A DNA stretch of 64,000 nt from Tupaia tana (Eukaryota; Chordata; Mammalia; Scandentia; Tupaiidae), in the NCBI GenBank assembly GCA_026018925.1, contig JAKSZU010000009.1:79203090-79267089 (forward strand), read 5' to 3'. Below the pieces are notes generated by a model. That model was not told the origin of the DNA. It worked only from the letters and a program-made list of their open reading frames with translations, and ran no database searches. Positions 1 through 64,000 of this stretch are shown here, in pieces (position 1 is the first letter of the stretch; every line of letters starts with the position of its first letter). The position numbers were made by a program, and so were the translations under genes.

Positions 1-385
1 CACAATTTCTTATATAATCTAATTACTTTCAATAGCAAGTTTGGCTGGTAATTTCAAGGAAAGCAGTTTAAACTTAATAAATCAAAGAAATGTTAAGGAA
101 ATTTGCTTAAAACTTAAAGCCAGAAAACAGGTTAGTATTCTGTTCAAAAAGTAGGTACATGAACCTATTGACAGCTCAAAACAAGACAAAAATCCTTAAA
201 ACTGAAAGACAAAACCTAGAAGAAAATCAGCAATGCTTTAGTCAGAAGTCATAAAATGTTATTTCACCAGTTCAGTCTCATGTACTTTATGTTTTGTTGT
301 GGTTTGATCTTCATGATTAAATTATGGGATATAATATTCAACTCCATACCTGTCCCTATGATTAAGTTGGCCATTGTCTTAAGTG
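1..385. other. No gene seen
   Basis: AT-rich sequence without a convincing open frame, RNA gene or recognised repeat. It may be degraded older repeat. Confidence 0.5.
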
Positions 386-655
386 TTTTTTTTTTTTTTT
401 TTTTGAGAGGTTTTTTGCTATAGGGCGCGTGCGCTCGCCAGACAGACAGAGAGAGACAGAGAGACAGAAAGCGAGAAATCCCCCCCCAGGGGGGATGGCC
501 ACACCACAATCCCTTCTCCTCCATTCTCCTCTCGGGATCTTGGGCACACACGCACACGCGCCCAGCGTGAGTTTAAGCCACTGGGTCCAGGGCTCGAACC
601 GCGGTCAACTACGTGGGAGTCCAGCGACATAGTCATTACGCTAACTGCTTGTCCC
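386..655 (-). mobile_element. tRNA-derived SINE, long form (CYN-like)
   Basis: Read on the minus strand, it starts with GGGACAAGCAGTTAGC, carries an A-box-like and a B-box-like segment (GGTTCGAGCCC), then the body with the C-run/G-run palindrome, a TCTGTCTCTCT tract, the end TATAGCAAAAAACCTCTC and a run of about 19 A. It retains many CpGs, so it is a fairly recent copy. The TSD is weak. Confidence 0.88.
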
Positions 656-671
656 TTAGTTTTTAAACTCT

Positions 672-675
<4 letters not shown>

Positions 676-728
<53 letters not shown>

Positions 729-744
729 ATGTGTGTGTTTGTGT
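676..744. repeat. (CT)n(GT)n compound microsatellite
   Basis: About 38 bases of CT dinucleotides pass directly into GT dinucleotides with a few interruptions. Confidence 0.95.
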
Positions 745-747
745 ATT

Positions 748-1720
748 TAATTTTCCTAGTATAGCACTCCCTTGAGAACTTCTTGGAGATCTGGTCTGGT
801 GCTGATAAATTCTTTCAGGTTTTGTTTATCTGAGAACGTTCTTGTCTTTTCTTCCCATATGAAAGATAACCTTGCTGGGTACAGTATTCTTGGTTGAAAT
901 TTCTTTTCCCTTAACACTTTGAATATATTTTCCCATTCTTTCTTTGCTTGCATTGTTTCCTATGAGAAGTCTGCTGTTATCCTGATGGGATATCTTTTGT
1001 AGGTAATTTGATGTTTTTTCTCTTGCCAATCTTAGTATCTTGTCTTTGAGGTTTTTGTCAATCTGGCTATAATGTGTCTTGGATAAGATCTTCTTGGGTT
1101 GATTCTATTTGAGGTTCTTTGTATTTCTTGGGACGGGATCTTTGAGTGCCTGTCTAGTTTTGGAAAGTTTTCTTCCAGAATTTCATGGAATAGATTATCA
1201 ATACCCTTATGAGTCTCTGTGCCTTCTGGAATAATAATTATATGGATGTTTGGACGTTTGATGGTATCTACTATTTGTCATATATTATTCTCATTTGGAG
1301 GCCATTTTCTCAGTTGTTGTGGTGGATTTTTCTAAGTCAGCAATTTTCTCTTCTACATCTTTGGTTCTATTTTCTGTATGATCTAGTCTGCTTTTAATAC
1401 TTTCAAGGGAGATTTTGCACTTCTTGTATTATAGCGTCATCTCTAAATGGTCCGTTTGATTCTTTTTTAAAGTGCGTAATTCCTCTTTTAGATCTTGCAA
1501 GAATTTTCTCACCCCCTGGAACTCATCAGCTCTTTTCTCCTGCCTCTTCAAAAGTTCATTGTCTCTCTTCTGTTCCATCTCTGTTAGCTTCATCATTATG
1601 AATATTCTAAATTCTTTATGAGACATTTCCGTTACTTCAATTGAACTGTCTGTGTATGAAGAAGAGTTATTCTTTTCCCTTGGAGGAGAATTATTTTCCT
1701 GCTTTCCCATAGTTCTTGTG
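748..1720 (-). pseudogene. L1 ORF1 (minus-strand copy), decayed
   Basis: The minus strand encodes the start of an L1 ORF1 protein near 1710 (M-G-K-Q-E-N-N, then E/K-rich coiled-coil residues). It also encodes its C-terminal domain near 756-1029, containing FQPRILYPARLSFIWEEK and ending EVLKGVLY-stop. The latter matches the equivalent segment of the plus-strand L1 at about 3660-3840. ORF1p is the RNA-binding trimeric chaperone of L1 retrotransposition. The middle is frameshifted, so this copy is dead. Nothing of ORF2 follows on the 3' side; the copy stops at the microsatellite at 744. Confidence 0.85.
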
Positions 1721-1998
1721 TCCCTGCGTAATTTCTAGTCATTTGATGGATGGTGTGTTTCTTCCTACTTCTTGAAGTTCAATCTGAGCGCTCAGAAGTG
1801 TGCAGAAGGAGTTGATCTGGAATCTCTTTGCCGTTCTGTTTTGATCCCTTTGTGCAGCAGATTCAGTGGATATTAAGGAATATGTTAAGCAAAATAGTAT
1901 TTGAATGTTTGGCTATGGTTCCTTTAGATCTGTCTAGAAACACAGAGAATGGAGATTGAGGAGAAGAGTAATGAGATAAAAGAAAAAGAAAACGAAAG

Positions 1999-2034
<36 letters not shown>

Positions 2035-2640
2035 AAAGAAAAACAAAAACAAAGAAACATAGAAAAAGAAGAAAACAATTAAAAAATTATTTTAAAAAAG
2101 CAAAAAATAAAAAACTGCACAGTTCACTTGCATACCAAGTGAAATCACTAGTTCTCCGAAGCAATGGAGTCTTCTTCTGAAGGCCTGCCCCTTGCCTCTC
2201 CACTTGAGTTTGTGGGCTGGAGGCTTAATTGTCAGTAGAAAATCTTCATTTCTCTTTTTTCCCTGAAATTACTAGTTCTACGAAGCCATGGAGTCTTCTT
2301 CTCCTTTGTGCTTTTAACTTTTTAATTTCTTACTCTTCCTCTCACTCAGATCAAGATCCATCCAGGCAGGTCCATCTCTGCTGCCATGTATCTTTGTGCA
2401 CAAGTGCACCACGCAGTTTTCAATTTTTAACTTTTTAAAAATTTTCTGTGATGTATTTTTTTCTCATCCTTTCATTCTAGTTCTTTTCTTCTTTTTCTTT
2501 CTACTTTCACTTGTTTTTCCCACTTCTCTTTTCTTTTTCTTCCTATTGCTGTTTTCTACTCTCTTTTTATTTTTCCTTGTTTTCCCATTTTATTATTGAA
2601 TCCTTATCCACTGCCTAGAGAAGACAAGGTATATAGTAAC
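1721..2640 (-). mobile_element. Probable L1 5' UTR of the minus-strand copy
   Basis: This is a non-coding stretch upstream of the minus-strand ORF1. It contains a purine-rich tract (1975-2100), a direct repeat of about 37 bp with 123-bp spacing (2142-2178 and 2265-2302) and a pyrimidine-rich tract (2475-2600). L1 5' UTRs often carry internal duplications. The boundary with the plus-strand L1 at about 2690 is not sharp. Confidence 0.45.
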
Positions 2641-3041
2641 TAAACATCTGAATATTGTGAGTTTTAGAGAATTCTTTGCCCCTCACTGTACTGGTTGGAA
2701 AAAGAAGAAAATTCTCCTTCATAAATTCAATTTCAACACCCCTCCTGTAATTGCCACACTGGAGTCCACAGTGGAAGGGAAAAAATAACATTGAATTACT
2801 TCACAGTTAGGGAAATACACAAGCTCACCTTAACAGAATCCTTCTCCAGCAAATTAGCCAAATTGAATACATTGCCAAGGACCAAAAAAAGGAAAAGAGC
2901 CACAAGGATGAGATAATAAAGTAATAGGTCACCCACAAGGGACCACTCTATCTAATTCATCTCCAAGCAGGAAAATATTAGAGGATATTACCAAAATGTC
3001 AGAAAAAAATCAGAGCATTCCTGGTAACGAAATTCTACGAC

Positions 3042-3841
3042 ATGCAAGAGAAAGCAGACACTGAGCTCCAAGAGGTGAAGAAATCCTTCCACGATAAGAA
3101 AGAAGAATGGGACATCATAAAAAATCAAATGAAACTGTTAGATATGAAGGCTGTGATACAGGAAATCAAAAGCTCCCTTGAAAGTATTAAATGCAGGTTA
3201 GACCAGGCAGAAGATAGGATCTTGGAAGTAGAAGACAAAATCAATGACCTAGAAAAAATTATAAAAAATACTGAGAAAACAGCCAAAAAAACTGAGGATA
3301 CTATACGAGAAATACTAGATACCATGATATGCCCAAACATCCAAATAATTGGTATACCAGATGGTGATGAAACTAATAAGGACATTGATAATCTATTCCA
3401 TAAAATTCTGGAAGAAAACTTTCCAAGTCTAGAGAGGAATTCAAACATCCAAATCCAAGAGATACAAAGAACCCCGAGTAGAATCAATCCAAGAAAATCT
3501 TCCCCATGGTACATCATAGCTAGATTGACCAAAACCACAGACAAAGACAAGATACTAAGATTGGCAAGAGAGAAACAACAAATCACTTGCAAAGGCTATC
3601 CTATCAGGCTAACACTGGCCCTCTCATTAGATGCAATGCAAGCAAGGAAAGAATAGGGAAATATATTCAAAGTATTAAATGAAAAGCAATTTCAACCAAG
3701 AATACTATACCCAGTAAGATTATCCTTCATATGGGAAAAGAAGATAAAAATGTTCTTAGATAAATAAAACTGGAAAGAATTTACCAACTCTAGACCAGCT
3801 GTTCAAGAAATTCTGAAAGGAATACTATACCAAGAAAACTG
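3042..3841 (+). pseudogene. L1 ORF1p (plus-strand copy), interrupted
   Basis: A 204-residue open frame starts at 3042, although the original start probably lies further upstream. Residues 1-90 are a K/E-rich coiled coil (SLESIKCRLDQAEDRILEVE). Residues 95-150 resemble the RRM-like domain (IQIIGIPDGDE). The C-terminal domain begins with LRLAREKQQITCKGYPIRLT. A stop at 3654 interrupts it, and the same frame continues (GNIFKVLNEKQFQPRILYPV) to about 3841. The protein is an RNA-binding chaperone in live L1s. This copy has further stops after the first. Confidence 0.85.
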
Positions 3842-4439
3842 AAGACAGACAGCAATCAGAGAATAAAAACAACTGAGTGTACAGCCAACTTAATGGTAGG
3901 GATGAGTCAGAAAATACCCATAATAACGTTGAGTATAAATGGATTTAATTCTCCAGTCAAGAGACACAGACTGGCAGAAAGGTTTAAAAATACGAAACCC
4001 TCCATCTGCTGCCTACAAGAAACCCATTTCATGGATAAAGACATACATAGACTAAAAGTGAAGGGCTGGAAAAATGTATTCCATGCAAATGGAAACTAAA
4101 AAAGAGCAGGAGTTGCTATACTGATTTCATACAAAATAAGCTTTAAGACAAAAGTGGTAAGAAGAGACAAAGAAGGGTATTATATAGTAGTAAAAGGACT
4201 CATTCACCAGGGAGATATAATGCTTATAAATATCTATGCACCCAACTCAGGAGGACTTAAATATGTAAAGATTGCTAGATCTAAAAGGAGAGATAGACTG
4301 TAACACAACAAATTAACTCCTTTGGACAGGTCAATGAAACAAAAAATAAGCAAAGAGATCCTGGACCTAAACAATACCATAAATCAGATGGACTTGTTAG
4401 ACATTTATAGAACTTTCCACACAGAATATGCATTTATTT

Positions 4440-4688
4440 GAGACTTTTTACTATAGGATGTGTGTGCTTGCCAGAAAGAGAGAGAAAGTCAGAGAGACAG
4501 AAAGCAAGAAATCACCTCCCAGAAGGGATGGCCACGCCACAATCCCTTCTCCTCCATTCTCCTCTCAAGATCTTGGGCACACACGCAAACACACCCAGTG
4601 TGAGTTTAAGCCACCAGGTCCAGGACTCAAACTATGATTGACTACATGGGAGTCCAGCAACATAGCCATTACATCAACTGCTGGTCCC
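4440..4688 (-). mobile_element. tRNA-derived SINE, long form, inside L1 ORF2
   Basis: The minus-strand head is GGGACCAGCAGTTGATG and the body ends with CTATAGTAAAAAGTCTC. It interrupts the L1 endonuclease region between CAGAATATGCATTT and TTTTTCTCTGCCCCAC, which are contiguous in intact L1. Confidence 0.88.
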
Positions 4689-5800
4689 AAAATAAATATT
4701 TTTCTCTGCCCCACATTGTACTTTCTCAAAGATTGACCACATGGTAGGACATGAAACTAGCCTTTACATATTCAAAGGCATATAAACTATATCCAGCATC
4801 TTCTCTGACCATGATGAAATTAAACTTGATATTAATCTCAGGAAAAACCCTAGAAAATACACAAATACATGGAAACTAAATAACCTACTTCATGACTTTA
4901 TGATTACTGAAGAGATCAAGACTGAAATCAAAAGATTCATGGAAACAAATGATAATGAGTATAAAAGTATCCATAATTTATGGGACACTGTAAAAGCAGT
5001 AATATATAAGAGGGAAGTTCATAGCAGTTAGTGCACACAAGGAAAAGATGGAAAGTTAACAAAAGGACAACCTAACGTCATGCCTAAAGAATTGGAAACA
5101 AAACAACAGATATATCCAAAAATCCAGGAGAAAAGAAATAACAAATATTCAAGAGAAATAAATGAAATAGAAAAGTAGCAAACCATACAAAAAATAAATG
5201 AAAGCAAAAGTTGGTTCTTTGAAAAGGTAGATGACATTGACTCACCATTAACTAGACTAATTAATAGGATGAGAGAAAAGAACCAGATACTTCAAATTCA
5301 CAATGAATCAGGCAACATTACAACTGACATAATAAAAATATAAAACATCATTAGAGGATACTATGAGAGACTATATGCCAACAAAGAAGAAAACCTAGAT
5401 GAAATGGACAAATTTCTGGACACATATAATCTATCAATATTGATACAGGATGACATAGAAAGCCTGAATAGACCTATAACCAGCAATGAGATTGAATCAG
5501 CAATAAATAACCTCCCACTAAAGAAAAATCCAGGTCCTGACAGCTTCACTGCTGAATTTTATGAAACTTTTAAAGAAGAGATAACTCCCATTCTATTCAC
5601 ATTGTTTTTAGAGATCCAAAAAGAAGGAACCCTTCCAAATTCATTCTATGAAGCCTCCATTACCCTCATTCTCAAAATAGATAAGGATAGGACAAAAAAG
5701 GAAAACTATAGACCTCTATCTCTGATGAATATAGACGCAAAACTTCTCAACAAGATACTTGCTAACCATATTCAACAGCATATAAAAAAGGTTATTCATT

Positions 5801-6061
5801 GGGACCAGCAGTTAGCATAATGGCTATGTCGCTGGACTCCCATGTAGTCGACCACGGTTTGCGTCCCGGACCCAGTGGCTTAAATTCATGCCGGGCGCAT
5901 GTGCGTGCGTGCCCAAGATCCCGAGAGGAGAATGGAGGAGAAGGGATTGCGGTGTGGCCATCCCCCCGGGGGGTGATTTCTCGCTTTCTGTCTCTCTGTC
6001 TCTGTCTGTCTGGTAAGCGCACGCACCATATAGCAAAAAGAAAACCTCTAAAAAATAAAAA
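5801..6061 (+). mobile_element. tRNA-derived SINE, long form, with TSD
   Basis: The head is GGGACCAGCAGTTAGC, followed by the A and B boxes, the C-run/G-run palindrome at about 5962-5975, and the end ATAGCAAAAAGAAAACC with an A-rich tail. GTTATTCAT is duplicated at 5791-5799 and 6062-6070. It cuts the L1 reverse transcriptase domain. Confidence 0.93.
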
Positions 6062-7370
6062 GTTATTCATAATGACCAGGTAGGCTTTATTCCAGGGATG
6101 CAAGGGTGGTTCAACACACGGAAAACCATAAATGTAATACACCATATTAACAGAAAGAAAAATAAAAACTACATTATCATCTCAATTGATGCAGACAAAG
6201 CATTTGACAAAATAAAACATTCTTTTATGAATAAGATTATTCAGGAAAATTGGCATTGAAGGATCATTTCTCAGCATAATAAAAGCCATCTATGAAAAAC
6301 CTAAAGCTAATATTACGCTGAATTGGGAAAAGTTGAAAGCTTTTCCACAAAAAACTGGTACAAGACAAGGCTGCCCACTTTCACTGGTTCCATTCAATAT
6401 AGTACTGGAAGTCCTAGCCGATGCAATCAGACAAGAGAAGGAAATAACAAGCATTCCAATAGGAAAAGAAGAGCTGAAATTATCTCTTTTTGCAGACAAC
6501 ATGATTGTGTACATAGAAGACCCGACAGTATCTATGAGAAAACTTCTCAAAGTAATAAATGCATACAGTAAAGTGGCAAGATACAAAATTAACTTATAAA
6601 AACCTATAGTATTTCTGTACACAAACAACAAGCAGACAGAGACAGAACTGAAGAAAGTAATCCCATTTACCATAGCCACAGAAGTATAAAATACCTAGAA
6701 ATAAAATTATTGAAGGATGTCAAAGGATGAACACTATAAGGAAAACTATGAAAACCTTAAAAATGTAGTCAAAAAGGACACAAAAAAAGTGGAAGGACAT
6801 CCCATGTTCCTGGATTGGCAGAATTAATATAATCAAAATGGCAATCCTACCAAAATTAATCTACATGTTTATTGTGATCCCAATAAAATGACAAGAGACA
6901 TTCTTCACAGATCTAGAAAAGACAATCATAGAATTTGTCTGGAATCATAAAAGACCCTGCATTGCCAAAGCCATCCCGTGCAAGAAGAGTGGAGTGGGGG
7001 ACATCTCAATTCCTCATGTTAAAATATATTACAAAGCTGTGATAATTAAAACAGCATGCTATTGGCACAAACACAGACATGAGGACTGATGGAACAGAGT
7101 AGAGACCCCAGAAATAAACCCCAAAGCATACAGTCAACTTATCTTTGACAGTGTACCAGTCAATCCAGTGGGAAAAGGAAAACCTCTTTAGCAAATGGTG
7201 CTGGAAAAACTCGGTATCCACCTGCAGAAAGATGAATCTGAACCCCTGTCACCGTTAACAAAAATCAACTCAAAGTGGATCAAAGATCTAAACCTAAGAT
7301 CACAAGCTATAAATCTACTGGAGGAAAACTCTAGGGAAACTCTGGGAGACATTAGGGTAGGCAAAGACTT

Positions 7371-7639
7371 TTTTTTTTTTGGGGGGGGGAGAGGTTTTCA
7401 CTATAGGGCGTATGCACTCGCCAGAAAGACAGAGAGAGACAGAGAGATAGAAAGTGGGAAATCACCCCCCCAGGAGGGATGGTCATGCTGCAATCCCTTC
7501 TCCTCCATTCTCCTCTTGGGATCTTGGGCACACACGCACACACACCCGGTGTGAGTTTAAGCCACCGGGTCCAGGACTTGAACCACGGTTGACTACATGG
7601 GAGTCCAGCTACATAGCCATTACGCTAACTCCTGGTCCC
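7371..7639 (-). mobile_element. tRNA-derived SINE, long form, with TSD
   Basis: An 11-bp TSD (GGCAAAGACTT) flanks it at 7360-7370 and 7640-7650. The poly-A end (T-run on plus) is at the left and the head GGGACCAGGAGTTAGC at the right. It is inserted into L1 ORF2. Confidence 0.93.
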
Positions 7640-8810
7640 GGCAAAGACTTCTTAAGCAAGACTCCCAAAGTACACGCAATGATCCCCAAAATAGACAAGT
7701 GGGATTACATCAGATTAAGAAGTTTTTGCACAGCAAAGGGTACCAAAATTAGTGTGACTTGACACCCCTCGAAATGGGAGGGAATTTTTGCTAACTCTAC
7801 TTCATATAAGGGACTGATAATGAGAATACACAGAGAACTCAAGCGGCTTACCCAGAAGGAAATGATTAACTCAATTAAAATATGAGAAAATGAGCTGAAT
7901 AAACAACTCTTTAAGGAAGACATATGAACAGCGAAAATGCATATGATAAAATAATCAACATCCCTCATCATAAGGGAGATGCATATCAAAACCACAATGA
8001 GATCGCACCTAACCCCAGTCAGAATGGGGTAGATTAATAAAAAATGATAAATGCTGGCAGGGATGTAGTGAAAGGGGAACACTCCTACATTGTTGGTGGG
8101 AATGTAAATTGGTCCAGCCACTGTGGAGAACAATATAGAGATTCCTCAAAGACCTTCAGATGGAACTGCCATATGATGCAGCCATTCCACTCCTGGGTAT
8201 CTTCCCAAAGGTCAGGAGAATGCTCAGTCAGAAAAGTGTTTGCACAACTATATTTATTATAGCATTATTCACGATTGCTAACACATGGAACCAACCCAAA
8301 TGTCCACAAACAGATGAATGGATTGAAAAATGTTGGCTTATATACTCCATGGAATATTATTCAGCCATAAAAAGCAGCAAGGCTCTGGAATTTGATAGAA
8401 TGTGGATGAATATGGAAGATTTGTTGCTGAGTGAAGCTAGTCAGGCTATGAAAGAGAGACATTGTATGTCTCCACTTAACATATACAGACTGTCCGCACT
8501 CTATGGTAGAGATGGAAAGACTGGAGGACATAAAAACATTTTAAGAAGTTGTGGACACTAGAGACAAAGTGGAAGGAGCATATGTGAGGAGAAGAGTGCA
8601 AGAAAGGAAGTTAGGGGAAAAATAAGGACAGAGAAGATATTTGTGGGACACATATGGTTTGTTATCTGTTAATGAGGATGTGTATAGTATTCTCAACTCG
8701 ACTGAGATGTGTATCATGCTGGGTAAAATCTCTTTATAATCTAAATGAATGTACAAACAATAATAAAAAATGTCATTATGACAACTAACAATATAGAAAT
8801 AAATTCTTAA

Positions 8811-9249
8811 TATCGTATGGGAAAAAAAAAAGAAAAGTAAATGCTGAAGTCTTAGAATTCAGAGGTGTGTGGCAGGGATAAGCCATAGTCTCTTTGCATC
8901 TCAGTCTCCCCAAGCAGGAGATACTGTCTAGATAAGGCTGGGAGGAGGACAAGGTCATCTCAAAGTCCCAAGCAATACACCTGAGAGTTCCAAGGTGAGT
9001 GGGTGAGGGAATGAGCCACAGGTCTCAGTTGCAAACCCTTCCAACCACAGGCGGCCTTCTATACCTAATTCATCTACTTTTTTTGACAAAATGGCGTGAG
9101 ATAAAAATCTGCTTCCCCACTCTCCATCATTAATGATTACTCAATGGTCTCAGTGCCATTTATTAAACAGTGCATCTTTCCCCAAACTGATTTAAAGCAC
9201 AAACTTTAACATATATTATATTCTTATACACTTGGGTAGGTGTGGAAGG
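8811..9249. other. No gene seen
   Basis: Unique-looking sequence without a supported coding frame, following the L1 tail. Confidence 0.5.
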
Positions 9250-9402
9250 TTTTTTTGCTGTTGTTAGAGAGAGAGATTTTTTTGCTTTCGGAAGTGCGTG
9301 TTTGCCAGAGAAACAGAGAAAGACAGAAAGAGAATAATCACCCCTGAGCCTGGATGATCATGTTGCAATCCTTTTTACTCCATTCTCCTCTTGGGATTTT
9401 GG

Positions 9403-9449
<47 letters not shown>

Positions 9450-9541
9450 CTGCATGAGTTTTAAGACACTGAGTCTAGGACTCAAACTGCAGTTGACGAG
9501 GTGGGACACCAGCAAGGTAACTACTACGCCATCTTGGTCCC
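9250..9541 (-). mobile_element. Older tRNA-derived SINE with expanded (AC)n
   Basis: The minus-strand head is GGGACCAAGATGGCG and the body includes CCAAAATCCCAAGAGGAGAATGGAG. The (CA)n stretch in the body has expanded to about 43 bp (9405-9447). The divergence indicates an older subfamily. Confidence 0.8.
9405..9447. repeat. (AC)n microsatellite inside a SINE
   Basis: Uninterrupted AC dinucleotides grown from the ACACACACGC segment of the SINE body. Confidence 0.95.
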
Positions 9542-10009
9542 AGTTTGGAGTTTTTATACTCTTACAAATTTCTCAGTTTGTGCATTAACTTCACCTTATT
9601 TTATTTATTTTGGGCTTTTTGATATGTTTTAATATCTGATAGGGAACGTCCCCTTTTTCTTCTTTTTAAGCTATGGACTTTTGTTTACTTTTTTTTTTTT
9701 TCAAATAAACTTTAGAATTACCTTGTTGTTTCTAAGAAAATTCTGGTGGGAATGTTTTTTGAGGTTGTATATAATCTGTAAGTTAACTTTTATTCTTTTT
9801 AAAAAAGAATTATTTGTTTAATTTTATTTATTATTATTTTTTAAAAATTATTTAATTTTCTTTCTTTTTTAATTCAATTTTATTTATCATCATAATCTTG
9901 TTTATATTACATTGAATTGCATATAACTTTACAATGTATTACATTGCTTTTTCAAAAGGGAATGTCATGCATGTCAGTCAATACAGACATTAAAATCCCC
10001 ACTTCATCA
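9542..10009. other. AT-rich, no gene seen
   Basis: T-rich sequence with no coding frame. It may be an unrecognised old repeat. Confidence 0.5.
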
Positions 10010-10228
10010 TATTCATATGAGTCTCACAAGGCTGACCATGGTTAGAGTCCTGGACCTGGTAGCTTGAAAATCACTCCAGGCACATGTTTGTGTGTGTCCA
10101 AAATCCATAGAGGAAAATGGAGGAGAAAGGGACTGTGCTATGGCTATCCCCTCGGGGAATGATGTCTCACTTTCCCTTTCTCTGTTTCTCTCTAGTGAGT
10201 ACATTTGCCCACCTTTTGAGCTCTTTTG
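10010..10228 (+). mobile_element. Old tRNA-derived SINE, head truncated
   Basis: The B-box-like part (GGTTAGAGTCCTGGACC) and the long-form body (CAAAATCCATAGAGGAAAATGG) are visible. The first part of the tRNA-like head is missing or too diverged. Confidence 0.72.
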
Positions 10229-10231
10229 AAA

Positions 10232-10420
10232 AAGTTTTTTATTTTTTGTTTATTAATCATATGAGCGAGATAGGGAGAGACAGGCAGAAAGACAACACCT
10301 CCAATGTGGTCTTTATGTTGCAATCCACTCTTAGCCTCAGTCAGACCAAGATCATGGACACACACATACTCCATGCACTTATTGTAAACCGAGGACCATC
10401 TCATGTGGATCAGTCTCACA
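10232..10420 (-). mobile_element. Old SINE of a diverged subfamily
   Basis: The minus strand reads a head-like segment ending GGTCCTCGG and a body with CATGATCTTGG and TCTTTCTGCCTGTCTCTCCC, then an A-rich end. It is related to the other SINEs but strongly diverged. Confidence 0.55.
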
Positions 10421-10431
10421 TAATATTGTAG

Positions 10432-10673
10432 ATTTTTGTCTGTTTGTTTGTTTGATTTTTAATATAGAGTATATAAGTTGGCCAAAGAGAGAGAGACAGA
10501 GAAAGACAAAGTGAGAAATCACTCCCTGGGGGCGATGACCACACCATAATCCTTTCTCCATTTTCCTCTTGGGATTTTGGGCACTCATTCACACGCATTC
10601 AGCATGTTTTCCAAACCACCAAGTCAAGGATTGAATCAAGCAATTGGTCATGTGGAACCCACCACCTTAACCA
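10432..10673 (-). mobile_element. Older tRNA-derived SINE, long form
   Basis: Minus strand: GGTCCCATGGTGGTTAAGGTGG head, CCCAAAATCCCAAGAGG body, TCTGTCTCTCTC tract and an A-rich end containing AAACAAACAAAC. Confidence 0.8.
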
Positions 10674-10892
10674 CCATGGGACCTGAATGGCCTCAGCATT
10701 GTATGTGACTATTGTACCACTGTCTTGCCTTCCTTTTTGACCTACTGATATTCAATCTATACAGTTCTAGTTATTATTTTTATTTATATTAATATGATGA
10801 TATGGGTTTTCTGCTCTGAATTGTTAATGTCACATTTATTACCTTAGTATATAACAACTTGCTTTACAGCATTTGACATACATCATGCTATT

Positions 10893-11941
10893 TTTTTTTT
10901 TTTAAGCAATCGAAAAACAAGTATTCTTTATTTAGTTTTACCCAAATTCAGGTTTCAGGTCCCTGAGAAAAACGATAGTCTCTTAAAACCCACCATCCCT
11001 CACCTCGTTTCCATAAAGTGACCTCCACTAGTAGTTTATTATATGCCCAGAACCCCCGGGCATGGGAAGGAGGACGCATGCCCAAGTGTGCTCCCAGGCC
11101 ATGCCTCTGCGCCAAGACCACTCCGTGAGCTCGGGTGGTCTTTCCAACGGGTGTTGGGCCAACACTCTGGAGCAGTGGAGGGTGCCAGCCAAGGCCCTTC
11201 GTCCCCTACTGCCAGGGCGCTGGAGCCCAGAGGGCACGGTCATGCTCAGGCCCGGCACCAGCAGCCCCACGTGGCGCAAACGTCCGAGGGCTCTCCTCTA
11301 GCTGACTCAGGAACTCAGGCTTCTAAAGGCTTCATCTTAGTTCCTCCTCGGGACTGTGAGCGAGGCGGCAGGTGTCTGCGGGGTGTACAACCTCACGCAT
11401 ACTCATGAACCATTATCATTCTGGAGAGTTTAAAAGCTTCCTTTTCTTGGGTCAATCCAGAACCCAAACCAGGGAGGCAAGAATCCCGCTCCCTTTAACT
11501 GCCTCTCGAACAATGCCCCGAGCTGGAGCGTGGCGCTGCCCAGTACCCATGCGGCAGTGGCGTGAGGTTCAGTATCATGTAACAAGAGAGACTCTGCCTC
11601 AGGAGGAGACTGGGTATTTTCTTAACTTCAAATTGAAAAAGCAAGAAGAGGAAGGATAACCAAAATTCAGGTTACGGGTGGTGAAGGCTCTTTTCCAGAA
11701 CAGTGCATGCGGTAGTTAGATGAGACGCATTTAGTAACTTTAAAAATAAACATATCTATCTCAAGGAAGGGCATCATGTTCCATTTTTCATACATTATAA
11801 ATAGCAACAACAGACTTCCAATCCCAGGAGAGCTCAGATGCTTGCGTGCTGTGTGCCCCAGGTGCACAGGGCACGCCTCTGGTGGGAAGATGGGCTGACT
11901 CCTCCCTTAGCCCAGGGATGGGAGCTCTCGCTCCGCCCACG
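10893..11941 (-). pseudogene. Processed retrocopy of an unidentified GC-rich mRNA (mostly 3' UTR-like)
   Basis: On the minus strand the copy ends with an AATAAA signal (plus strand 10927-10932), about 20 bases of spacer and an A-run at 10893-10903. The 10-bp TSD TCATGCTATT flanks it at 10883-10892 and 11942-11951. The roughly 1-kb body is far more GC- and CpG-rich than its surroundings and has no introns. I see no long conserved frame, and I do not recognise the source gene. It looks like the 3' part, probably 3' UTR, of a housekeeping-type transcript. It was inserted by L1 machinery. Short open frames on both strands look incidental. Confidence 0.8.
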
Positions 11942-12156
11942 TCATGCTATTGAAAGTATAACTGATAGACCCTCTTTAGAAAGGACCTAGTCAAGCCCAC
12001 TAGATGGGTTTCTAAATCCATTAAATATTGTAGCCTCAGTTAAAAAGAAATTGTTTAAAAATTCTCTGAAGCTTATTATGGAGATAGTACATAAATATTT
12101 ATTTTTTTGAATAACATAAAATTGATGCATTTTGTTAAACTGAAGTCTATAATTTG
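11942..12156. other. No gene seen
   Basis: Unique AT-rich spacer between two TSD-flanked insertions. Confidence 0.5.
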
Positions 12157-12171
12157 AGGGGCATAGTTTTG

Positions 12172-12427
12172 TGGGGGGTTTTTTGGGGAGAGGTTTTTGC
12201 TATAGGGCATGTGCGCTCGCAAGAAAGACAGAAGAGACAAAGAGACAGAAAGCGAGAAATCACCCCCCAGGGGGGATGGTCACGCCGCAATCCCTTCTCC
12301 TCTCGGGATCTTGGGCACGTTTGCACACACGCCCGGCATATGTTTGAGTGGCCAGGTCCGGGACTCGAACCACGGTCGACTACGTGGGAATCCAGCAACA
12401 CAGCCATTACGCTAACTGCTGGTCCCC
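12172..12427 (-). mobile_element. tRNA-derived SINE, long form, with 15-bp TSD
   Basis: AGGGGCATAGTTTTG is repeated exactly at 12157-12171 and 12428-12442. The minus strand has an intact head (GGGGACCAGCAGTTAGC) and a perfect B box (GGTTCGAGTCC). CpGs are retained, so it is a young copy. Confidence 0.95.
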
Positions 12428-12662
12428 AGGGGCATAGTTTTGCAACTGACTAGATCTACTAGCCAAACAATATTTTGTCTTTTAATACATTTTAAGACAT
12501 TTTGTCTTTAATACACATTTTTAATTTTTTCAACCCTATATTTTGAAACTTCCCAAACTGTCACAAAGTAGAATCTAAGCCAAATTACATGAACCTGTCA
12601 TTCAGTATCAACAACATTAATATTTTGTCATATTGTTTCATTCATTTTTGTTTTGTTTCTTG

Positions 12663-12721
12663 AACCGCAGTTGACTACATGAGAGTCCAGCAACATAGCC
12701 ATTATGCTAACTGCTGGTCCC
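12663..12721 (-). mobile_element. Tailless retrocopy of the SINE tRNA-like head
   Basis: This is a 59-bp insert. The minus strand begins exactly at the SINE 5' end (GGGACCAGCAGTTAGC) and stops inside the B box (...CTGCGGTT). It has no body and no A tail. It is flanked by a perfect 14-bp duplication, TGTTTTGTTTCTTG (12649-12662 and 12722-12735). An intact 5' end, a truncated 3' end and a TSD match the class known as tailless retropseudogenes, attributed to L1 action on truncated small RNAs. Confidence 0.85.
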
Positions 12722-12757
12722 TGTTTTGTTTCTTGTTGAAGAATTCTTTTTGCTGGG

Positions 12758-13013
12758 GAACCAGTAGTTAGCATAATGACTATATCGCTGGATTTCCATG
12801 TAGTCGACCATGGTTCGAGTCCCGGACCATGTGGCTTAAACTCACGCCGGGCGCGCGTGCATGCGTGCCCATGATCCCAAGAGGAGAATGGAGGAGAAGG
12901 GATTGTGGCGTGGCCATCCCCCCTGGGGGGTGATTTTTCACTTTCTGTCTCTCCGTCTCTCTCTGTCTCTGGCAAGCACACGCACCCTGTAGCAAAAACC
13001 TCTCCAAAAAAAT
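12758..13013 (+). mobile_element. tRNA-derived SINE, long form, with TSD
   Basis: AAGAATTCTTTTTGCTGGG is present at 12739-12757 and again, with one extra T, at 13014-13033. The head is GAACCAGTAGTTAGC with a good B box (GGTTCGAGTCC) and an A-rich tail after CCTCTCC. Confidence 0.94.
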
Positions 13014-13599
13014 AAGAATTCTTTTTTGCTGGGATTTTTAAAGCATTTCCCAGACACTAAATAACCAAATTTATATTTAAATATGTTATCATGTGACTTC
13101 AAACAAAATTATTTTAAATAACTTTAAAGCCATTATCAATCTGAAATCATTAACAATAAGTTCTTAAAATCATTCAATATTTGTATTCAAATTTCCCTAG
13201 TTATCTAAAAGTTATTTTTATAGTTTTATTTGAAAAGAAATCCAAATAAGGATAGCCATTGTAACTTGTTGTTATGTCTCTTTAATCCCTTTTAAATCCA
13301 CTTAGTCTAGAACAGGAACTAAGTCAGTATTCTGTAAATGTGTCATATTCTATATTTGACTGATTTCTTATGGTGCCATTTAACTTGTTTCCCTCTCTCA
13401 TTTGCTTGCTATAATCTGAAAGATAAATTCAAACGTTTGATGAATAATAATAATAAAGAGACAGAAATGACCTAGCAAATCCACTTCTGAGTATACACAC
13501 AATAGAAATCTATGCGAATGGCAATCTTTAAATTTCTAAGATTATTTTAACAAAACTGACCAAAAATTCTAAAATCCTATTGGGCAGAATGGCTTGTGG
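13014..13599. other. AT-rich, no gene seen
   Basis: No coding frame and no recognised repeat after the TSD. Confidence 0.5.
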
Positions 13600-13840
13600 A
13601 CTTAGCCTATTTGAGAGGCAGGATAACTTCATTTAAATCATGGATTTGCCACTAGAAAAATTAATAGAGCCTTTATACTTAAGGTTTCTCATCTAAAAAT
13701 GAGAATAATAGTTCCTGCTTCATGGAGGTGTTATATGTAAATATATATATTTTTTGCAACATGTGTAATACAATGTAAATTGCCTAGAACAGTGCCCAGC
13801 ACACAGTAAATACTTTATAAGTGTTAAATATTTGAAGAGT
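13600..13840 (+). mobile_element. MIR (ancient tRNA-derived SINE)
   Basis: Core-SINE sequence is recognisable: a GGATTTGCCACT-like core, TCTAAAAATGAGAATAATAG, and TAGAACAGTGCCCAGCACACAG near the 3' end followed by TAAATACTTTATAAGTGTTA. This matches the MIR sense orientation. Confidence 0.85.
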
Positions 13841-13865
13841 TTATTTAATCTTTGATCAGAATTTT

Positions 13866-14125
13866 TTTTTCTTTCTTCCTTTTTAATTTGTTACAGGATG
13901 TGTGAGCTTACTGGAGAGAGACAGAGAGAGGGAGAGAAGGAAAGTGAGAAAGCATCTCCTGAGGGGGTTGGTAATGCCACAATCCCTTCTTTTCCATTCT
14001 CAGGATTTTTGGGCACATACTCACACATGCCTGGTGTGTTCTCCAATCCACCAGGTCCAGAACTTGAAGCAGACAATTGGCCATGTGGGATCCAGTTGCC
14101 TTAACCACTACATTACTGGTTGGCC
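13866..14125 (-). mobile_element. Older tRNA-derived SINE, long form
   Basis: Minus-strand head GGGCCAACCAGTAATGTAGTGGTTAAGG, body CCTGAGAATGGAAAAGAAGG, T-run (plus) at the left. CAGAATTT is duplicated at 13857-13864 and 14126-14133. Confidence 0.85.
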
Positions 14126-14423
14126 CAGAATTTCTAATCTATAGGAAAAAGAGAAAAATCATCCATCTCCCTTTATAATTTTACCTTTCTCCTGTAGAAA
14201 ACACACACACACACACATATATGCACTCCCTTTACCATTATATGATCTGGAATTCAATTTTACAATCTTGGTGTTCGTTTATGTTAATTAGTAAGTGTCA
14301 CGCATCCTAGGCTGCATAATCCAGTTACTAAGGGATTAAAGACACATATTGTGAAATAACCTATAGTATATCATAGTTTGGGTTCTTAAGAACTATTTAA
14401 TTTTTAATGTTTAACTCTTTCTT

Positions 14424-14541
14424 ATTTAAGGTTTTTGCCATGGGGGCATGCACCAGAGAGAAAGAGAGAGAGGGAATGAAATCACCCCCAAGTGGGGATG
14501 GCCACACCACAATCCCTTCTTCTCCATTCTCTTGGGATTTT

Positions 14542-14583
<42 letters not shown>

Positions 14584-14678
14584 ACCTGGTGATTTTCAGG
14601 CTCCTGGGTCCAGGATTCAAACCATGGTCAACCATTTGGGAATCCATCACCTTAACCATCATGCCATCTACTGGTCCC
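14424..14678 (-). mobile_element. tRNA-derived SINE with (AC)n expansion
   Basis: Minus-strand head GGGACCAGTAGATGGCATGATGG, B-box-like GGTTTGAATCC, body AAAATCCCAAGAGAATGGAG. A (CA)n tract at about 14545-14580 has expanded from the body. Confidence 0.85.
14545..14580. repeat. (AC)n microsatellite inside a SINE
   Basis: Uninterrupted CA dinucleotides at the same place in the SINE body as the tract at 9405. Confidence 0.93.
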
Positions 14679-14792
14679 ATTAATGCTTACTCTTTTAAAG
14701 ACAGGAAAATCATTCTGATTTATACTACTATGTGATAGTTCTTATAAAAATATAAAGCCAATGTTCATGGGAAATAAAATTTTATTTTATTT

Positions 14793-14824
14793 TTAAAGAT
14801 TTGTTATAGGATGCATGTGCTCAC

Positions 14825-14862
<38 letters not shown>

Positions 14863-15037
14863 CCTCTGGGGCGATGGCTGCACTGTAATCCCTTCTCTTC
14901 CATCTTTCTCCCTAAAGGTTGTGGGCACACCTGTGCATGTGCCTGGAATTTTTTTCAAACCACCACTCTGAGATTCGAACTATTAGTTGGCCATGTGGGA
15001 TCCAGCTGCCTTAACCATCATACCACTAGCTAGTCCC
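14793..15037 (-). mobile_element. Older tRNA-derived SINE
   Basis: Minus-strand head GGGACTAGCTAGTGGTATGATGG. A long (CT)n tract (GA on plus, 14826-14860) replaces the usual TCTGTCTCT tract. The A-rich end lies at the left. Confidence 0.82.
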
Positions 15038-15080
15038 AGAAATGCAAAATTTTTTAAAAATGGGATTTAAAAAAAATCTT

Positions 15081-15338
15081 GAGACCAGCAGTTGGCATAA
15101 TGACTATGTCGCTGGACTCCCATGTAGTCGACCGCAGTTCAAGTCCTGTACCCAGTAGCTTAAACTCACGCCAGGTGCGTGTGCATGCATGCCCAAGATC
15201 CCAAGAGGAGAATGGAGGAAAAGGGATTGTGGCGTGGCCATCCTCCCTGGAGGGTAATTTCTTGCTTTCTGTCTTTCTGTCTCGGTCTGTCTTTCTGGCA
15301 AGCACACACGCCCTATAGCAAAAACCTCTCCAAAAGAA
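15081..15338 (+). mobile_element. tRNA-derived SINE, long form
   Basis: Head GAGACCAGCAGTTGGCATAATGAC, B-box-like GTTCAAGTCC, full body and end CTATAGCAAAAACCTCTCC. AAAAATCT occurs at both ends as a likely short TSD. Confidence 0.9.
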
Positions 15339-16039
15339 AAATCTATAGAAAACAATTAGAATGAATAACTGTAGTTATAGAAATATGTGAGAAAAAGGAT
15401 TACAACCTTATATAAAATTAAACTTTTGTCTACATACCATTTTCTGTTTTAAGAAGGCCAACATATTCTGAATGACTATTATTGTATCTATGAAAGTAAA
15501 TTATTATTGATATATAATAATCTTAAATTTATGTATTTTAAGATAATTAATTATATCATTGTGTAAATATCATACTAAAAAACTCCTATATTATAGAAAA
15601 GTACCCTCATACAAGTCACTTACCTACTATTGTGGTTTAAATTTAATTTGATTCGATTAATAGCAGCAAAATCTCTAAACCATAGCTGATGTGGTGAACT
15701 GTTTCTTGCTCTTTATACATTAGATAACTTAGCAGCTCTGTTTGTAGTTTTGAAAAGTCTCTGCAATAGTTGCTTCACAAAATGAATTTTTAGGACCAAA
15801 ACATTACTGTTTGAGTATTACTGAAATCTGCTTTTTAAAAATGCCAAGATATATCTGTGATTTCAGTAGGTCGTTAATAACACTTATGATGATTTCTGAG
15901 GTTAGACTGCAGCTCTGACATTTCACTTGCTCTACATCTCCCTTTATTCATAGTGTTCTCAATATGGGATTTTTATAAGAATTAAATATCAACATAGATC
16001 ATAAATTTTTATTTTTATTCTAGAAGACATATATGCAAT
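15339..16039. other. AT-rich, no gene seen
   Basis: No supported frame, RNA gene or repeat. Ordinary unique-looking sequence. Confidence 0.5.
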
Positions 16040-16195
16040 TCTTTTCCTTCAACTCTCTATTCCATTGAGATCGTGGGCACACATACCCTGGGTATGCTTT
16101 CCAAGCTGATAATGCTGAGACTTGGCCTCTGGTCAGCCATGTGTAATCCAGCTTCCATTGTGCAGCACACAATTGCCATTCTATGAGGCTTGTCT
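16040..16195 (-). mobile_element. Old SINE fragment
   Basis: Segments such as CCATTGAGATCGTGGGCACACA and GGTCAGCCATGTGTAATCCAGC match the long SINE body and head in minus orientation, but the copy is strongly diverged. Confidence 0.6.
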
Positions 16196-16295
16196 TCATA
16201 AAACATTTTAAATACTACTGGAGAAAACAGGTCTTGCTTTATGTAACAGGTATGTCCCTAAAGAATTGTGTAGAATGATTCAGTTTTATTTTTAA

Positions 16296-16734
16296 ACTTT
16301 TTAAAGGTTTTGCCATAGGGTGTGTGTGCTTGCCAGAGAGACAGAGAAAGACAATGAGAGGAAAAGTAGGAAATCACCCCCAGGGGGTATGCCCATTACA
16401 CAATCCCCTCTTCTCCCTTCTCCTCTTGGGATTTTGGGCATGCACACACAAGCATCCAGCATGATTTTCAAGTTGCCAGGTCTGGGACTCCTTTTTTTTT
16501 TTTAGAATTATTTATTTAACTTTATTCATTAATTTATTTTAATTTGATCAGAGAGAGACAGAGAAAGAGCAAGAGAGAGAAAGCAACCCACCAGGTCCAG
16601 GACGTGAACCAGGGTTGGCCATGTGGGAGTGTCCAGCACCTTAACTACCACAACACCTGCTGGTCCCTGTGTCTAGGACTCTTAACAGCAGTCAGCCATG
16701 CGGGAGTCCAGCACCTGTGCCACCTGTTGGCCCC
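16296..16734 (-). mobile_element. Outer SINE, split by a younger short-form SINE
   Basis: The body and tail lie at 16296-16492. The head (CAACAGGTGGCACAGG on minus) lies at 16671-16734. The two parts are separated by the insert at 16493-16667. Confidence 0.82.
16493..16667 (-). mobile_element. Short-form tRNA SINE nested in another SINE
   Basis: Minus strand: GGGACCAGCAGGTGTTGTGGTAG head running directly into GCTTTCTCTC, then GATCAAATTAAAATAAATTAAT and an A-rich end, with no long-form body. The flanking duplication is GTCTGGGACTCCT / GTCTAGGACTCTT. Confidence 0.86.
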
Positions 16735-17184
16735 TAGTGGTTCTTTTTTAGCAGGTACAGCAACAAAGTAAAAATACCTTGCAATTTAATTACAATATGA
16801 TCTCAAATGTATTTCCATTAAAATTTTTTTGATTGAGGAATGCTCCCTCTTCTAGACAAAATCATACTTATGAATGGGGTAAATTCTTTAAAGTTATACC
16901 AGAAAATTTCAGATTAAAACTTTAGCATTATATAGTCATAAAGTCAATTGTTCTAAATCAGTATCATAAACTTGTGTTTCCAATAGGCTTATTAATGAAA
17001 AATATCTCATATTACTAAAGAAGCTCTGAGTGCCCTTCTTGAACAACTTTATTGAGTCCTGTTAGATTTTTTTTGTACCCTTGATTCTTTCTCTGTACTT
17101 TTAGTAAAAATTGTTCTGCTATAGTAGAGTTGTAACGTATATTCAGTTTTATTTAAAATTAATTTTCTTTATTATTATTTTTTT
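16735..17184. other. AT-rich, no gene seen
   Basis: No coding frame or recognised repeat. Confidence 0.5.
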
Positions 17185-17331
17185 AAATTGCTGTAGGGCA
17201 CATGTACTCACCAGAGACAGAAAGAGAGAGAGAAAGTGATGAAAATAAGCCTTCAGGTCCAGGACTCGAACCATGGTTCAGTCATGTGGGAGTGTCCAGC
17301 ATCTTAACCAACACATTACCTTGCTGACTCC
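17185..17331 (-). mobile_element. Short tRNA-derived SINE
   Basis: Minus strand: a diverged head with GTTAAGATGCTGGACACTCCC, GGTTCGAGTCC B box, a short TCTCTCTC tract and GTACATGTGCCCTACAGCAATT. The long-form middle is missing. Confidence 0.75.
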
Positions 17332-17368
17332 TATATATTGACTTTCACTTAAAAGTGATAGTGTACTG

Positions 17369-17630
17369 GGAACCAGCAGTTAGCATAATGGCTATGTCGC
17401 TGGACTCCCACGTAGTCAACCGCGGTTCGCGTCCTGGACCCGGTGGCTTAAAACTCACGCCGGGCGCGTGTGCGTACGTGCCCACGATCCCGAGAGGAGA
17501 ATGGAGGAGAAGGGATTGTGGTGTGACCACCCCCCCTGGGGGGTGATTTCTCGCTTTCTGTCTCTATGTCTCTGTCTGTCTGGCGAGCGCACGTGCCCTA
17601 TAGTGAAAACCTCTCCAAAAAAAAAAAAAA
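17369..17630 (+). mobile_element. Young tRNA-derived SINE, long form, with TSD
   Basis: GTGATAGTGTACTG (17355-17368) and GTGATAGTATACTG (17631-17644) flank it. It has an intact A box (TAGCATAATGG), B-box-like GGTTCGCGTCC, many CpGs, the C6TG6 palindrome and a 14-A tail. Confidence 0.95.
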
Positions 17631-17668
17631 GTGATAGTATACTGTCTCTATAAAACAACATACTTTTA

Positions 17669-17929
17669 GGGCCAGCAGGTGGCATAATGGTTAAGGTGCT
17701 GGACTTCCACATGGCTGACTGCAGTTTGAGTGCCAGACCCGAAATCTTGAAACTCATACCAGTGCATGTGTGTGGATTCCCAAAATCCTGAGAGAAGAAT
17801 GGAAAAGAAGGGATTGCAGTGTGACCATACCCCTTTTGGTAGGATTTCTCTTTGTCTCTCTGTCTGTCTCTCCAGTAAGCACATGAACCTTATAGCAAAA
17901 ATCTCTCGAAGAAAAAATAAATAAAATAA
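17669..17929 (+). mobile_element. Older tRNA-derived SINE, long form
   Basis: Head AGGGCCAGCAGGTGGCATAATGG, body ATTCCCAAAATCCTGAGAG, end TATAGCAAAAATCTCTCG. ACATACTTTT / GCATACTTCC form the likely TSD. Confidence 0.87.
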
Positions 17930-18012
17930 AATAGCATACTTCCTATTCTACTCCTTCCCTCATATCTTCGAATTATTGAGTCTTTTAGGAGAGAAGTTGT
18001 ACAGAGCAAAGT

Positions 18013-18283
18013 TTTTTGTTTTGTTTCTTTTTTAAGGTTTTTGCCATATGATGTATGTGCTTGCTGAAGAGAGACAGAGAGAGGGAAACTGAAAAACCTC
18101 AGCCCCTCCCCCCCAGAGGGGATGACCACAAAACAATCCCCTCTCCTCCATTCTCCTCTTGGGATTTGAGGCATGCACGCACATGTGTCTGGTGTGAATT
18201 TCAAGCTGCCAAGACCAGGATTTGAACTGTGGTCAGCCATGTGGGAGTCCAATGCCTTTATCACCAAACCACCTGCTGGCCCC
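18013..18283 (-). mobile_element. Older tRNA-derived SINE, long form
   Basis: Minus-strand head GGGGCCAGCAGGTGGTTTGGTG, body CAAATCCCAAGAGGAGAATGG, and CAGAGCAAA duplicated at the flanks. Confidence 0.87.
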
Positions 18284-18463
18284 AGAGCAAAATCTGATGT
18301 AGAGAAATAGGAACAAATTAAGACATCAAGAAAGAAAGTAAGACAAGGCCTGGGGAAGAAAGTTTATGTTAGTAATATGTTCTGAAGGAATGACCTTACT
18401 TTAATATACCATGGTGTTTTTGTTACATGAATGTTTAATTATATAATTAAAATAATATTGTAA

Positions 18464-18630
18464 TCGGCCCAGCAGGTGGTGTGGTGGTTAAGGCACTGAG
18501 CTCCCACATGACTGACTCTGGTTTGAGCCCCAGACCTAGAGGTTTGCTTTCTCACTTCCCCTTTCTCTCTCTCTTTCTCTCTCTGGTCAAATATAAAAAT
18601 AATAATAAATAAAACTAAATAATTATTTAA
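18464..18630 (+). mobile_element. Short-form tRNA SINE with 15-bp TSD
   Basis: AAAATAATATTGTAA is repeated at 18449-18463 and 18631-18645. Head CGGCCCAGCAGGTGGTGTGG, then directly GCTTTCTCACTT, a CT tract, GGTCAAATATAAAAATAA and an A-rich tail. It lacks the long-form body. Confidence 0.92.
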
Positions 18631-19429
18631 AAAATAATATTGTAAGGTGAAGTTTGTTATATTTTTTATGTAGTGAGCAAGGTTCTAAATGAAAAGTTAG
18701 GATTACTCAGTACCGCAGCTTTAACAGGAACCTGGAATATATTTCTAAAGAGGACAGAAGAGGTTAGCCCAACAGGCTAGAGGTAAAAGAGCCAGATTAC
18801 ACACAACACTTACATTGTTAATATTGTAGCACTTATATTGTTAATACTGCAATATTCCCCAAATTGGTTTGCATATTCATTGTGATCCCTATCAAACTCC
18901 ACTGCCTTTGTGTGTGTGTGTGTGCAGAAACAGAAATGCTGATCCCTAAATTCACATGGAATTGTAAAGGGTCTTGAATAACCATGAACTAAGTAAGAGG
19001 ACTGGTGTTTCCTGATGTCTCAACCTATTACAATGTTATAGTACTAAAAACTATAGTATCAAAATAAAGGTAGACATAGCTTAATGGTACCGAATTGAGA
19101 TTGCAGATAGAAACTCAGATCTGTGATTTATTGATTTTGAAACAGCTGCCAAGACTATTCAATGGGGAAGAACAATCTTTTCAACAGATAGTGCTTGAAC
19201 AAAGAATAACCACATGTAAATAGATGAAGTCAGACAACTGCTACATATCACATAGAAAATTTAACACAAATTGAAATGAAGACCTGAAGTATAAAACTAT
19301 TAGAAGAAAACATAGGTTGTACATCTTTGTGACCTGGGGTTTGGCAAGATACTTAGATATGCCACCAAAAACACAAGCTACAAAAGAAAAAAATAACAGA
19401 TAAATTGATATTATTAAAATAAAAAATTG

Positions 19430-19678
19430 GGACTGGCCCCATAGTGCAGCTGTTAGGTACTGTGCCAAGGAAGCTGGAGTCTACATGGCTTTGATTTTCA
19501 GCTCATTGACTAAAAAACACATCAGGCACATACATACATGCCCAGGATCCTAACAGGAAAGAGAACTGGAGGAAAAAGTATCATGGCATTATCAGGCCCT
19601 GTTGGGGGCGGGGTGGGGGGAGTGCTCTCTCTTTCTCATGTGCACACACATGCCCTCTAGCACTAAAAAGAAAATTAA
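19430..19678 (+). mobile_element. Old SINE, diverged subfamily
   Basis: Head GGGACTGGCCCCATAGTGCAGC. The body has CCCAGGATCCTAACAGG and AGGCCCTGTTGGGGGCG, with end CTCTAGCACTAAAAAG. Related copies are at 50050 and 63465. Confidence 0.7.
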
Positions 19679-20205
19679 GGAGCCAGCAAGTGCCTTGGTG
19701 GTTTAAGGCACTGTATCCTACACGGCCAACTGCAGTTCAAGCCTTGGATCTGGCAGCTTAAAAATTACACCAGGTTGGGAACCAGCATAATGGCTATGTC
19801 GCTGGACTCCCACGTAGTCGACCACGGTTTGCGTCCCAGACCCGGTGGCTTAAAACTCACGCTGGGCCGCGTGTGTGTGCGTGCCCAAGATCCCGAGAGG
19901 AGAATGGAGAAGGGATTGTGGTGTGACCATCCCTCCTGGGGGGTGATTTCTCGCTTTCTGTCTCTATGTCTCTCTCTGTCTGTCTGGCGAGCGCACGCAC
20001 CCTATAACGAAAACCTCTCCAAAAAAAAAAAAAAAAAGAAAAGAAAGAAACTAAAAAATTACACCAGGTATGTGTGTGTGCTCCAAATCTTAAAAGGAGA
20101 CTAGGGGTAAGGGACTGTGGCATGGCTATCCTTCTGGGAGCATATTTCTCACTTACCGTTTGTCTGTCTCTCTCCAATGAATGCATACACTCTGTGGCAA
20201 AAACC
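19679..20205 (+). mobile_element. Older SINE, split by a younger SINE
   Basis: The head AGGAGCCAGCAAGTGCCTTGG runs to 19775. The body and end (AAATCTTAAAAGGAG ... GTGGCAAAAACCTAAAAAATAA) resume at 20052. Confidence 0.82.
19776..20051 (+). mobile_element. Young tRNA-derived SINE nested in a SINE, with TSD
   Basis: TAAAAATTACACCAGGT (19759-19775) recurs at 20052-20069 with one extra A. The head has lost a few bases of the AGTTAGC segment. CpGs are retained, and it ends in a 17-A run plus AAAG-type tail. Confidence 0.93.
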
Positions 20206-20732
20206 TAAAAAATAAATAAGTAAATAAAATTTAAAACTTTTGTGTACCAAAGAATGCTACCATGAATATGAAAAGATAATTATAGAATGGAAGGATATTT
20301 TCATAAATCATATATTTGGTAAGGGAGAAACTGAAATATGTACATGTTTTTAACACTCAATGCAAAAAAGATAACTCAAATTAAAAAGTGGGCAAAGGAT
20401 TTGAATAAAAGATGTAGAGAAATTAGAACACTCATATATTGCTATTGGGAGTATAAAATGCTGCAGCTGCTTTTGAAAAATCTGGAGAATGAGTATAAGA
20501 TACAGAGATTTCACTCCTAGGTATATATTTAGGAGCAATGAAAGCATACATCCACACAAAAGCTTTTATGTAAATGTTCATAGCAGAATTATACATAATT
20601 GACAAAATGTGGAAATAACTCAAAATTCAGCTTTCAAGGCATAGGCCTTTGACTCTAACCCAAATCCATTAACAAACAAAATTCAGCATATTGATAATGA
20701 AATAATATTCAGCCATAAAAAGAAATGAAGTA

Positions 20733-20966
20733 GAACTGGCCCGATGCCTAGTGGTTAAGGAAAGCCAAATCACACATGGCTGTCTCCAGTTTGAGTCTTG
20801 GTCCTGGTGGCTTGAGAACACATGCCAGGTGCATGTACACCCACAATCCTAGAAGTGTAGAGAAATGGAGAAGGGACTGTGGTATGAACTCACTCCTTTG
20901 GGGAGTACTTTCTCTCTCTCCTTCTCTGTCTCTCTTTGGTGAGCATGCATCCTCTGACAAGTTAAA
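20733..20966 (+). mobile_element. Older tRNA-derived SINE, long form
   Basis: Head AACTGGCCCGATGCCTAGTGG, a body with CACAATCCTAGAAGTG, and AGAAATGAA near both ends as the likely TSD. Inserted in the old L1. Confidence 0.8.
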
Positions 20967-21344
20967 AAAAAGAAAGAAATGAATTAATGATTCATGTTAC
21001 AAAATGAATAAACCTGAAAACATTATGCTAATTTAAAGAAGCCAGACACCAAATGCCACAAAAATATTGTGATTCCATTGATAGGAAATGTCTAGAATAG
21101 GCAAATATATTGAGACAGAAGGCAGATTATTGGTTGCAAGGGGATGAAGAGCAAGGGGTGGGTTGGGGAGAAATGGGGCAAGACTACTAATTGGTACTTT
21201 GTTCCTCATTTGGGTGATAAAAATGCCCTGGAATTAAACAATGGTGATAGTTATACACTGAATATACCAAAAACAACTGAATTGTATATGTCATAGAAAT
21301 TATTAAAACAATAAATTTTAGGTTAATTTTACCTCAATGGCAAA

Positions 21345-21811
21345 AAAAGTGCTTTTATGAATATCAACTTTATTTTTTCACAATATAATAATAAAGTTAT
21401 ATTTGGGAAAGATAATTCGAACTCTTAACATTACATGAAAATAGTTTGCCTTTTTTATAAAATCAACTAGAGAACCACAAGTATATTAGATGAAACTCTT
21501 TTACTTGTGAAATTATCACACATCTAGGAGTAGAATTAAAATACAAAGATTTAATATGTAACTTATTCAAAATGAAATTCATTGACAAAGAAGAAATCAT
21601 ATTTTTCTATGTATGCCATCACTATACTCACAAAATTTATAAAGGTTTCATGTAAGAAACTTTGTGGCCAATAAGTATGAAGTAGTTCTGAAATTAAATC
21701 AATGCTAAAGAAAAGCTATGCTTATAAAATATTCAATAAAAATATTTATCTCTATTAACATTACAACATGAAGATACATATTACCACATTATTAAACTGC
21801 TTATGGAAGTT
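21345..21811 (-). other. HMGN5: HMGN5 3' UTR (probable)
   Basis: AT-rich sequence downstream of the stop codon, directly abutting the end of the old L1. The best AATAAA on the minus strand is at 21369-21374, which predicts cleavage near 21345-21358 and a 3' UTR of about 460 nt. Confidence 0.55.
21369..21374 (-). promoter_or_regulatory. Candidate polyadenylation signal of HMGN5
   Basis: AATAAA on the minus strand. It is the only canonical signal I see between the stop codon and the L1 on the 3' side. Confidence 0.5.
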
Positions 21812-22558
21812 TTAAACAATACTCAGAGACTCCTCTTTTTTTGTATCATTTTTGACCTCTTCATTTTCAATTTTTTTTCCAACTTCATTCTTGTTTCCAT
21901 CTCCTCCATCTTTCCCAACTTCTTTTCCACTTTCTTTTTTTTTGTCTTCCTCCAATTTTACATCTTCTTTCTCTTTTTCATCTTCTTCCTCATTTCCTCT
22001 TTCTTTCTCTTTCCCATATATTTCCTCATTTCCATCTTCAACTTCCTTTCCATCATTCTCTTTTTCATCTTCTTTACCTTTTCCGTCTTTCTTCTTTTCA
22101 TCTCCTTTCACTTTTCCATCCTCTTCCTCTTTTCCATCCTTATTTTCTTTTCCATCTCCTTTATATTTTCTGTCTTCCCTCTCATTTTCACTTTCTCTTT
22201 TCTCTTTTCCATCTTCTTCTGCTTTTCCATCTCCCTTCTCTTTTCTGTCTTCTCCTTTTTCATTTTCCTCTTTCCCTTTTCTGTCTTCACTCTTTTTTTC
22301 ATCCCCTTCCTCTTTTCCATCATCTCCTTTCTTCTTTCCATCTTTGTTTTCTTTTCCATCTTCTCCTTTCTTCTTTCCATCTTTGTCTTCTTTTCCATCT
22401 CTGCCTTTATCTTCTTTGTTTTGATCTATATCATCCTCTTTCAGATCTTCTTTTATGTCTTCTTCTTCTGCTGCCACTGATTCTTTCTTTTCTCCTTCCT
22501 CTTTGACATCTTCAATTTTTTCTTCTTTTATCTCAATTTCTTTTACAGTAGCCAGTGC
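21812..22558 (-). CDS. HMGN5: HMGN5 last coding exon (acidic repeat tail)
   Basis: The exon has 747 bases including the stop. It starts ALATVKEIEIKEE after acceptor ACCTAG and becomes an imperfect repeat of E-D-G-K-E/K-G units, very rich in Glu, Asp and Lys. It ends LSIV-stop. The tail is intrinsically disordered and in the family drives chromatin decompaction and euchromatin localisation. The DNA is strongly pyrimidine-rich on the plus strand, which creates long spurious antisense frames. Confidence 0.93.
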   Translation of the reverse strand, partial: ALATVKEIEIKEEKIEDVKEEGEKKESVAAEEEDIKEDLKEDDIDQNKEDKGRDGKEDKDGKKKGEDGKENKDGKKKGDDGKEEGDEKKSEDRKGKEENEKGEDRKEKGDGKAEEDGKEKRESENEREDRKYKGDGKENKDGKEEEDGKVKGDEKKKDGKGKEDEKENDGKEVEDGNEEIYGKEKERGNEEEDEKEKEDVKLEEDKKKESGKEVGKDGGDGNKNEVGKKIENEEVKNDTKKEESLSIV

Positions 22559-25500
22559 CTAGGTGTTTAGTAAAAAAAAAATCAAGATATTGTTTGTAAA
22601 TTTAAAAATATTTTCCTTAAAAATTTAGACTAGATTATATATATTTTAAGGAAAGACTAATATTTCATTAACAAGAAAGTAATTTTCCTGTGTAAAAGGC
22701 CTTCTTTTCTACCATTTATAACATCCAAAGGAAAACATTCTGAAAAATATTAACTAAAATATCTCCACACAAACATCCATGAGGTATTTGAAACAACAGA
22801 TTCAGGAAAGCTTTTCCATAAATAATTTTTCATTACACACATGAGGAAGCACAAAGTAAATACATAAAGGATGACATAGATTTATTCTATAACAGCAATA
22901 CACAATAAGTAGCATGTATATAAACAAAATGTGGTCCTTAGGAAAATAATATAGCTTGTTTCTGTAATAGTGAGATTTGGGCTTTCTTCTTAAAACTACT
23001 TGAAAAGTCCTATATGATATCATAAGATCACTTACAAAAGATTTTCCATATATTTTCACTATTGTTTTGTGGATCTGGTCAATACATCCTATTTTCAGTA
23101 TTTTACTACAATACCTAAAAATGTAGTTTGCATTAAAATATGCAAAGCAAGATCTATTAAAAAACTTTTTTATAATAATTTGTTTTGCAATCTGTAGAAG
23201 AAATGAAAGAATCTTATGTTTTGTTGAAAAGATTTACAAATAGACCATATGATGAAAATAGAATGGAGGATGGGCCTGTATTCTATATGACAGCCATTGC
23301 AGTAGTACTAAATCATGATCATTAGCATTGTTCTAGTAACAGAAATCCTAACTTATTGTTCCCACTACCACTTCTATAAATTCTCATGTTTTATACTTGT
23401 TTTCTTTTCCTTCAAACCATTATAAAATGCTATAGAACCAGTACTCTTAATGTTTCTCAACTTTTAAAATAAAAGGCGAATAAGATTTCTTTCAGTTGTA
23501 CCTATTGTTAAATTTTCAAATAGACAAATCTATTAACATTGTGAGATACCTCTATAATTTTGGCTTCTCCATTTTCAGCATTTTCGCTATTGTATTCATC
23601 TTTAAAACCTTCTTCCTTGGTTTCAGCAATTGCTTTGGCACTTATATCTGTGTTTTTTTCCATCATCTCATTTTTTGTCTTTATTTTCTGTCCAGCAACA
23701 CAAAATAATAAAAATAAATACACAATATAATTGCAGTGCTGATTAAATGGCCAAAATTATTTCACCAGCTATTGTAATAATTTATAGAGAAGCTTTAAAA
23801 CACTACATATAAACCTGATATCAACAAAATTACACACAATTCTTTGTTTCATCATAAACCTAAAGCAGTATTAAAAATAAACAATATTTCCATGATGTGA
23901 ATCAAAGAAAATTTCTTTTATTGGGTTGTATGGAAAGTTGTGATACATTTTTGCACAGAAAAACGTACAAAAATACATCATGACTTTCCTGATGACCTAA
24001 TAATTTGAGTGATATACATGAGAACCTACAAGTGAGAATGCTGATCAGTAGCCAAGAACCAATTGCCATCATCATCTTAGATTGCTAAATTATCTCTGAC
24101 TAGATATGATCAGTTTATTTCTGTTGAGTATAATCTCTGACTAGATATGATCAGTTTATTTCTGAATGCCTTGACTATTGATTAGTTTACTAAGACAGCT
24201 TTTTGCCTAACTGTTGATATACTAGAAAGGTTAAGGAATACAGAAAATCTGTATTTAAATTCTGGTTCTGCCACTAATGTTACATGGTATAAGCAAAAAC
24301 ATAAATCTCTTTGAGAATGTTTTTTCATTTACAAAAAGAAAGTAATACGTTGGGCCAGCCATAGAGCACAACAGTTAAATTCTGTGCATTGGGATCCCAC
24401 ATGACTGACACTGTTTGAATACTGACTTGGCAGTTTGAAAAACATATGGGACACATGTAGTAGGTGCTCACCCAGAATCCTGATAAGAAGGAGAAATGGG
24501 GGACCAGCAGGTGGCATGGTGGTTAAGGTGCTGGACACTCCTACGCAGCTGACCACGGGTCGTGTCCTAGATCTGATGGCTTGCTTTCTCTCTTTCTTTC
24601 TCTATCTCTCTCTCTCCGTGTGTGTGTGTGTGTGTGTATGTCTCTCTCTGGTCAAATTATAAATAAATGAATGAATAAATAAGATAAAATAAAAATTAAT
24701 TATTTAAAAAAAGAAGGAGGAATGGAAGAAAAAGGATTTCAATGTGATCACATCTTTGTGTGTGTGGGGTTGTTCTCTCTCTCGCTCTTTCTTTCCCTTC
24801 CTCTGACAACTAAAGAAAATAAAGAGTAATATCATCAACCTTACAGGGATGATACAAGAAGCAAATGAGAAAATATATATGAAATTGCCTTAGAAGTGGT
24901 AAATTGCAGTGTATCAATAGATATTGCTTTAGAAATTGTAAATTGCAATACACATCTGTTATTTCTTTTAGTACATGAGAAACTAATAACCAAGAAGCTA
25001 AAAGTTTTTAAACTGCTTATAGTTTCTGTTTAAGTTTAGTACTATTTTTTTCTTTCTAAAAGAAAATAAACTGTATTTACTGCATTTGATTTATAAATTT
25101 ATAAAATATTGAACTTGAAAAGTAAAATGAGCAAAAGTAAAAATAAACTTTCTTTTCTCATCAACTTACTAAACCATTACTTGCTGTAATTTTAGCAATC
25201 TTTTAATGGAGTATTTCAAAGTATTTTGTGAACAGTTTAACAGTTTACAGTTTCTTCAACTATACAATGATGAGATTAGATTATCTTTAATGTTCTTCAT
25301 AGCTTTAACTTTTTATAAATTTTATGAATTCAACCAATATTTTTATGTATTAGTCAATCAGCAATGAACTTAATATTGAGATTACTTCTATTTCTACACG
25401 TCTTTAGCCACACATCAGAACGTAGATGTCTATCTGAAATCAATAATTTCCATTTAAAGATAATATATGTGAAAGCACTTTGCAAACTGTATAGTATTAT

Positions 25501-28500
25501 CAAGTGTTAATTACTACTATTATTATAAAGCACTACTTTGATCACTGTAGTTTACACCTTTTGTTTTCCCAGGAATATTGGTATTGTGAATACATGATGT
25601 CAAAGACATATACATTTAATGAATGTGTCCATCTGTCTTGTTTCTACCCTATAAAAAAATGCCAAACCACAGTGGACCATCATAAAACAGGAACAAATAT
25701 TCCCCACCCAAAGGGCTTATATGTACTAATGGTATAACACATTGCTAACTGAACAAAACATAAAGCAAAATAATCAACCATGTGCCTTTTCAGAAATTAT
25801 TTCTGAAGAAAAGCACTTTTTCTTCAACAATCCAAGTTGAATATTTACCCTTTGAGTTGATTCTCTTTTGGGTTTCAACTCTGGGGTAATGGGCACAGGC
25901 ATCTGCATTAAAAGACATAAGTCATGAAAAAGGAAAAACGAGGAATAAATCATAATTTAATAAAGAGTATTAACAATGAAATCCAACCTTTGAATTAAAA
26001 ATAATGGGTATAGTTCAAACTGAGCACTTGGGGAAAGAAAAAAAAATAAACATTTCCTTGGTGTTTAAGTTTTTCTTAAAACTTCAAAAATAAATCTTGT
26101 ATTAAATAATTTTTCAAGCTCTCCTGAATTTTAAAATTAAATTTCACAATACATTGTTTGCTTTTCAAAAAGACTACTTACAGAAGACAGTCTGGCTGAT
26201 CTTCTTTTTGGCTATAAGTGAAAAATAAATTACCAGTTAAGAGAATTATAGATACACAAAACTAGGATTATTTTTTATTATGGTGAAAATATATAGTTTA
26301 ACTCTATATAAATATTGTCGTTAAAGACGAAATTGTGAACTTGGTTAGAAAATTTCGTAATAGAAATCTAACTTTTGATTTTTTCCCCCCTCTGGACCTT
26401 TCATACATAAGGGAAAAAATCCCAATGTAAGCTTCAGTTGCAAGGTTAAATTAACAATATGACTAGTAACAAAAAAACATATTTAGAAATGAAAATATAT
26501 CCTCTTCTTGCCAAGTGATAAAGCAATTTTTTTTTTTGCTTAAAAGGAAGAAGCTCTTTCCAGATCTTAACAAGCAAAATGTGGTCCTAAATTTTGAGAA
26601 GCTTGGGTTTTAATACTGTATTTCTGAGAGGGCTCACTGGCATACCATATTGGCACTCATATCATACAAAATGCCAACCAGCATCTATTTATTAACTGCT
26701 AATATGTCTCAAGTTTTATAAAGAGAGTGGATTTTTTTCTTCCAGATAGATTCTAAAACTAAAGAAACTCACCTCCTGTCTCACATTATCTTGACCTGCA
26801 GCCTACACAGAGGAGAAAATCACAAAGAAATAAAGTCATTGATAAAAATATACAGATCAGAAAATATTGTCTATGGACTAAAGTTGCAATATAACTGTGC
26901 AAGACTTTTCCCTGGGTTCCCGCTTAAGTAGTCACATATTGTTTCCTAGGAGCCATGCTACATACTGCTATCTGCAAACATGCAAATACTCAACAAGATG
27001 CAAGTGCATGCTCAAGACACAACATATACACAACAACTGATAGTCATTTTCATCCTTTTTGTAAATTGCATCAAAAAAAAAAAAAACCTTTGTGAAATCT
27101 TTAAATCCACCTGCTGTAGACAGTGTTAAAGCCAAAAGAATTGGGGGTGAGAGGGTGAACGGAGTTGGAGCTTCATACAATTTCTCTGTCTTGCATTATG
27201 TTTTCTGTGTAGTTCTATCTATCTGACCCTCTCTACTGACTGGATTATTCGCTCTGAGTTTTCCAAACAAGAACTACAACCCCCACAACGCTTGGGGGGG
27301 GGGGGTGAAACTCTTTGTTACAACGTCAATCCTTTATTCTGAGAAGTGGGCCACATATTTTAAAACTTCCCGCCACTACGTGCTACAAGGTTGCTGTCAG
27401 TTCTGTAAAATAACAAGACCATTTGCGCAAGCCTGGAAAAGCACAGCGGTGGAAATCCAGAAAGGGGAGTGGTGAATAGAAACAACTGCTTTCTGTATCT
27501 GAGCAGCCTTTTAGCATGGGAATCATCAAGTTATTGCAGGATTCATGCAACCCCAGGACACCAGGGAGTTTCAGTCTTATTCCTAGGTTCTAGGAATAAG
27601 AAAGGCAGACAGATAAATAGGAATAATATGAAAACAATCACAATGCCTTACATTAGCAGTGTTTTACGGTTTTATGGAGCAACGAAACAGCGTTCGATTT
27701 CACTTCTAAGAGACTCAGAAAGAAACAAACAGCGAGCGTGAATTTATTTCCCGTCTCAGGGTAGCCAGTAATATTGAAGTGAGGGTTTTGCAGAAGACTT
27801 GTAGCCCTTGATTAACTTAGATCAATTCCGCACGTCAAAATGAACAAATCCATGCCACCCCAACATCAGCAATAGTTTATCGGACCATCTTTCCACCTTT
27901 AACTAGAGAGCTTGAAGAGCGCAAGATCTCTCAGCCCTGAAGTTTCACAGCAGTGAATTTCTCCCTTCTCTAGGACAGTTTCAAGTCTGCGCCGCCTAAC
28001 GGCTCAGGATTACCATTGCATAGCCATCTGGCATGACAAGAAGTGGAGGAGGGAAGGGGGAGAAAAAGGAAAAAGAAAACGGGAAGAACAAAGGCAAATA
28101 TAGGAAAAACCGTAGCTTTCGTTTTCCCAAATGGGACAGCTCCCTGAGAAAAGTCTAAAGCCGAGGAGGAAACTGGTGCCTGGAAGTGTGGTTGGGGAGA
28201 GAAGTGTTCTCCAGTAGGGTAACCGGAGGAAGGGGGGTGGGGTAGGAAGCGACAGCACAGTGCTATGGCTGTTTGTAATTCAGTATGGAGACACCTCTCA
28301 AGCGATTCTTTCCCTTAAACAAAACACCAAAAGTGAATTACCAATAGTATGCAAGACTATCGTAATCCTTACAACTGTTCTTTGCCTTTCCCTCCCCTTC
28401 CATTCAGGACATCATAAAACCTAACTAGAAGCCCAAACGCTTTTTTTTTAACAAGAAAAATCTCTGCCTATTAGGAAATATGTATTTCAGCAGCTTATCT

Positions 28501-28537
28501 CCTACCTTACCATTTCACTTACCTTTCTTTTGGGCAT
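21812..28537 (-). CDS. HMGN5: HMGN5, high mobility group nucleosome-binding protein 5 (six coding exons)
   Basis: HMGN5 (formerly NSBP1/NBP-45) is a nuclear protein that binds nucleosomes through a short basic domain and loosens chromatin, counteracting linker histone H1 via its long acidic tail. Joined coding exons on the minus strand are 28537-28523, 26802-26773, 26211-26182, 25902-25849, 23687-23550 and 22558-21812. Together they make 1014 nt, or 337 residues plus stop. All introns are GT-AG, and every exon has a length divisible by three. The protein starts MPKRK, then AAGQDNVRQE, then PKRRSARLSS, which holds the HMGN core RRSARLS. It ends SIV. The acidic C-terminal repeat exon is about 55 residues longer than I recall for human (about 282 residues in total), within the known variability of this tail. 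There are no stops or frameshifts, so the gene looks intact. In human it is X-linked. Confidence 0.95.
22559..23549 (-). other. HMGN5 intron 5
   Basis: AT-rich intron without recognised insertions or other genes. Confidence 0.8.
23550..23687 (-). CDS. HMGN5: HMGN5 coding exon 5
   Basis: The exon has 138 bases and encodes 46 residues, beginning KIKTKNEMMEKN and ending NGEAKIIE. This is the same length as the human exon as I recall it. Acceptor TGGACAG, donor GTATCT, which is weaker than the others. Confidence 0.92.
24092..24164. repeat. 32-bp direct duplication, 41-bp period
   Basis: The 32-bp segment beginning ATCTCTGACTAGATATGATC occurs identically at 24092-24123 and 24133-24164, within HMGN5 intron 4. 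Confidence 0.9.
24350..24825 (+). mobile_element. Older SINE, split by a short-form SINE
   Basis: Head TTGGGCCAGCCATAGAGC at the left. The body resumes at 24726 (GAAGAAAAAGGATTTCAATG) with a CT tract and CTCTGACAACTAAAG end. AAAGTAATA / AGAGTAATA form its probable TSD. Confidence 0.82.
24500..24710 (+). mobile_element. Short-form tRNA SINE with 15-bp TSD
   Basis: AAGAAGGAGAAATGG (24485-24499) and AAGAAGGAGGAATGG (24711-24725) flank it. Head GGGACCAGCAGGTGGCATGGTGG runs into GCTTTCTCTC, a (GT)n stretch, GGTCAAATTATAAATAAATG and an A-rich tail. Confidence 0.93.
25385..25515 (+). mobile_element. MIR fragment (3' part)
   Basis: GTGAAAGCACTTTGCAAACTG followed by GTGTTAATTACTACTATTATT matches the 3' end of MIR in sense. 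Within HMGN5 intron 4. Confidence 0.7.
25849..25902 (-). CDS. HMGN5: HMGN5 coding exon 4
   Basis: Fifty-four bases encode MPVPITPELKPKRESTQR, completing the nucleosome-binding domain (the family has KPKR here). Acceptor AATGCAG, donor GTAAAT. Confidence 0.93.
26182..26211 (-). CDS. HMGN5: HMGN5 coding exon 3 (nucleosome-binding core)
   Basis: Thirty bases encode PKRRSARLSS, between acceptor CTTATAG and donor GTAAGT. RRSARLS is the invariant motif by which HMGN proteins contact the H2A-H2B acidic patch. Confidence 0.95.
26773..26802 (-). CDS. HMGN5: HMGN5 coding exon 2
   Basis: Thirty bases encode AAGQDNVRQE, between acceptor GTGTAG and donor GTGAGT. The size and phase match the tiny exon 2 of HMGN genes. 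Confidence 0.92.
26803..28522 (-). other. HMGN5 intron 1
   Basis: This is the first coding intron. It includes a G-run at about 27293-27305, and its promoter-proximal half (27250-28300) is less AT-rich. Open frames here are short and unsupported. Confidence 0.7.
28523..28537 (-). CDS. HMGN5: HMGN5 coding exon 1 (MPKRK)
   Basis: The ATG lies in GCAACAATGCCC. Fifteen coding bases are followed by the strong donor GTAAGT. MPKRK is the conserved HMGN start. The 5' UTR continues to the right for an unknown distance. Confidence 0.93.
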
Positions 28538-28665
28538 TGTTGCAGCTCCCTATAGGAGATCTTAACAGCAGTGAAAAAAAGCAGAAAGCAGTCCCTGTCC
28601 GGCTACTCCGAGAGCAACTGAGTTTTCAATGAACTAATTGCAGCACAACCTGTACTCGTCTCCCC

Positions 28666-28670
28666 CACTC

Positions 28671-28701
<31 letters not shown>
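28666..28701. repeat. Poly-A run (about 33 A)
   Basis: Homopolymer just upstream of HMGN5 exon 1, with no SINE or L1 body next to it that I can recognise. Confidence 0.9.
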
Positions 28702-28706
<5 letters not shown>

Positions 28707-28739
28707 CATTATTGGCAACATTAAACACGCCAAGACGCA

Positions 28740-29290
28740 ACCAAACTACGTGACTGGTTAGCAGGAGTGGGAGCCAGATTGGAGTGGCAGGCTGTCAGAC
28801 CAATAAGGGGAAGTGATCGGTTCTGGGGGCGTGGCCCGCGGATTACTCCGAAGCCCTCGATCATTGCCGGCTCTGACCGCTGGTGGGGTGAAGGAACACG
28901 CGGACATAAAGTGCTCGGGCACAAGACAGGCAGAAAAGCCAGTGTGTCTTGATCGTTTTTCCCCCTTGTATGTCGTAAAGACAAGCGAAAGCCACAACAG
29001 TTGCTTTCTCCGCAGTCTACCAAATCCCCACCTTTTCCTCTTCCCAGGAGGAAAAGTGCTTTTGGGACCAGGTTAAGACTGGGCTGCCGCCTTTTCCAGC
29101 TACCTTTGTCGCGAGGGTGGAGATGAACTGATGTGAGCACTCTTTCACACAGTGAAAAAAAGTAGAGATATTTCTCTGGTTGTTGACACTTTCCGCCAAA
29201 GCAAAACTGTGGTCCTGGCACGAGGAGGGTACTAAAATGGCGAGTCTCCTGCAGGTGGGGAGCAGCAAGGAAATTGGGAGCTGAAAAAGC
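28740..29290. promoter_or_regulatory. HMGN5 promoter region, CpG-enriched
   Basis: This is a local rise in GC and CpG just upstream of HMGN5. It contains CCAAT on the plus strand at about 28799-28803 (CCAATAAGGGG), a GC box (GGGGGCGTGGCC at about 28825-28836) and a YY1-like AAAATGGCG at about 29234-29242. The transcription start cannot be fixed from sequence alone. The YY1-like site sits on the plus strand and may serve a divergent transcript. Confidence 0.6.
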
Positions 29291-29299
29291 GGGAGGTGC

Positions 29300-31206
29300 T
29301 TGGAGGCGGGGATACCGGTTAAATACCGTTATCCTACTTGGAAGGAATCTGCCAGGAATTCAATGAGACACCGCGAGAAGTTTGTAATTATAAGGTCTAT
29401 TATAAGGAAAAGCACTGATGGAATGAATTTTAATCCAAAAGTGGCATTTAGTGAAGGGATTCAGCAAGGTAAAAATGTTTAGGATTCGGAGCCTGGATTA
29501 TCACAGAGCAATTGTAGTACTAAAATGTGGCGCAAAAATTTGTGCCAAAATTTCAGATTAGGATGAAGCAAGGTTGACTTGTGTAAATGCAGAGTAGGAG
29601 TCTGCCTTTAAAATGTTACTTTGTTCATTATGGACTTTTTGGTGTTAATTTTGATCTTTCGAATAAAATTAAAATAATTTTTTAAAAATATTATTTATCT
29701 TCATTACTGAGTTTTTGGGTGATTTTTACATTTTTTTAACCTAAGGAAAAGGTCTCCCTAGCTTTACCCTAGTCTTAGCCATGTTATCTTCCTGAGACCT
29801 AAAGGTTTTGGGATTGAGGTGGAGATTAGCGAGTAAAATACTTGGGAATAATTATGGTTAATATGGAAGATCCAGGTAGCTGCAGACTTCTCAGAGATGC
29901 CTTAGCGTTGTAAAAGTGTGTTCCAACAACAGGTTTGTCAAAAACAGTAAGTTAACTTTTCCAATAGTCACTTAAGGAAGAATTCCATTTGTGTTCATGT
30001 AGGTTAAAAAAATTGGAATCATTAGTTTGTAGTATTTACTATAGCTACTACAGAATGTCAAACCATTCCTTCAAACTAAAATATACACAACCTGCCAGAA
30101 GAACTCATCTTTTTATTATTATTATTTTTGCCTAGCATCTACATAGTGTGGACTTAAATATATCAGGTTGGATGAGACTGTTTGACTTCAATTAAATTCC
30201 CCTCCCCCAACTTTTTACTGCATTCCGATTCAAATAAGTATTCAGAAAGATATTGAAATTGCTTCCTTTGCCCAGTAACTGTGATTATCCCTAGATGCTC
30301 TTAATGCCTCTTTTTACCCTTACAGTGAAAGTACTGCTGAATGAACCTAGATATGTTTCAGTCATTTTCTTTTCCAAGAGTTAGAAGGTAAGCATAAAAA
30401 TCGGGTTCAATTGTCTCATATGGATAAGGGGAAAAATGAAGGGAAAGAAAATGTGTCAGTACTGGAATGCATTCATTCAACAAATTCTTATTAGCATTAT
30501 TTTGTAAGTCGGATTTTGTTTTTGTAGACTAGTTTATGAAAATGCAAAACCCTGTGGCATGCAGAGTTGCAATACAGTTTTTTCCCCTTAATGATTGCTA
30601 TAATTTTGTAGGATAGAACAAACAGATACATACATGTTTACAAATCAGGGTTGCTTGTATCATATGAGCGGTGCAATCTAAATTCAATAATAAAACAGGA
30701 GGGAAAGACCTTTTATGACTGAGATAATTAGAGAAGGCTTTTTGCTGAGGGGTGGTATTTGACTTGGCTCTAAAATTTTGTGTAAACTGCTATATTATAG
30801 CAAACCCAGAGGCACGAAAAGTTTATTCTTGTTCAGGGAACAGAGTGCCTAGTCCAACTGGGTTGAAACAAATGATTGTGAGGAGCCTTGGGAGGTAAGG
30901 CTTAGAAGTCGGAGGTAATATAAAACATGCAGATCAGTGAGCTCTAAAATTTCTCTTAAATTTGTCAGCAATTTTCACTTTTGGTTAGTTTTACCTCCTT
31001 ATAGTCTGACTATTGGAACTATAATTTCATGTCTTGTCAAATAAAAAAAAATAGTCATGCATAAATAAGAAAATGTTCTAACCGTGAAGTAGTCTATTTC
31101 TTGACCCTGGCCCCACATGTTCCCATATTCTTCTTTTTACCAAGGTGGCCCTTTGTACCAGCCAACTTGGTTGAGCTCTTTGTTTTTGCTACATTATTAT
31201 CTCTGA
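29300..31206. other. Unique sequence, no gene seen
   Basis: About 1.9 kb without a recognised repeat, long open frame or RNA gene. It could hold distal regulatory sequence or a divergent non-coding transcript of HMGN5, but nothing shows this directly. Confidence 0.5.
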
Positions 31207-31223
31207 CTATAGCCTCATTTTCT

Positions 31224-31397
31224 CTTCTTTTTTAAAAGAATTATTTTTTTAACTTTATTTATTTATTTATTTATTTGACCAGAGAGGGAGAGAGAGAGAG
31301 AGAAAGTGAGAAAGCAAGCCTCCAGATCTGGAACTCGAACTATGGTTAGTCATGTGGGACTCCAGAGCCCTTTACCACAACACTGCCTGCCAGCCCC
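31224..31397 (-). mobile_element. Short-form tRNA SINE with 17-bp TSD
   Basis: CTATAGCCTCATTTTCT (31207-31223) and CTATAGCCCCATTTTCT (31398-31414). Minus strand: head GGGGGCTGGCAGGCAGTG, then GCTTGCTTTCTCAC, a CT tract, GGTCAAATAAATAAATAAAT. Confidence 0.94.
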
Positions 31398-31472
31398 CTA
31401 TAGCCCCATTTTCTAAAACCATCATTTATCAAATGTCAATCACATATCACTTCTTTGATAAAACCCCTTTCT

Positions 31473-31651
31473 TTTTTTCTTTTTTAAATTTATTTATTTA
31501 TCCATTCATTTATTTTTTAATTTGACTAGAGTTAGACATGGAGAGAGAGAGAGGGAAGTGAGAAAGAAAGCCAACAGGTCCAGGACTTGAACCATGGTTG
31601 GCCATGTGGGAGTGTCCCGTGCCTTAACCACCATGCCACCTGCTGGTCCCA
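31473..31651 (-). mobile_element. Short-form tRNA SINE with 15-bp TSD
   Basis: ATAAAACCCCTTTCT (31458-31472) and ATAAAACACCTTTCT (31652-31666). Head GGGACCAGCAGGTGGCATGG on the minus strand, end AGTCAAATTAAAAAATAAAT. Confidence 0.94.
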
Positions 31652-31898
31652 ATAAAACACCTTTCTGATTATTTCAGCTCTTAAAGAGCCTTCTCTCTTG
31701 TTACACTATACCACTCATAACAAACAAGCTTGATCTTTTTGACTTTTTCCTTACCCACTTAGTCCTATTTCTTTATATCCATTCAAACTTTTATATACTT
31801 ATTTCCTCTTGCCTCAATATTTTCTCAGCACATCATACCGTACATATCTCCTGTAGAATTGATTACCTTGAAAAAATTTTTTTAAATAATTATTCTGG

Positions 31899-32135
31899 AG
31901 GGAACAGCAGTTGGCATAATGGCTATGTAGCTGTACTCCCACATAGTTGACCACGGTTCGAGTCCTGGACCTGGTGGCTTAAACTCACACAAGGGGCGTG
32001 TGCTTGCATGCCCAAGATCCCGAGAAGAGAATGGAGGAAAAGGGATTGCGGCATCCTCCCTGGGGGGTGATTTCTCACTTTCTGTCTCTCTGTCTCTGCC
32101 TTTCTGGAGAGCGCACGCACCCTATAGCAAATATA
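31899..32135 (+). mobile_element. tRNA-derived SINE, long form
   Basis: Head GGGAACAGCAGTTGGC, perfect B box GGTTCGAGTCC, end CTATAGCAAATATATATATA where the tail has become an AT repeat. Confidence 0.9.
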
Positions 32136-32429
32136 TATATATATATGGCTTATTTCTCACTTCTATTTATTAATGACTATGAAAGCTGTTGATTGTCTGA
32201 TAGTTCTCCACAGTACTCTTTAATTTCCCCTGGCTATTAAGTATGCCTACCACCACTCTCAAAATTTATAGGAACGCAATCACGTCTTTTTAGTGACCAG
32301 TGAGAAATAACACAGTAAAATATGAAAAATTACAGATTAAAGGTAGCAAAATTAAAATGTTTGAGGCAAAGAATAAAAAATATATTATGTGTTCATAAGA
32401 AACAGGATGCTACACAATTAAGATAAAAG

Positions 32430-32546
32430 AGATCTTGGTCTGATAAGTATTTCATGTTAGGTAAATTCTCTTTACAAGCCAAATGATATATAGTGATTGA
32501 ATGTTTTAAAAAATAATGAGAATAAATAATAATAATCTGAAAAAAA
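32430..32546 (+). mobile_element. L1 3' end fragment
   Basis: TTTCATGTTAGGTAAATTCTC followed by a tail of AATAATAATAAT type, matching the L1 3' UTR end seen at 8710-8770 and 59340-59428. Confidence 0.65.
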
Positions 32547-32548
32547 TA

Positions 32549-34430
32549 GTGAAAAGCTATTTGATGATGATGATGTGGATAGTCATGTCTTTTTCTTGAC
32601 TGCTATGCATGGTAATCATGCTGGAAAAAGAAATGTAATACACTGTAAAGATATATGTGATTAGATCTGACGTGGATTTGGGTGGAGTAGAGAGTAGGGT
32701 GCGGTAGTTGGGAGTGGTGGGAGAAGGAGGAGGTGGCAAATCACTTATAAATGTCACTGAAGCAGGATATGAAGCCTACATTTCAGGAGGATGAGAGAGT
32801 GCTGTGGTTTCATGGACTTCTTTATGAATCAAAGTGTGTGAAAGTTGCCATAAAAGATAAGCAAGTGAAATATTTTATATATTACAGTGGTTGGAATAAA
32901 AATTGGGATGAATGGGTCCCAGAAAGCAGAGTACTCAAATACGTGGACACCAATCTGCAGAAGCAGCGAGAACTTCAAAAAGCCAATCAGGAGCAGTATG
33001 CAGAGGGCAAGATGAGAGGGGCTGCACCAGGAAAGAAGACCTCTGGTCTGCAACAGAAAAATGTTAAAGTGAAAACAAAAAAGAACAAACAGAAAACACT
33101 TGGGAATGGAGATTGTGGCAGCACCAGTGAGACACCTCAGCCTCTTCAGGGGAAAAGGGCCCGGGTAGATCCTACTGTTGAAAATGAGGAAACATTCATG
33201 AACAGAGTTGAAGTTAAAGTAAAGATTCCTGAAGAGCTAAAACCATAGCTTGTTGATGACTGGGACTTTATTACCAGACAAAAACAGCTCTTTTATCTTC
33301 CTGCTAAGAAGAATGTGGATTCCATTCTCGAGGATTATGCAAATTATAAGAAATCTCAAGGAAATATTGATAATAAGGAGTATGCTATTAATGAAGTTGT
33401 GGCAGGTATAGAAGAATACTTCAACGTCATGTTGGGCACTCAGCTACTCTACAAGTTTTAAAGACAACAGTATGCTGAGATCCTTGCAGATCACCCTGAT
33501 GCACCTATGTCCCAGGTGTATGGAGCACCTCATCTACTGAGATTATTTGTACGGATTGGTACTATGTTGGCCTATACACCTCTTGATGAGAAGAGCCTTG
33601 CTTTATTACTGAATTATCTCCACGATTTCCTAAAGTACCTGGCAAAGAATTCTGCAACCCAGCGATTAATTATGAAGTGGCTCCCCCCGAGTACCATCGG
33701 AAAGCTGTGTGAGAGGCTCACTCGCTCACCTATGTTTGGATCTCTGTAAACGCATTTTTGTTCTTAGTCCTTCTCTTATACAAACGATGTACTTTGAAGA
33801 TGTTAGTGTACAACAGAATCGATGTTTGTTTCTGTTTGATTTTAAACAGAGCAAATAAAAGGGGTTTGGTTCCTTTTTTCTTTTCTTTCTTTTCATTTCA
33901 AAGTTGCTACCAGTGTATTCAATGATGGACAACAGAGACATGCTGTAGAGTGTTTAATTGCCTAGTTAACAAAGCTGCTTTGAATGCTGGTGGTTCTATT
34001 CCTTTGACACTATGCACTTTTATAATATGTGTTAATGCTATATGACAAAATGCTCTGATTCCTAGTGCCAAAGGTTCTATTCAGTGTATATAACTGAACA
34101 CACTCATCCATTTGTGCTCCTTTTATCTTTTAATGGGGCTTAAAGTAAAGAGCCCATCCTTTGCAAGTCATCCATGCTGTTCCTTAGGCATTATCTTCAC
34201 TCAAACTGTTGAAGAATGGTGGCTTGTTTCATGGATTTGTATTTGTGTCTAATGCATGTTTTAACATGATAGATGTAATGCATTTTGTAGCTACAGTTTT
34301 CTGAAGTCTATCTTTTAGGAATTGTTTTTCAGATCTTCAATAAATTTTTTCTTTAAATTTCGAAAAAAAGATATATGTGATTAAATGTAATATAAAATTA
34401 TAATAATAATAAATAAAATTAAATTAAAAA
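32549..34430 (+). mobile_element. L1 3' end fragment, split by the MORF4L1 retrocopy
   Basis: GATGATGATGTGGATAGT and CATGCTGG-like segments at 32549-32663 resemble the L1 3' UTR. The terminal AATAATAATAAATAAA lies beyond the retrocopy at 34384-34430. Confidence 0.6.
32664..34366 (+). pseudogene. MORF4L1: MORF4L1 (MRG15) processed pseudogene
   Basis: MORF4L1 is a chromodomain subunit of the NuA4 acetyltransferase and Sin3 deacetylase complexes that reads methylated H3K36. This is an intronless copy: 5' UTR (GGAGGAGGTGGCAAATC), start at 32751 (MSLKQDMKPTFQ), chromodomain (YYSGWNKNWDEWVPESRV), linker, MRG domain and a long 3' UTR ending at AATAAATTTTTT plus an A-run. Breaks: Trp to stop at 33246-33248 (KP-stop-LVDDWD), Glu to stop near 33466, and a deletion and insertion at about 33660-33675 that shift the last residues. 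The 17-bp TSD AAAGATATATGTGATTA is at 32647-32663 and 34367-34383. The 165-residue 5' frame encodes the chromodomain, but there is no sign it is used. Confidence 0.95.
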
Positions 34431-34574
34431 GAAAACTAAAAAACAAAACAAAACAAAACAATCCTCATTCTACCAATGCTCTTAGAACAATCAAACCTTG
34501 AATAAATTTGAGCAAGAATCTTTAAAAAAGAGGTTTTCAAATGATCTGTATATTCATAGTTTAAAATTATATAT

Positions 34575-34796
34575 GGGGAGCAGCAGATGGTGTAATGATT
34601 GCGTCTCTGGAATTCCACATGGCCGACCATGATTCGAGTCTGGACCCGGTGACTTCCCACTCATGTTGGGCACGTGTGCATGTGTGTTCAAAATTCTGAG
34701 AGGAGAATAGACAAAAAGGATTGCGGGATGGCCATCCTCCCCAGAGGTCTGTCTCTCCAGTAAGTGCACACACCCTATAGCAAAAATCTCTCTTAA
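34575..34796 (+). mobile_element. tRNA-derived SINE with TSD
   Basis: AAAATTATATATG occurs at 34562-34574 and 34797-34809. Head GGGAGCAGCAGATGGTGTAATG, B box GATTCGAGTC. The body is partly deleted after CCCCAGAGG. Confidence 0.9.
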
Positions 34797-34939
34797 AAAA
34801 TTATATATGATGCATAATTGAAAGTATTATTGATACACTGCTTTGTAAGCAATGGGATTTTTAAAGTATTTACTAATAATAAATATTTTTTCCCTTTTAA
34901 AATATGATCCATTATCATTGGTATTCCTGTTGTATTTTT

Positions 34940-35275
34940 AAAATTTTTAATTATAATTATTATTTTTATACATTCAGTAGCTATACATCATTTAACTTGT
35001 ATTTCCCCAACATGAAATACACCTCAGACCAGTCCATTTGAAAATACTATACACATCATCATCAACAGGTAATAAAACATTTCTGTGTCCCACACATGTC
35101 TTGCCTCTCTATTTTTTCTTCCTAATTATCTTCCCTACATTCTTCCTCTCTCCCACCCTCTTTCCACATTGTCTCCAGTGTCCATAACTATTTTCAGTGC
35201 TTTTTCTTGTCCTCCAATCTTTCAGTCTCTACCATAGAGCTACCATATGATCCAACAATACCTGCTATATTTTTT
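34940..35275 (-). mobile_element. L1 3' end, possibly with a 5' inversion
   Basis: On the minus strand 34940-35235 reads as an L1 3' UTR (GGACACTGGAGACAATGTGG, TGATGATGATGTGTATAGTA, TTCATGTTGGGGAAATA, poly-A-rich end). The last segment, 35236-35270 (AGAGCTACCATATGATCCAAC), matches L1 ORF2 in plus orientation, as in twin-primed insertions. Confidence 0.72.
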
Positions 35276-36428
35276 TAAATGAACAATATTGGAAAGCCAC
35301 TTAATATTGTTAGCAAATAATAAAGCAAGGCTTCTAGATTATAATTAAAATATTGTTTTTAAATATATCATTGGTTCATATTTTTAGAAAACAAATAAAT
35401 GGTGGTCTACAGTGAGCCAAATACATTAATCCACTTATTTATGAACCTTGGTTAAGACTGATATGAAGAATTTACTTAGATTGATAATTGCACTTAGCTG
35501 AGACTGACTATGCAAAAACTAAAGTCTTAAAGTCTCAAAGCTTACTATTTTCCTATGTTTATTCACAGTAGGCCAAAGACTAACAAAATAATTAATGAGT
35601 TACACCTGATGTGATGGATCTTGTAGATATATTTTTAATGGTAAAAATATAATAAATTTTATGTTCTAATTGCACATTTCTATTCACTTTTAATAATAAT
35701 TTAAAAGAATGCTAATTTAGGTATTGAAATGTTAAAGTTAGAGGAGATTAATAAAAAATTTTCTAGACAAGTGCCCTTGGAGTAGAGATGAGTAAACTGA
35801 AGCTCAGAGTTTAAATGACTTTCCCAAGATCACTTATTAAAAGTGGAGCATGTTATTTTTTTCTTCTGTACTGAAAGTTTTATCTATGATTGTGATATTA
35901 CCAATTATATAACTTACACAGGAATGTCAGTGAGTATATGGCATATCTGATAAACACAAATTATATTCTATCTTAGTGATTTTAAAACTTAAGAAAAATT
36001 CTGGTCATCTGACCATTTTAGAGTTTTCTTTTGGCTTATTCAAAGGATCCTCCATTCATTGATATTCTCAATCTTGAATCATCTAGTGAGCTTTTATTGA
36101 CTTCAAGAACACAGAAAATTTAAAGAAGTGGTCTATTTTTGCCTTTTTTCCCTCATGTTCTTTTTCTTCTTTTTGGTCTGAGGTAATTCCTGTGACTGGA
36201 GATTTTAACCTTGAAATTCTCAAATACATGCTCATGATTTTATCTTTCCTTTGCTAGCAGAGAGGGTTTTAAATAAAACTGCAGATGATATTTCTCATTG
36301 GTCAAAAGTTATTTGAAGATTTCCAACTTCTAGTGGGTGTCCTCATTTACTTGAAGAGGGTTTTGAACACTTTTACTTTAGCTATGTAGAGTTCTGCTTC
36401 TCTCAAATTTATTTATTTACTTTATTAA
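35276..36428. other. AT-rich, no gene seen
   Basis: No coding frame or recognised repeat in about 1.1 kb. Confidence 0.5.
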
Positions 36429-36689
36429 ATTTTTTAGAGAGAAATGTTTGCTATAGGGCATGTGTGCTTGCCAGAGAGACAGAGAGAGACAGAAAGCAAA
36501 AGTGAGAAATTACCCCCCAAAGGGAATGGCCACACCACAATCCCTTCTCCTCCATTCTCCTCTTGGGGTTTTAGGCATGCACACACATGTGCTCAGCATG
36601 AGTTTTAAGCTGATAGGTCTAGGACTTGAACCGCATGGTCAATTATGTGGGAGTCCAGTGACATAACCATTACATCATCTGCTGATCCC
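36429..36689 (-). mobile_element. tRNA-derived SINE, long form
   Basis: Minus-strand head GGGATCAGCAGATGATGTAATGG, body CTAAAACCCCAAGAGGAGAATGG, end CTATAGCAAACATTTC. Confidence 0.88.
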
Positions 36690-36756
36690 TGTCTTTTTTC
36701 TTAAATTAAAAAAAGATAATTGTATGTATTTAAGATGTACAACATGATGTTTTGAT

Positions 36757-36800
36757 ATAATATATATATATATGTATGTGTGTATATATATATATAAATA
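36757..36800. repeat. (TA)n/(TATG)n microsatellite
   Basis: TATATATATATATGTATGTGTGTATATATATATATA. Confidence 0.9.
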
Positions 36801-36994
36801 TAAATGATTACAACACTCAAATTAGCATATCTTCGAAAAAATAGTTACCTTTTGTGTGCATGTAGTAGGAACAAGTAAAATCTACTCTCTTATAACTAAT
36901 TCCCAGTAAATTTACTAAATTCTATTTATTTAACTTAATTTATATTTCTGGTATAGTTAATATCAATATTTTATATTAAATATATGACTTTGTT

Positions 36995-37233
36995 TTTAAC
37001 CTTCCAGAGGGTGTGTGCTCAGCAGACAGAGAGAGAGAGAGAGAAAAAGTGAGAAAGCACCTCCCATCAGAGGTGCACAATCCCTTTTCTGTCATCTCTC
37101 CCTACTTTCAGGTTTTCAGACATGCATGTATAAGCACCTGTTGTGTTCCTAAAGCCACTAGGTCCAGGACTCAAACTGTGCTGTCAGTCATGTGGGAACT
37201 AAATGCCTTACCTACTATGCCACCAGTTGGCCC
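36995..37233 (-). mobile_element. Older tRNA-derived SINE
   Basis: Minus-strand head GGGCCAACTGGTGGCATAGTAGG, CT tract, and CTGAGCACACACCCTCTGGAAGG end. Confidence 0.82.
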
Positions 37234-37237
37234 AGGA

Positions 37238-37435
37238 CTTATTTTTATTTTAATAATTATTTATTTAATTTGGTTATTATTATTTAAATTTTTTTCTATA
37301 GTGCATGTGCACTCACCAGAGAGAGAGAGAGAGAGACAGAAACAGAGAAAGAGAGAGAAGGAAAGTGAGACAGGTCCAGGACTCAAACCACAGTCAGCCA
37401 TGTGGGAGTTCAGTGCCTCAACAACTTGCTGGCCC
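37238..37435 (-). mobile_element. Short tRNA-derived SINE
   Basis: Minus strand: GGGCCAGCAAGTTGTTGAGG head, GGTTTGAGTCC B box, CT tract, then GTGCACATGCACTATAG and an A-rich end. An intermediate between short and long forms. Confidence 0.8.
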
Positions 37436-37612
37436 TGGTGCATGACTTCTTAAATTAATATTTTTCTAAAGTCTTATCATCAACCTTATCTTATGGAAGC
37501 ACAGGAATTAATTCAAAGCTTATAGAACACTAAGATGTAGGTTTGGATACTTCTACAAACTGTGTGAACATATGGTACATTGAGACAGTGTATATTTTTA
37601 CCGAAGAAGTTC

Positions 37613-37883
37613 TTTTTTTTTTTTTTTTGGGAGAGGATTTTGCTATAGGGCGCGTGCGCTCGCCAGACAGACAGAGAGAGACAGAGAGATAGAAAGCGAG
37701 AAATCACCCCCCCAGAGGGGATGGTCACGCTGCAATCCCTTCTCCTCCATTCTCCTCTTGGGATCTTGGGCACGCACACACATGCGCCCGGCGTGAGTTT
37801 TAAGCCACCCGGTCTGGGAAGTGAACCGCGGTCCACTACGTGGGAGTCCAGCGACATAGCCATTATGCTAACTGCTGGTTCCC
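37613..37883 (-). mobile_element. Young tRNA-derived SINE, long form
   Basis: Minus-strand head GGGAACCAGCAGTTAGC. Many CpGs, the palindrome region at about 37706-37720 and an A-run of about 16 bases. Confidence 0.93.
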
Positions 37884-37899
37884 CTGTATTTTTTATTTT

Positions 37900-38069
37900 T
37901 AAGGAATTTTTAAAATTTAATTTTATTTGTTATTATTATTCTTTAATTTGATGAGCTAGAGAGAGACAGAAAGGGAAAGTTAGAAGGAAAGCTGCCAGGT
38001 GCAGGAGTTGAACCACAGTCGGCCATGTGGGAGTCCAGCATCTTAGCCACCACACCACTTGCCAGCCCC
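37900..38069 (-). mobile_element. Short-form tRNA SINE
   Basis: Minus-strand head GGGGCTGGCAAGTGGTGTGG, then GCTTTCCTTCTAAC, TCATCAAATTAAAGAATAAT end. Confidence 0.87.
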
Positions 38070-38246
38070 AATGATATCTTTAATTAAAGCCATTATATTT
38101 TGGCTTTATGTATTTTAAACCACATTAATGCTCCAGACTTCTTCTATTTCCTTAGAAAACTCATTCAAGCTGGTTACTGTTATAAAAAGAAACAAAACAA
38201 GAATTGATAAATACCCCAGGCTTCTTACATGAGATGAAAGCCTATT

Positions 38247-40129
38247 ATCTTTTTTCCACTTTTTTTTATTTTAATTTTTTATATACATTCAGTCATATTA
38301 TTTAGCTTACAAAGTGAACATTTCAATATGTGAACATTTCTCCCCAGTCCAGCTGATCAGAATATCTTCCACCAATAACACCACACCTCCCCATCCCGTC
38401 AATGCTCTGTTTCCATATCCCTCCTCCAAATGTCCTTCCTTAGGTCCCTCTTCTCTACACACTCCACTTCTGGCACTAACCCCCATCTCTTGTGTTTGAA
38501 CAACCTTAGGTCAATCAGTTTCAGTTATAGAGTGCAGACACTCAGTATATATTAACATACAGTGTCTCTTTCATAACCTGGCTTGCTTCACTCAGCAGTA
38601 AATCTTCCATATTCTTCCACTTTTTGTCAAAAGCCAGGGTTTTGTTGTTTTTTATGGCTGAATAGTATTCCATAGAGTATATGTGCCACAGTTTTTCAAT
38701 CCATTCATCCATACAGGGGCATTTGGGTTGGTTCCATGTCTTAGCAATCGTAAATAGTGCCACAATAAACATTGATGTGCAAGCACTTTTCCAATGAAGA
38801 ATTCTTCTGTCCTTTGGGTAGATACCGAGGAGTGGGATTGCTGGGTCATATGGTAGTTCTATTTGTAGATTTTTGAAGAATCTCCAAATTGTTCTCCACA
38901 GTGGTTGGACCAATTTACATTCCCACCAGCAGTGTAAAAGAGTTCCCCTTTCATCACACCCCTGCCAACACTTACCATTTTTTGTTTTTTTAATCTTAGA
39001 CATTCTGACCGGGGTTAGGTGGTATCTTAATGTTATTTTGATCTGCATTTCCCTTACGATGAGGGATGTGGAGCATTTTTTCATATGCCTTTTGGCTATT
39101 CGTATGTCATCTTTAGAGAGTGTTTTTTTCAACTCCTTCTCCCATCTTTTAATGGGGTTGATCATCTTTTTTCCAAAAAGCGGCTTGAGTTCCTTGTGTA
39201 TTCTGGTTATCAGACCCTTATCTGATGCATAATTAACAAAAATATTTTCCCATTTAGAGGGCTGTCGATTCACGCTAATTACTGTGTCTTTTGCCATGCA
39301 GAAACTTCTTAGGCTTATGTAATCCCACTTGTCTATTCTGGGGATTATCGACTGTGCTTTGGGGGTGTTATTTAAGAAGTCTTTCCCTGCCCCAATGTCT
39401 CCCAAAGTTTCCCAGTGTTTTTCAGGAGCAGTTTAATAGTGTGAGATCTTAGATTTAGATCTTTGATCCACTTTGACTTGATTTATGTCAAAGGTGAGAG
39501 GTAGGGGTTCAGATTCATCTTTCTACAGGTGGAAATCCAGTTTTTCCAGCACCATTTGCTGAAGAGGTTTTCCTTTTCCCACTGGATTGACTGGTACCCC
39601 TTGTCAAAAATCAGTTGACTCTATGTTTGGGAATTTATTTCTGGGGACTCTATTCTGTTCCATTGGTCCTTCTGTCTGTTTCTGTGCCAGTACCATGCTG
39701 TTTTAATTACCACAGCTTTGTAGTATATTTTTGGGTCAGCAAGTGAAATGCCACCCACTCCACTCTTATTGTGTAGAATTGTTTTGGCAATATGGGGTCT
39801 TTTATGATTCCAGATGAATTTTATGATTGTCTTTTCTAGATCTTTGAAGAATGTGTCTGGTATTTTGATGGGCATTGCATTAAATATGGAGGTTAGTTTG
39901 GGTAGAATTGCCATTTTGATTATATTAATTCTTCCAATCAAGGAACATAGGACATCCTTCCACTTTTTTGTGTCATTTTCAATTTCTTTTTTTAGCTTCT
40001 CATAGTTTTTCTTGTGGAGGTCTTTAACTACTTTGGTTAGATTTATTCCTAAATATCTTATACTTTTGGTGGCTATGGTAAATAGAATAGCTTTTTTCAG
40101 TTCTATCTCAGTTTGGCTGTTATTCGTAT
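38247..40129 (-). mobile_element. 5'-truncated L1 with 13-bp TSD
   Basis: ATGAAAGCCTATT is repeated at 38234-38246 and 40130-40142. The minus strand carries the ORF2 C-terminal third and the 3' UTR with an A-rich tail at 38247-38290. The 5' end is truncated just upstream of the YTNNSQTE segment of ORF2, as usual for target-primed reverse transcription. Confidence 0.95.
38542..40129 (-). pseudogene. L1 ORF2p C-terminal part, truncated
   Basis: Two long frames remain. The first is 40129 to 39621 ([37 protein letters not shown]). The second is 39405 to 38542 ([39 protein letters not shown] with a Cys-rich motif, [15 protein letters not shown]). One frameshift or stop region lies at about 39405-39620. 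The open frames are long compared with other copies here, so this is the youngest L1 in the window. It lacks the endonuclease and RT core. Confidence 0.92.
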
Positions 40130-40384
40130 ATGAAAGCCTATTTTTAAGAAAAGATACGTTTTTCTGTGTAATCCAATTTTGCATCAGTGGAGTTTATTAA
40201 AAACAGTAATCTTTCACCTGTCTAATGGTTCGTGTGTTAGAAACCAACATTTTCACTAAGAAAAATAATTTAGTTAACTGATGCCATTTTAACCAAGAAC
40301 TAAAGTTAAATGTTGGATGGATTTTTAAAATGCCTGTAACAACTGAGTCTTAACTTTGTATCATACTAGGACTCTATTCCTTTT

Positions 40385-40655
40385 AATTAATTTATTTTTT
40401 TGGAGAGGTTTTGGCTATAGGGTGCGTGCGCTCGCCAGACAGACAGAGAGAGACATAGAGACAGAAAGCGAGAAATCACCCCCCAGGAGAGATGGTCACG
40501 CTGCAATCCCTTCTCCTCCATCCTCCTCTTGGGATCTTTAGCACGCACGCACACGCGCCCAGCATGAGTTTTAAGCCACCAGGTCCGGGATGCGAACCGT
40601 GGTCTACTACATGGGAGTCCAGTGACATAGCCATTACGCTAACTGCTGGTCCCTT
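40385..40655 (-). mobile_element. Young tRNA-derived SINE, long form, with TSD
   Basis: TATTCCTTTT flanks it at 40375-40384 and 40656-40665. Minus-strand head GGGACCAGCAGTTAGCG with A box TAGCGTAATGG. Confidence 0.93.
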
Positions 40656-40665
40656 TATTCCTTTT

Positions 40666-42299
40666 TCTGTTATTGGCCTTTATCCACTCACTTAGAACCT
40701 TCCTTATCAGATTACTTTATAATAAGCACTATATAACCCTATAAATTGTTTTATTTTGTTATAAATTACTTGAAACACATGGACAGTCAATTGGAGCTTT
40801 GTTTTAATTTAGACGCATTTAAAGTGAGAGAACACAAATTTAAAACTCATTCTCTTCAATCTTCAAACTATAGATATGAATGCTTCAATGAAGTGGTAGA
40901 ACTCAAGTAGATTTTCTTATTTTGAGGAACTGTAGATCTGTGCTGTTGTTAACATGAGAAAGAGAGAGGAGACTAAATTGACAAACAGCTATTCAACAAA
41001 GGTCTAAGTCTTCACATGATTCAGATTGTATAGCAAAGGAAGAGTGCAAGAAGGAAAAAAGAAAGGGATATCTACTAGGGAAGAATCAGTAAAAATGTAT
41101 CTAAGCGTAATTTTGAGGCGTATCATTTTTATACATCTGTGTTCTTAACATTCTAAGGGCATGGTGGAAAACATTTATTGCAAGGTTTGCCCATTTGCTT
41201 ATCTATGGAAGAATCTTTTTTATTTCTATCTTCTTTTTATTAAATAAATCAACTCCTTTTTAAATATAGCTGACATGCTTCATTTTCCACCTACTTAAAA
41301 TGTGGGAAATTATACTTTATATTAAAATGAGTAGCCATTCAAGCAAAGAGGCATGCTCATTTCTTATATACTTTAGTGATAATAGTATAAATCTATATTT
41401 CCATATTTTCATTATTTCTAATAAAATAAACATGTCTTTGGAATTTTTCCCCTCAGTTTCAGAGTTAAATTGTCTAAATGGAAATAAGGCAATATTTTAA
41501 TAAATATGCTCACTAAATAATTTCCTTGTTGGGTTATATGTTTTATAGTGTATTTTGTATATGGATGCATGGTTGATTCAGATTGCAGAGGAAATATAAT
41601 TATTCTTTCAGTCTTCTTGTTGTATTTATATTCTAGTTCATGTTAAATTTACTGTGAAGGTAGGCACCATTCAATATTTAATTTCTCCTAATAAGGCCCA
41701 AACTGCATATTTTTAAAAGTAAATCTAACCTGGGTCTTGCATGTGGCCTCAGCCTGCCAAGTAGCAGTGTCCAACATAAACTACTATAGCTGGATCTAGA
41801 AACATTATTTTGTGAGTTTATGCTAACTTTTACCCATAAAAGGTAGTAGGCTATTATATTTGGTCAATTGATTTCGTGTTTAAAATAACTGTGGCAAGGT
41901 AGTTTTCTTAAATATTAATTTGTGCCTTGTTTCCATTTCAAGAACTTAGCCAAGTCTGTGATTTATTTTCCTCTACTACAGTTACTGATGGCTGTGCTTT
42001 GAGAATTACAATGGCTAGGTTTTTAGAATTTGTAGAATTTGTTTATCAAAGAAAGGAAGGGACTCCAAATACTAGAAGAAAAGTAAAAGAGCCATACAGG
42101 AAGAGACTTTGAACTTTCCATAAGGCAGAAGAGGGGAAAGGAGTTGAGATGGTGCAACCAGTGTGTACCTATTTGCACATAGTGTCCCAAATTAAAACGT
42201 GGCCATGGGATGCCAAATTATATACTAGGAATGCTGTGAGAAGGCTGTCATTGAGAATCATTGGAACAGAAGTGACTTCAGAGACAGAAGGCAAGAACC
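40666..42299. other. AT-rich, no gene seen
   Basis: About 1.6 kb without a supported gene. The short frame at 41927-42112 has no recognisable domain. Confidence 0.5.
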
Positions 42300-42800
42300 A
42301 GTACTGGAGAACAATATTATTTTTACACTCCCACCAACATAGAAACACGTCCACTTGCCTTACCTTGGCCAGCATTTAGTATATTAAGCATATTTTTACT
42401 AATTGGATAGGTTAAAATATCTCCTTTTGATTTCACTCATAATGATGAGTGAAGTTGAGCATCTTTTCCTATGTTTGATGACATGTTATATTTTTTTCTG
42501 TGAATTGTTTGAACAAATCTTTTATTTTTTCTTTTTAATTTTTCTCTTTCATCTTTTGAGCTTTTAATAGTGGTATTTTTTTTCTAGGTAGAACACTTAA
42601 GTCTTTATGTGGTCTTACCATTTTTTTCTTTATGACTCCTGAGTTGTACTTTCTTTTAGAATAATTTCTCCATCCTAAAAATATGAACATATCCATTCAC
42701 ACTTCTCTGTAGAAATTTATATAGTTTCTCTTTTTATAATTCAATATTTGTTCAGTTCTCTGGAATTCATTTCAGTTTTACTTTTTCCCCTAAACATGAG
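42300..42800 (-). mobile_element. Old L1 fragment
   Basis: ACACTCCCACCAACATAGAAAC, GCCAGCATTTAGTA and GAGTGAAGTTGAGCATCTTT are classic antisense L1 ORF2/3' sequences. No frame survives. Confidence 0.72.
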
Positions 42801-43351
42801 ACAGTGTCTCAGCATAGATCTTATCTATTAGAGGTGAAGAAGTTGAGGACTAGAGCAATGAATCAACTCACTTAAGATTTCTAAGTAAATTATCAGCAAA
42901 GTTGAGGCTAAGAATCATATTTCCTACTTCAACTTTTGGCCTGCATTTTTTTCCAACAAAGTACACTGACTCATTTTCACCTCGTCTACTTAATTAAGTA
43001 TTTTCCTGGCTTGACAGCATTGTGATTTACTCTAACCCAGTAGAAATTGGATGAAAAAACTTTTTAATTATTAACAATTATCTGCTTGCCACCAGGAAAG
43101 TGTGAATTGGAAAATGATTTATTTCCTTCTATAGGAAAGATCTATACCAGGAACGTCAGCACGAGAGACCAGCTGTGCTTAGACTGGTACTTGGCATAAG
43201 TTGGGAAGGTAATGATTGCAGTGTTATGAGATGAGAGTGAGATAGGAATAAAAGAACTGGAGTTTTTCTTTTTCCCTTAGGTCAGATCTCGTCATCAATA
43301 TTTAGAGATTTTTAGTAAAATATTCCTTAGTTTTCACCAGATTATATTAAT

Positions 43352-43525
43352 AATAACAGTTTCCATTTATTGGGGGTTTACTATGTGTCAGATACTATGT
43401 TAGGCTTTATAAGAATTATTTCTGCTCCTGAATTAATGAATGATACAACTAACGATCATAGAGCCAGATTCAAACTCAGCTTGGTTTGACTCCAGAGTCT
43501 CAACTCTTTTAATTATACTTCAGTT
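43352..43525 (-). mobile_element. MIR, antisense
   Basis: CCATTTATTGGGGGTTTACTATGTGTCAGATAC, then a central gap, then AGCCAGATTCAAACTCAG and TGACTCCAGAGTCTCAACTCTT, the reverse complement of MIR. Confidence 0.85.
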
Positions 43526-43784
43526 CTTTCAACTTTCCTTTTTTTGTTCTCTAATAATTTTGGCTTTGAATCTTCGTTCAGAAATCTATTATTATAAGAA
43601 AACTAGGTATATAACATTTTGTGAATATAATTAGATGAAGAATTAATTATGCTTAGTTTCCTGTCTCGCAGTTTTAAATTTTCAGTTCACCCTGGGACAC
43701 AGTACCTTCTTGCCTCCAACTGAGAAATAGCTACCTAGATCAATGCTTGTAGAATGTAATTATCCTGACCACAGTTGTAATTCA

Positions 43785-43914
43785 CATCAATTCATTCCAC
43801 AAATATTCACTGAGTACTTAGGAGAGTCCAGTCACTGTATTAGGCACTGAGGATACAAAGAATTGACTCTGATACTTGAGTAGCTCACAATCTGGTAGAA
43901 ATTGGTCAGCTTAC
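43785..43914 (-). mobile_element. L2 3' end, antisense
   Basis: TTCATTCCACAAATATTCACTGAGTACTTAG, then GTATTAGGCACTGAGGATACAAAG and GAGTAGCTCACAATCTGGTAG match the L2 3' end read backwards. Confidence 0.8.
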
Positions 43915-43915
43915 A

Positions 43916-44164
43916 GGGACCAGCAGTTGGCGTAATGGCTATTTCGCTGGACTCCCATGTAGCCAACTGTGGTTTGAGTCCCAGACCTTGTGGCTTAAAC
44001 TCACACTGGGTGTGTGTGTGAGCATGCCCAAGATCCTGAGAAGAGAATGGAGGAGAAAGGATTGCAGCATGGCCATCCCCCCTTGGGGTGGAGGGGTGAT
44101 TTCTTGCTTTCTGTCTCTTTGTCTCTGTCTTTCTGGTGAGCACACGAGCCCTATAGCAAAAACC

Positions 44165-44199
<35 letters not shown>

Positions 44200-44210
44200 A
44201 AGAAAGAAAG
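43916..44210 (+). mobile_element. tRNA-derived SINE, long form, long A tail
   Basis: Head GGGACCAGCAGTTGGCGTAATGG, full body, CTATAGCAAAAACCTCT followed by about 31 A and (GAAA)n. Confidence 0.92.
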
Positions 44211-45734
44211 AAATGTAACAATGTAACCTGAGATGTAATATAATCAAGATATGTGCAAAATAGTATGGGAACTAAAGTAAGAAGCAACTAACACTGTCTG
44301 GAAGTGGGATTAGAGAAGAGCGTACTGAGAAGGCAAAAACAAAACATGGGGGATGGACATTATAAGCAAAGGAGTTACTAATAACTACATAATTTTTACT
44401 CATCTTAAAATGTTATATTTGTTAAAACACAGATTAGCTGTGCTAATTATCTTTGTAACACATGTGAAAACAAACACATAACTATTAAAAGATCTGTTAA
44501 TTATATTGTGGACCACCAATGGTAGTCCAAGAAGCATTGCTCTATTAGAGGCACTGGCATTGTTCCCATGGCTCAGTGCAGCTGCCTGGGTGTTTTATAT
44601 AACTAGACAATTCACTGTCCATTTGGGCTATGTCTTTCTCTGGCAGTACTGAATAGGAGACATTTGCATTTTCTTCCTTGACTAGAAAGAAGTGGGACAT
44701 TGCTTTGAGTACAGTCAGGTAAACCCTTGCAAAGGACCTATGCTGGGATTGAGCAAGACTTTATGAATACCCAGTATAAATAAAGAGTATGACCTTGCCA
44801 GCTACCATTTTAAGCAAGCAACAGCAAGTGTGGCTCAACTACCTTATCTGTGGAATAATTCAGCCTCATTGCATAAGATGTTGACTAGGTAATACTGGCA
44901 AACATGTTATACATATAGCATTATATATATGACATATAATTTCACTGTCATATGAAAAATTCAAACCGTTATCTTTTTAATGTAATAATTCTGTTTTTAT
45001 TGCCAACTCAATGTTTCAAATAAAACTTTAAGTACATAATAGTTTGGGATTTTAGTAAGTTGAATTTCCTTTTAATATTTTTTATTATAATGATCATGAA
45101 AATACTTGTTTTCAATGGGTACAAAGAAAAAAATGAATCTATCAATGATGAATCTATGAATAAATTTACATTTGGTAAACAAGAGTGACACTAAAAAACA
45201 CAGTGTTTATGCATATTACAAAGCTTGTCTAATATAAGTATAGCAGCTGACTAGACATTGAACTTTAGTCTGTTAGAAATCATACTATGTGCTGTATTGC
45301 CATTTCTTAATTGTGTTCTTTGGTAACAAGCATTGATTACAGACAGTTTAGGGCCTTGACAATGAGTTTGGACATTATAAATTAATTTCATATTGAACTT
45401 GAGTGTTGTAATGAGTTTTGGTTTTAATATTTTCCTTCTTTAGTGATTTAATTATTTTAAATTTCTAATAGCAAAATTCCAAATTCTATTACATTTATTT
45501 TTTAGTTCATCAAGTTATATACCATCAATTAATCCATTTAAAGTGTATAATATTTTTTGTATACAAGTCATAAAATCTGGGAAGAATAGAAGTATGAGTC
45601 TTTTTCTTGCAAAAAATATAAAATACATGCATAGTTTTTTCATAACACACATTTTCCATGAATTTTTTTTGGTTATATGTCAACATTTATTAACATCAGA
45701 TACATTCCTAGAAAACACATAGAAATTCCAATTT
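44211..45734. other. AT-rich, no gene seen
   Basis: About 1.5 kb of unique-looking sequence with no supported feature. Confidence 0.5.
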
Positions 45735-46762
45735 TTGGTCTGCATTTTTTTTGGGGGGGGTTATTATTTATTTATTTATTTTATATATATATATTAAATC
45801 GCATTGTTTAGTTTACAATGTGAGCATTTCAATATGTGAACATTTCTCCCCAGTCCCGTTGATCAAAATATCTTCAACCGATAACACCACACTTCCCCAT
45901 CCCGTCAATGTTCTACCTCCGTATCCCTTCTCCAAATGTCCTTCATTAGGCCCCACTCCTCCATATACACCTCATCTGACATTCACACCCATCTCTTGTG
46001 TTTGTACAACTGTTGGTCAATCAGTTTCAGTCATAGAGTGCAGACATTCGGTATATGTTAAGTGGGGACATACAATGTCTCTCCTTCATAGCCTGGCTTG
46101 CCTCACTCAGCAGGAAATCTTCCATATTTTTCCACTTTCTGTCAAAAGCCAGGGTTTTGTTGGTTTTTATGGCTGAGTAGTATTCCATAGAGTATACGTG
46201 CCATAGTTTTTCAATCCATTCCTCCATACGGGGGCATTTGGGTTGGTTCCATGACTTAGCAATCGTGAATAGAGCCTCAGTAAAAATCGATGTGCAAGCA
46301 CTTTTCCAATGAAGAATTCTTCTGTCCTTTGGGTAGATACCAAGGAATGGGACTGCTGGATCATTTGGTAGATCTATCTGTAGATTTTTGAGGAATCTCC
46401 AAATTGTTCTCCACAGTGACTGGACCAATTTATATTCCCACCAGGAGTGTAAAAGTGTTCCCCTTTCACCACACCCCAGCCAACACTTATCAGTTTTTGT
46501 TTTTTTAATCTTAGACATTTTGACTGGGGTTAGGTGGTACCTAATTGTTGTTTTGATCTGCATTTCCCTTACGATGAGGGATGTTGAACATTTTTTCATA
46601 TGCCTTTTGGCTATTCGTATGTCATCTTTAGAGAGTGTTTTATTCAACTCCTTCTCCCATCTTTTAATAAGGTTGATCATCTTTTTTCCAAACAGCTTCT
46701 TTAATTTCTTGTGTATTCTGGTTATCAGTCCCTTATCTGATGCAAAATTTATAAAAATATTT
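45735..46762 (-). mobile_element. 5'-truncated L1, closely related to the copy at 38-40 kb
   Basis: The minus strand carries an open ORF2 C-terminal frame (46680 to 46027; [31 protein letters not shown]-like, DRKWKNMEDFLLSEASQAM), the 3' UTR and an A-rich end next to a G-run at about 45750-45760. Sequence agreement with 38247-39230 is high by eye. No clear TSD. Confidence 0.9.
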
Positions 46763-46764
46763 TG

Positions 46765-46935
46765 ATGTGGAGTGGATGGCCAGTCTACAATTCCTTCTTC
46801 TCCATTGTTTTTTCAGGATTTGGGGCACACATATACACATGCCTGACATGCTTTTCAAGCAGCTGGGTCTAGGATTCAAACTGCATAGTCAGCTATGTTT
46901 TCCATCTGCCTTAATCACCATGCCACCAGCTGGCC
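46765..46935 (-). mobile_element. Older SINE, 3' part missing
   Basis: Minus-strand head GGCCAGCTGGTGGCATGGTG and body AAATCCTGAAAAAACAATGGAG. It ends at the L1 boundary. Confidence 0.75.
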
Positions 46936-47415
46936 TTAGAAAGAGCAAATCTTTAGTGCCAGAAAATACATTGATGGTTGCCTGGAGCTGTCAAGGAGGG
47001 TAAATTTGGGAGAACAGAGAATTACTGATAATAAGTACAGGATTCTTTTCTTGAGGGAACAATATTCTAAAATTGTTTAACTGTTACATAACCTTGTTAT
47101 ATTATTATATATTTTTAAATTGTGCCTTTTATATGAGTGAACCATAGGTATCTGAATGGTACTGTAATACAGCTATTAATAAAGAAATGTGTGTACTTAC
47201 AGTAGACTACCTTTGTCCTCGTGACTATTAAAAATCATATTTGATGATTAAAACAAAAATTGTAGCACTATCTGATGTTCAAGAAAATGATATTTTAAAA
47301 GTGGGAAAGGTAAAGGGGTGTATGATTTCCATGGTTCTCTCAAAATGGTAAAATGTTGAAACTGTAGACTGTCAAGTCACTTATGTATATTGTAATACCT
47401 AGAGCAACCTCTAAG
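46936..47415. other. No gene seen
   Basis: AT-rich. It partly resembles old L1 3' UTR-type text (GAATGGTACTGTAATACAGC), but this is not clear. Confidence 0.4.
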
Positions 47416-47432
47416 AAAACTACATAAAATAT

Positions 47433-47528
47433 GGGAGTCAAGTGGCATGGTGGTTAAGGACACTGGATTCCCATCTAGCTGACTGCAGTTCGAGTCTTGG
47501 ACCTGGCAGCTTGCTTGCTTTCTCACTC

Positions 47529-47559
<31 letters not shown>

Positions 47560-47660
47560 CTCTCTCCTCTCTCATTTGCTCTGTCCTCTGATGAAATTTT
47601 GTAAATAAATAAATAGATAAAGTTAAATAAAGTAATTCTCTAAAAATAAAGTGTATTTTA
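47433..47660 (+). mobile_element. Short-form tRNA SINE with 17-bp TSD
   Basis: AAAACTACATAAAATAT is repeated exactly at 47416-47432 and 47661-47677. Head GGGAGTCAAGTGGCATGGTGG, B box GTTCGAGTC, GCTTTCTCACTC, a long CT tract and an A-rich end. Confidence 0.95.
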
Positions 47661-48075
47661 AAAACTACATAAAATATACCATCAAAAACCTAAATAACTC
47701 AAGATAAAATCCTTAAAAATGTTCAAGTAATCAATAGAAAGACAAGAAAAGAGAAACAGAGAAGTAAGAACCAGAAGAAGTGAACAATAAAGCAATAATA
47801 AAATTGTAGACTTAAGCCCTAACATCAATTATAAACTTAAAAGTAAATAGTCTAAAGACAGCAATCTAATGACATGACAAAACTATATGTTGTTTATAAG
47901 AAATCACTTTGAATTCAATGACATAGGTATGTTGAAAGTAAACGGATGGAAAAAAAATCATGTAAATATAAATTTTAAAAAGTAGGAATTACTACACCAA
48001 TATCCAATAAAAAATACTTCAGAGTAAAGAATGATAGAAAGGATTAATCCACCAGGAAGACATAATGATTTTTAA

Positions 48076-48292
48076 TTGTTAGAGACTGTGTATGCTTGCC
48101 AGAGAAAGACAGAGACAGAGAGAGAGCGAAAGGGGAAAAAACACCTCAATGGGGTGTGATCATGTCACAGTACCTTCTTATCCATTTCTGCTTCAGGTTG
48201 GGATTTTGGGGACACATGTCTATGTCCCTAGTGTGTTCAAGTCATCAGGGCTTGGATTCAGCTCCTTTAACTACTACACTACAGGACCAGCA
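48076..48292 (-). mobile_element. SINE in the old L1, with TSD
   Basis: ACATAATGATTTTTA (48060-48074) and ACATAATGATTCTAA (48295-48309). The body has CCAAAATCCCAACCTG on the minus strand. The head is diverged. Confidence 0.82.
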
Positions 48293-48462
48293 CAACATAA
48301 TGATTCTAAACGTGTATGCATCAAACAATAGAGCCCTCAAAGAAATACATGATGCAAAACCTGACAGATCTAATGGGAGAAAGAAACAAACTCACAAGTA
48401 TATTTGGAGATTTTAACATACTTCATGTTTTTTGTGTGTTTTAGTTTTCTTTTTTAGGTTTT

Positions 48463-48463
<1 letters not shown>

Positions 48464-48521
<58 letters not shown>

Positions 48522-48750
48522 ATAAGGTATATAAGCTTGCTGGAGAAAGAGAGGGGGGAAGTAAGAAATAACCCCCTGGGGGAATGGCTACACTGCAATC
48601 CCTACTCCTCCATTGTCCTCTCAGGATTTTTAGCACACATGCACATGTGCCTGGCATGTTTTTCAAGTCACTGGGTCAGGGACTCAAACTGCACAGCTGG
48701 CCATGTTGGATTCAGCACCTTCACCACACTACTCTGCTGTCACTCCAACA
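48464..48750 (-). mobile_element. SINE with a 55-base poly-T (A tail on minus)
   Basis: An uninterrupted T-run at 48464-48518 is followed by the SINE body (GAGAGGACAATGGAGGAG on minus) and a diverged head. Located in the old L1. Confidence 0.85.
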
Positions 48751-49178
48751 AGCTCCTTTTAGCATCTCGTACAACAGATAGAACTGATAGACCAAAAATC
48801 ATCAGAGACATAGAAGAGCTGAACAATATAATCTACCAACAAGAACTAATTGATTTAAATTGAACACTCCACCCAGCAATAGCGGAATATGCATTTTTCC
48901 AAGTACTCATTGGATATTCACCAAGATAGACTTTGTCCAAGATCATAAGACACACTTCAACAAATGCAAAAGAATCAAAATGATAAAGATACATTTTCTG
49001 ATCATAATGAAATCAAAGAAGTTAATAGATAGAAGTTAATAACAGAAAAACAACAGGAAAATCTCCAAATACTTGAAAATTAAACAAAAGATGCCTATAT
49101 AACCTATTAATCAAACAGGAAGTCACTGGGAAAACTAAAACAGTACATAAAAAGAATATATCAAAATATAGGGGATGA

Positions 49179-49426
49179 GGGGCCAGCAGTTGGCGTAATG
49201 GCTATGTCACTGGACTCCCATGTAGTCGACTGTGGTTCAAGTCCCGGACCTGGTGGCTTAAATGCATACTGGCACGTGTGCGTGCATGCCCAAGATCCCA
49301 AGAGGGGAATGGAGGAGAATGAATTGTGGCATAGCCATCCCCCCAGAGGGTGATTTCTTGCTTTCTTTCTCTCTCTGTCTTTCTGGAGAGCCCACATGCC
49401 CTATAGCAAAAACCTCTCAAAAAAAT
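49179..49426 (+). mobile_element. tRNA-derived SINE, long form, with TSD
   Basis: TAGGGGATGA at 49169-49178 and 49427-49436. Head GGGGCCAGCAGTTGGCGTAATGG, B-box-like GGTTCAAGTCC. Confidence 0.92.
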
Positions 49427-49656
49427 TAGGGGATGACATTAAAGCAATGCTTAGAGAAATCACACTAAATGCTTACATTAAACAACAGGCAAGGTTTCAA
49501 ATCAGTAATCTAAATCTTCAAGTAAGTAGGAAAAGAAGAGAAAAATAAATCCAAAGCATAGAGAAGAAATATAAAATAAGGATAAGGGAGAAAGCCAAGG
49601 AAATTTAAAATAGAAAACATTAGAGAAAAATCAATGAAATAAAAATCTGATTCTTT

Positions 49657-49905
49657 TCTTTTTTTTAGAGGTTTTTGCTATAGGGCACGTGCACTCGCCA
49701 GAAAGACAGAGAGACAGAAAGCGAGAAATCACCCCCCAGGGGGGATGGCCACACTGCAATCCCTTCTCCTCCATTCTCCTCTTGGGATCTTGGGCACGCA
49801 CACACACGCGCCCGGCGTGAGTTCAAGCCGCCAGGTTCAGGACGTGAACCGCGGTCGACTACATGGGAGTCCAGCGACATAGCCATTACGCTAACTGCTG
49901 GTCCC
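49657..49905 (-). mobile_element. Young tRNA-derived SINE, long form
   Basis: Minus-strand head GGGACCAGCAGTTAGCG, A box TAGCGTAATGG, the C6AG6 palindrome at about 49732-49744, and AAATCTGATT / AAAGCTGATT at the flanks. Confidence 0.93.
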
Positions 49906-50049
49906 AGAAAGCTGATTATTAAAGAAAAAAAAATAAGGCTTCCTCAATAGTATGGCAATAATGTGCTGCTCAAGAGATTGCTGTAATGATATACAGTGAA
50001 TGAGTGTAAAAAAAATACAAATTTTTAAAAAGAAATATTTTTTTAAAAG

Positions 50050-50270
50050 AGAGAGAGAGAATCCAGATCCTACGTGATGATCATGGTTGGAGTCCTTGGT
50101 CCAGCTGGCTTAAAACACACCAGCAATTTATGCAAATACTCAGGATCCAACTGGCTGGAGGACTTGTAAAAGGAGATCACAGCATTACTGGACTCCGTGA
50201 GGGTGCTCTTCTCTCTCTCTTTCTCACATGTGCACACACTTTATTATAAAGATGAAATAATAATGATAAT
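50050..50270 (+). mobile_element. Old SINE, diverged subfamily
   Basis: Related to 19430 and 63465: TCAGGATCCAACTGGCTGGAGG, ACTCCGTGAGGGTGCTCTTC, CACATGTGCACACACTTTA end. The head is partly lost. Confidence 0.65.
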
Positions 50271-50860
50271 TGTAAAATTGATAAAATTTATAACCTTCTA
50301 GAAAGACTGCCAGTCACCAATATCAGTAATGAAACAGGGACTATCACTCCAGATCATCCAGCTACTCAAAGGGTAAAAGGGGAAGACTATAAACAACTTT
50401 GCCCTCATAAATTGCACAAGTAGACCAGTTTCTTGAAACCACCAACTATGAAGCCTCATCCAAGGTGAAATATTCTTTTCTAACAAATGTTTAAATAGTA
50501 AGTAAAACAAATTCTACACTTCTTCCATCTAAAATCTGAAGAATGAACACTTCCAAACCGTTTTTATGAGACCAGTATTACCCTACCCTAAACACAGACA
50601 GTACAGAACAAGAAAACCACAGACCAATGTCTCTAATGAATTTATAGAGAGAGTAAAGTGAGTAAAATAACAGAAAAATTAATCCAACAGTGTATAAAAG
50701 GAATTACACACCATAACAATGTAACTTATTCCAGGTATGAAAAGTTGAATTAACATTTGAAAACCATTAAAGTGATCCCTCATACCAACAAAGCTAAAAA
50801 AGAAAATTCATACAATTATATCAATATAAGCAGAAGACACATTGTCAAAATCCAACACTT

Positions 50861-51110
50861 TTTTATTAATTTTTAAGAGAGATTTTTGCTATATGCTACA
50901 TCTGCTCACGCCAAGAGAGACAGAGAGATAGAAAGCAAGAAATTTTCCCCCAAAGGTGCAATCTCTTCTCTTCCACTCTCCCCTTGGGATTCTGTGCACA
51001 CACACACACACACATCCAGTGTGAGTTTTAAACCATTGGATCTGGAACTCTAACTGCGGTCAACTACATGGGAGTCCAGCAACATAAACCTTGCGCCAAC
51101 TGCTCGTCCC
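50861..51110 (-). mobile_element. tRNA-derived SINE, long form, with TSD
   Basis: AAAATCCAACACTT (50847-50860) and AAAATCCAATACTT (51111-51124). Minus-strand head GGGACGAGCAGTTGGCGC. Confidence 0.92.
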
Positions 51111-51249
51111 AAAATCCAATACTTATTTGATAATAAAAACTCTCAACCAGTTAGCAATGGAAGAAAATTACCTCAACTTGATAAAGATTATCTATAAAAA
51201 TCCTATTGCTAACATCATACTAAGTGGTGAAATACTGAACACTTTCCTC

Positions 51250-51511
51250 CTAAGGTTGGGAAAGATATTTGTTCTCACCACTTTTTCTCAACATTATACA
51301 AAATGTTCTAGACAGCACAGTAAGCCAAGAAAAAGGAACACAACACGGAAGGATAAAACTGTCCCTATTTGCAGATGACATTATTGTCTGTATAGAATAT
51401 CCACTGAAATCTATAAAAACTCTAGAAGTAGTAAGTGAATTCAGCAAGACTGGAAGATACAAGATCAACACACAAAAATCAATTACAATTACATTCCTAT
51501 ACACCAACTGA
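51250..51511 (+). pseudogene. L1 ORF2 reverse-transcriptase fragment with intact FADD
   Basis: A short open frame (51269-51511) covers the RT catalytic motif LSLFADDIIVCIE and downstream FSKTGRYKINTQKSITITFLYTN. Frameshifts lie on both sides. It belongs to the old L1, so there is no function on its own. Confidence 0.85.
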
Positions 51512-52069
51512 TGAATGGGTAAAAGCTAAAATTAAAAGCACAATACTGCTTAAAATTATCTCATAGAAAATAAAGTATTTGTGTATAAACTTAAAATATG
51601 TATGCTTAAAATTACAAAATACTGATGAAAGAAATAAAAGAAGACCTAATTAAATGGAAAGACATATTGTACTATGCTCATGGGATGGAAAACACAATAT
51701 AGAAAAGATGCCAATTCCTCATATTGGTCTGTAGATTTGGAGTAATTCCTATGCATATTTAAATTTTTTATAAATATAGACAAATTTATGTGTAAATGCA
51801 CAGGCCCTAGAATAGCTAAAATGACTTTGAAAAAGAAGAATAAAGTGGGGGCGAATCACTATATGTAATGTTAAGACTTTCTATATAACCACAGTAATCA
51901 AAATAGTGCAGTATTGGCAGAGGCACATAGATCAATATATGGAGGCAGCTGATTTTTGGCAAAGGTGCAAAAGCAAGTCAATGAATGAAGGACAGTTTTT
52001 TCAATGAATAATATTAGAACAACTGGATATCTATAAGCAAAAAATTAACCTTAAACCCATGCCCCCCCC

Positions 52070-52322
52070 CTTTTTATTAACCAGAGGGTGTGTGCACTCA
52101 TTAGAGATAAAAAGAGAGAGAAAGAGAGACAGCTTGCTTATTGGGGAATGGTCACACTGCAAACAATCCTTTCTCCTACATTTCACTCTCCTTTTGGGAT
52201 TTGGGCATGCATGCGTACATGATGCCTGGTGTGTTTCTCAAACCACTAGGTACAGGACTCAAACCATGCAGTTGGTCATGTGGGATCTGGCCTCTTTAAT
52301 GAGCATGCCACAGGCTGGTTCC
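52070..52322 (-). mobile_element. Older tRNA-derived SINE
   Basis: Minus-strand head GGAACCAGCCTGTGGCATGC, body CAAATCCCAAAAGGAGAGTG, end CACACACCCTCTGG. Located in the old L1. Confidence 0.82.
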
Positions 52323-52729
52323 TCACACCATATTTTGCAAATTATCTCACAATGGATCATGGACTTCACTTTAATATATAAAACTATACAGTTTTTAGAA
52401 AAAAAATAAGAGAAAAATTTTAAGAGCCAGTGCTAGACAAAGATTTTAATATTAAAAGCATGATTAATAACAGGAAAATCTGATAAATTATGTCTCATCA
52501 AATTAAAAGTTTTGCTTGGCAAAAGATGCTGTGAAAAGGATGAAAATACCTGCAAATCACATATCAGACAAAAGTATAGTATATGTAAGTAATTCTCAAA
52601 ATAATCTCCCATAATCCATAATGAGACAATTCGAAACAATTAAGAAGGAGACAAAAGACATAAACAGACATTTCATCAAAGAGGATTCCACAAAGCATAT
52701 AAGCACATGAAAAGATATTCAGCATTATT

Positions 52730-52934
52730 CGGATCAGCTATGGACCTGGTGGCTTAAACTCAGGCTGTGTGCATGTGCTTTCAGGCCCAAGATCCTGAGA
52801 GAATGGAGAAGGGATTGTGGCATGGCCATCCCCCTGGAAGTTGATTTCTAGCTTTCTGTCTCTCTGTCTCTTTCTGTCTTTCTGGCGAGCGCACATGTGC
52901 TATAGCAAAAACCTCTAAAAAATATAAATTAAAA
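52730..52934 (+). mobile_element. 5'-truncated SINE with 19-bp TSD
   Basis: AAAGATATTCAGCATTATT (52711-52729) and AAAGATATTCAACATTATT (52935-52953). The tRNA-like head is missing. The copy starts near ATGGACCTGGTGGC and runs to CTATAGCAAAAACCTCT plus tail. Confidence 0.93.
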
Positions 52935-53145
52935 AAAGATATTCAACATTATTAACCATCAGACAAATGCAAATTAAACCACAAGAGATCACTACACGTC
53001 TATGACAACAGCTAAAATAAAAAAGCAAATTCTGGCAAGAATGTGGAAAAACTGCATTGTGTACACATTGCTGGTGATGATGTAAAATGGTACAGCCACT
53101 TTAGAGAAGAGCGAGACAGTTTTCTTTTTAATAGAAGTAAGTATG

Positions 53146-53407
53146 TGGGGCCAGCAGATGGTGTAGCAATTATGTCACTGAACTCCCACATGGCCAACCA
53201 TGGTTCGAGTCCCAAACATGGTAGCTTGAAAATCATACTGGACATGTGTGTGTATGCACAAGATCCCTGGAGGAGAATAGCAGAGAAGGGATTGCAGTGT
53301 GGTCACCGCCTAGAGGTGATTTCTCACTTTCTCTCTCACTGACTCTGTATCTCTCTCTCTCTCTCTAGTAAGCACACGTTCCCTAAGGCAAAAATAACTT
53401 TTAAAAA
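53146..53407 (+). mobile_element. tRNA-derived SINE, long form, with TSD
   Basis: AAGTAAGTATG (53135-53145) and AAGTAAATATG (53408-53418). Head GGGGCCAGCAGATGGTGTAG, B box GGTTCGAGTCC. Confidence 0.9.
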
Positions 53408-54165
53408 AGTAAATATGCAATTACCATATCACTCAGCAATTGACTTCTGGAGCGTCAACTTTTTCCTGGAGGGTTAGAACTTATGTTCACACATAAACCT
53501 GTATAGGAATATCCATAGCTCCTTTATCTATAGTAGTCCCAAGCTGGAAAAATCCAGGTGCACGTCAATCAATTAATGGTTAAACAAACTGTAGAACATC
53601 CATACCATGGAATACTACATAGCACTGTAAAAGAATGAACTATTTATTTATAGGGTAGCCTGAATGAATCTACAGAGAATTAAGCTGAGTGAAAAAAAGC
53701 TAACTTTAAAAGGTGACATATTTTCTGAATCATTTTATATAATATTCTTGAAATGGCACAATGTTAGAAATGGATAACAGATTAATGATTCCTAGGGCTT
53801 AAAGACAAGATAGGGGGTGGAAAGGAGGTAGGAGAGTCATTATAAAAACACAAGAGATCCTTGTGGTGATGGACCTGTTCTGTATCTAGGCTCTGATATT
53901 GTGTACATAAACCTGTGCATGTGATAAAATTGCATAGGGTTCAATAAACAGACACACAAATGAGTACATAAAAATTTGGACAAATGTGAATAGAATAAGT
54001 GGATTGTGTCATGTCAATATCCTGTTTGTGATATTTGTTTATAATTTTGAAAGTTGTTACCACTGGAAAAAAACTGGGTAAAGGATAAATGGGATCTCTC
54101 TGTATTATTTCTTAAAATTCCATGTGAATCAATAATATCCTCAATAAAAATTTCAATTATAAAAA

Positions 54166-54660
54166 AGAACAGTGAATGTGATTTGGCTCATGGATTATAT
54201 TTACTGATTGTTCATATATAGAATGCTGAGTGTCTTTTTTTTCCTAGGAATTAAATTGTCATTGTAGGTGTCAAATAGTTGGTATTCTCCTGCAATAAGT
54301 TTGCCTTCAATATAGTATTAGAATCAGATATTTGTATTATGTGAATGTGATCTAGATTAAGGTAGCCCAGAGTATGGTCTGAATGAAGCAGGGCAAATGT
54401 ATCAATAACAGCTGGCATCATGCTGATTCACTTGTTATTTAAAAGTACAATGACTGAGGTGTCAGCTCAAAGTTTGGAATCGATGCCCAGCAATAGTGGC
54501 ACAAGTGGTAGGACTCTGCTGCATGAGGTTGTGGCCACAGCAGGTTCAGATCCTGGACCAATCTGATCACACTGGATATGGTGGTGTGTGGTTCTGATCT
54601 TAGCTAACTGTAAAACTTGAGCAGAAGATCACAAAATAATAAGGCCCAGTTAAAAGTGTG
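54166..54660. other. No gene; a possible old SINE head
   Basis: The segment 54478-54600 (GGAATCGATGCCCAGCAATAG ... GGTTCAGATCCTGGACC) resembles a diverged tRNA-SINE head. The rest is unassigned. Confidence 0.45.
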
Positions 54661-54666
54661 TCTCTT

Positions 54667-54900
54667 GGAGCCAGCCATTGGCATGGTAGTTGAGGCAGCT
54701 GGATCCCACATGGCTGACCGTACCATTCGAGTTTGGACCCCGTGGATTGAAAAACATGCCAGGCATGTGTGCATGCCTAAAATCTTGAGAGGAGAATTGA
54801 GGAGAAGGGATTGTGGAGTAGCTATCCCCCCCTCCTGGGGAGAGGATGCTCTCTCACTTTTTCTCTCTCTAGTGAGCACATGTGCCTTACAGGAAAAAAA
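54667..54900 (+). mobile_element. Older tRNA-derived SINE
   Basis: Head GGAGCCAGCCATTGGCATGG, body CTAAAATCTTGAGAGGAGAA, and AAAAGTGT at both ends. Confidence 0.83.
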
Positions 54901-55149
54901 AGTGTTATCTCTCCCTTTCTCTCTCTTTTTCTCATTAAAAAAGAATTAGTGTTGTAATTCCCAATTCTGGATGCTTCTGTCTAGAGCTCTTCTCCCCAAT
55001 CCCAAACTTCTTTATATCTTATCACTTTCTCAGTTACACTTTTCTTGATGATCATATTTAAAACTAATCTTCCTATCCCCTTCCTTGCCTTTTTAAAAAA
55101 AATCATATAACCCTTACCACTTTCTAGTATGCTATATAATGTACATATT

Positions 55150-55282
55150 TATTTGACTTATTGTATTTTATGATCTCTCCTATTCTAGAAAGTAAGCTCC
55201 ATAGACAAAGGATTTCATTTGCTTTGCTCACTGCTGTATCATAAATGCCTATATCATAGTAAATACTCAATAATTACTTATT
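55150..55282 (+). mobile_element. L2 3' end
   Basis: CTATTCTAGAAAGTAAGCTCC, GCTCACTGCTGTATCATAAATGCC and AGTAAATACTCAATAATTACTTATTCA match the L2 3' end in sense. Confidence 0.85.
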
Positions 55283-55468
55283 CAGGGACCAGATATTGGT
55301 ACAGCTATAAAGTCAATGTTCTGTAAGGCAGACCCACATAGAAAGGTTGCTGGTTTATGTACAGAAACCTCCCTGAGTACACTGGTACACTGGGTATGTG
55401 TGTGTCCATGATCTAGGATGGCTAAGGGTAGAGGCAGATCACAGTGTAAGAATTCTATTAGGGGATGC

Positions 55469-55504
<36 letters not shown>

Positions 55505-55545
55505 AAGAAATAAACAAACAAATACATAAACAAAAATTACTCAAT
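55283..55545 (+). mobile_element. SINE of a third, diverged subfamily
   Basis: It begins GGGACCAGATATTGGTACAGC. The body contains CATGATCTAGGATGGCTAAGGG and GGGGATGCTG, then a (TC)n tract and an A-rich end with ACAAACAAATA. Related to 63465. Confidence 0.75.
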
Positions 55546-56130
55546 AGATAAATAAACCAGGTAACTCCTCTACCTTTCTTTCAGAGATGACCTCTAGATT
55601 GATTTCTTCTTTGGCTCTCTGGCTGTCAATGTGATTGATAAAACAGGTACACCTGAATAACCTGATATTGTCAGTAGGCCAAGATGAAGCTCATAGTTCA
55701 AGATCCCCCTGAAGATATTGTAATCGTGGACACAGAACAATTGAGTTCAAGTACCGACATGAGTAAAGGCAGCTCCATGTTAATTCGCTAACCTATTTGG
55801 TTCTTATGGCTGATAGGTTTCTTCTAGAAGCAGATGCCTGTGATGTATGTCCTAACTCTGGTGGAGGCCTGGAGTGAATCTGTGTCTCTTAGACCACAAT
55901 TAAGCTCTCCAATGCCCTAAAATCTGTTAGCAGTGAGAATACAAGGAGTTAATGAGAGATATTTTAAAATTTCATGAAAATGTGTATTATGAAGAAATGG
56001 ATTTCACAAATTTTTTTCTTTAAGTCATACTCCCTGGAAGAAGATAAAACTAGAGAGTTAGAGAGCAAGGTGTCTGGCTTCTGAGCAGGATGAGCCCTGG
56101 GACATATCCCAAGTGACAAAAGAGAGAATT
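55546..56130. other. No gene seen
   Basis: Mixed unique sequence with no frame or repeat I recognise. Confidence 0.45.
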
Positions 56131-56636
56131 AAAAATAGGTGGTGTTGAGAAAGGCAAGAAGTTTTGTTCAGAATTGTACCCAATACCACACCATAGAAAA
56201 GGAAAGTAAGTACAAGACTGGCCTAAATATCAATGGTTTATTTGGGTGGAAGACAGGTCAGGCCCCTGGATTCTCTTACACAGATGCCAACAAGAACAAA
56301 GGCATCACCTGGGGAGAGGATACACTGATGGAGTATTTGGAGAATCCCAAGAAGTACATCCCTGGAACAAAAATGATCTTCACTGGCATTAAAAAAAGTC
56401 AGAAAGAGCAGAACTGATAGCTTATCTCAAAAAAGCTACTAATGAGTAATAGGTACCCACTGCCTTATTTATGACAAAACATAAATGTCTCATCCTTTTA
56501 ATGTGTATCATATTTTAATTGATCTCCTACACCAGTACTAGGATCATGAATGGCTTATTTTTGTAGAACAGATCTAAGTAAGATTGGCTTGTGGTTAAAG
56601 GAATACTTTTGCGTTTTTAAAATTTTTTTTCTTTTT
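56131..56636 (+). pseudogene. CYCS: CYCS (cytochrome c) processed pseudogene
   Basis: Cytochrome c carries electrons between complexes III and IV and triggers apoptosome assembly. This is a dead, intronless copy. The start codon position reads ATA. The CXXCH haem site has lost its first Cys (now L-Y) and second Cys (Y), reading NCTQYHT in a shifted context. The core remains recognisable ([22 protein letters not shown], then [29 protein letters not shown]). A frameshift follows GIKK. The 3' UTR (CACTGCCTTATTTATGACAAAAC) is retained to about 56620. Its A tail is obscured by the adjoining SINE. Confidence 0.95.
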
Positions 56637-56845
56637 CTTTTTTTTTTGGGGGGGGGAGAGGTTTTTGCTATAGGGCGCGTGCACTCACCAGAGTCAGAAA
56701 GACAGAGAGAGACAGAGAGACAGAAAGTGAGAAATCACTCCCTGGGGGGATGACCATGCCACAATCCCTTCTCCTCCATTCTCCTCTCGAGATCTTGGGC
56801 ACGTACACACACGCGCCTGGCATGAGCTTAAACCACCGGGCCTTG
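56637..56845 (-). mobile_element. tRNA-derived SINE, head truncated
   Basis: T-run and GGGGGGGGAGAGG at the left, CTATAGGGCGCGTGCAC, body to GAGCTTAAACCACCGGGCC. The tRNA-like head after that is missing on the right, an unusual 5' loss. Confidence 0.85.
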
Positions 56846-57373
56846 CTCAGACATGTGAGACTTGGATGTTCATATTATACAAAGAATTTCATCAACTCAC
56901 CTGGATAAAGAAAAATGTTCTTAAAAGGCATTTAATGCCCAGGTTATTAGGTAGATATAGTGCTATGATATGTAGGAGTAAGACCTTTGATTACAAAGCT
57001 GGCAGTCCTGTAATTGTTTTCTTCCAAAAATTGTTTTTCTTACTTTCCAGTGATGTCCTAATGAAAGGACCTCAGGACTTCTGCCAAATTATCTATGTTA
57101 CTATGTGTAATAATTCTGAAACTATGAGTTTCATTATGTGATAGTCATGCCCTAGACTTTAGGCTGTGGAGAGTTCAGTGGGAGTTCTACCCAAAGGGTC
57201 TTGGATAATAGAATGAACCAAGGGTGACCTGAGCCAAAGAGAGAATTTAAATTGTAGTCAATGAGATAAGCAAAGATTCCAAGATGATTTATCTCTCTTG
57301 GTTACTATTTAATTCACCTATAAAATTCTATTAGTTTCTTTTTCATAATTAAAAAATATATACTTAAAATAAA
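56846..57373. other. No gene seen
   Basis: The open frame at 56866-57141 has no recognisable domain. I treat it as chance. Confidence 0.5.
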
Positions 57374-57384
57374 GACACAGCTTT

Positions 57385-57667
57385 TTTTTCCTAGAGAGAG
57401 GTTTTTGCTATAGGGTGCATGTGTTTGCTCACTGGAAAGACAAAGAGAGACAGAGACACAGAAAGTGAGAAATCACCCTCTGGGGAGATGGTCATGCTGC
57501 AATCCCTTCTCCTCTATTCTCCCCTCAGGACTTTGGGCATGGATACACACACACACACACACACACACACGCCCTGTGTGAGTTTTAAACCCCCAGGCCC
57601 AGGACTCAAAACTGTGGTCAACTATGTGCAAGTCCAGCAACATAACCATTAAACTATCTACTGGTCC
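57385..57667 (-). mobile_element. tRNA-derived SINE with (AC)n
   Basis: Minus-strand head GGGACCAGTAGATAGTTTAATGG. A (CA)n tract lies at 57545-57570. ACACAGCTTTT / ACACAACTTTT form the TSD. Confidence 0.9.
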
Positions 57668-57810
57668 CAACACAACTTTTAATATATAAATTAAGAAGTG
57701 GCACTTTTTCTTTGCTTCACAACTAATCCTTATACAATATTCATTTCTGATATCTGAAATGCAGGTATAATTTACTGGTACACTTGAATGTTTTGTCATT
57801 CAAATATGTT

Positions 57811-58079
57811 TTTTTTTTTTTTTTTTTGGAGAGGTTTTTGCTAGAGGGCGCATGTGCTCGCCAGAAAGACACAGAGAGACAGGGAGATAGAAAGCGAGAA
57901 ATCACCCCCCAGGGGGGATGGCCACGCTGCAATCCGTTCTCCTCCACTCTCCTCTCGGGACCTTGGGCATGAATACACACGCGCCCGGCGTGAGTTTAAG
58001 CCACCGGGTCCGGGACTCAAACCACGGTAAACTACATGGAAGTCCAGTGACATAGCCATTACGCTAACTGCTGGTCCCT
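57811..58079 (-). mobile_element. Young tRNA-derived SINE, long form, with 15-bp TSD
   Basis: TCATTCAAATATGTT is repeated exactly at 57796-57810 and 58080-58094. Minus-strand head GGGACCAGCAGTTAGCG, full body with the C6AG6 palindrome and an A-run. Confidence 0.95.
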
Positions 58080-58390
58080 TCATTCAAATATGTTTCATGC
58101 AAGCTAAATCTTAAGGGAATGTATGGTAATTGTTGGAGTCAACATTTCTAGTTATGAAGATAAAATGCTTCTGTTAAGCAAAGGGGGTCCATTTGAAATA
58201 GCATTTACAATGTGATCTCAGCTTTCAATCCTCTGTCAACCTTAGTAAGGATATCTTAGCAGCTTTGGGACTTGAAGGCCTTGACTCAGGAACACTCGTG
58301 GTATATTAAATATCAAAATTACAGATACAAATTGACAGAAATCTCCCCAAATTTACTATCAGTGTTTTTAATGGCAAATACCTGTGTGAG

Positions 58391-58626
58391 ACTTTTTTTT
58401 TCTTAGAGGGCTTGTGCAACGAAAGAGAGAGAGAAAGAGAGAGAGAGAAAGCATACCCTTCAATGGGGTACAGTAATGCCAGAATCCCTTTTCCTCTATT
58501 CCTCCTTCCTGTCAGAATTTTGGGCAAGCATGGACATGCACCTGGCATGTTTGGCAAGACACCAGAGCTGGACTCAAACTGTGGTCTTCCATGTGGGATA
58601 TAGCCACTGAACTACAGAGTCAGCCC
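58391..58626 (-). mobile_element. Older tRNA-derived SINE
   Basis: Minus-strand head GGGGCTGACTCTGTAGTTCAG, body CAAAATTCTGACAGGAAGG, a CT tract and an A-run. Confidence 0.8.
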
Positions 58627-59269
58627 CTACATATTCTTCTTAAAATGTGACTTCGATAGTTCTTCCATCAAGAAGTGGAGTCTATTTCTCTCTCATTCAA
58701 TATAAGTGGGATTATAACTATGGCACAAATGATGCTGTGTGACTTCTAAAGTTAGAACATAATTGGCGATAGAGCTTCCATTTCATGACTCTTTGGACAC
58801 TTGCTCTAGAACCCAGTTGCCATGCTGTGATAAAGTCCTGGAAATTACATGAAAATGTCACACATAAGTGTTCTAGCTGAGATCATAGCTGATAATCAAC
58901 ATCAAGTGCCAGACATGGAAGTGAATAAGGCTTCAGATGATATTAGTCTTCAGCTTTTGATTCTTCCAAGATGAGTCTCAGACACTGTGGAGTAGAGATG
59001 ATATATCTCTGTTGTGTCCTTTCCAAATTCCTAACCAATGGAATCTGTAAGCATAACAAATCAGTCATTGTGTACCACTAAGTTTGGGTGGTTTATCACG
59101 TTACAATAGTACCTAGATCTATACCTGGTAGCCAGTATTCTTCATTCTCAAACCAGGTTCCAGTCAGAAAAGTAGAATGTTCTACTGGATAGTTCTGGAT
59201 AAGAAATATATCTTGAGACTTTTGGTGATTTATTTGTTTGTTTGTCTTAGTTTGGAAATAGTATGACAA
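58627..59269. other. No gene seen
   Basis: Unique-looking sequence without a supported frame. Confidence 0.5.
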
Positions 59270-59428
59270 ACAACTCATCTCTGTTTGGACTGAGAGTTTA
59301 TCAGATAGATATCTTCAGCTAGACTAGTGGTGAAGAGTATTCATGTTGGGTAAATTCATTTTACAAGCTGTAATGATGTACAGTGATTGGATGTATAAAA
59401 TAAATTACAATAATAATAATAATAAATT
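59270..59428 (+). mobile_element. L1 3' end fragment
   Basis: TATTCATGTTGGGTAAATTCATTTTACAAGC, GATGTACAGTGATTGGATGT and an AATAATAATAAT tail match other L1 3' ends here. Confidence 0.75.
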
Positions 59429-59429
59429 T

Positions 59430-59695
59430 AGGAACCAGCAGATGGTTGTAGCAGTTACATCACTGGACTCCCACATAGTTGACTGTGGTTAGAGTACTGG
59501 ACCCGACAGCTTAAAACTCAAGCTGGGCACATATGCATGAGTGCCCAAAATCTTGAGAGGAGAATAGAGGAGAAGGTATTGTGGCATGGTCATCCCCCCA
59601 TGGGGGGGGGGGTTATTTCTTGCTTTCTGCATCTCTGTCTCACTCTCTGTCTCTCTGGTGAGTGTAAGCACTCTATAGCAAAATTCTCTCTTTTA
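59430..59695 (+). mobile_element. tRNA-derived SINE, long form, on an L1 tail
   Basis: Head GGAACCAGCAGATGG, body with a C-run/G-run (CCCCCCATGGGGGGGGGG), end CTATAGCAAAATTCTC. The AATAATAATAATAAATTT tail of the L1 is repeated after it. Confidence 0.88.
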
Positions 59696-59719
59696 AAAAT
59701 AATAATAATAATAAATTTT

Positions 59720-60945
59720 TAAAAATGTCAAACAAGTCCGTCTCCTTTAACCTTCCTACCTGCTTAACATACTTAAGAGATGAAAAAGTAGCATTATATC
59801 ACTATAGCAGTGACTTTTAAGTGTAAAGGTAGGAAGTACGCATTGCGATGTACAGAAGATAGGAATAGGAAATGTGTATTTTGAAAAAGTCACCATGATT
59901 TGGAGATTCTTACAAGATTTCTGTTTGAGAGTCACTGATTGATATGCTAATATTCCCCTGAGAAATGAAACAAGATATTGTACAGGCTTTCAATTCTGAG
60001 CTATGAGGAGCATTGCAAAGACTGAAGTAAATCATTAGAAAATTATTTCACAAATGTCCGTGGGTTGCCACATAAGATCCTAGACTTTTGTATTGTTTGA
60101 AAATGACTCTAGGGTTGGCATAAAATATCAGGGATGGGAAAAATTATATAGACACTCACACAATCAACACTATTCTAAGGAACAGCAAAAAAGCTATCTT
60201 TAAGTGTTATCGGGCTCTTTCCATCAAACTGGCTTCCCACATATAACAGGGTTATTTCAAAAGTGCTGAAAATGTCTAATATTTTATCATCAAATTTTAG
60301 TTCAAAGTATTTGTTATGTGGTCTGACTCACATCAGTTTGTTTGCCTGATGGGAGTAAAACTGAGTCCAAGATAGTAAGATGAGCAATATGGAATCAGAG
60401 AGATAAATGTGTGAGTTTACCTTCTTTCCCTCTAATTCTTGTTTTCTTAATGTATACTGGCATTTTCAAACTTTCCTTCACTCCCTCCATACATATACTA
60501 TGTAGCTATGTTGTTCCATCTTTGTTATATTTTGTTAATCTAGAAACTGTGATTTCTTTGTCCACTTATCTTATTTGGGGTGTATAATATTATTTACTTC
60601 ATTATGAATGCCTGTAACTTATTTTTATGTGGCATTTTTTCTCCATCATTTTGCCCAAGGTCAATGCCTCCCTAATTTCTGGATTATTCTATTATCTATT
60701 TTACTTGTTCAAGACAACTGGCAAATCTGTAGAAAAGCTAGTTACACATGATACTGAACAAAGAAACTGGAAAAGGAGCTAGGGGGAGAATAATGTGCAT
60801 CTACGATTTCATTCTGATATTGAAAATGGTGAGATTGAGGTTCTCAGAGAGCCAAAGGATCTATAACAGGAAAGACCACTGGAACACCTGTTTCATTATA
60901 ACACCTACAGTTTTCAGTTCTACCAACTGATCTATTAAAGGATGC
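59720..60945. other. AT-rich, no gene seen
   Basis: About 1.2 kb without a supported feature. Confidence 0.5.
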
Positions 60946-61016
60946 CTGTGTTACACTGTAAAGAAATTAATTAAACTAAACTCTTCGAAGGTTTAGGATT
61001 TTTTTCAACTTTGTTT
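60946..61016 (+). mobile_element. L2 3' region, left half
   Basis: CACTGTAAAG...CTAAACTCTTCGAAGGTTTAGGATTTTTTTCAAC resembles the L2 text around CTGTAAGCTCCTTGAGGGCAGGGA. It continues beyond the composite element at 62675. Confidence 0.55.
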
Positions 61017-61040
61017 CTTTTAATTTTTTTTATTTTTACA

Positions 61041-61298
61041 TTTAATCATTGCACCTCTTTACTGTTTACAACATGGTTTTGCCCAGCATGAATACAGTGC
61101 ACATTAGTCAAAACAATGATATTACCATATACATTATCATCAACAGACAACTTTTCATTTTTGTGTCTATTAAGTGTGTTGTTTGTTTCCTGAATCCCTC
61201 CCTTCTGCCCTCAATTACTCATTCCCATTACCTCTCCCATACTGTCTCTAGTATCCAAAGTTGCCTTCCCTGCTATTATACCTTCCAGTTCCTTCAGT
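61041..61298 (-). mobile_element. L1 3'-UTR-like tail of the composite element
   Basis: Minus-strand segments GGATACTAGAGACAGTATGG, GTTGATGATAATGTATATGG and TATTCATGCTGGGCAAAACC align in order with the L1 3' UTRs at 8550-8770 and 35235-34940. Confidence 0.82.
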
Positions 61299-61746
61299 TT
61301 TTTTTTTTTTCAATTATCAGCTCATAAAGTTTTTAACAATAGGGAGCATAGATTCTATTCAGGGTTGGATTAAGGGTGGGTCTCGTGCAGTTCCGCAATT
61401 GTAGGTGAATCTCCATGGAATACAGTTTCTGGAAAGCAGAGATGATTATCAGTTGATGCGGCACAGCATCCACCTTGTGATTACCGGGAATGGTGTTGTG
61501 GGGATCTGCAGCGTGAGTCATCCTCAGGTATCTGACTTCCTTAAGAATGGTAGAGTAGTTCTTTTATTTTCCCTGAGGTAATGCAGAGCTGGTAACCATC
61601 ATCTTTTCACTGTCCATAGGCAGAGAAAATCCTCCTATACAATATATTTCTCAATTGGTTTAAGACAGCTAAAGTTTCTTTCTGTTGCTTGTAGTTGTAG
61701 GTTCTTAATCCTAGTTTTCGGCTTCAGTTTGCCGCCTGTGGCCGGC

Positions 61747-62382
61747 GGCCACGTGCAGGTGCAGGCCCGGTGGCCACACGCAGGCCCGGGGGCCACGCTC
61801 AGGCACAGGCGCAGGCCCAGCGGCCACAGGCAGGCCCGGCGGCCACACTCCGGCCCGAAGGCCACGCGCAGGCCCGGCGGCCACGCGCAGACCCGGCGGC
61901 CACCCGCAGGCCCGGGGGCCACGCACAGGCACAGGCGCAGGCCCAGCGTCCATGTGCAGGCCCGGTGGCCACGCGCAGGCGCAGGCCCGGTGGACACGTG
62001 CAGGCGCAGACCCGGCGACCACACTCCGGCCCGAAGGCCACATGCAGGCCCGGCGGCCATGCTCGGGCCCAGCAGCCACGTGCAGGCCTGGGGCCACGCG
62101 CAGGCCCGGCGGCCATGCTCAGGCGCAGGCCCGGCGGCCACTCGCAGGCCCAGAGGCCATGCACTGGCCCGGCGACCACGCTCGGGCCCTGCGGCCACGC
62201 GCAGGCCCGGCGGCCACACTCAGGCCCGGCAGCCACGCACAGGCCCAGGGGCCACACATAGGCCCGGGGGCCACACATAGACCCGGAGGCCACGTGCAGT
62301 CCCGGCGGCCACACGCTGGTCCGGCAACCACGCGCAGGCCCGGCGGCCACGCGCAGGCCCGGTGGCCACACACCAGCCCCGA
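61747..62382. repeat. GC-rich VNTR, 19-bp unit, about 31 copies
   Basis: The unit is GGCCACGCGCAGGCCCGGC. By hand I read about 24 units of 19 bp, four of 25 bp and two of 31 bp (6-bp insertions such as GCGCAG), plus a shortened one. The VNTR is very CpG-rich. Copies differ at a few positions, so the array has been diverging since it expanded. Confidence 0.92.
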
Positions 62383-62662
62383 GCGCGTGAATGTGCGCTG
62401 GATCCAGCGCCATCTCCCGCTCGCCTGCCCGGCCTGAGAAAGGAAGGACAGCGAGCTCGGCCAGTCCACGCTGCCGGCCCGCCTTGGCGCCGAGCGCGGG
62501 ACACACCCAGTGCTGGAGAGGCAGCGGGGGCCAGGTGGTCCGGGCCACGGCACAAGAAGCAGAACCCCGGCCGCAGCATGCGAGGCAGAGCTCCGACTGC
62601 GGCATGCGAGGCAGAGCCCCGGCCGTGCGGACCCTGCTGCACAGGCCCGGCCATGAGGCAGC
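62383..62662 (-). other. GC-rich 5' domain of the composite element
   Basis: Non-repetitive except for a short tandem duplication of GCATGCGAGGCAGAGC with about 26-bp spacing (plus strand 62576-62617). It has the base composition of a CpG-island promoter or mRNA 5' end. The source is not recognised. Confidence 0.6.
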
Positions 62663-62674
62663 TCAATTTTATTT

Positions 62675-62740
62675 ACTGTTGTATTTCAAATGCTTGTAAT
62701 AATATCTGGTATACAATAGGTGCTTAATATAAAATTGTAT
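62675..62740 (+). mobile_element. L2 3' end, right half
   Basis: ACTGTTGTATTTCAAATGC, then TATCTGGTATACAATAGGTGCTTAATA matches the L2 3' end. Confidence 0.75.
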
Positions 62741-63460
62741 TTAATGTCTAAATGCAAGTCATTTTCAGTCTGGAAGATAGTCTGATATTGTGGAAAGATA
62801 ATTGCTTTTGGATTGATCAGTTATCTGACATCAAACACTGAAGTTTCCTAAGAGTTCATTACAGACTACTTTATCTTATAAATCTATATTCTTTCCTGCT
62901 ATTCCCACCTACTCCCATGGATTCAATGAGTATCTATAAATTGATGATGACCACATTTCTATTTCTACCTCCAATTCCATATATTCAATGACGTACTTGA
63001 CACCTCTGCTTGAATGACTCATAGGCATCTCTAACTTAACATATTAAAATTTAGTTAATTATATTTACCTCATATAAGCCATTGAGATGAGCTGAATCAA
63101 CCCTGCCATGGTGTATATAGCATTGGCTGAAGCTAATTTTATCCTTTTTAAGTCCAAGAATATAATTTTCAGTAGCAGACTGATGCTAGAACCATAACAA
63201 AACTCTCCTTACCTGTCATGCACACTAGCTCACCAGAAGTTAGACGCAAAGAAAAACTAACAACTCTCACTCTCTATTTGTCCCTCCTAGGTATCATTAT
63301 ATAGAAAATTCTAAGTTTGAGATCTAAACTTGGAACTTCTCAAGTTCGGATAAATAGAATAAGTCGAGAAGGCAGATCAGGGTTAGAATCATTGTATCGT
63401 TTCTATATAAACAAGAAAGTTGTATAAAGGGAATAGCTCACTAGAAATTTGAATGAGTGA
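62741..63460. other. No gene seen
   Basis: AT-rich unique-looking sequence. Confidence 0.5.
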
Positions 63461-63464
63461 CACA

Positions 63465-63690
63465 GCCTTGGTACAGTGATAACACAATACTTCAGTGTTA
63501 GAGGCCAAATGGAAGATCCAGATTCAGGTCCTGAAGCAACCTGTACATGCTGGGCACATAGTGCATGCTCATGATCCCAGCTGGCTACAAGGCTGGGGTG
63601 GGGATCATGGCATGAGACCCTGTTGAGGGTTCTTGTCTATTTCTCTCTCTCTCTCTCTATCTCTATCTATATCTATATCTATATCTATAT

Positions 63691-63779
<89 letters not shown>

Positions 63780-63790
63780 CAAAAATAAAC
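63465..63790 (+). mobile_element. Old SINE, diverged subfamily, with microsatellite tail
   Basis: Related to 19430, 50050 and 55283: ACAGCCTTGGTACAGTGATAAC, ATGATCCCAGCTGGCTAC, GAGACCCTGTTGAGGG, then the microsatellites. Confidence 0.7.
63640..63775. repeat. (CT)n(CTATAT)n(CA)n(TA)n compound microsatellite
   Basis: Four successive simple repeats. Each probably grew from its neighbour by point change and slippage. Confidence 0.95.
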
Positions 63791-63880
63791 TTTTTAAAAA
63801 GTTTGAATGACTTAAGGTACTATCAAGTCAAATGTTAGGATCAGGACAGTATTTTTCAACATCAGCATCATTACTATTTT

Positions 63881-63903
63881 GGTGTGTGTGTGTGTGTGTG
63901 TGT
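63881..63903. repeat. (GT)n microsatellite
   Basis: Uninterrupted GT dinucleotides. Confidence 0.9.
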
Positions 63904-64000
63904 GAGGTGGGAACTCCCCTGTATGTTGTATGATGTTTAGCAGCATCCCTGGCCTCTACCCATTAGATGCCAATAGCACCATCCCCCAAGTTATAACAAC

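Follow-up and report, generated by a model that had tools for sequence, protein, structure and literature searches.

Introduction

The VNTR composites of hominoids are the described systems that come closest to the element reported here. They are described as hominoid-specific, with an Alu-like 5' region in common and with VNTRs that go back to ancestral units of 40 and 39 bp; the same account places the ancestor SVA2 in macaque as well, and gives LAVA an L1-derived end (PMC4432496). A second account also treats SVA and LAVA as hominoid-specific (PMC7353768). Composites of another kind are the L1-RNA chimeric insertions, in which U6, U3, Alu or mRNA sequence is joined with L1, and for which template switching and RNA ligation are the routes named (PMC13174262).

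The window analysed in this study is a stretch of 64,000 nucleotides of Tupaia tana DNA, and the element occupies positions 61017 to 62662 on its minus strand. We hold it, with a probability of about 0.8, to be one copy of a non-autonomous VNTR-composite retrotransposon family that is moved in trans by L1, an analogue of SVA and LAVA made of unrelated parts. Among the open literature matches listed there was no such element outside primates, and an uncurated repeat-database entry for the family may exist.

Layout of the composite element

Read in its own sense, the element begins with a GC-rich stretch of approximately 26-bp repeat units (62543 to 62662), which forms its 5' end and whose start varies among copies; TRF reports this array at 62559 to 62625 with a period of 26 and 2.6 copies. 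A GC-rich core of 169 bp (62374 to 62542), matched in 36 of 40 copies, separates this array from the central VNTR (61746 to 62373), which TRF and unit splitting resolve into about 30 units, mostly of 19 bp with variants of 25 and 31 bp. The unique middle of about 430 bp follows (61311 to 61745), where the window copy lacks a short segment that is present in 35 of 40 copies, and then an internal A-run (61298 to 61310), which has 13 A in the window copy and 6 to 20 A in the 37 of 40 copies that were measurable. The unit closes with an L1-derived 3' end of about 280 bp (61017 to 61298), delimited by profile and alignment, which comprises the last bases or the stop codon of ORF2, the 3' UTR and an A-rich terminus. 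All of these parts lie on the minus strand. GC content in 200-bp windows reaches 0.72 to 0.80 between 61700 and 62599, against 0.25 to 0.45 in most of the flanks.

Re-reading of the sequence bore out the five parts of the original prediction, together with their order, coordinates and strand. Its GC-rich head is indeed GC-rich, but it is not a single part, consisting of the 26-bp array plus the 169-bp core. The 19-bp VNTR is real: TRF scores it at 436 (32.9 copies, 61761 to 62369), whereas the highest score among 60 dinucleotide shuffles of the region is 87. The predicted 12-bp target site duplication (TSD) is also found precisely at the borders of 61017 to 62662, where the 5' copy AAATAAAATTGA (62663 to 62674, minus strand) pairs with the 3' copy AAACAAAGTTGA (61005 to 61016, minus strand) at 10 of 12 positions. 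Taken alone, this TSD is weak, since the longest exact word common to both flanks has 6 bp, and it is the other copies that make the case for target site duplication. The surroundings are presumably an L2, as had been noted earlier, and seem to agree with the L2 consensus.

A young family in the host genome

The host's own genome (2.95 Gb in 1,198 contigs) was searched with the whole unit and with separate parts. The best 40 of 4,138 candidates were scored as places for the whole unit, the best 40 of 2,147 for the tail alone (22 of them new relative to the whole-unit list), and the best 40 of 2,812 for the middle alone (14 outside both other lists). Together these searches give at least 76 distinct matching places (40 + 22 + 14, the last 14 counted by match position), and the idea of a single-copy locus, which would have spoken against a mobile family, is thereby dismissed. 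When the core alone was used, 33 of the best 40 scored among 1,511 candidates were over 5 kb away from any of the 76 places. The candidate numbers, which are unconfirmed counts, suggest hundreds to thousands of family copies.

Forty copies, namely 39 fetched loci and the window copy, were analysed with their flanks. The order of 5' GC array, core, 19/25-bp VNTR, middle, A-run and L1 3' end is constant in 36 of them; a core match is absent in four fetched copies. VNTR length ranges from 77 to 818 bp in the 36 copies having the core. A fuzzy split of the VNTRs of all 40 copies yields intervals mostly of 19 bp (451) and 25 bp (121), and the terminal unit is of the 25-bp type in 39 of 40 copies under very permissive matching (as many as 5 mismatches in 20 positions); under a stricter split the last interval is 25 bp in 23 of 40. 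Multiple copies with the same junctions, variable VNTRs and individual TSDs, as the original prediction had proposed to look for, are thus present in this set.

At non-CpG sites of the middle and tail, the 40 copies diverge from their majority sequence by 0.8 to 4.9%, with 2.8% for the window copy. Because the median is only 2.1%, the family is young. With a neutral substitution rate of 2 to 4.5 x 10^-9 per site per year, the present copies would be roughly 5 to 10 million years old. The ratio of observed to expected CpG in the 400 bp preceding the middle is 0.43 to 0.98 (median, 0.84), and a simple pattern search returned no G-quadruplex motif. A division into two subfamilies was considered and dropped, since most of the differences in motif are peculiar to the window copy: TTTCCTGAA occurs in 35 of 40 copies and GGCAACTGCAGA in 33, while the window's GGCAACTTTGGA occurs in one.

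Hallmarks of retrotransposition

TSDs were assessed by exact words common to the 5' and 3' flanks, with 3' flanks swapped between copies as the control (n = 400). Words of at least 13 bp were found in 16 of 40 copies, one of which (L045) has a word that is nearly all A, versus 0 of 400 controls; the other 24 copies have no exact word of this length. With a threshold of 11 bp, the numbers are 23 of 40 versus 5 of 400. Some 5' ends are confused by nested SINEs. A-rich 3' ends are plain in the copies, and several tail places are truncated at the 5' side.

The usual target of the L1 endonuclease is TT/AAAA. Of the targets at the 16 clear TSDs, 13 have A as their first base, a figure that is partly built in by extending the site leftwards through A, and the two bases preceding the target are T in 6 and 5 cases, so that the TT half is not evident. 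TSDs, A-rich 3' ends and 5' truncation point to insertion by target-primed reverse transcription, with L1 as the probable source of the protein. That the element moved as one RNA, as originally proposed, is supported by the same part order in 36 of 40 copies and by individual TSDs round the whole unit. Unequal exchange can spread GC-rich tandem arrays, and the copies might then stem from a single locus by segmental or satellite-like duplication in place of retrotransposition. However, they are spread over many contigs and show 5' truncations as well as TSDs of their own, and we consider the chance of such a duplication negligible.

Source of the L1 tail and position of the joint

A profile of the middle and tail matched 13 distinct non-composite places in the window and the fetched loci (E of 1e-5 or less). 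All 13 matches begin after the A-run, and four of them immediately follow a match to the C-terminal part of ORF2. A resemblance to L1 upstream of the A-run, noticed by eye, was rejected because the profile matches begin past it. The nearest L1 among the loci analysed, L047, is identical to the tail in 185 of 286 columns and in 50 of the first 60. The beginning of the tail coincides with the ORF2 stop codon of this decayed L1, whereas the open frame of L070 continues for about 11 codons beyond that point. A joint exactly at the stop codon is true for L047 but not for L070, and we therefore place the joint at the end of ORF2.

In seven L1s whose ORF2 frames are open over 1,313 to 1,333 amino acids, the 3' ends are 60 to 62% identical to the tail and carry an extra extension; their scores are 85 to 104, and the highest score among 200 shuffles of one of them is 56. 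The tail donor was not found among the L1s analysed, these seven included. Judged from the alignments, the tail is not derived, at least not recently, from the L1s having open ORF2 frames today, because a family diverged by about 2% would match them far more closely; so the donor would be another or older L1 lineage, or the composite lineage would be much older than its present copies. The L1 3' UTR tail of the original prediction is thus L1-derived as claimed, with the refinement that its joint falls at the end of ORF2 and that its donor is other than today's open-frame L1s. When the best 150 of 123,838 L1 ORF2 candidates were scored, 10 had open frames of 1,312 to 1,333 amino acids, from which we take the host to have some recent, possibly active L1s.

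The 5' parts compared with L1 sequences

GC-rich tandem arrays occur in the L1 5' UTRs of some mammals. This counts for a reading in which the composite is an internally deleted or spliced L1, SpIRE-like or HAL1-like: head, VNTR and middle would be the 5' UTR of some L1 lineage, its ORFs would have been lost, and the remnant would have multiplied. The tail, an L1 3' end from the close of ORF2 whose L1 lineage was not seen full-length, also fits such an origin. Nevertheless, we regard it as unlikely in view of what the L1s themselves carry. At 10 undated ORF1 matches among the loci analysed there was no native head, core or middle, and these parts were matched there only through separate composites. 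Four of the 10 have such a composite with its own tail, either beside ORF1 (L009 and L035) or inside it (L011 and L013); three of these composites (L011, L013 and L035) have a TSD of 15 to 16 bp, and the TSD in L009 is weak. Additionally, 281 bp at the expected 5' UTR of one L1 with an open ORF2 contain no composite part, although this stretch matches no other locus among those analysed and shows no ORF1 start, so it is perhaps not L1. Splicing would not be expected to leave an A-run at the joint either.

The sequence upstream of the tail was read at the 22 further tail places, over about 330 bp for 18 of them and about 800 bp for four. A long piece of the middle precedes the tail in 15 places and only its last bases in six (in L052 they were recognised by eye), while one is cut at the A-run; ORF2 lies directly upstream of the tail in none of the 22. 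One locus, L048, was tried as another head on the same tail and rejected, being a copy cut at the A-run next to an unrelated GC-rich flank. The ORF1 and 5' UTR observations are supportive, if not complete, in arguing against a deleted L1.

Like SpIREs, as far as these are described in PMC5860796, the composite has an L1 3' end and lacks internal L1 sequence. Unlike them, it has an A-run at the joint and no sign that its 5' part is an L1 5' UTR. HAL1, or half-L1, is a non-autonomous element with an L1 3' UTR; the composite shares this part, but no ORF1 was seen in it, the middle having no Pfam match over the cut-off; the one frame of the middle that was examined has 54 codons. The best Pfam candidate for the middle, CLN5 at an E value of 0.12, is below the cut-off. 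No RNA family was reached either (one match, 10.4 bits versus a gathering score of 70). Donors for the head, the VNTR and the middle were looked for without success.

Comparison with hominoid composites and L1-RNA chimeras

With SVA, LAVA, PVA and FVA the family has in common a non-autonomous composite build, a central GC-rich VNTR of variable length, flanking single-copy parts and young copies, and with LAVA, as described in PMC4432496, an L1-derived 3' end. Its units of 19 and 25 bp set it apart, by length alone, from SVA2, whose A and B units are 40 and 39 bp long (PMC4432496). Further differences from hominoid composites are an extra array of 26-bp units at the 5' end and a different middle; an Alu-like 5' region was not found. 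The 3' domain of those composites is of SINE-R, L1ME, PTGR2 or FRAM origin; the tail resembles the L1 3' ends of its own host. An Alu fragment gave no hits in the window and the loci then fetched (about 330 kb), whereas MIR gave seven in the same search, and a hominoid or Alu-bearing primate host is accordingly unlikely. The family thus works like SVA without being a member: VNTR, composite layout and TSDs are present, while the Alu-like region, the unit length and a hominoid host are not. No part was found to be that of SVA or LAVA, and the original prediction of an SVA-like composite of separate invention is supported.

The L1-RNA chimeras described in PMC13174262 also carry foreign RNA in sense to a 3' piece of L1 and are inserted with TSDs. 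That account treats them as individual insertions, whereas the Tupaia tana chimera is a many-copy family (PMC13174262).

Proposed founding and spread of the family

The A-run at the joint suggests that the ancestor most likely arose from a polyadenylated RNA, with the middle as its last part, whose poly(A) became linked to the 3' end of an L1 where ORF2 closes. Template switching, RNA joining, or landing in an L1 with read-through to its end are all possible routes. The last of these can be put more specifically: an older retroposon of head, VNTR, middle and poly(A) may have inserted into an L1 close to where its ORF2 ends, and transcripts running on to the end of that L1 would then have made the composite. 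Such a landing fits the 6 to 20 A found immediately before the L1 sequence in the 37 of 40 copies that were measurable. Nevertheless, the joint context in L047, AGAAACTGA, would make a poor L1 endonuclease site, and no tail-less middle was seen among the copies read, which cover 62 of the 76 places. We therefore put this specific route forward tentatively, as somewhat less probable than its alternatives taken together.

Whichever way the founder of the L1-mobilised composite arose, the GC-rich 5' stretch and core may act as its promoter. A polymerase II-type transcript would then start in the 5' GC stretch, take in the core, VNTR, middle, A-run and L1 3' end, and finish with a poly(A) tail, and L1 proteins, possibly donated by the L1s with open ORF2 frames, would insert it in trans by target-primed reverse transcription, whose hallmarks are those observed in the copies. 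Afterwards the composite would have multiplied as a single unit, with the number of VNTR units changing.

The main interest of the family is its convergent architecture. We see about an even chance that VNTR-composite retrotransposons arose a second time here, outside apes and wholly independently, with every module different from those of SVA and LAVA and with a layout that has converged. If so, the converged layout would consist of a 5' GC tandem stretch, a GC core, a GC VNTR, an RNA-derived middle and an L1 3' end, and a GC-rich VNTR would seem to be functionally favoured when L1 is used in trans, instead of being a chance feature of ape genomes. A separate origin elsewhere would be a natural replicate of the hominoid composites, which could show whether L1 needs the GC VNTR, the 5' array or the L1-derived 3' end to move a composite. 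With young copies that bear TSDs, insertion polymorphism and silencing by the host could also be tested in a further mammal, and the A-run at the end of ORF2 suggests how a foreign poly(A) RNA and an L1 3' end can found a family.

Other repeats and observations in the window and genome

At L009 (about 4340 to 6501) and in the window (about 1 to 2450, minus strand), an L1 ORF1-like frame is followed by sequence like an L1 3' end, with ORF2 absent by eye; these elements are possibly a HAL1-type (half-L1) family. A tRNA-type SINE is very dense, with 282 BLAST matches in about 330 kb (the window and loci L001 to L069, some of which overlap), and fragments of AfroSINE, ERE, CAN and colugo-type SINEs gave no hits in the window and loci (about 330 kb). 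Broken frames at 32751 to 33749 of the window (plus strand) resemble MORF4L1/MRG15 and are, we presume, a processed pseudogene. The window also contains a pyrimidine-rich tandem array (21930 to 22417) that is imperfect and in which several periods, from 18 to 111 bp, are nested. Elsewhere in the assembly, cytochrome b is matched at C1198:14180-14737, and contig C1198 is probably mitochondrial; 20 other cytochrome b matches, one of which scores slightly above that of C1198, are probably nuclear copies.
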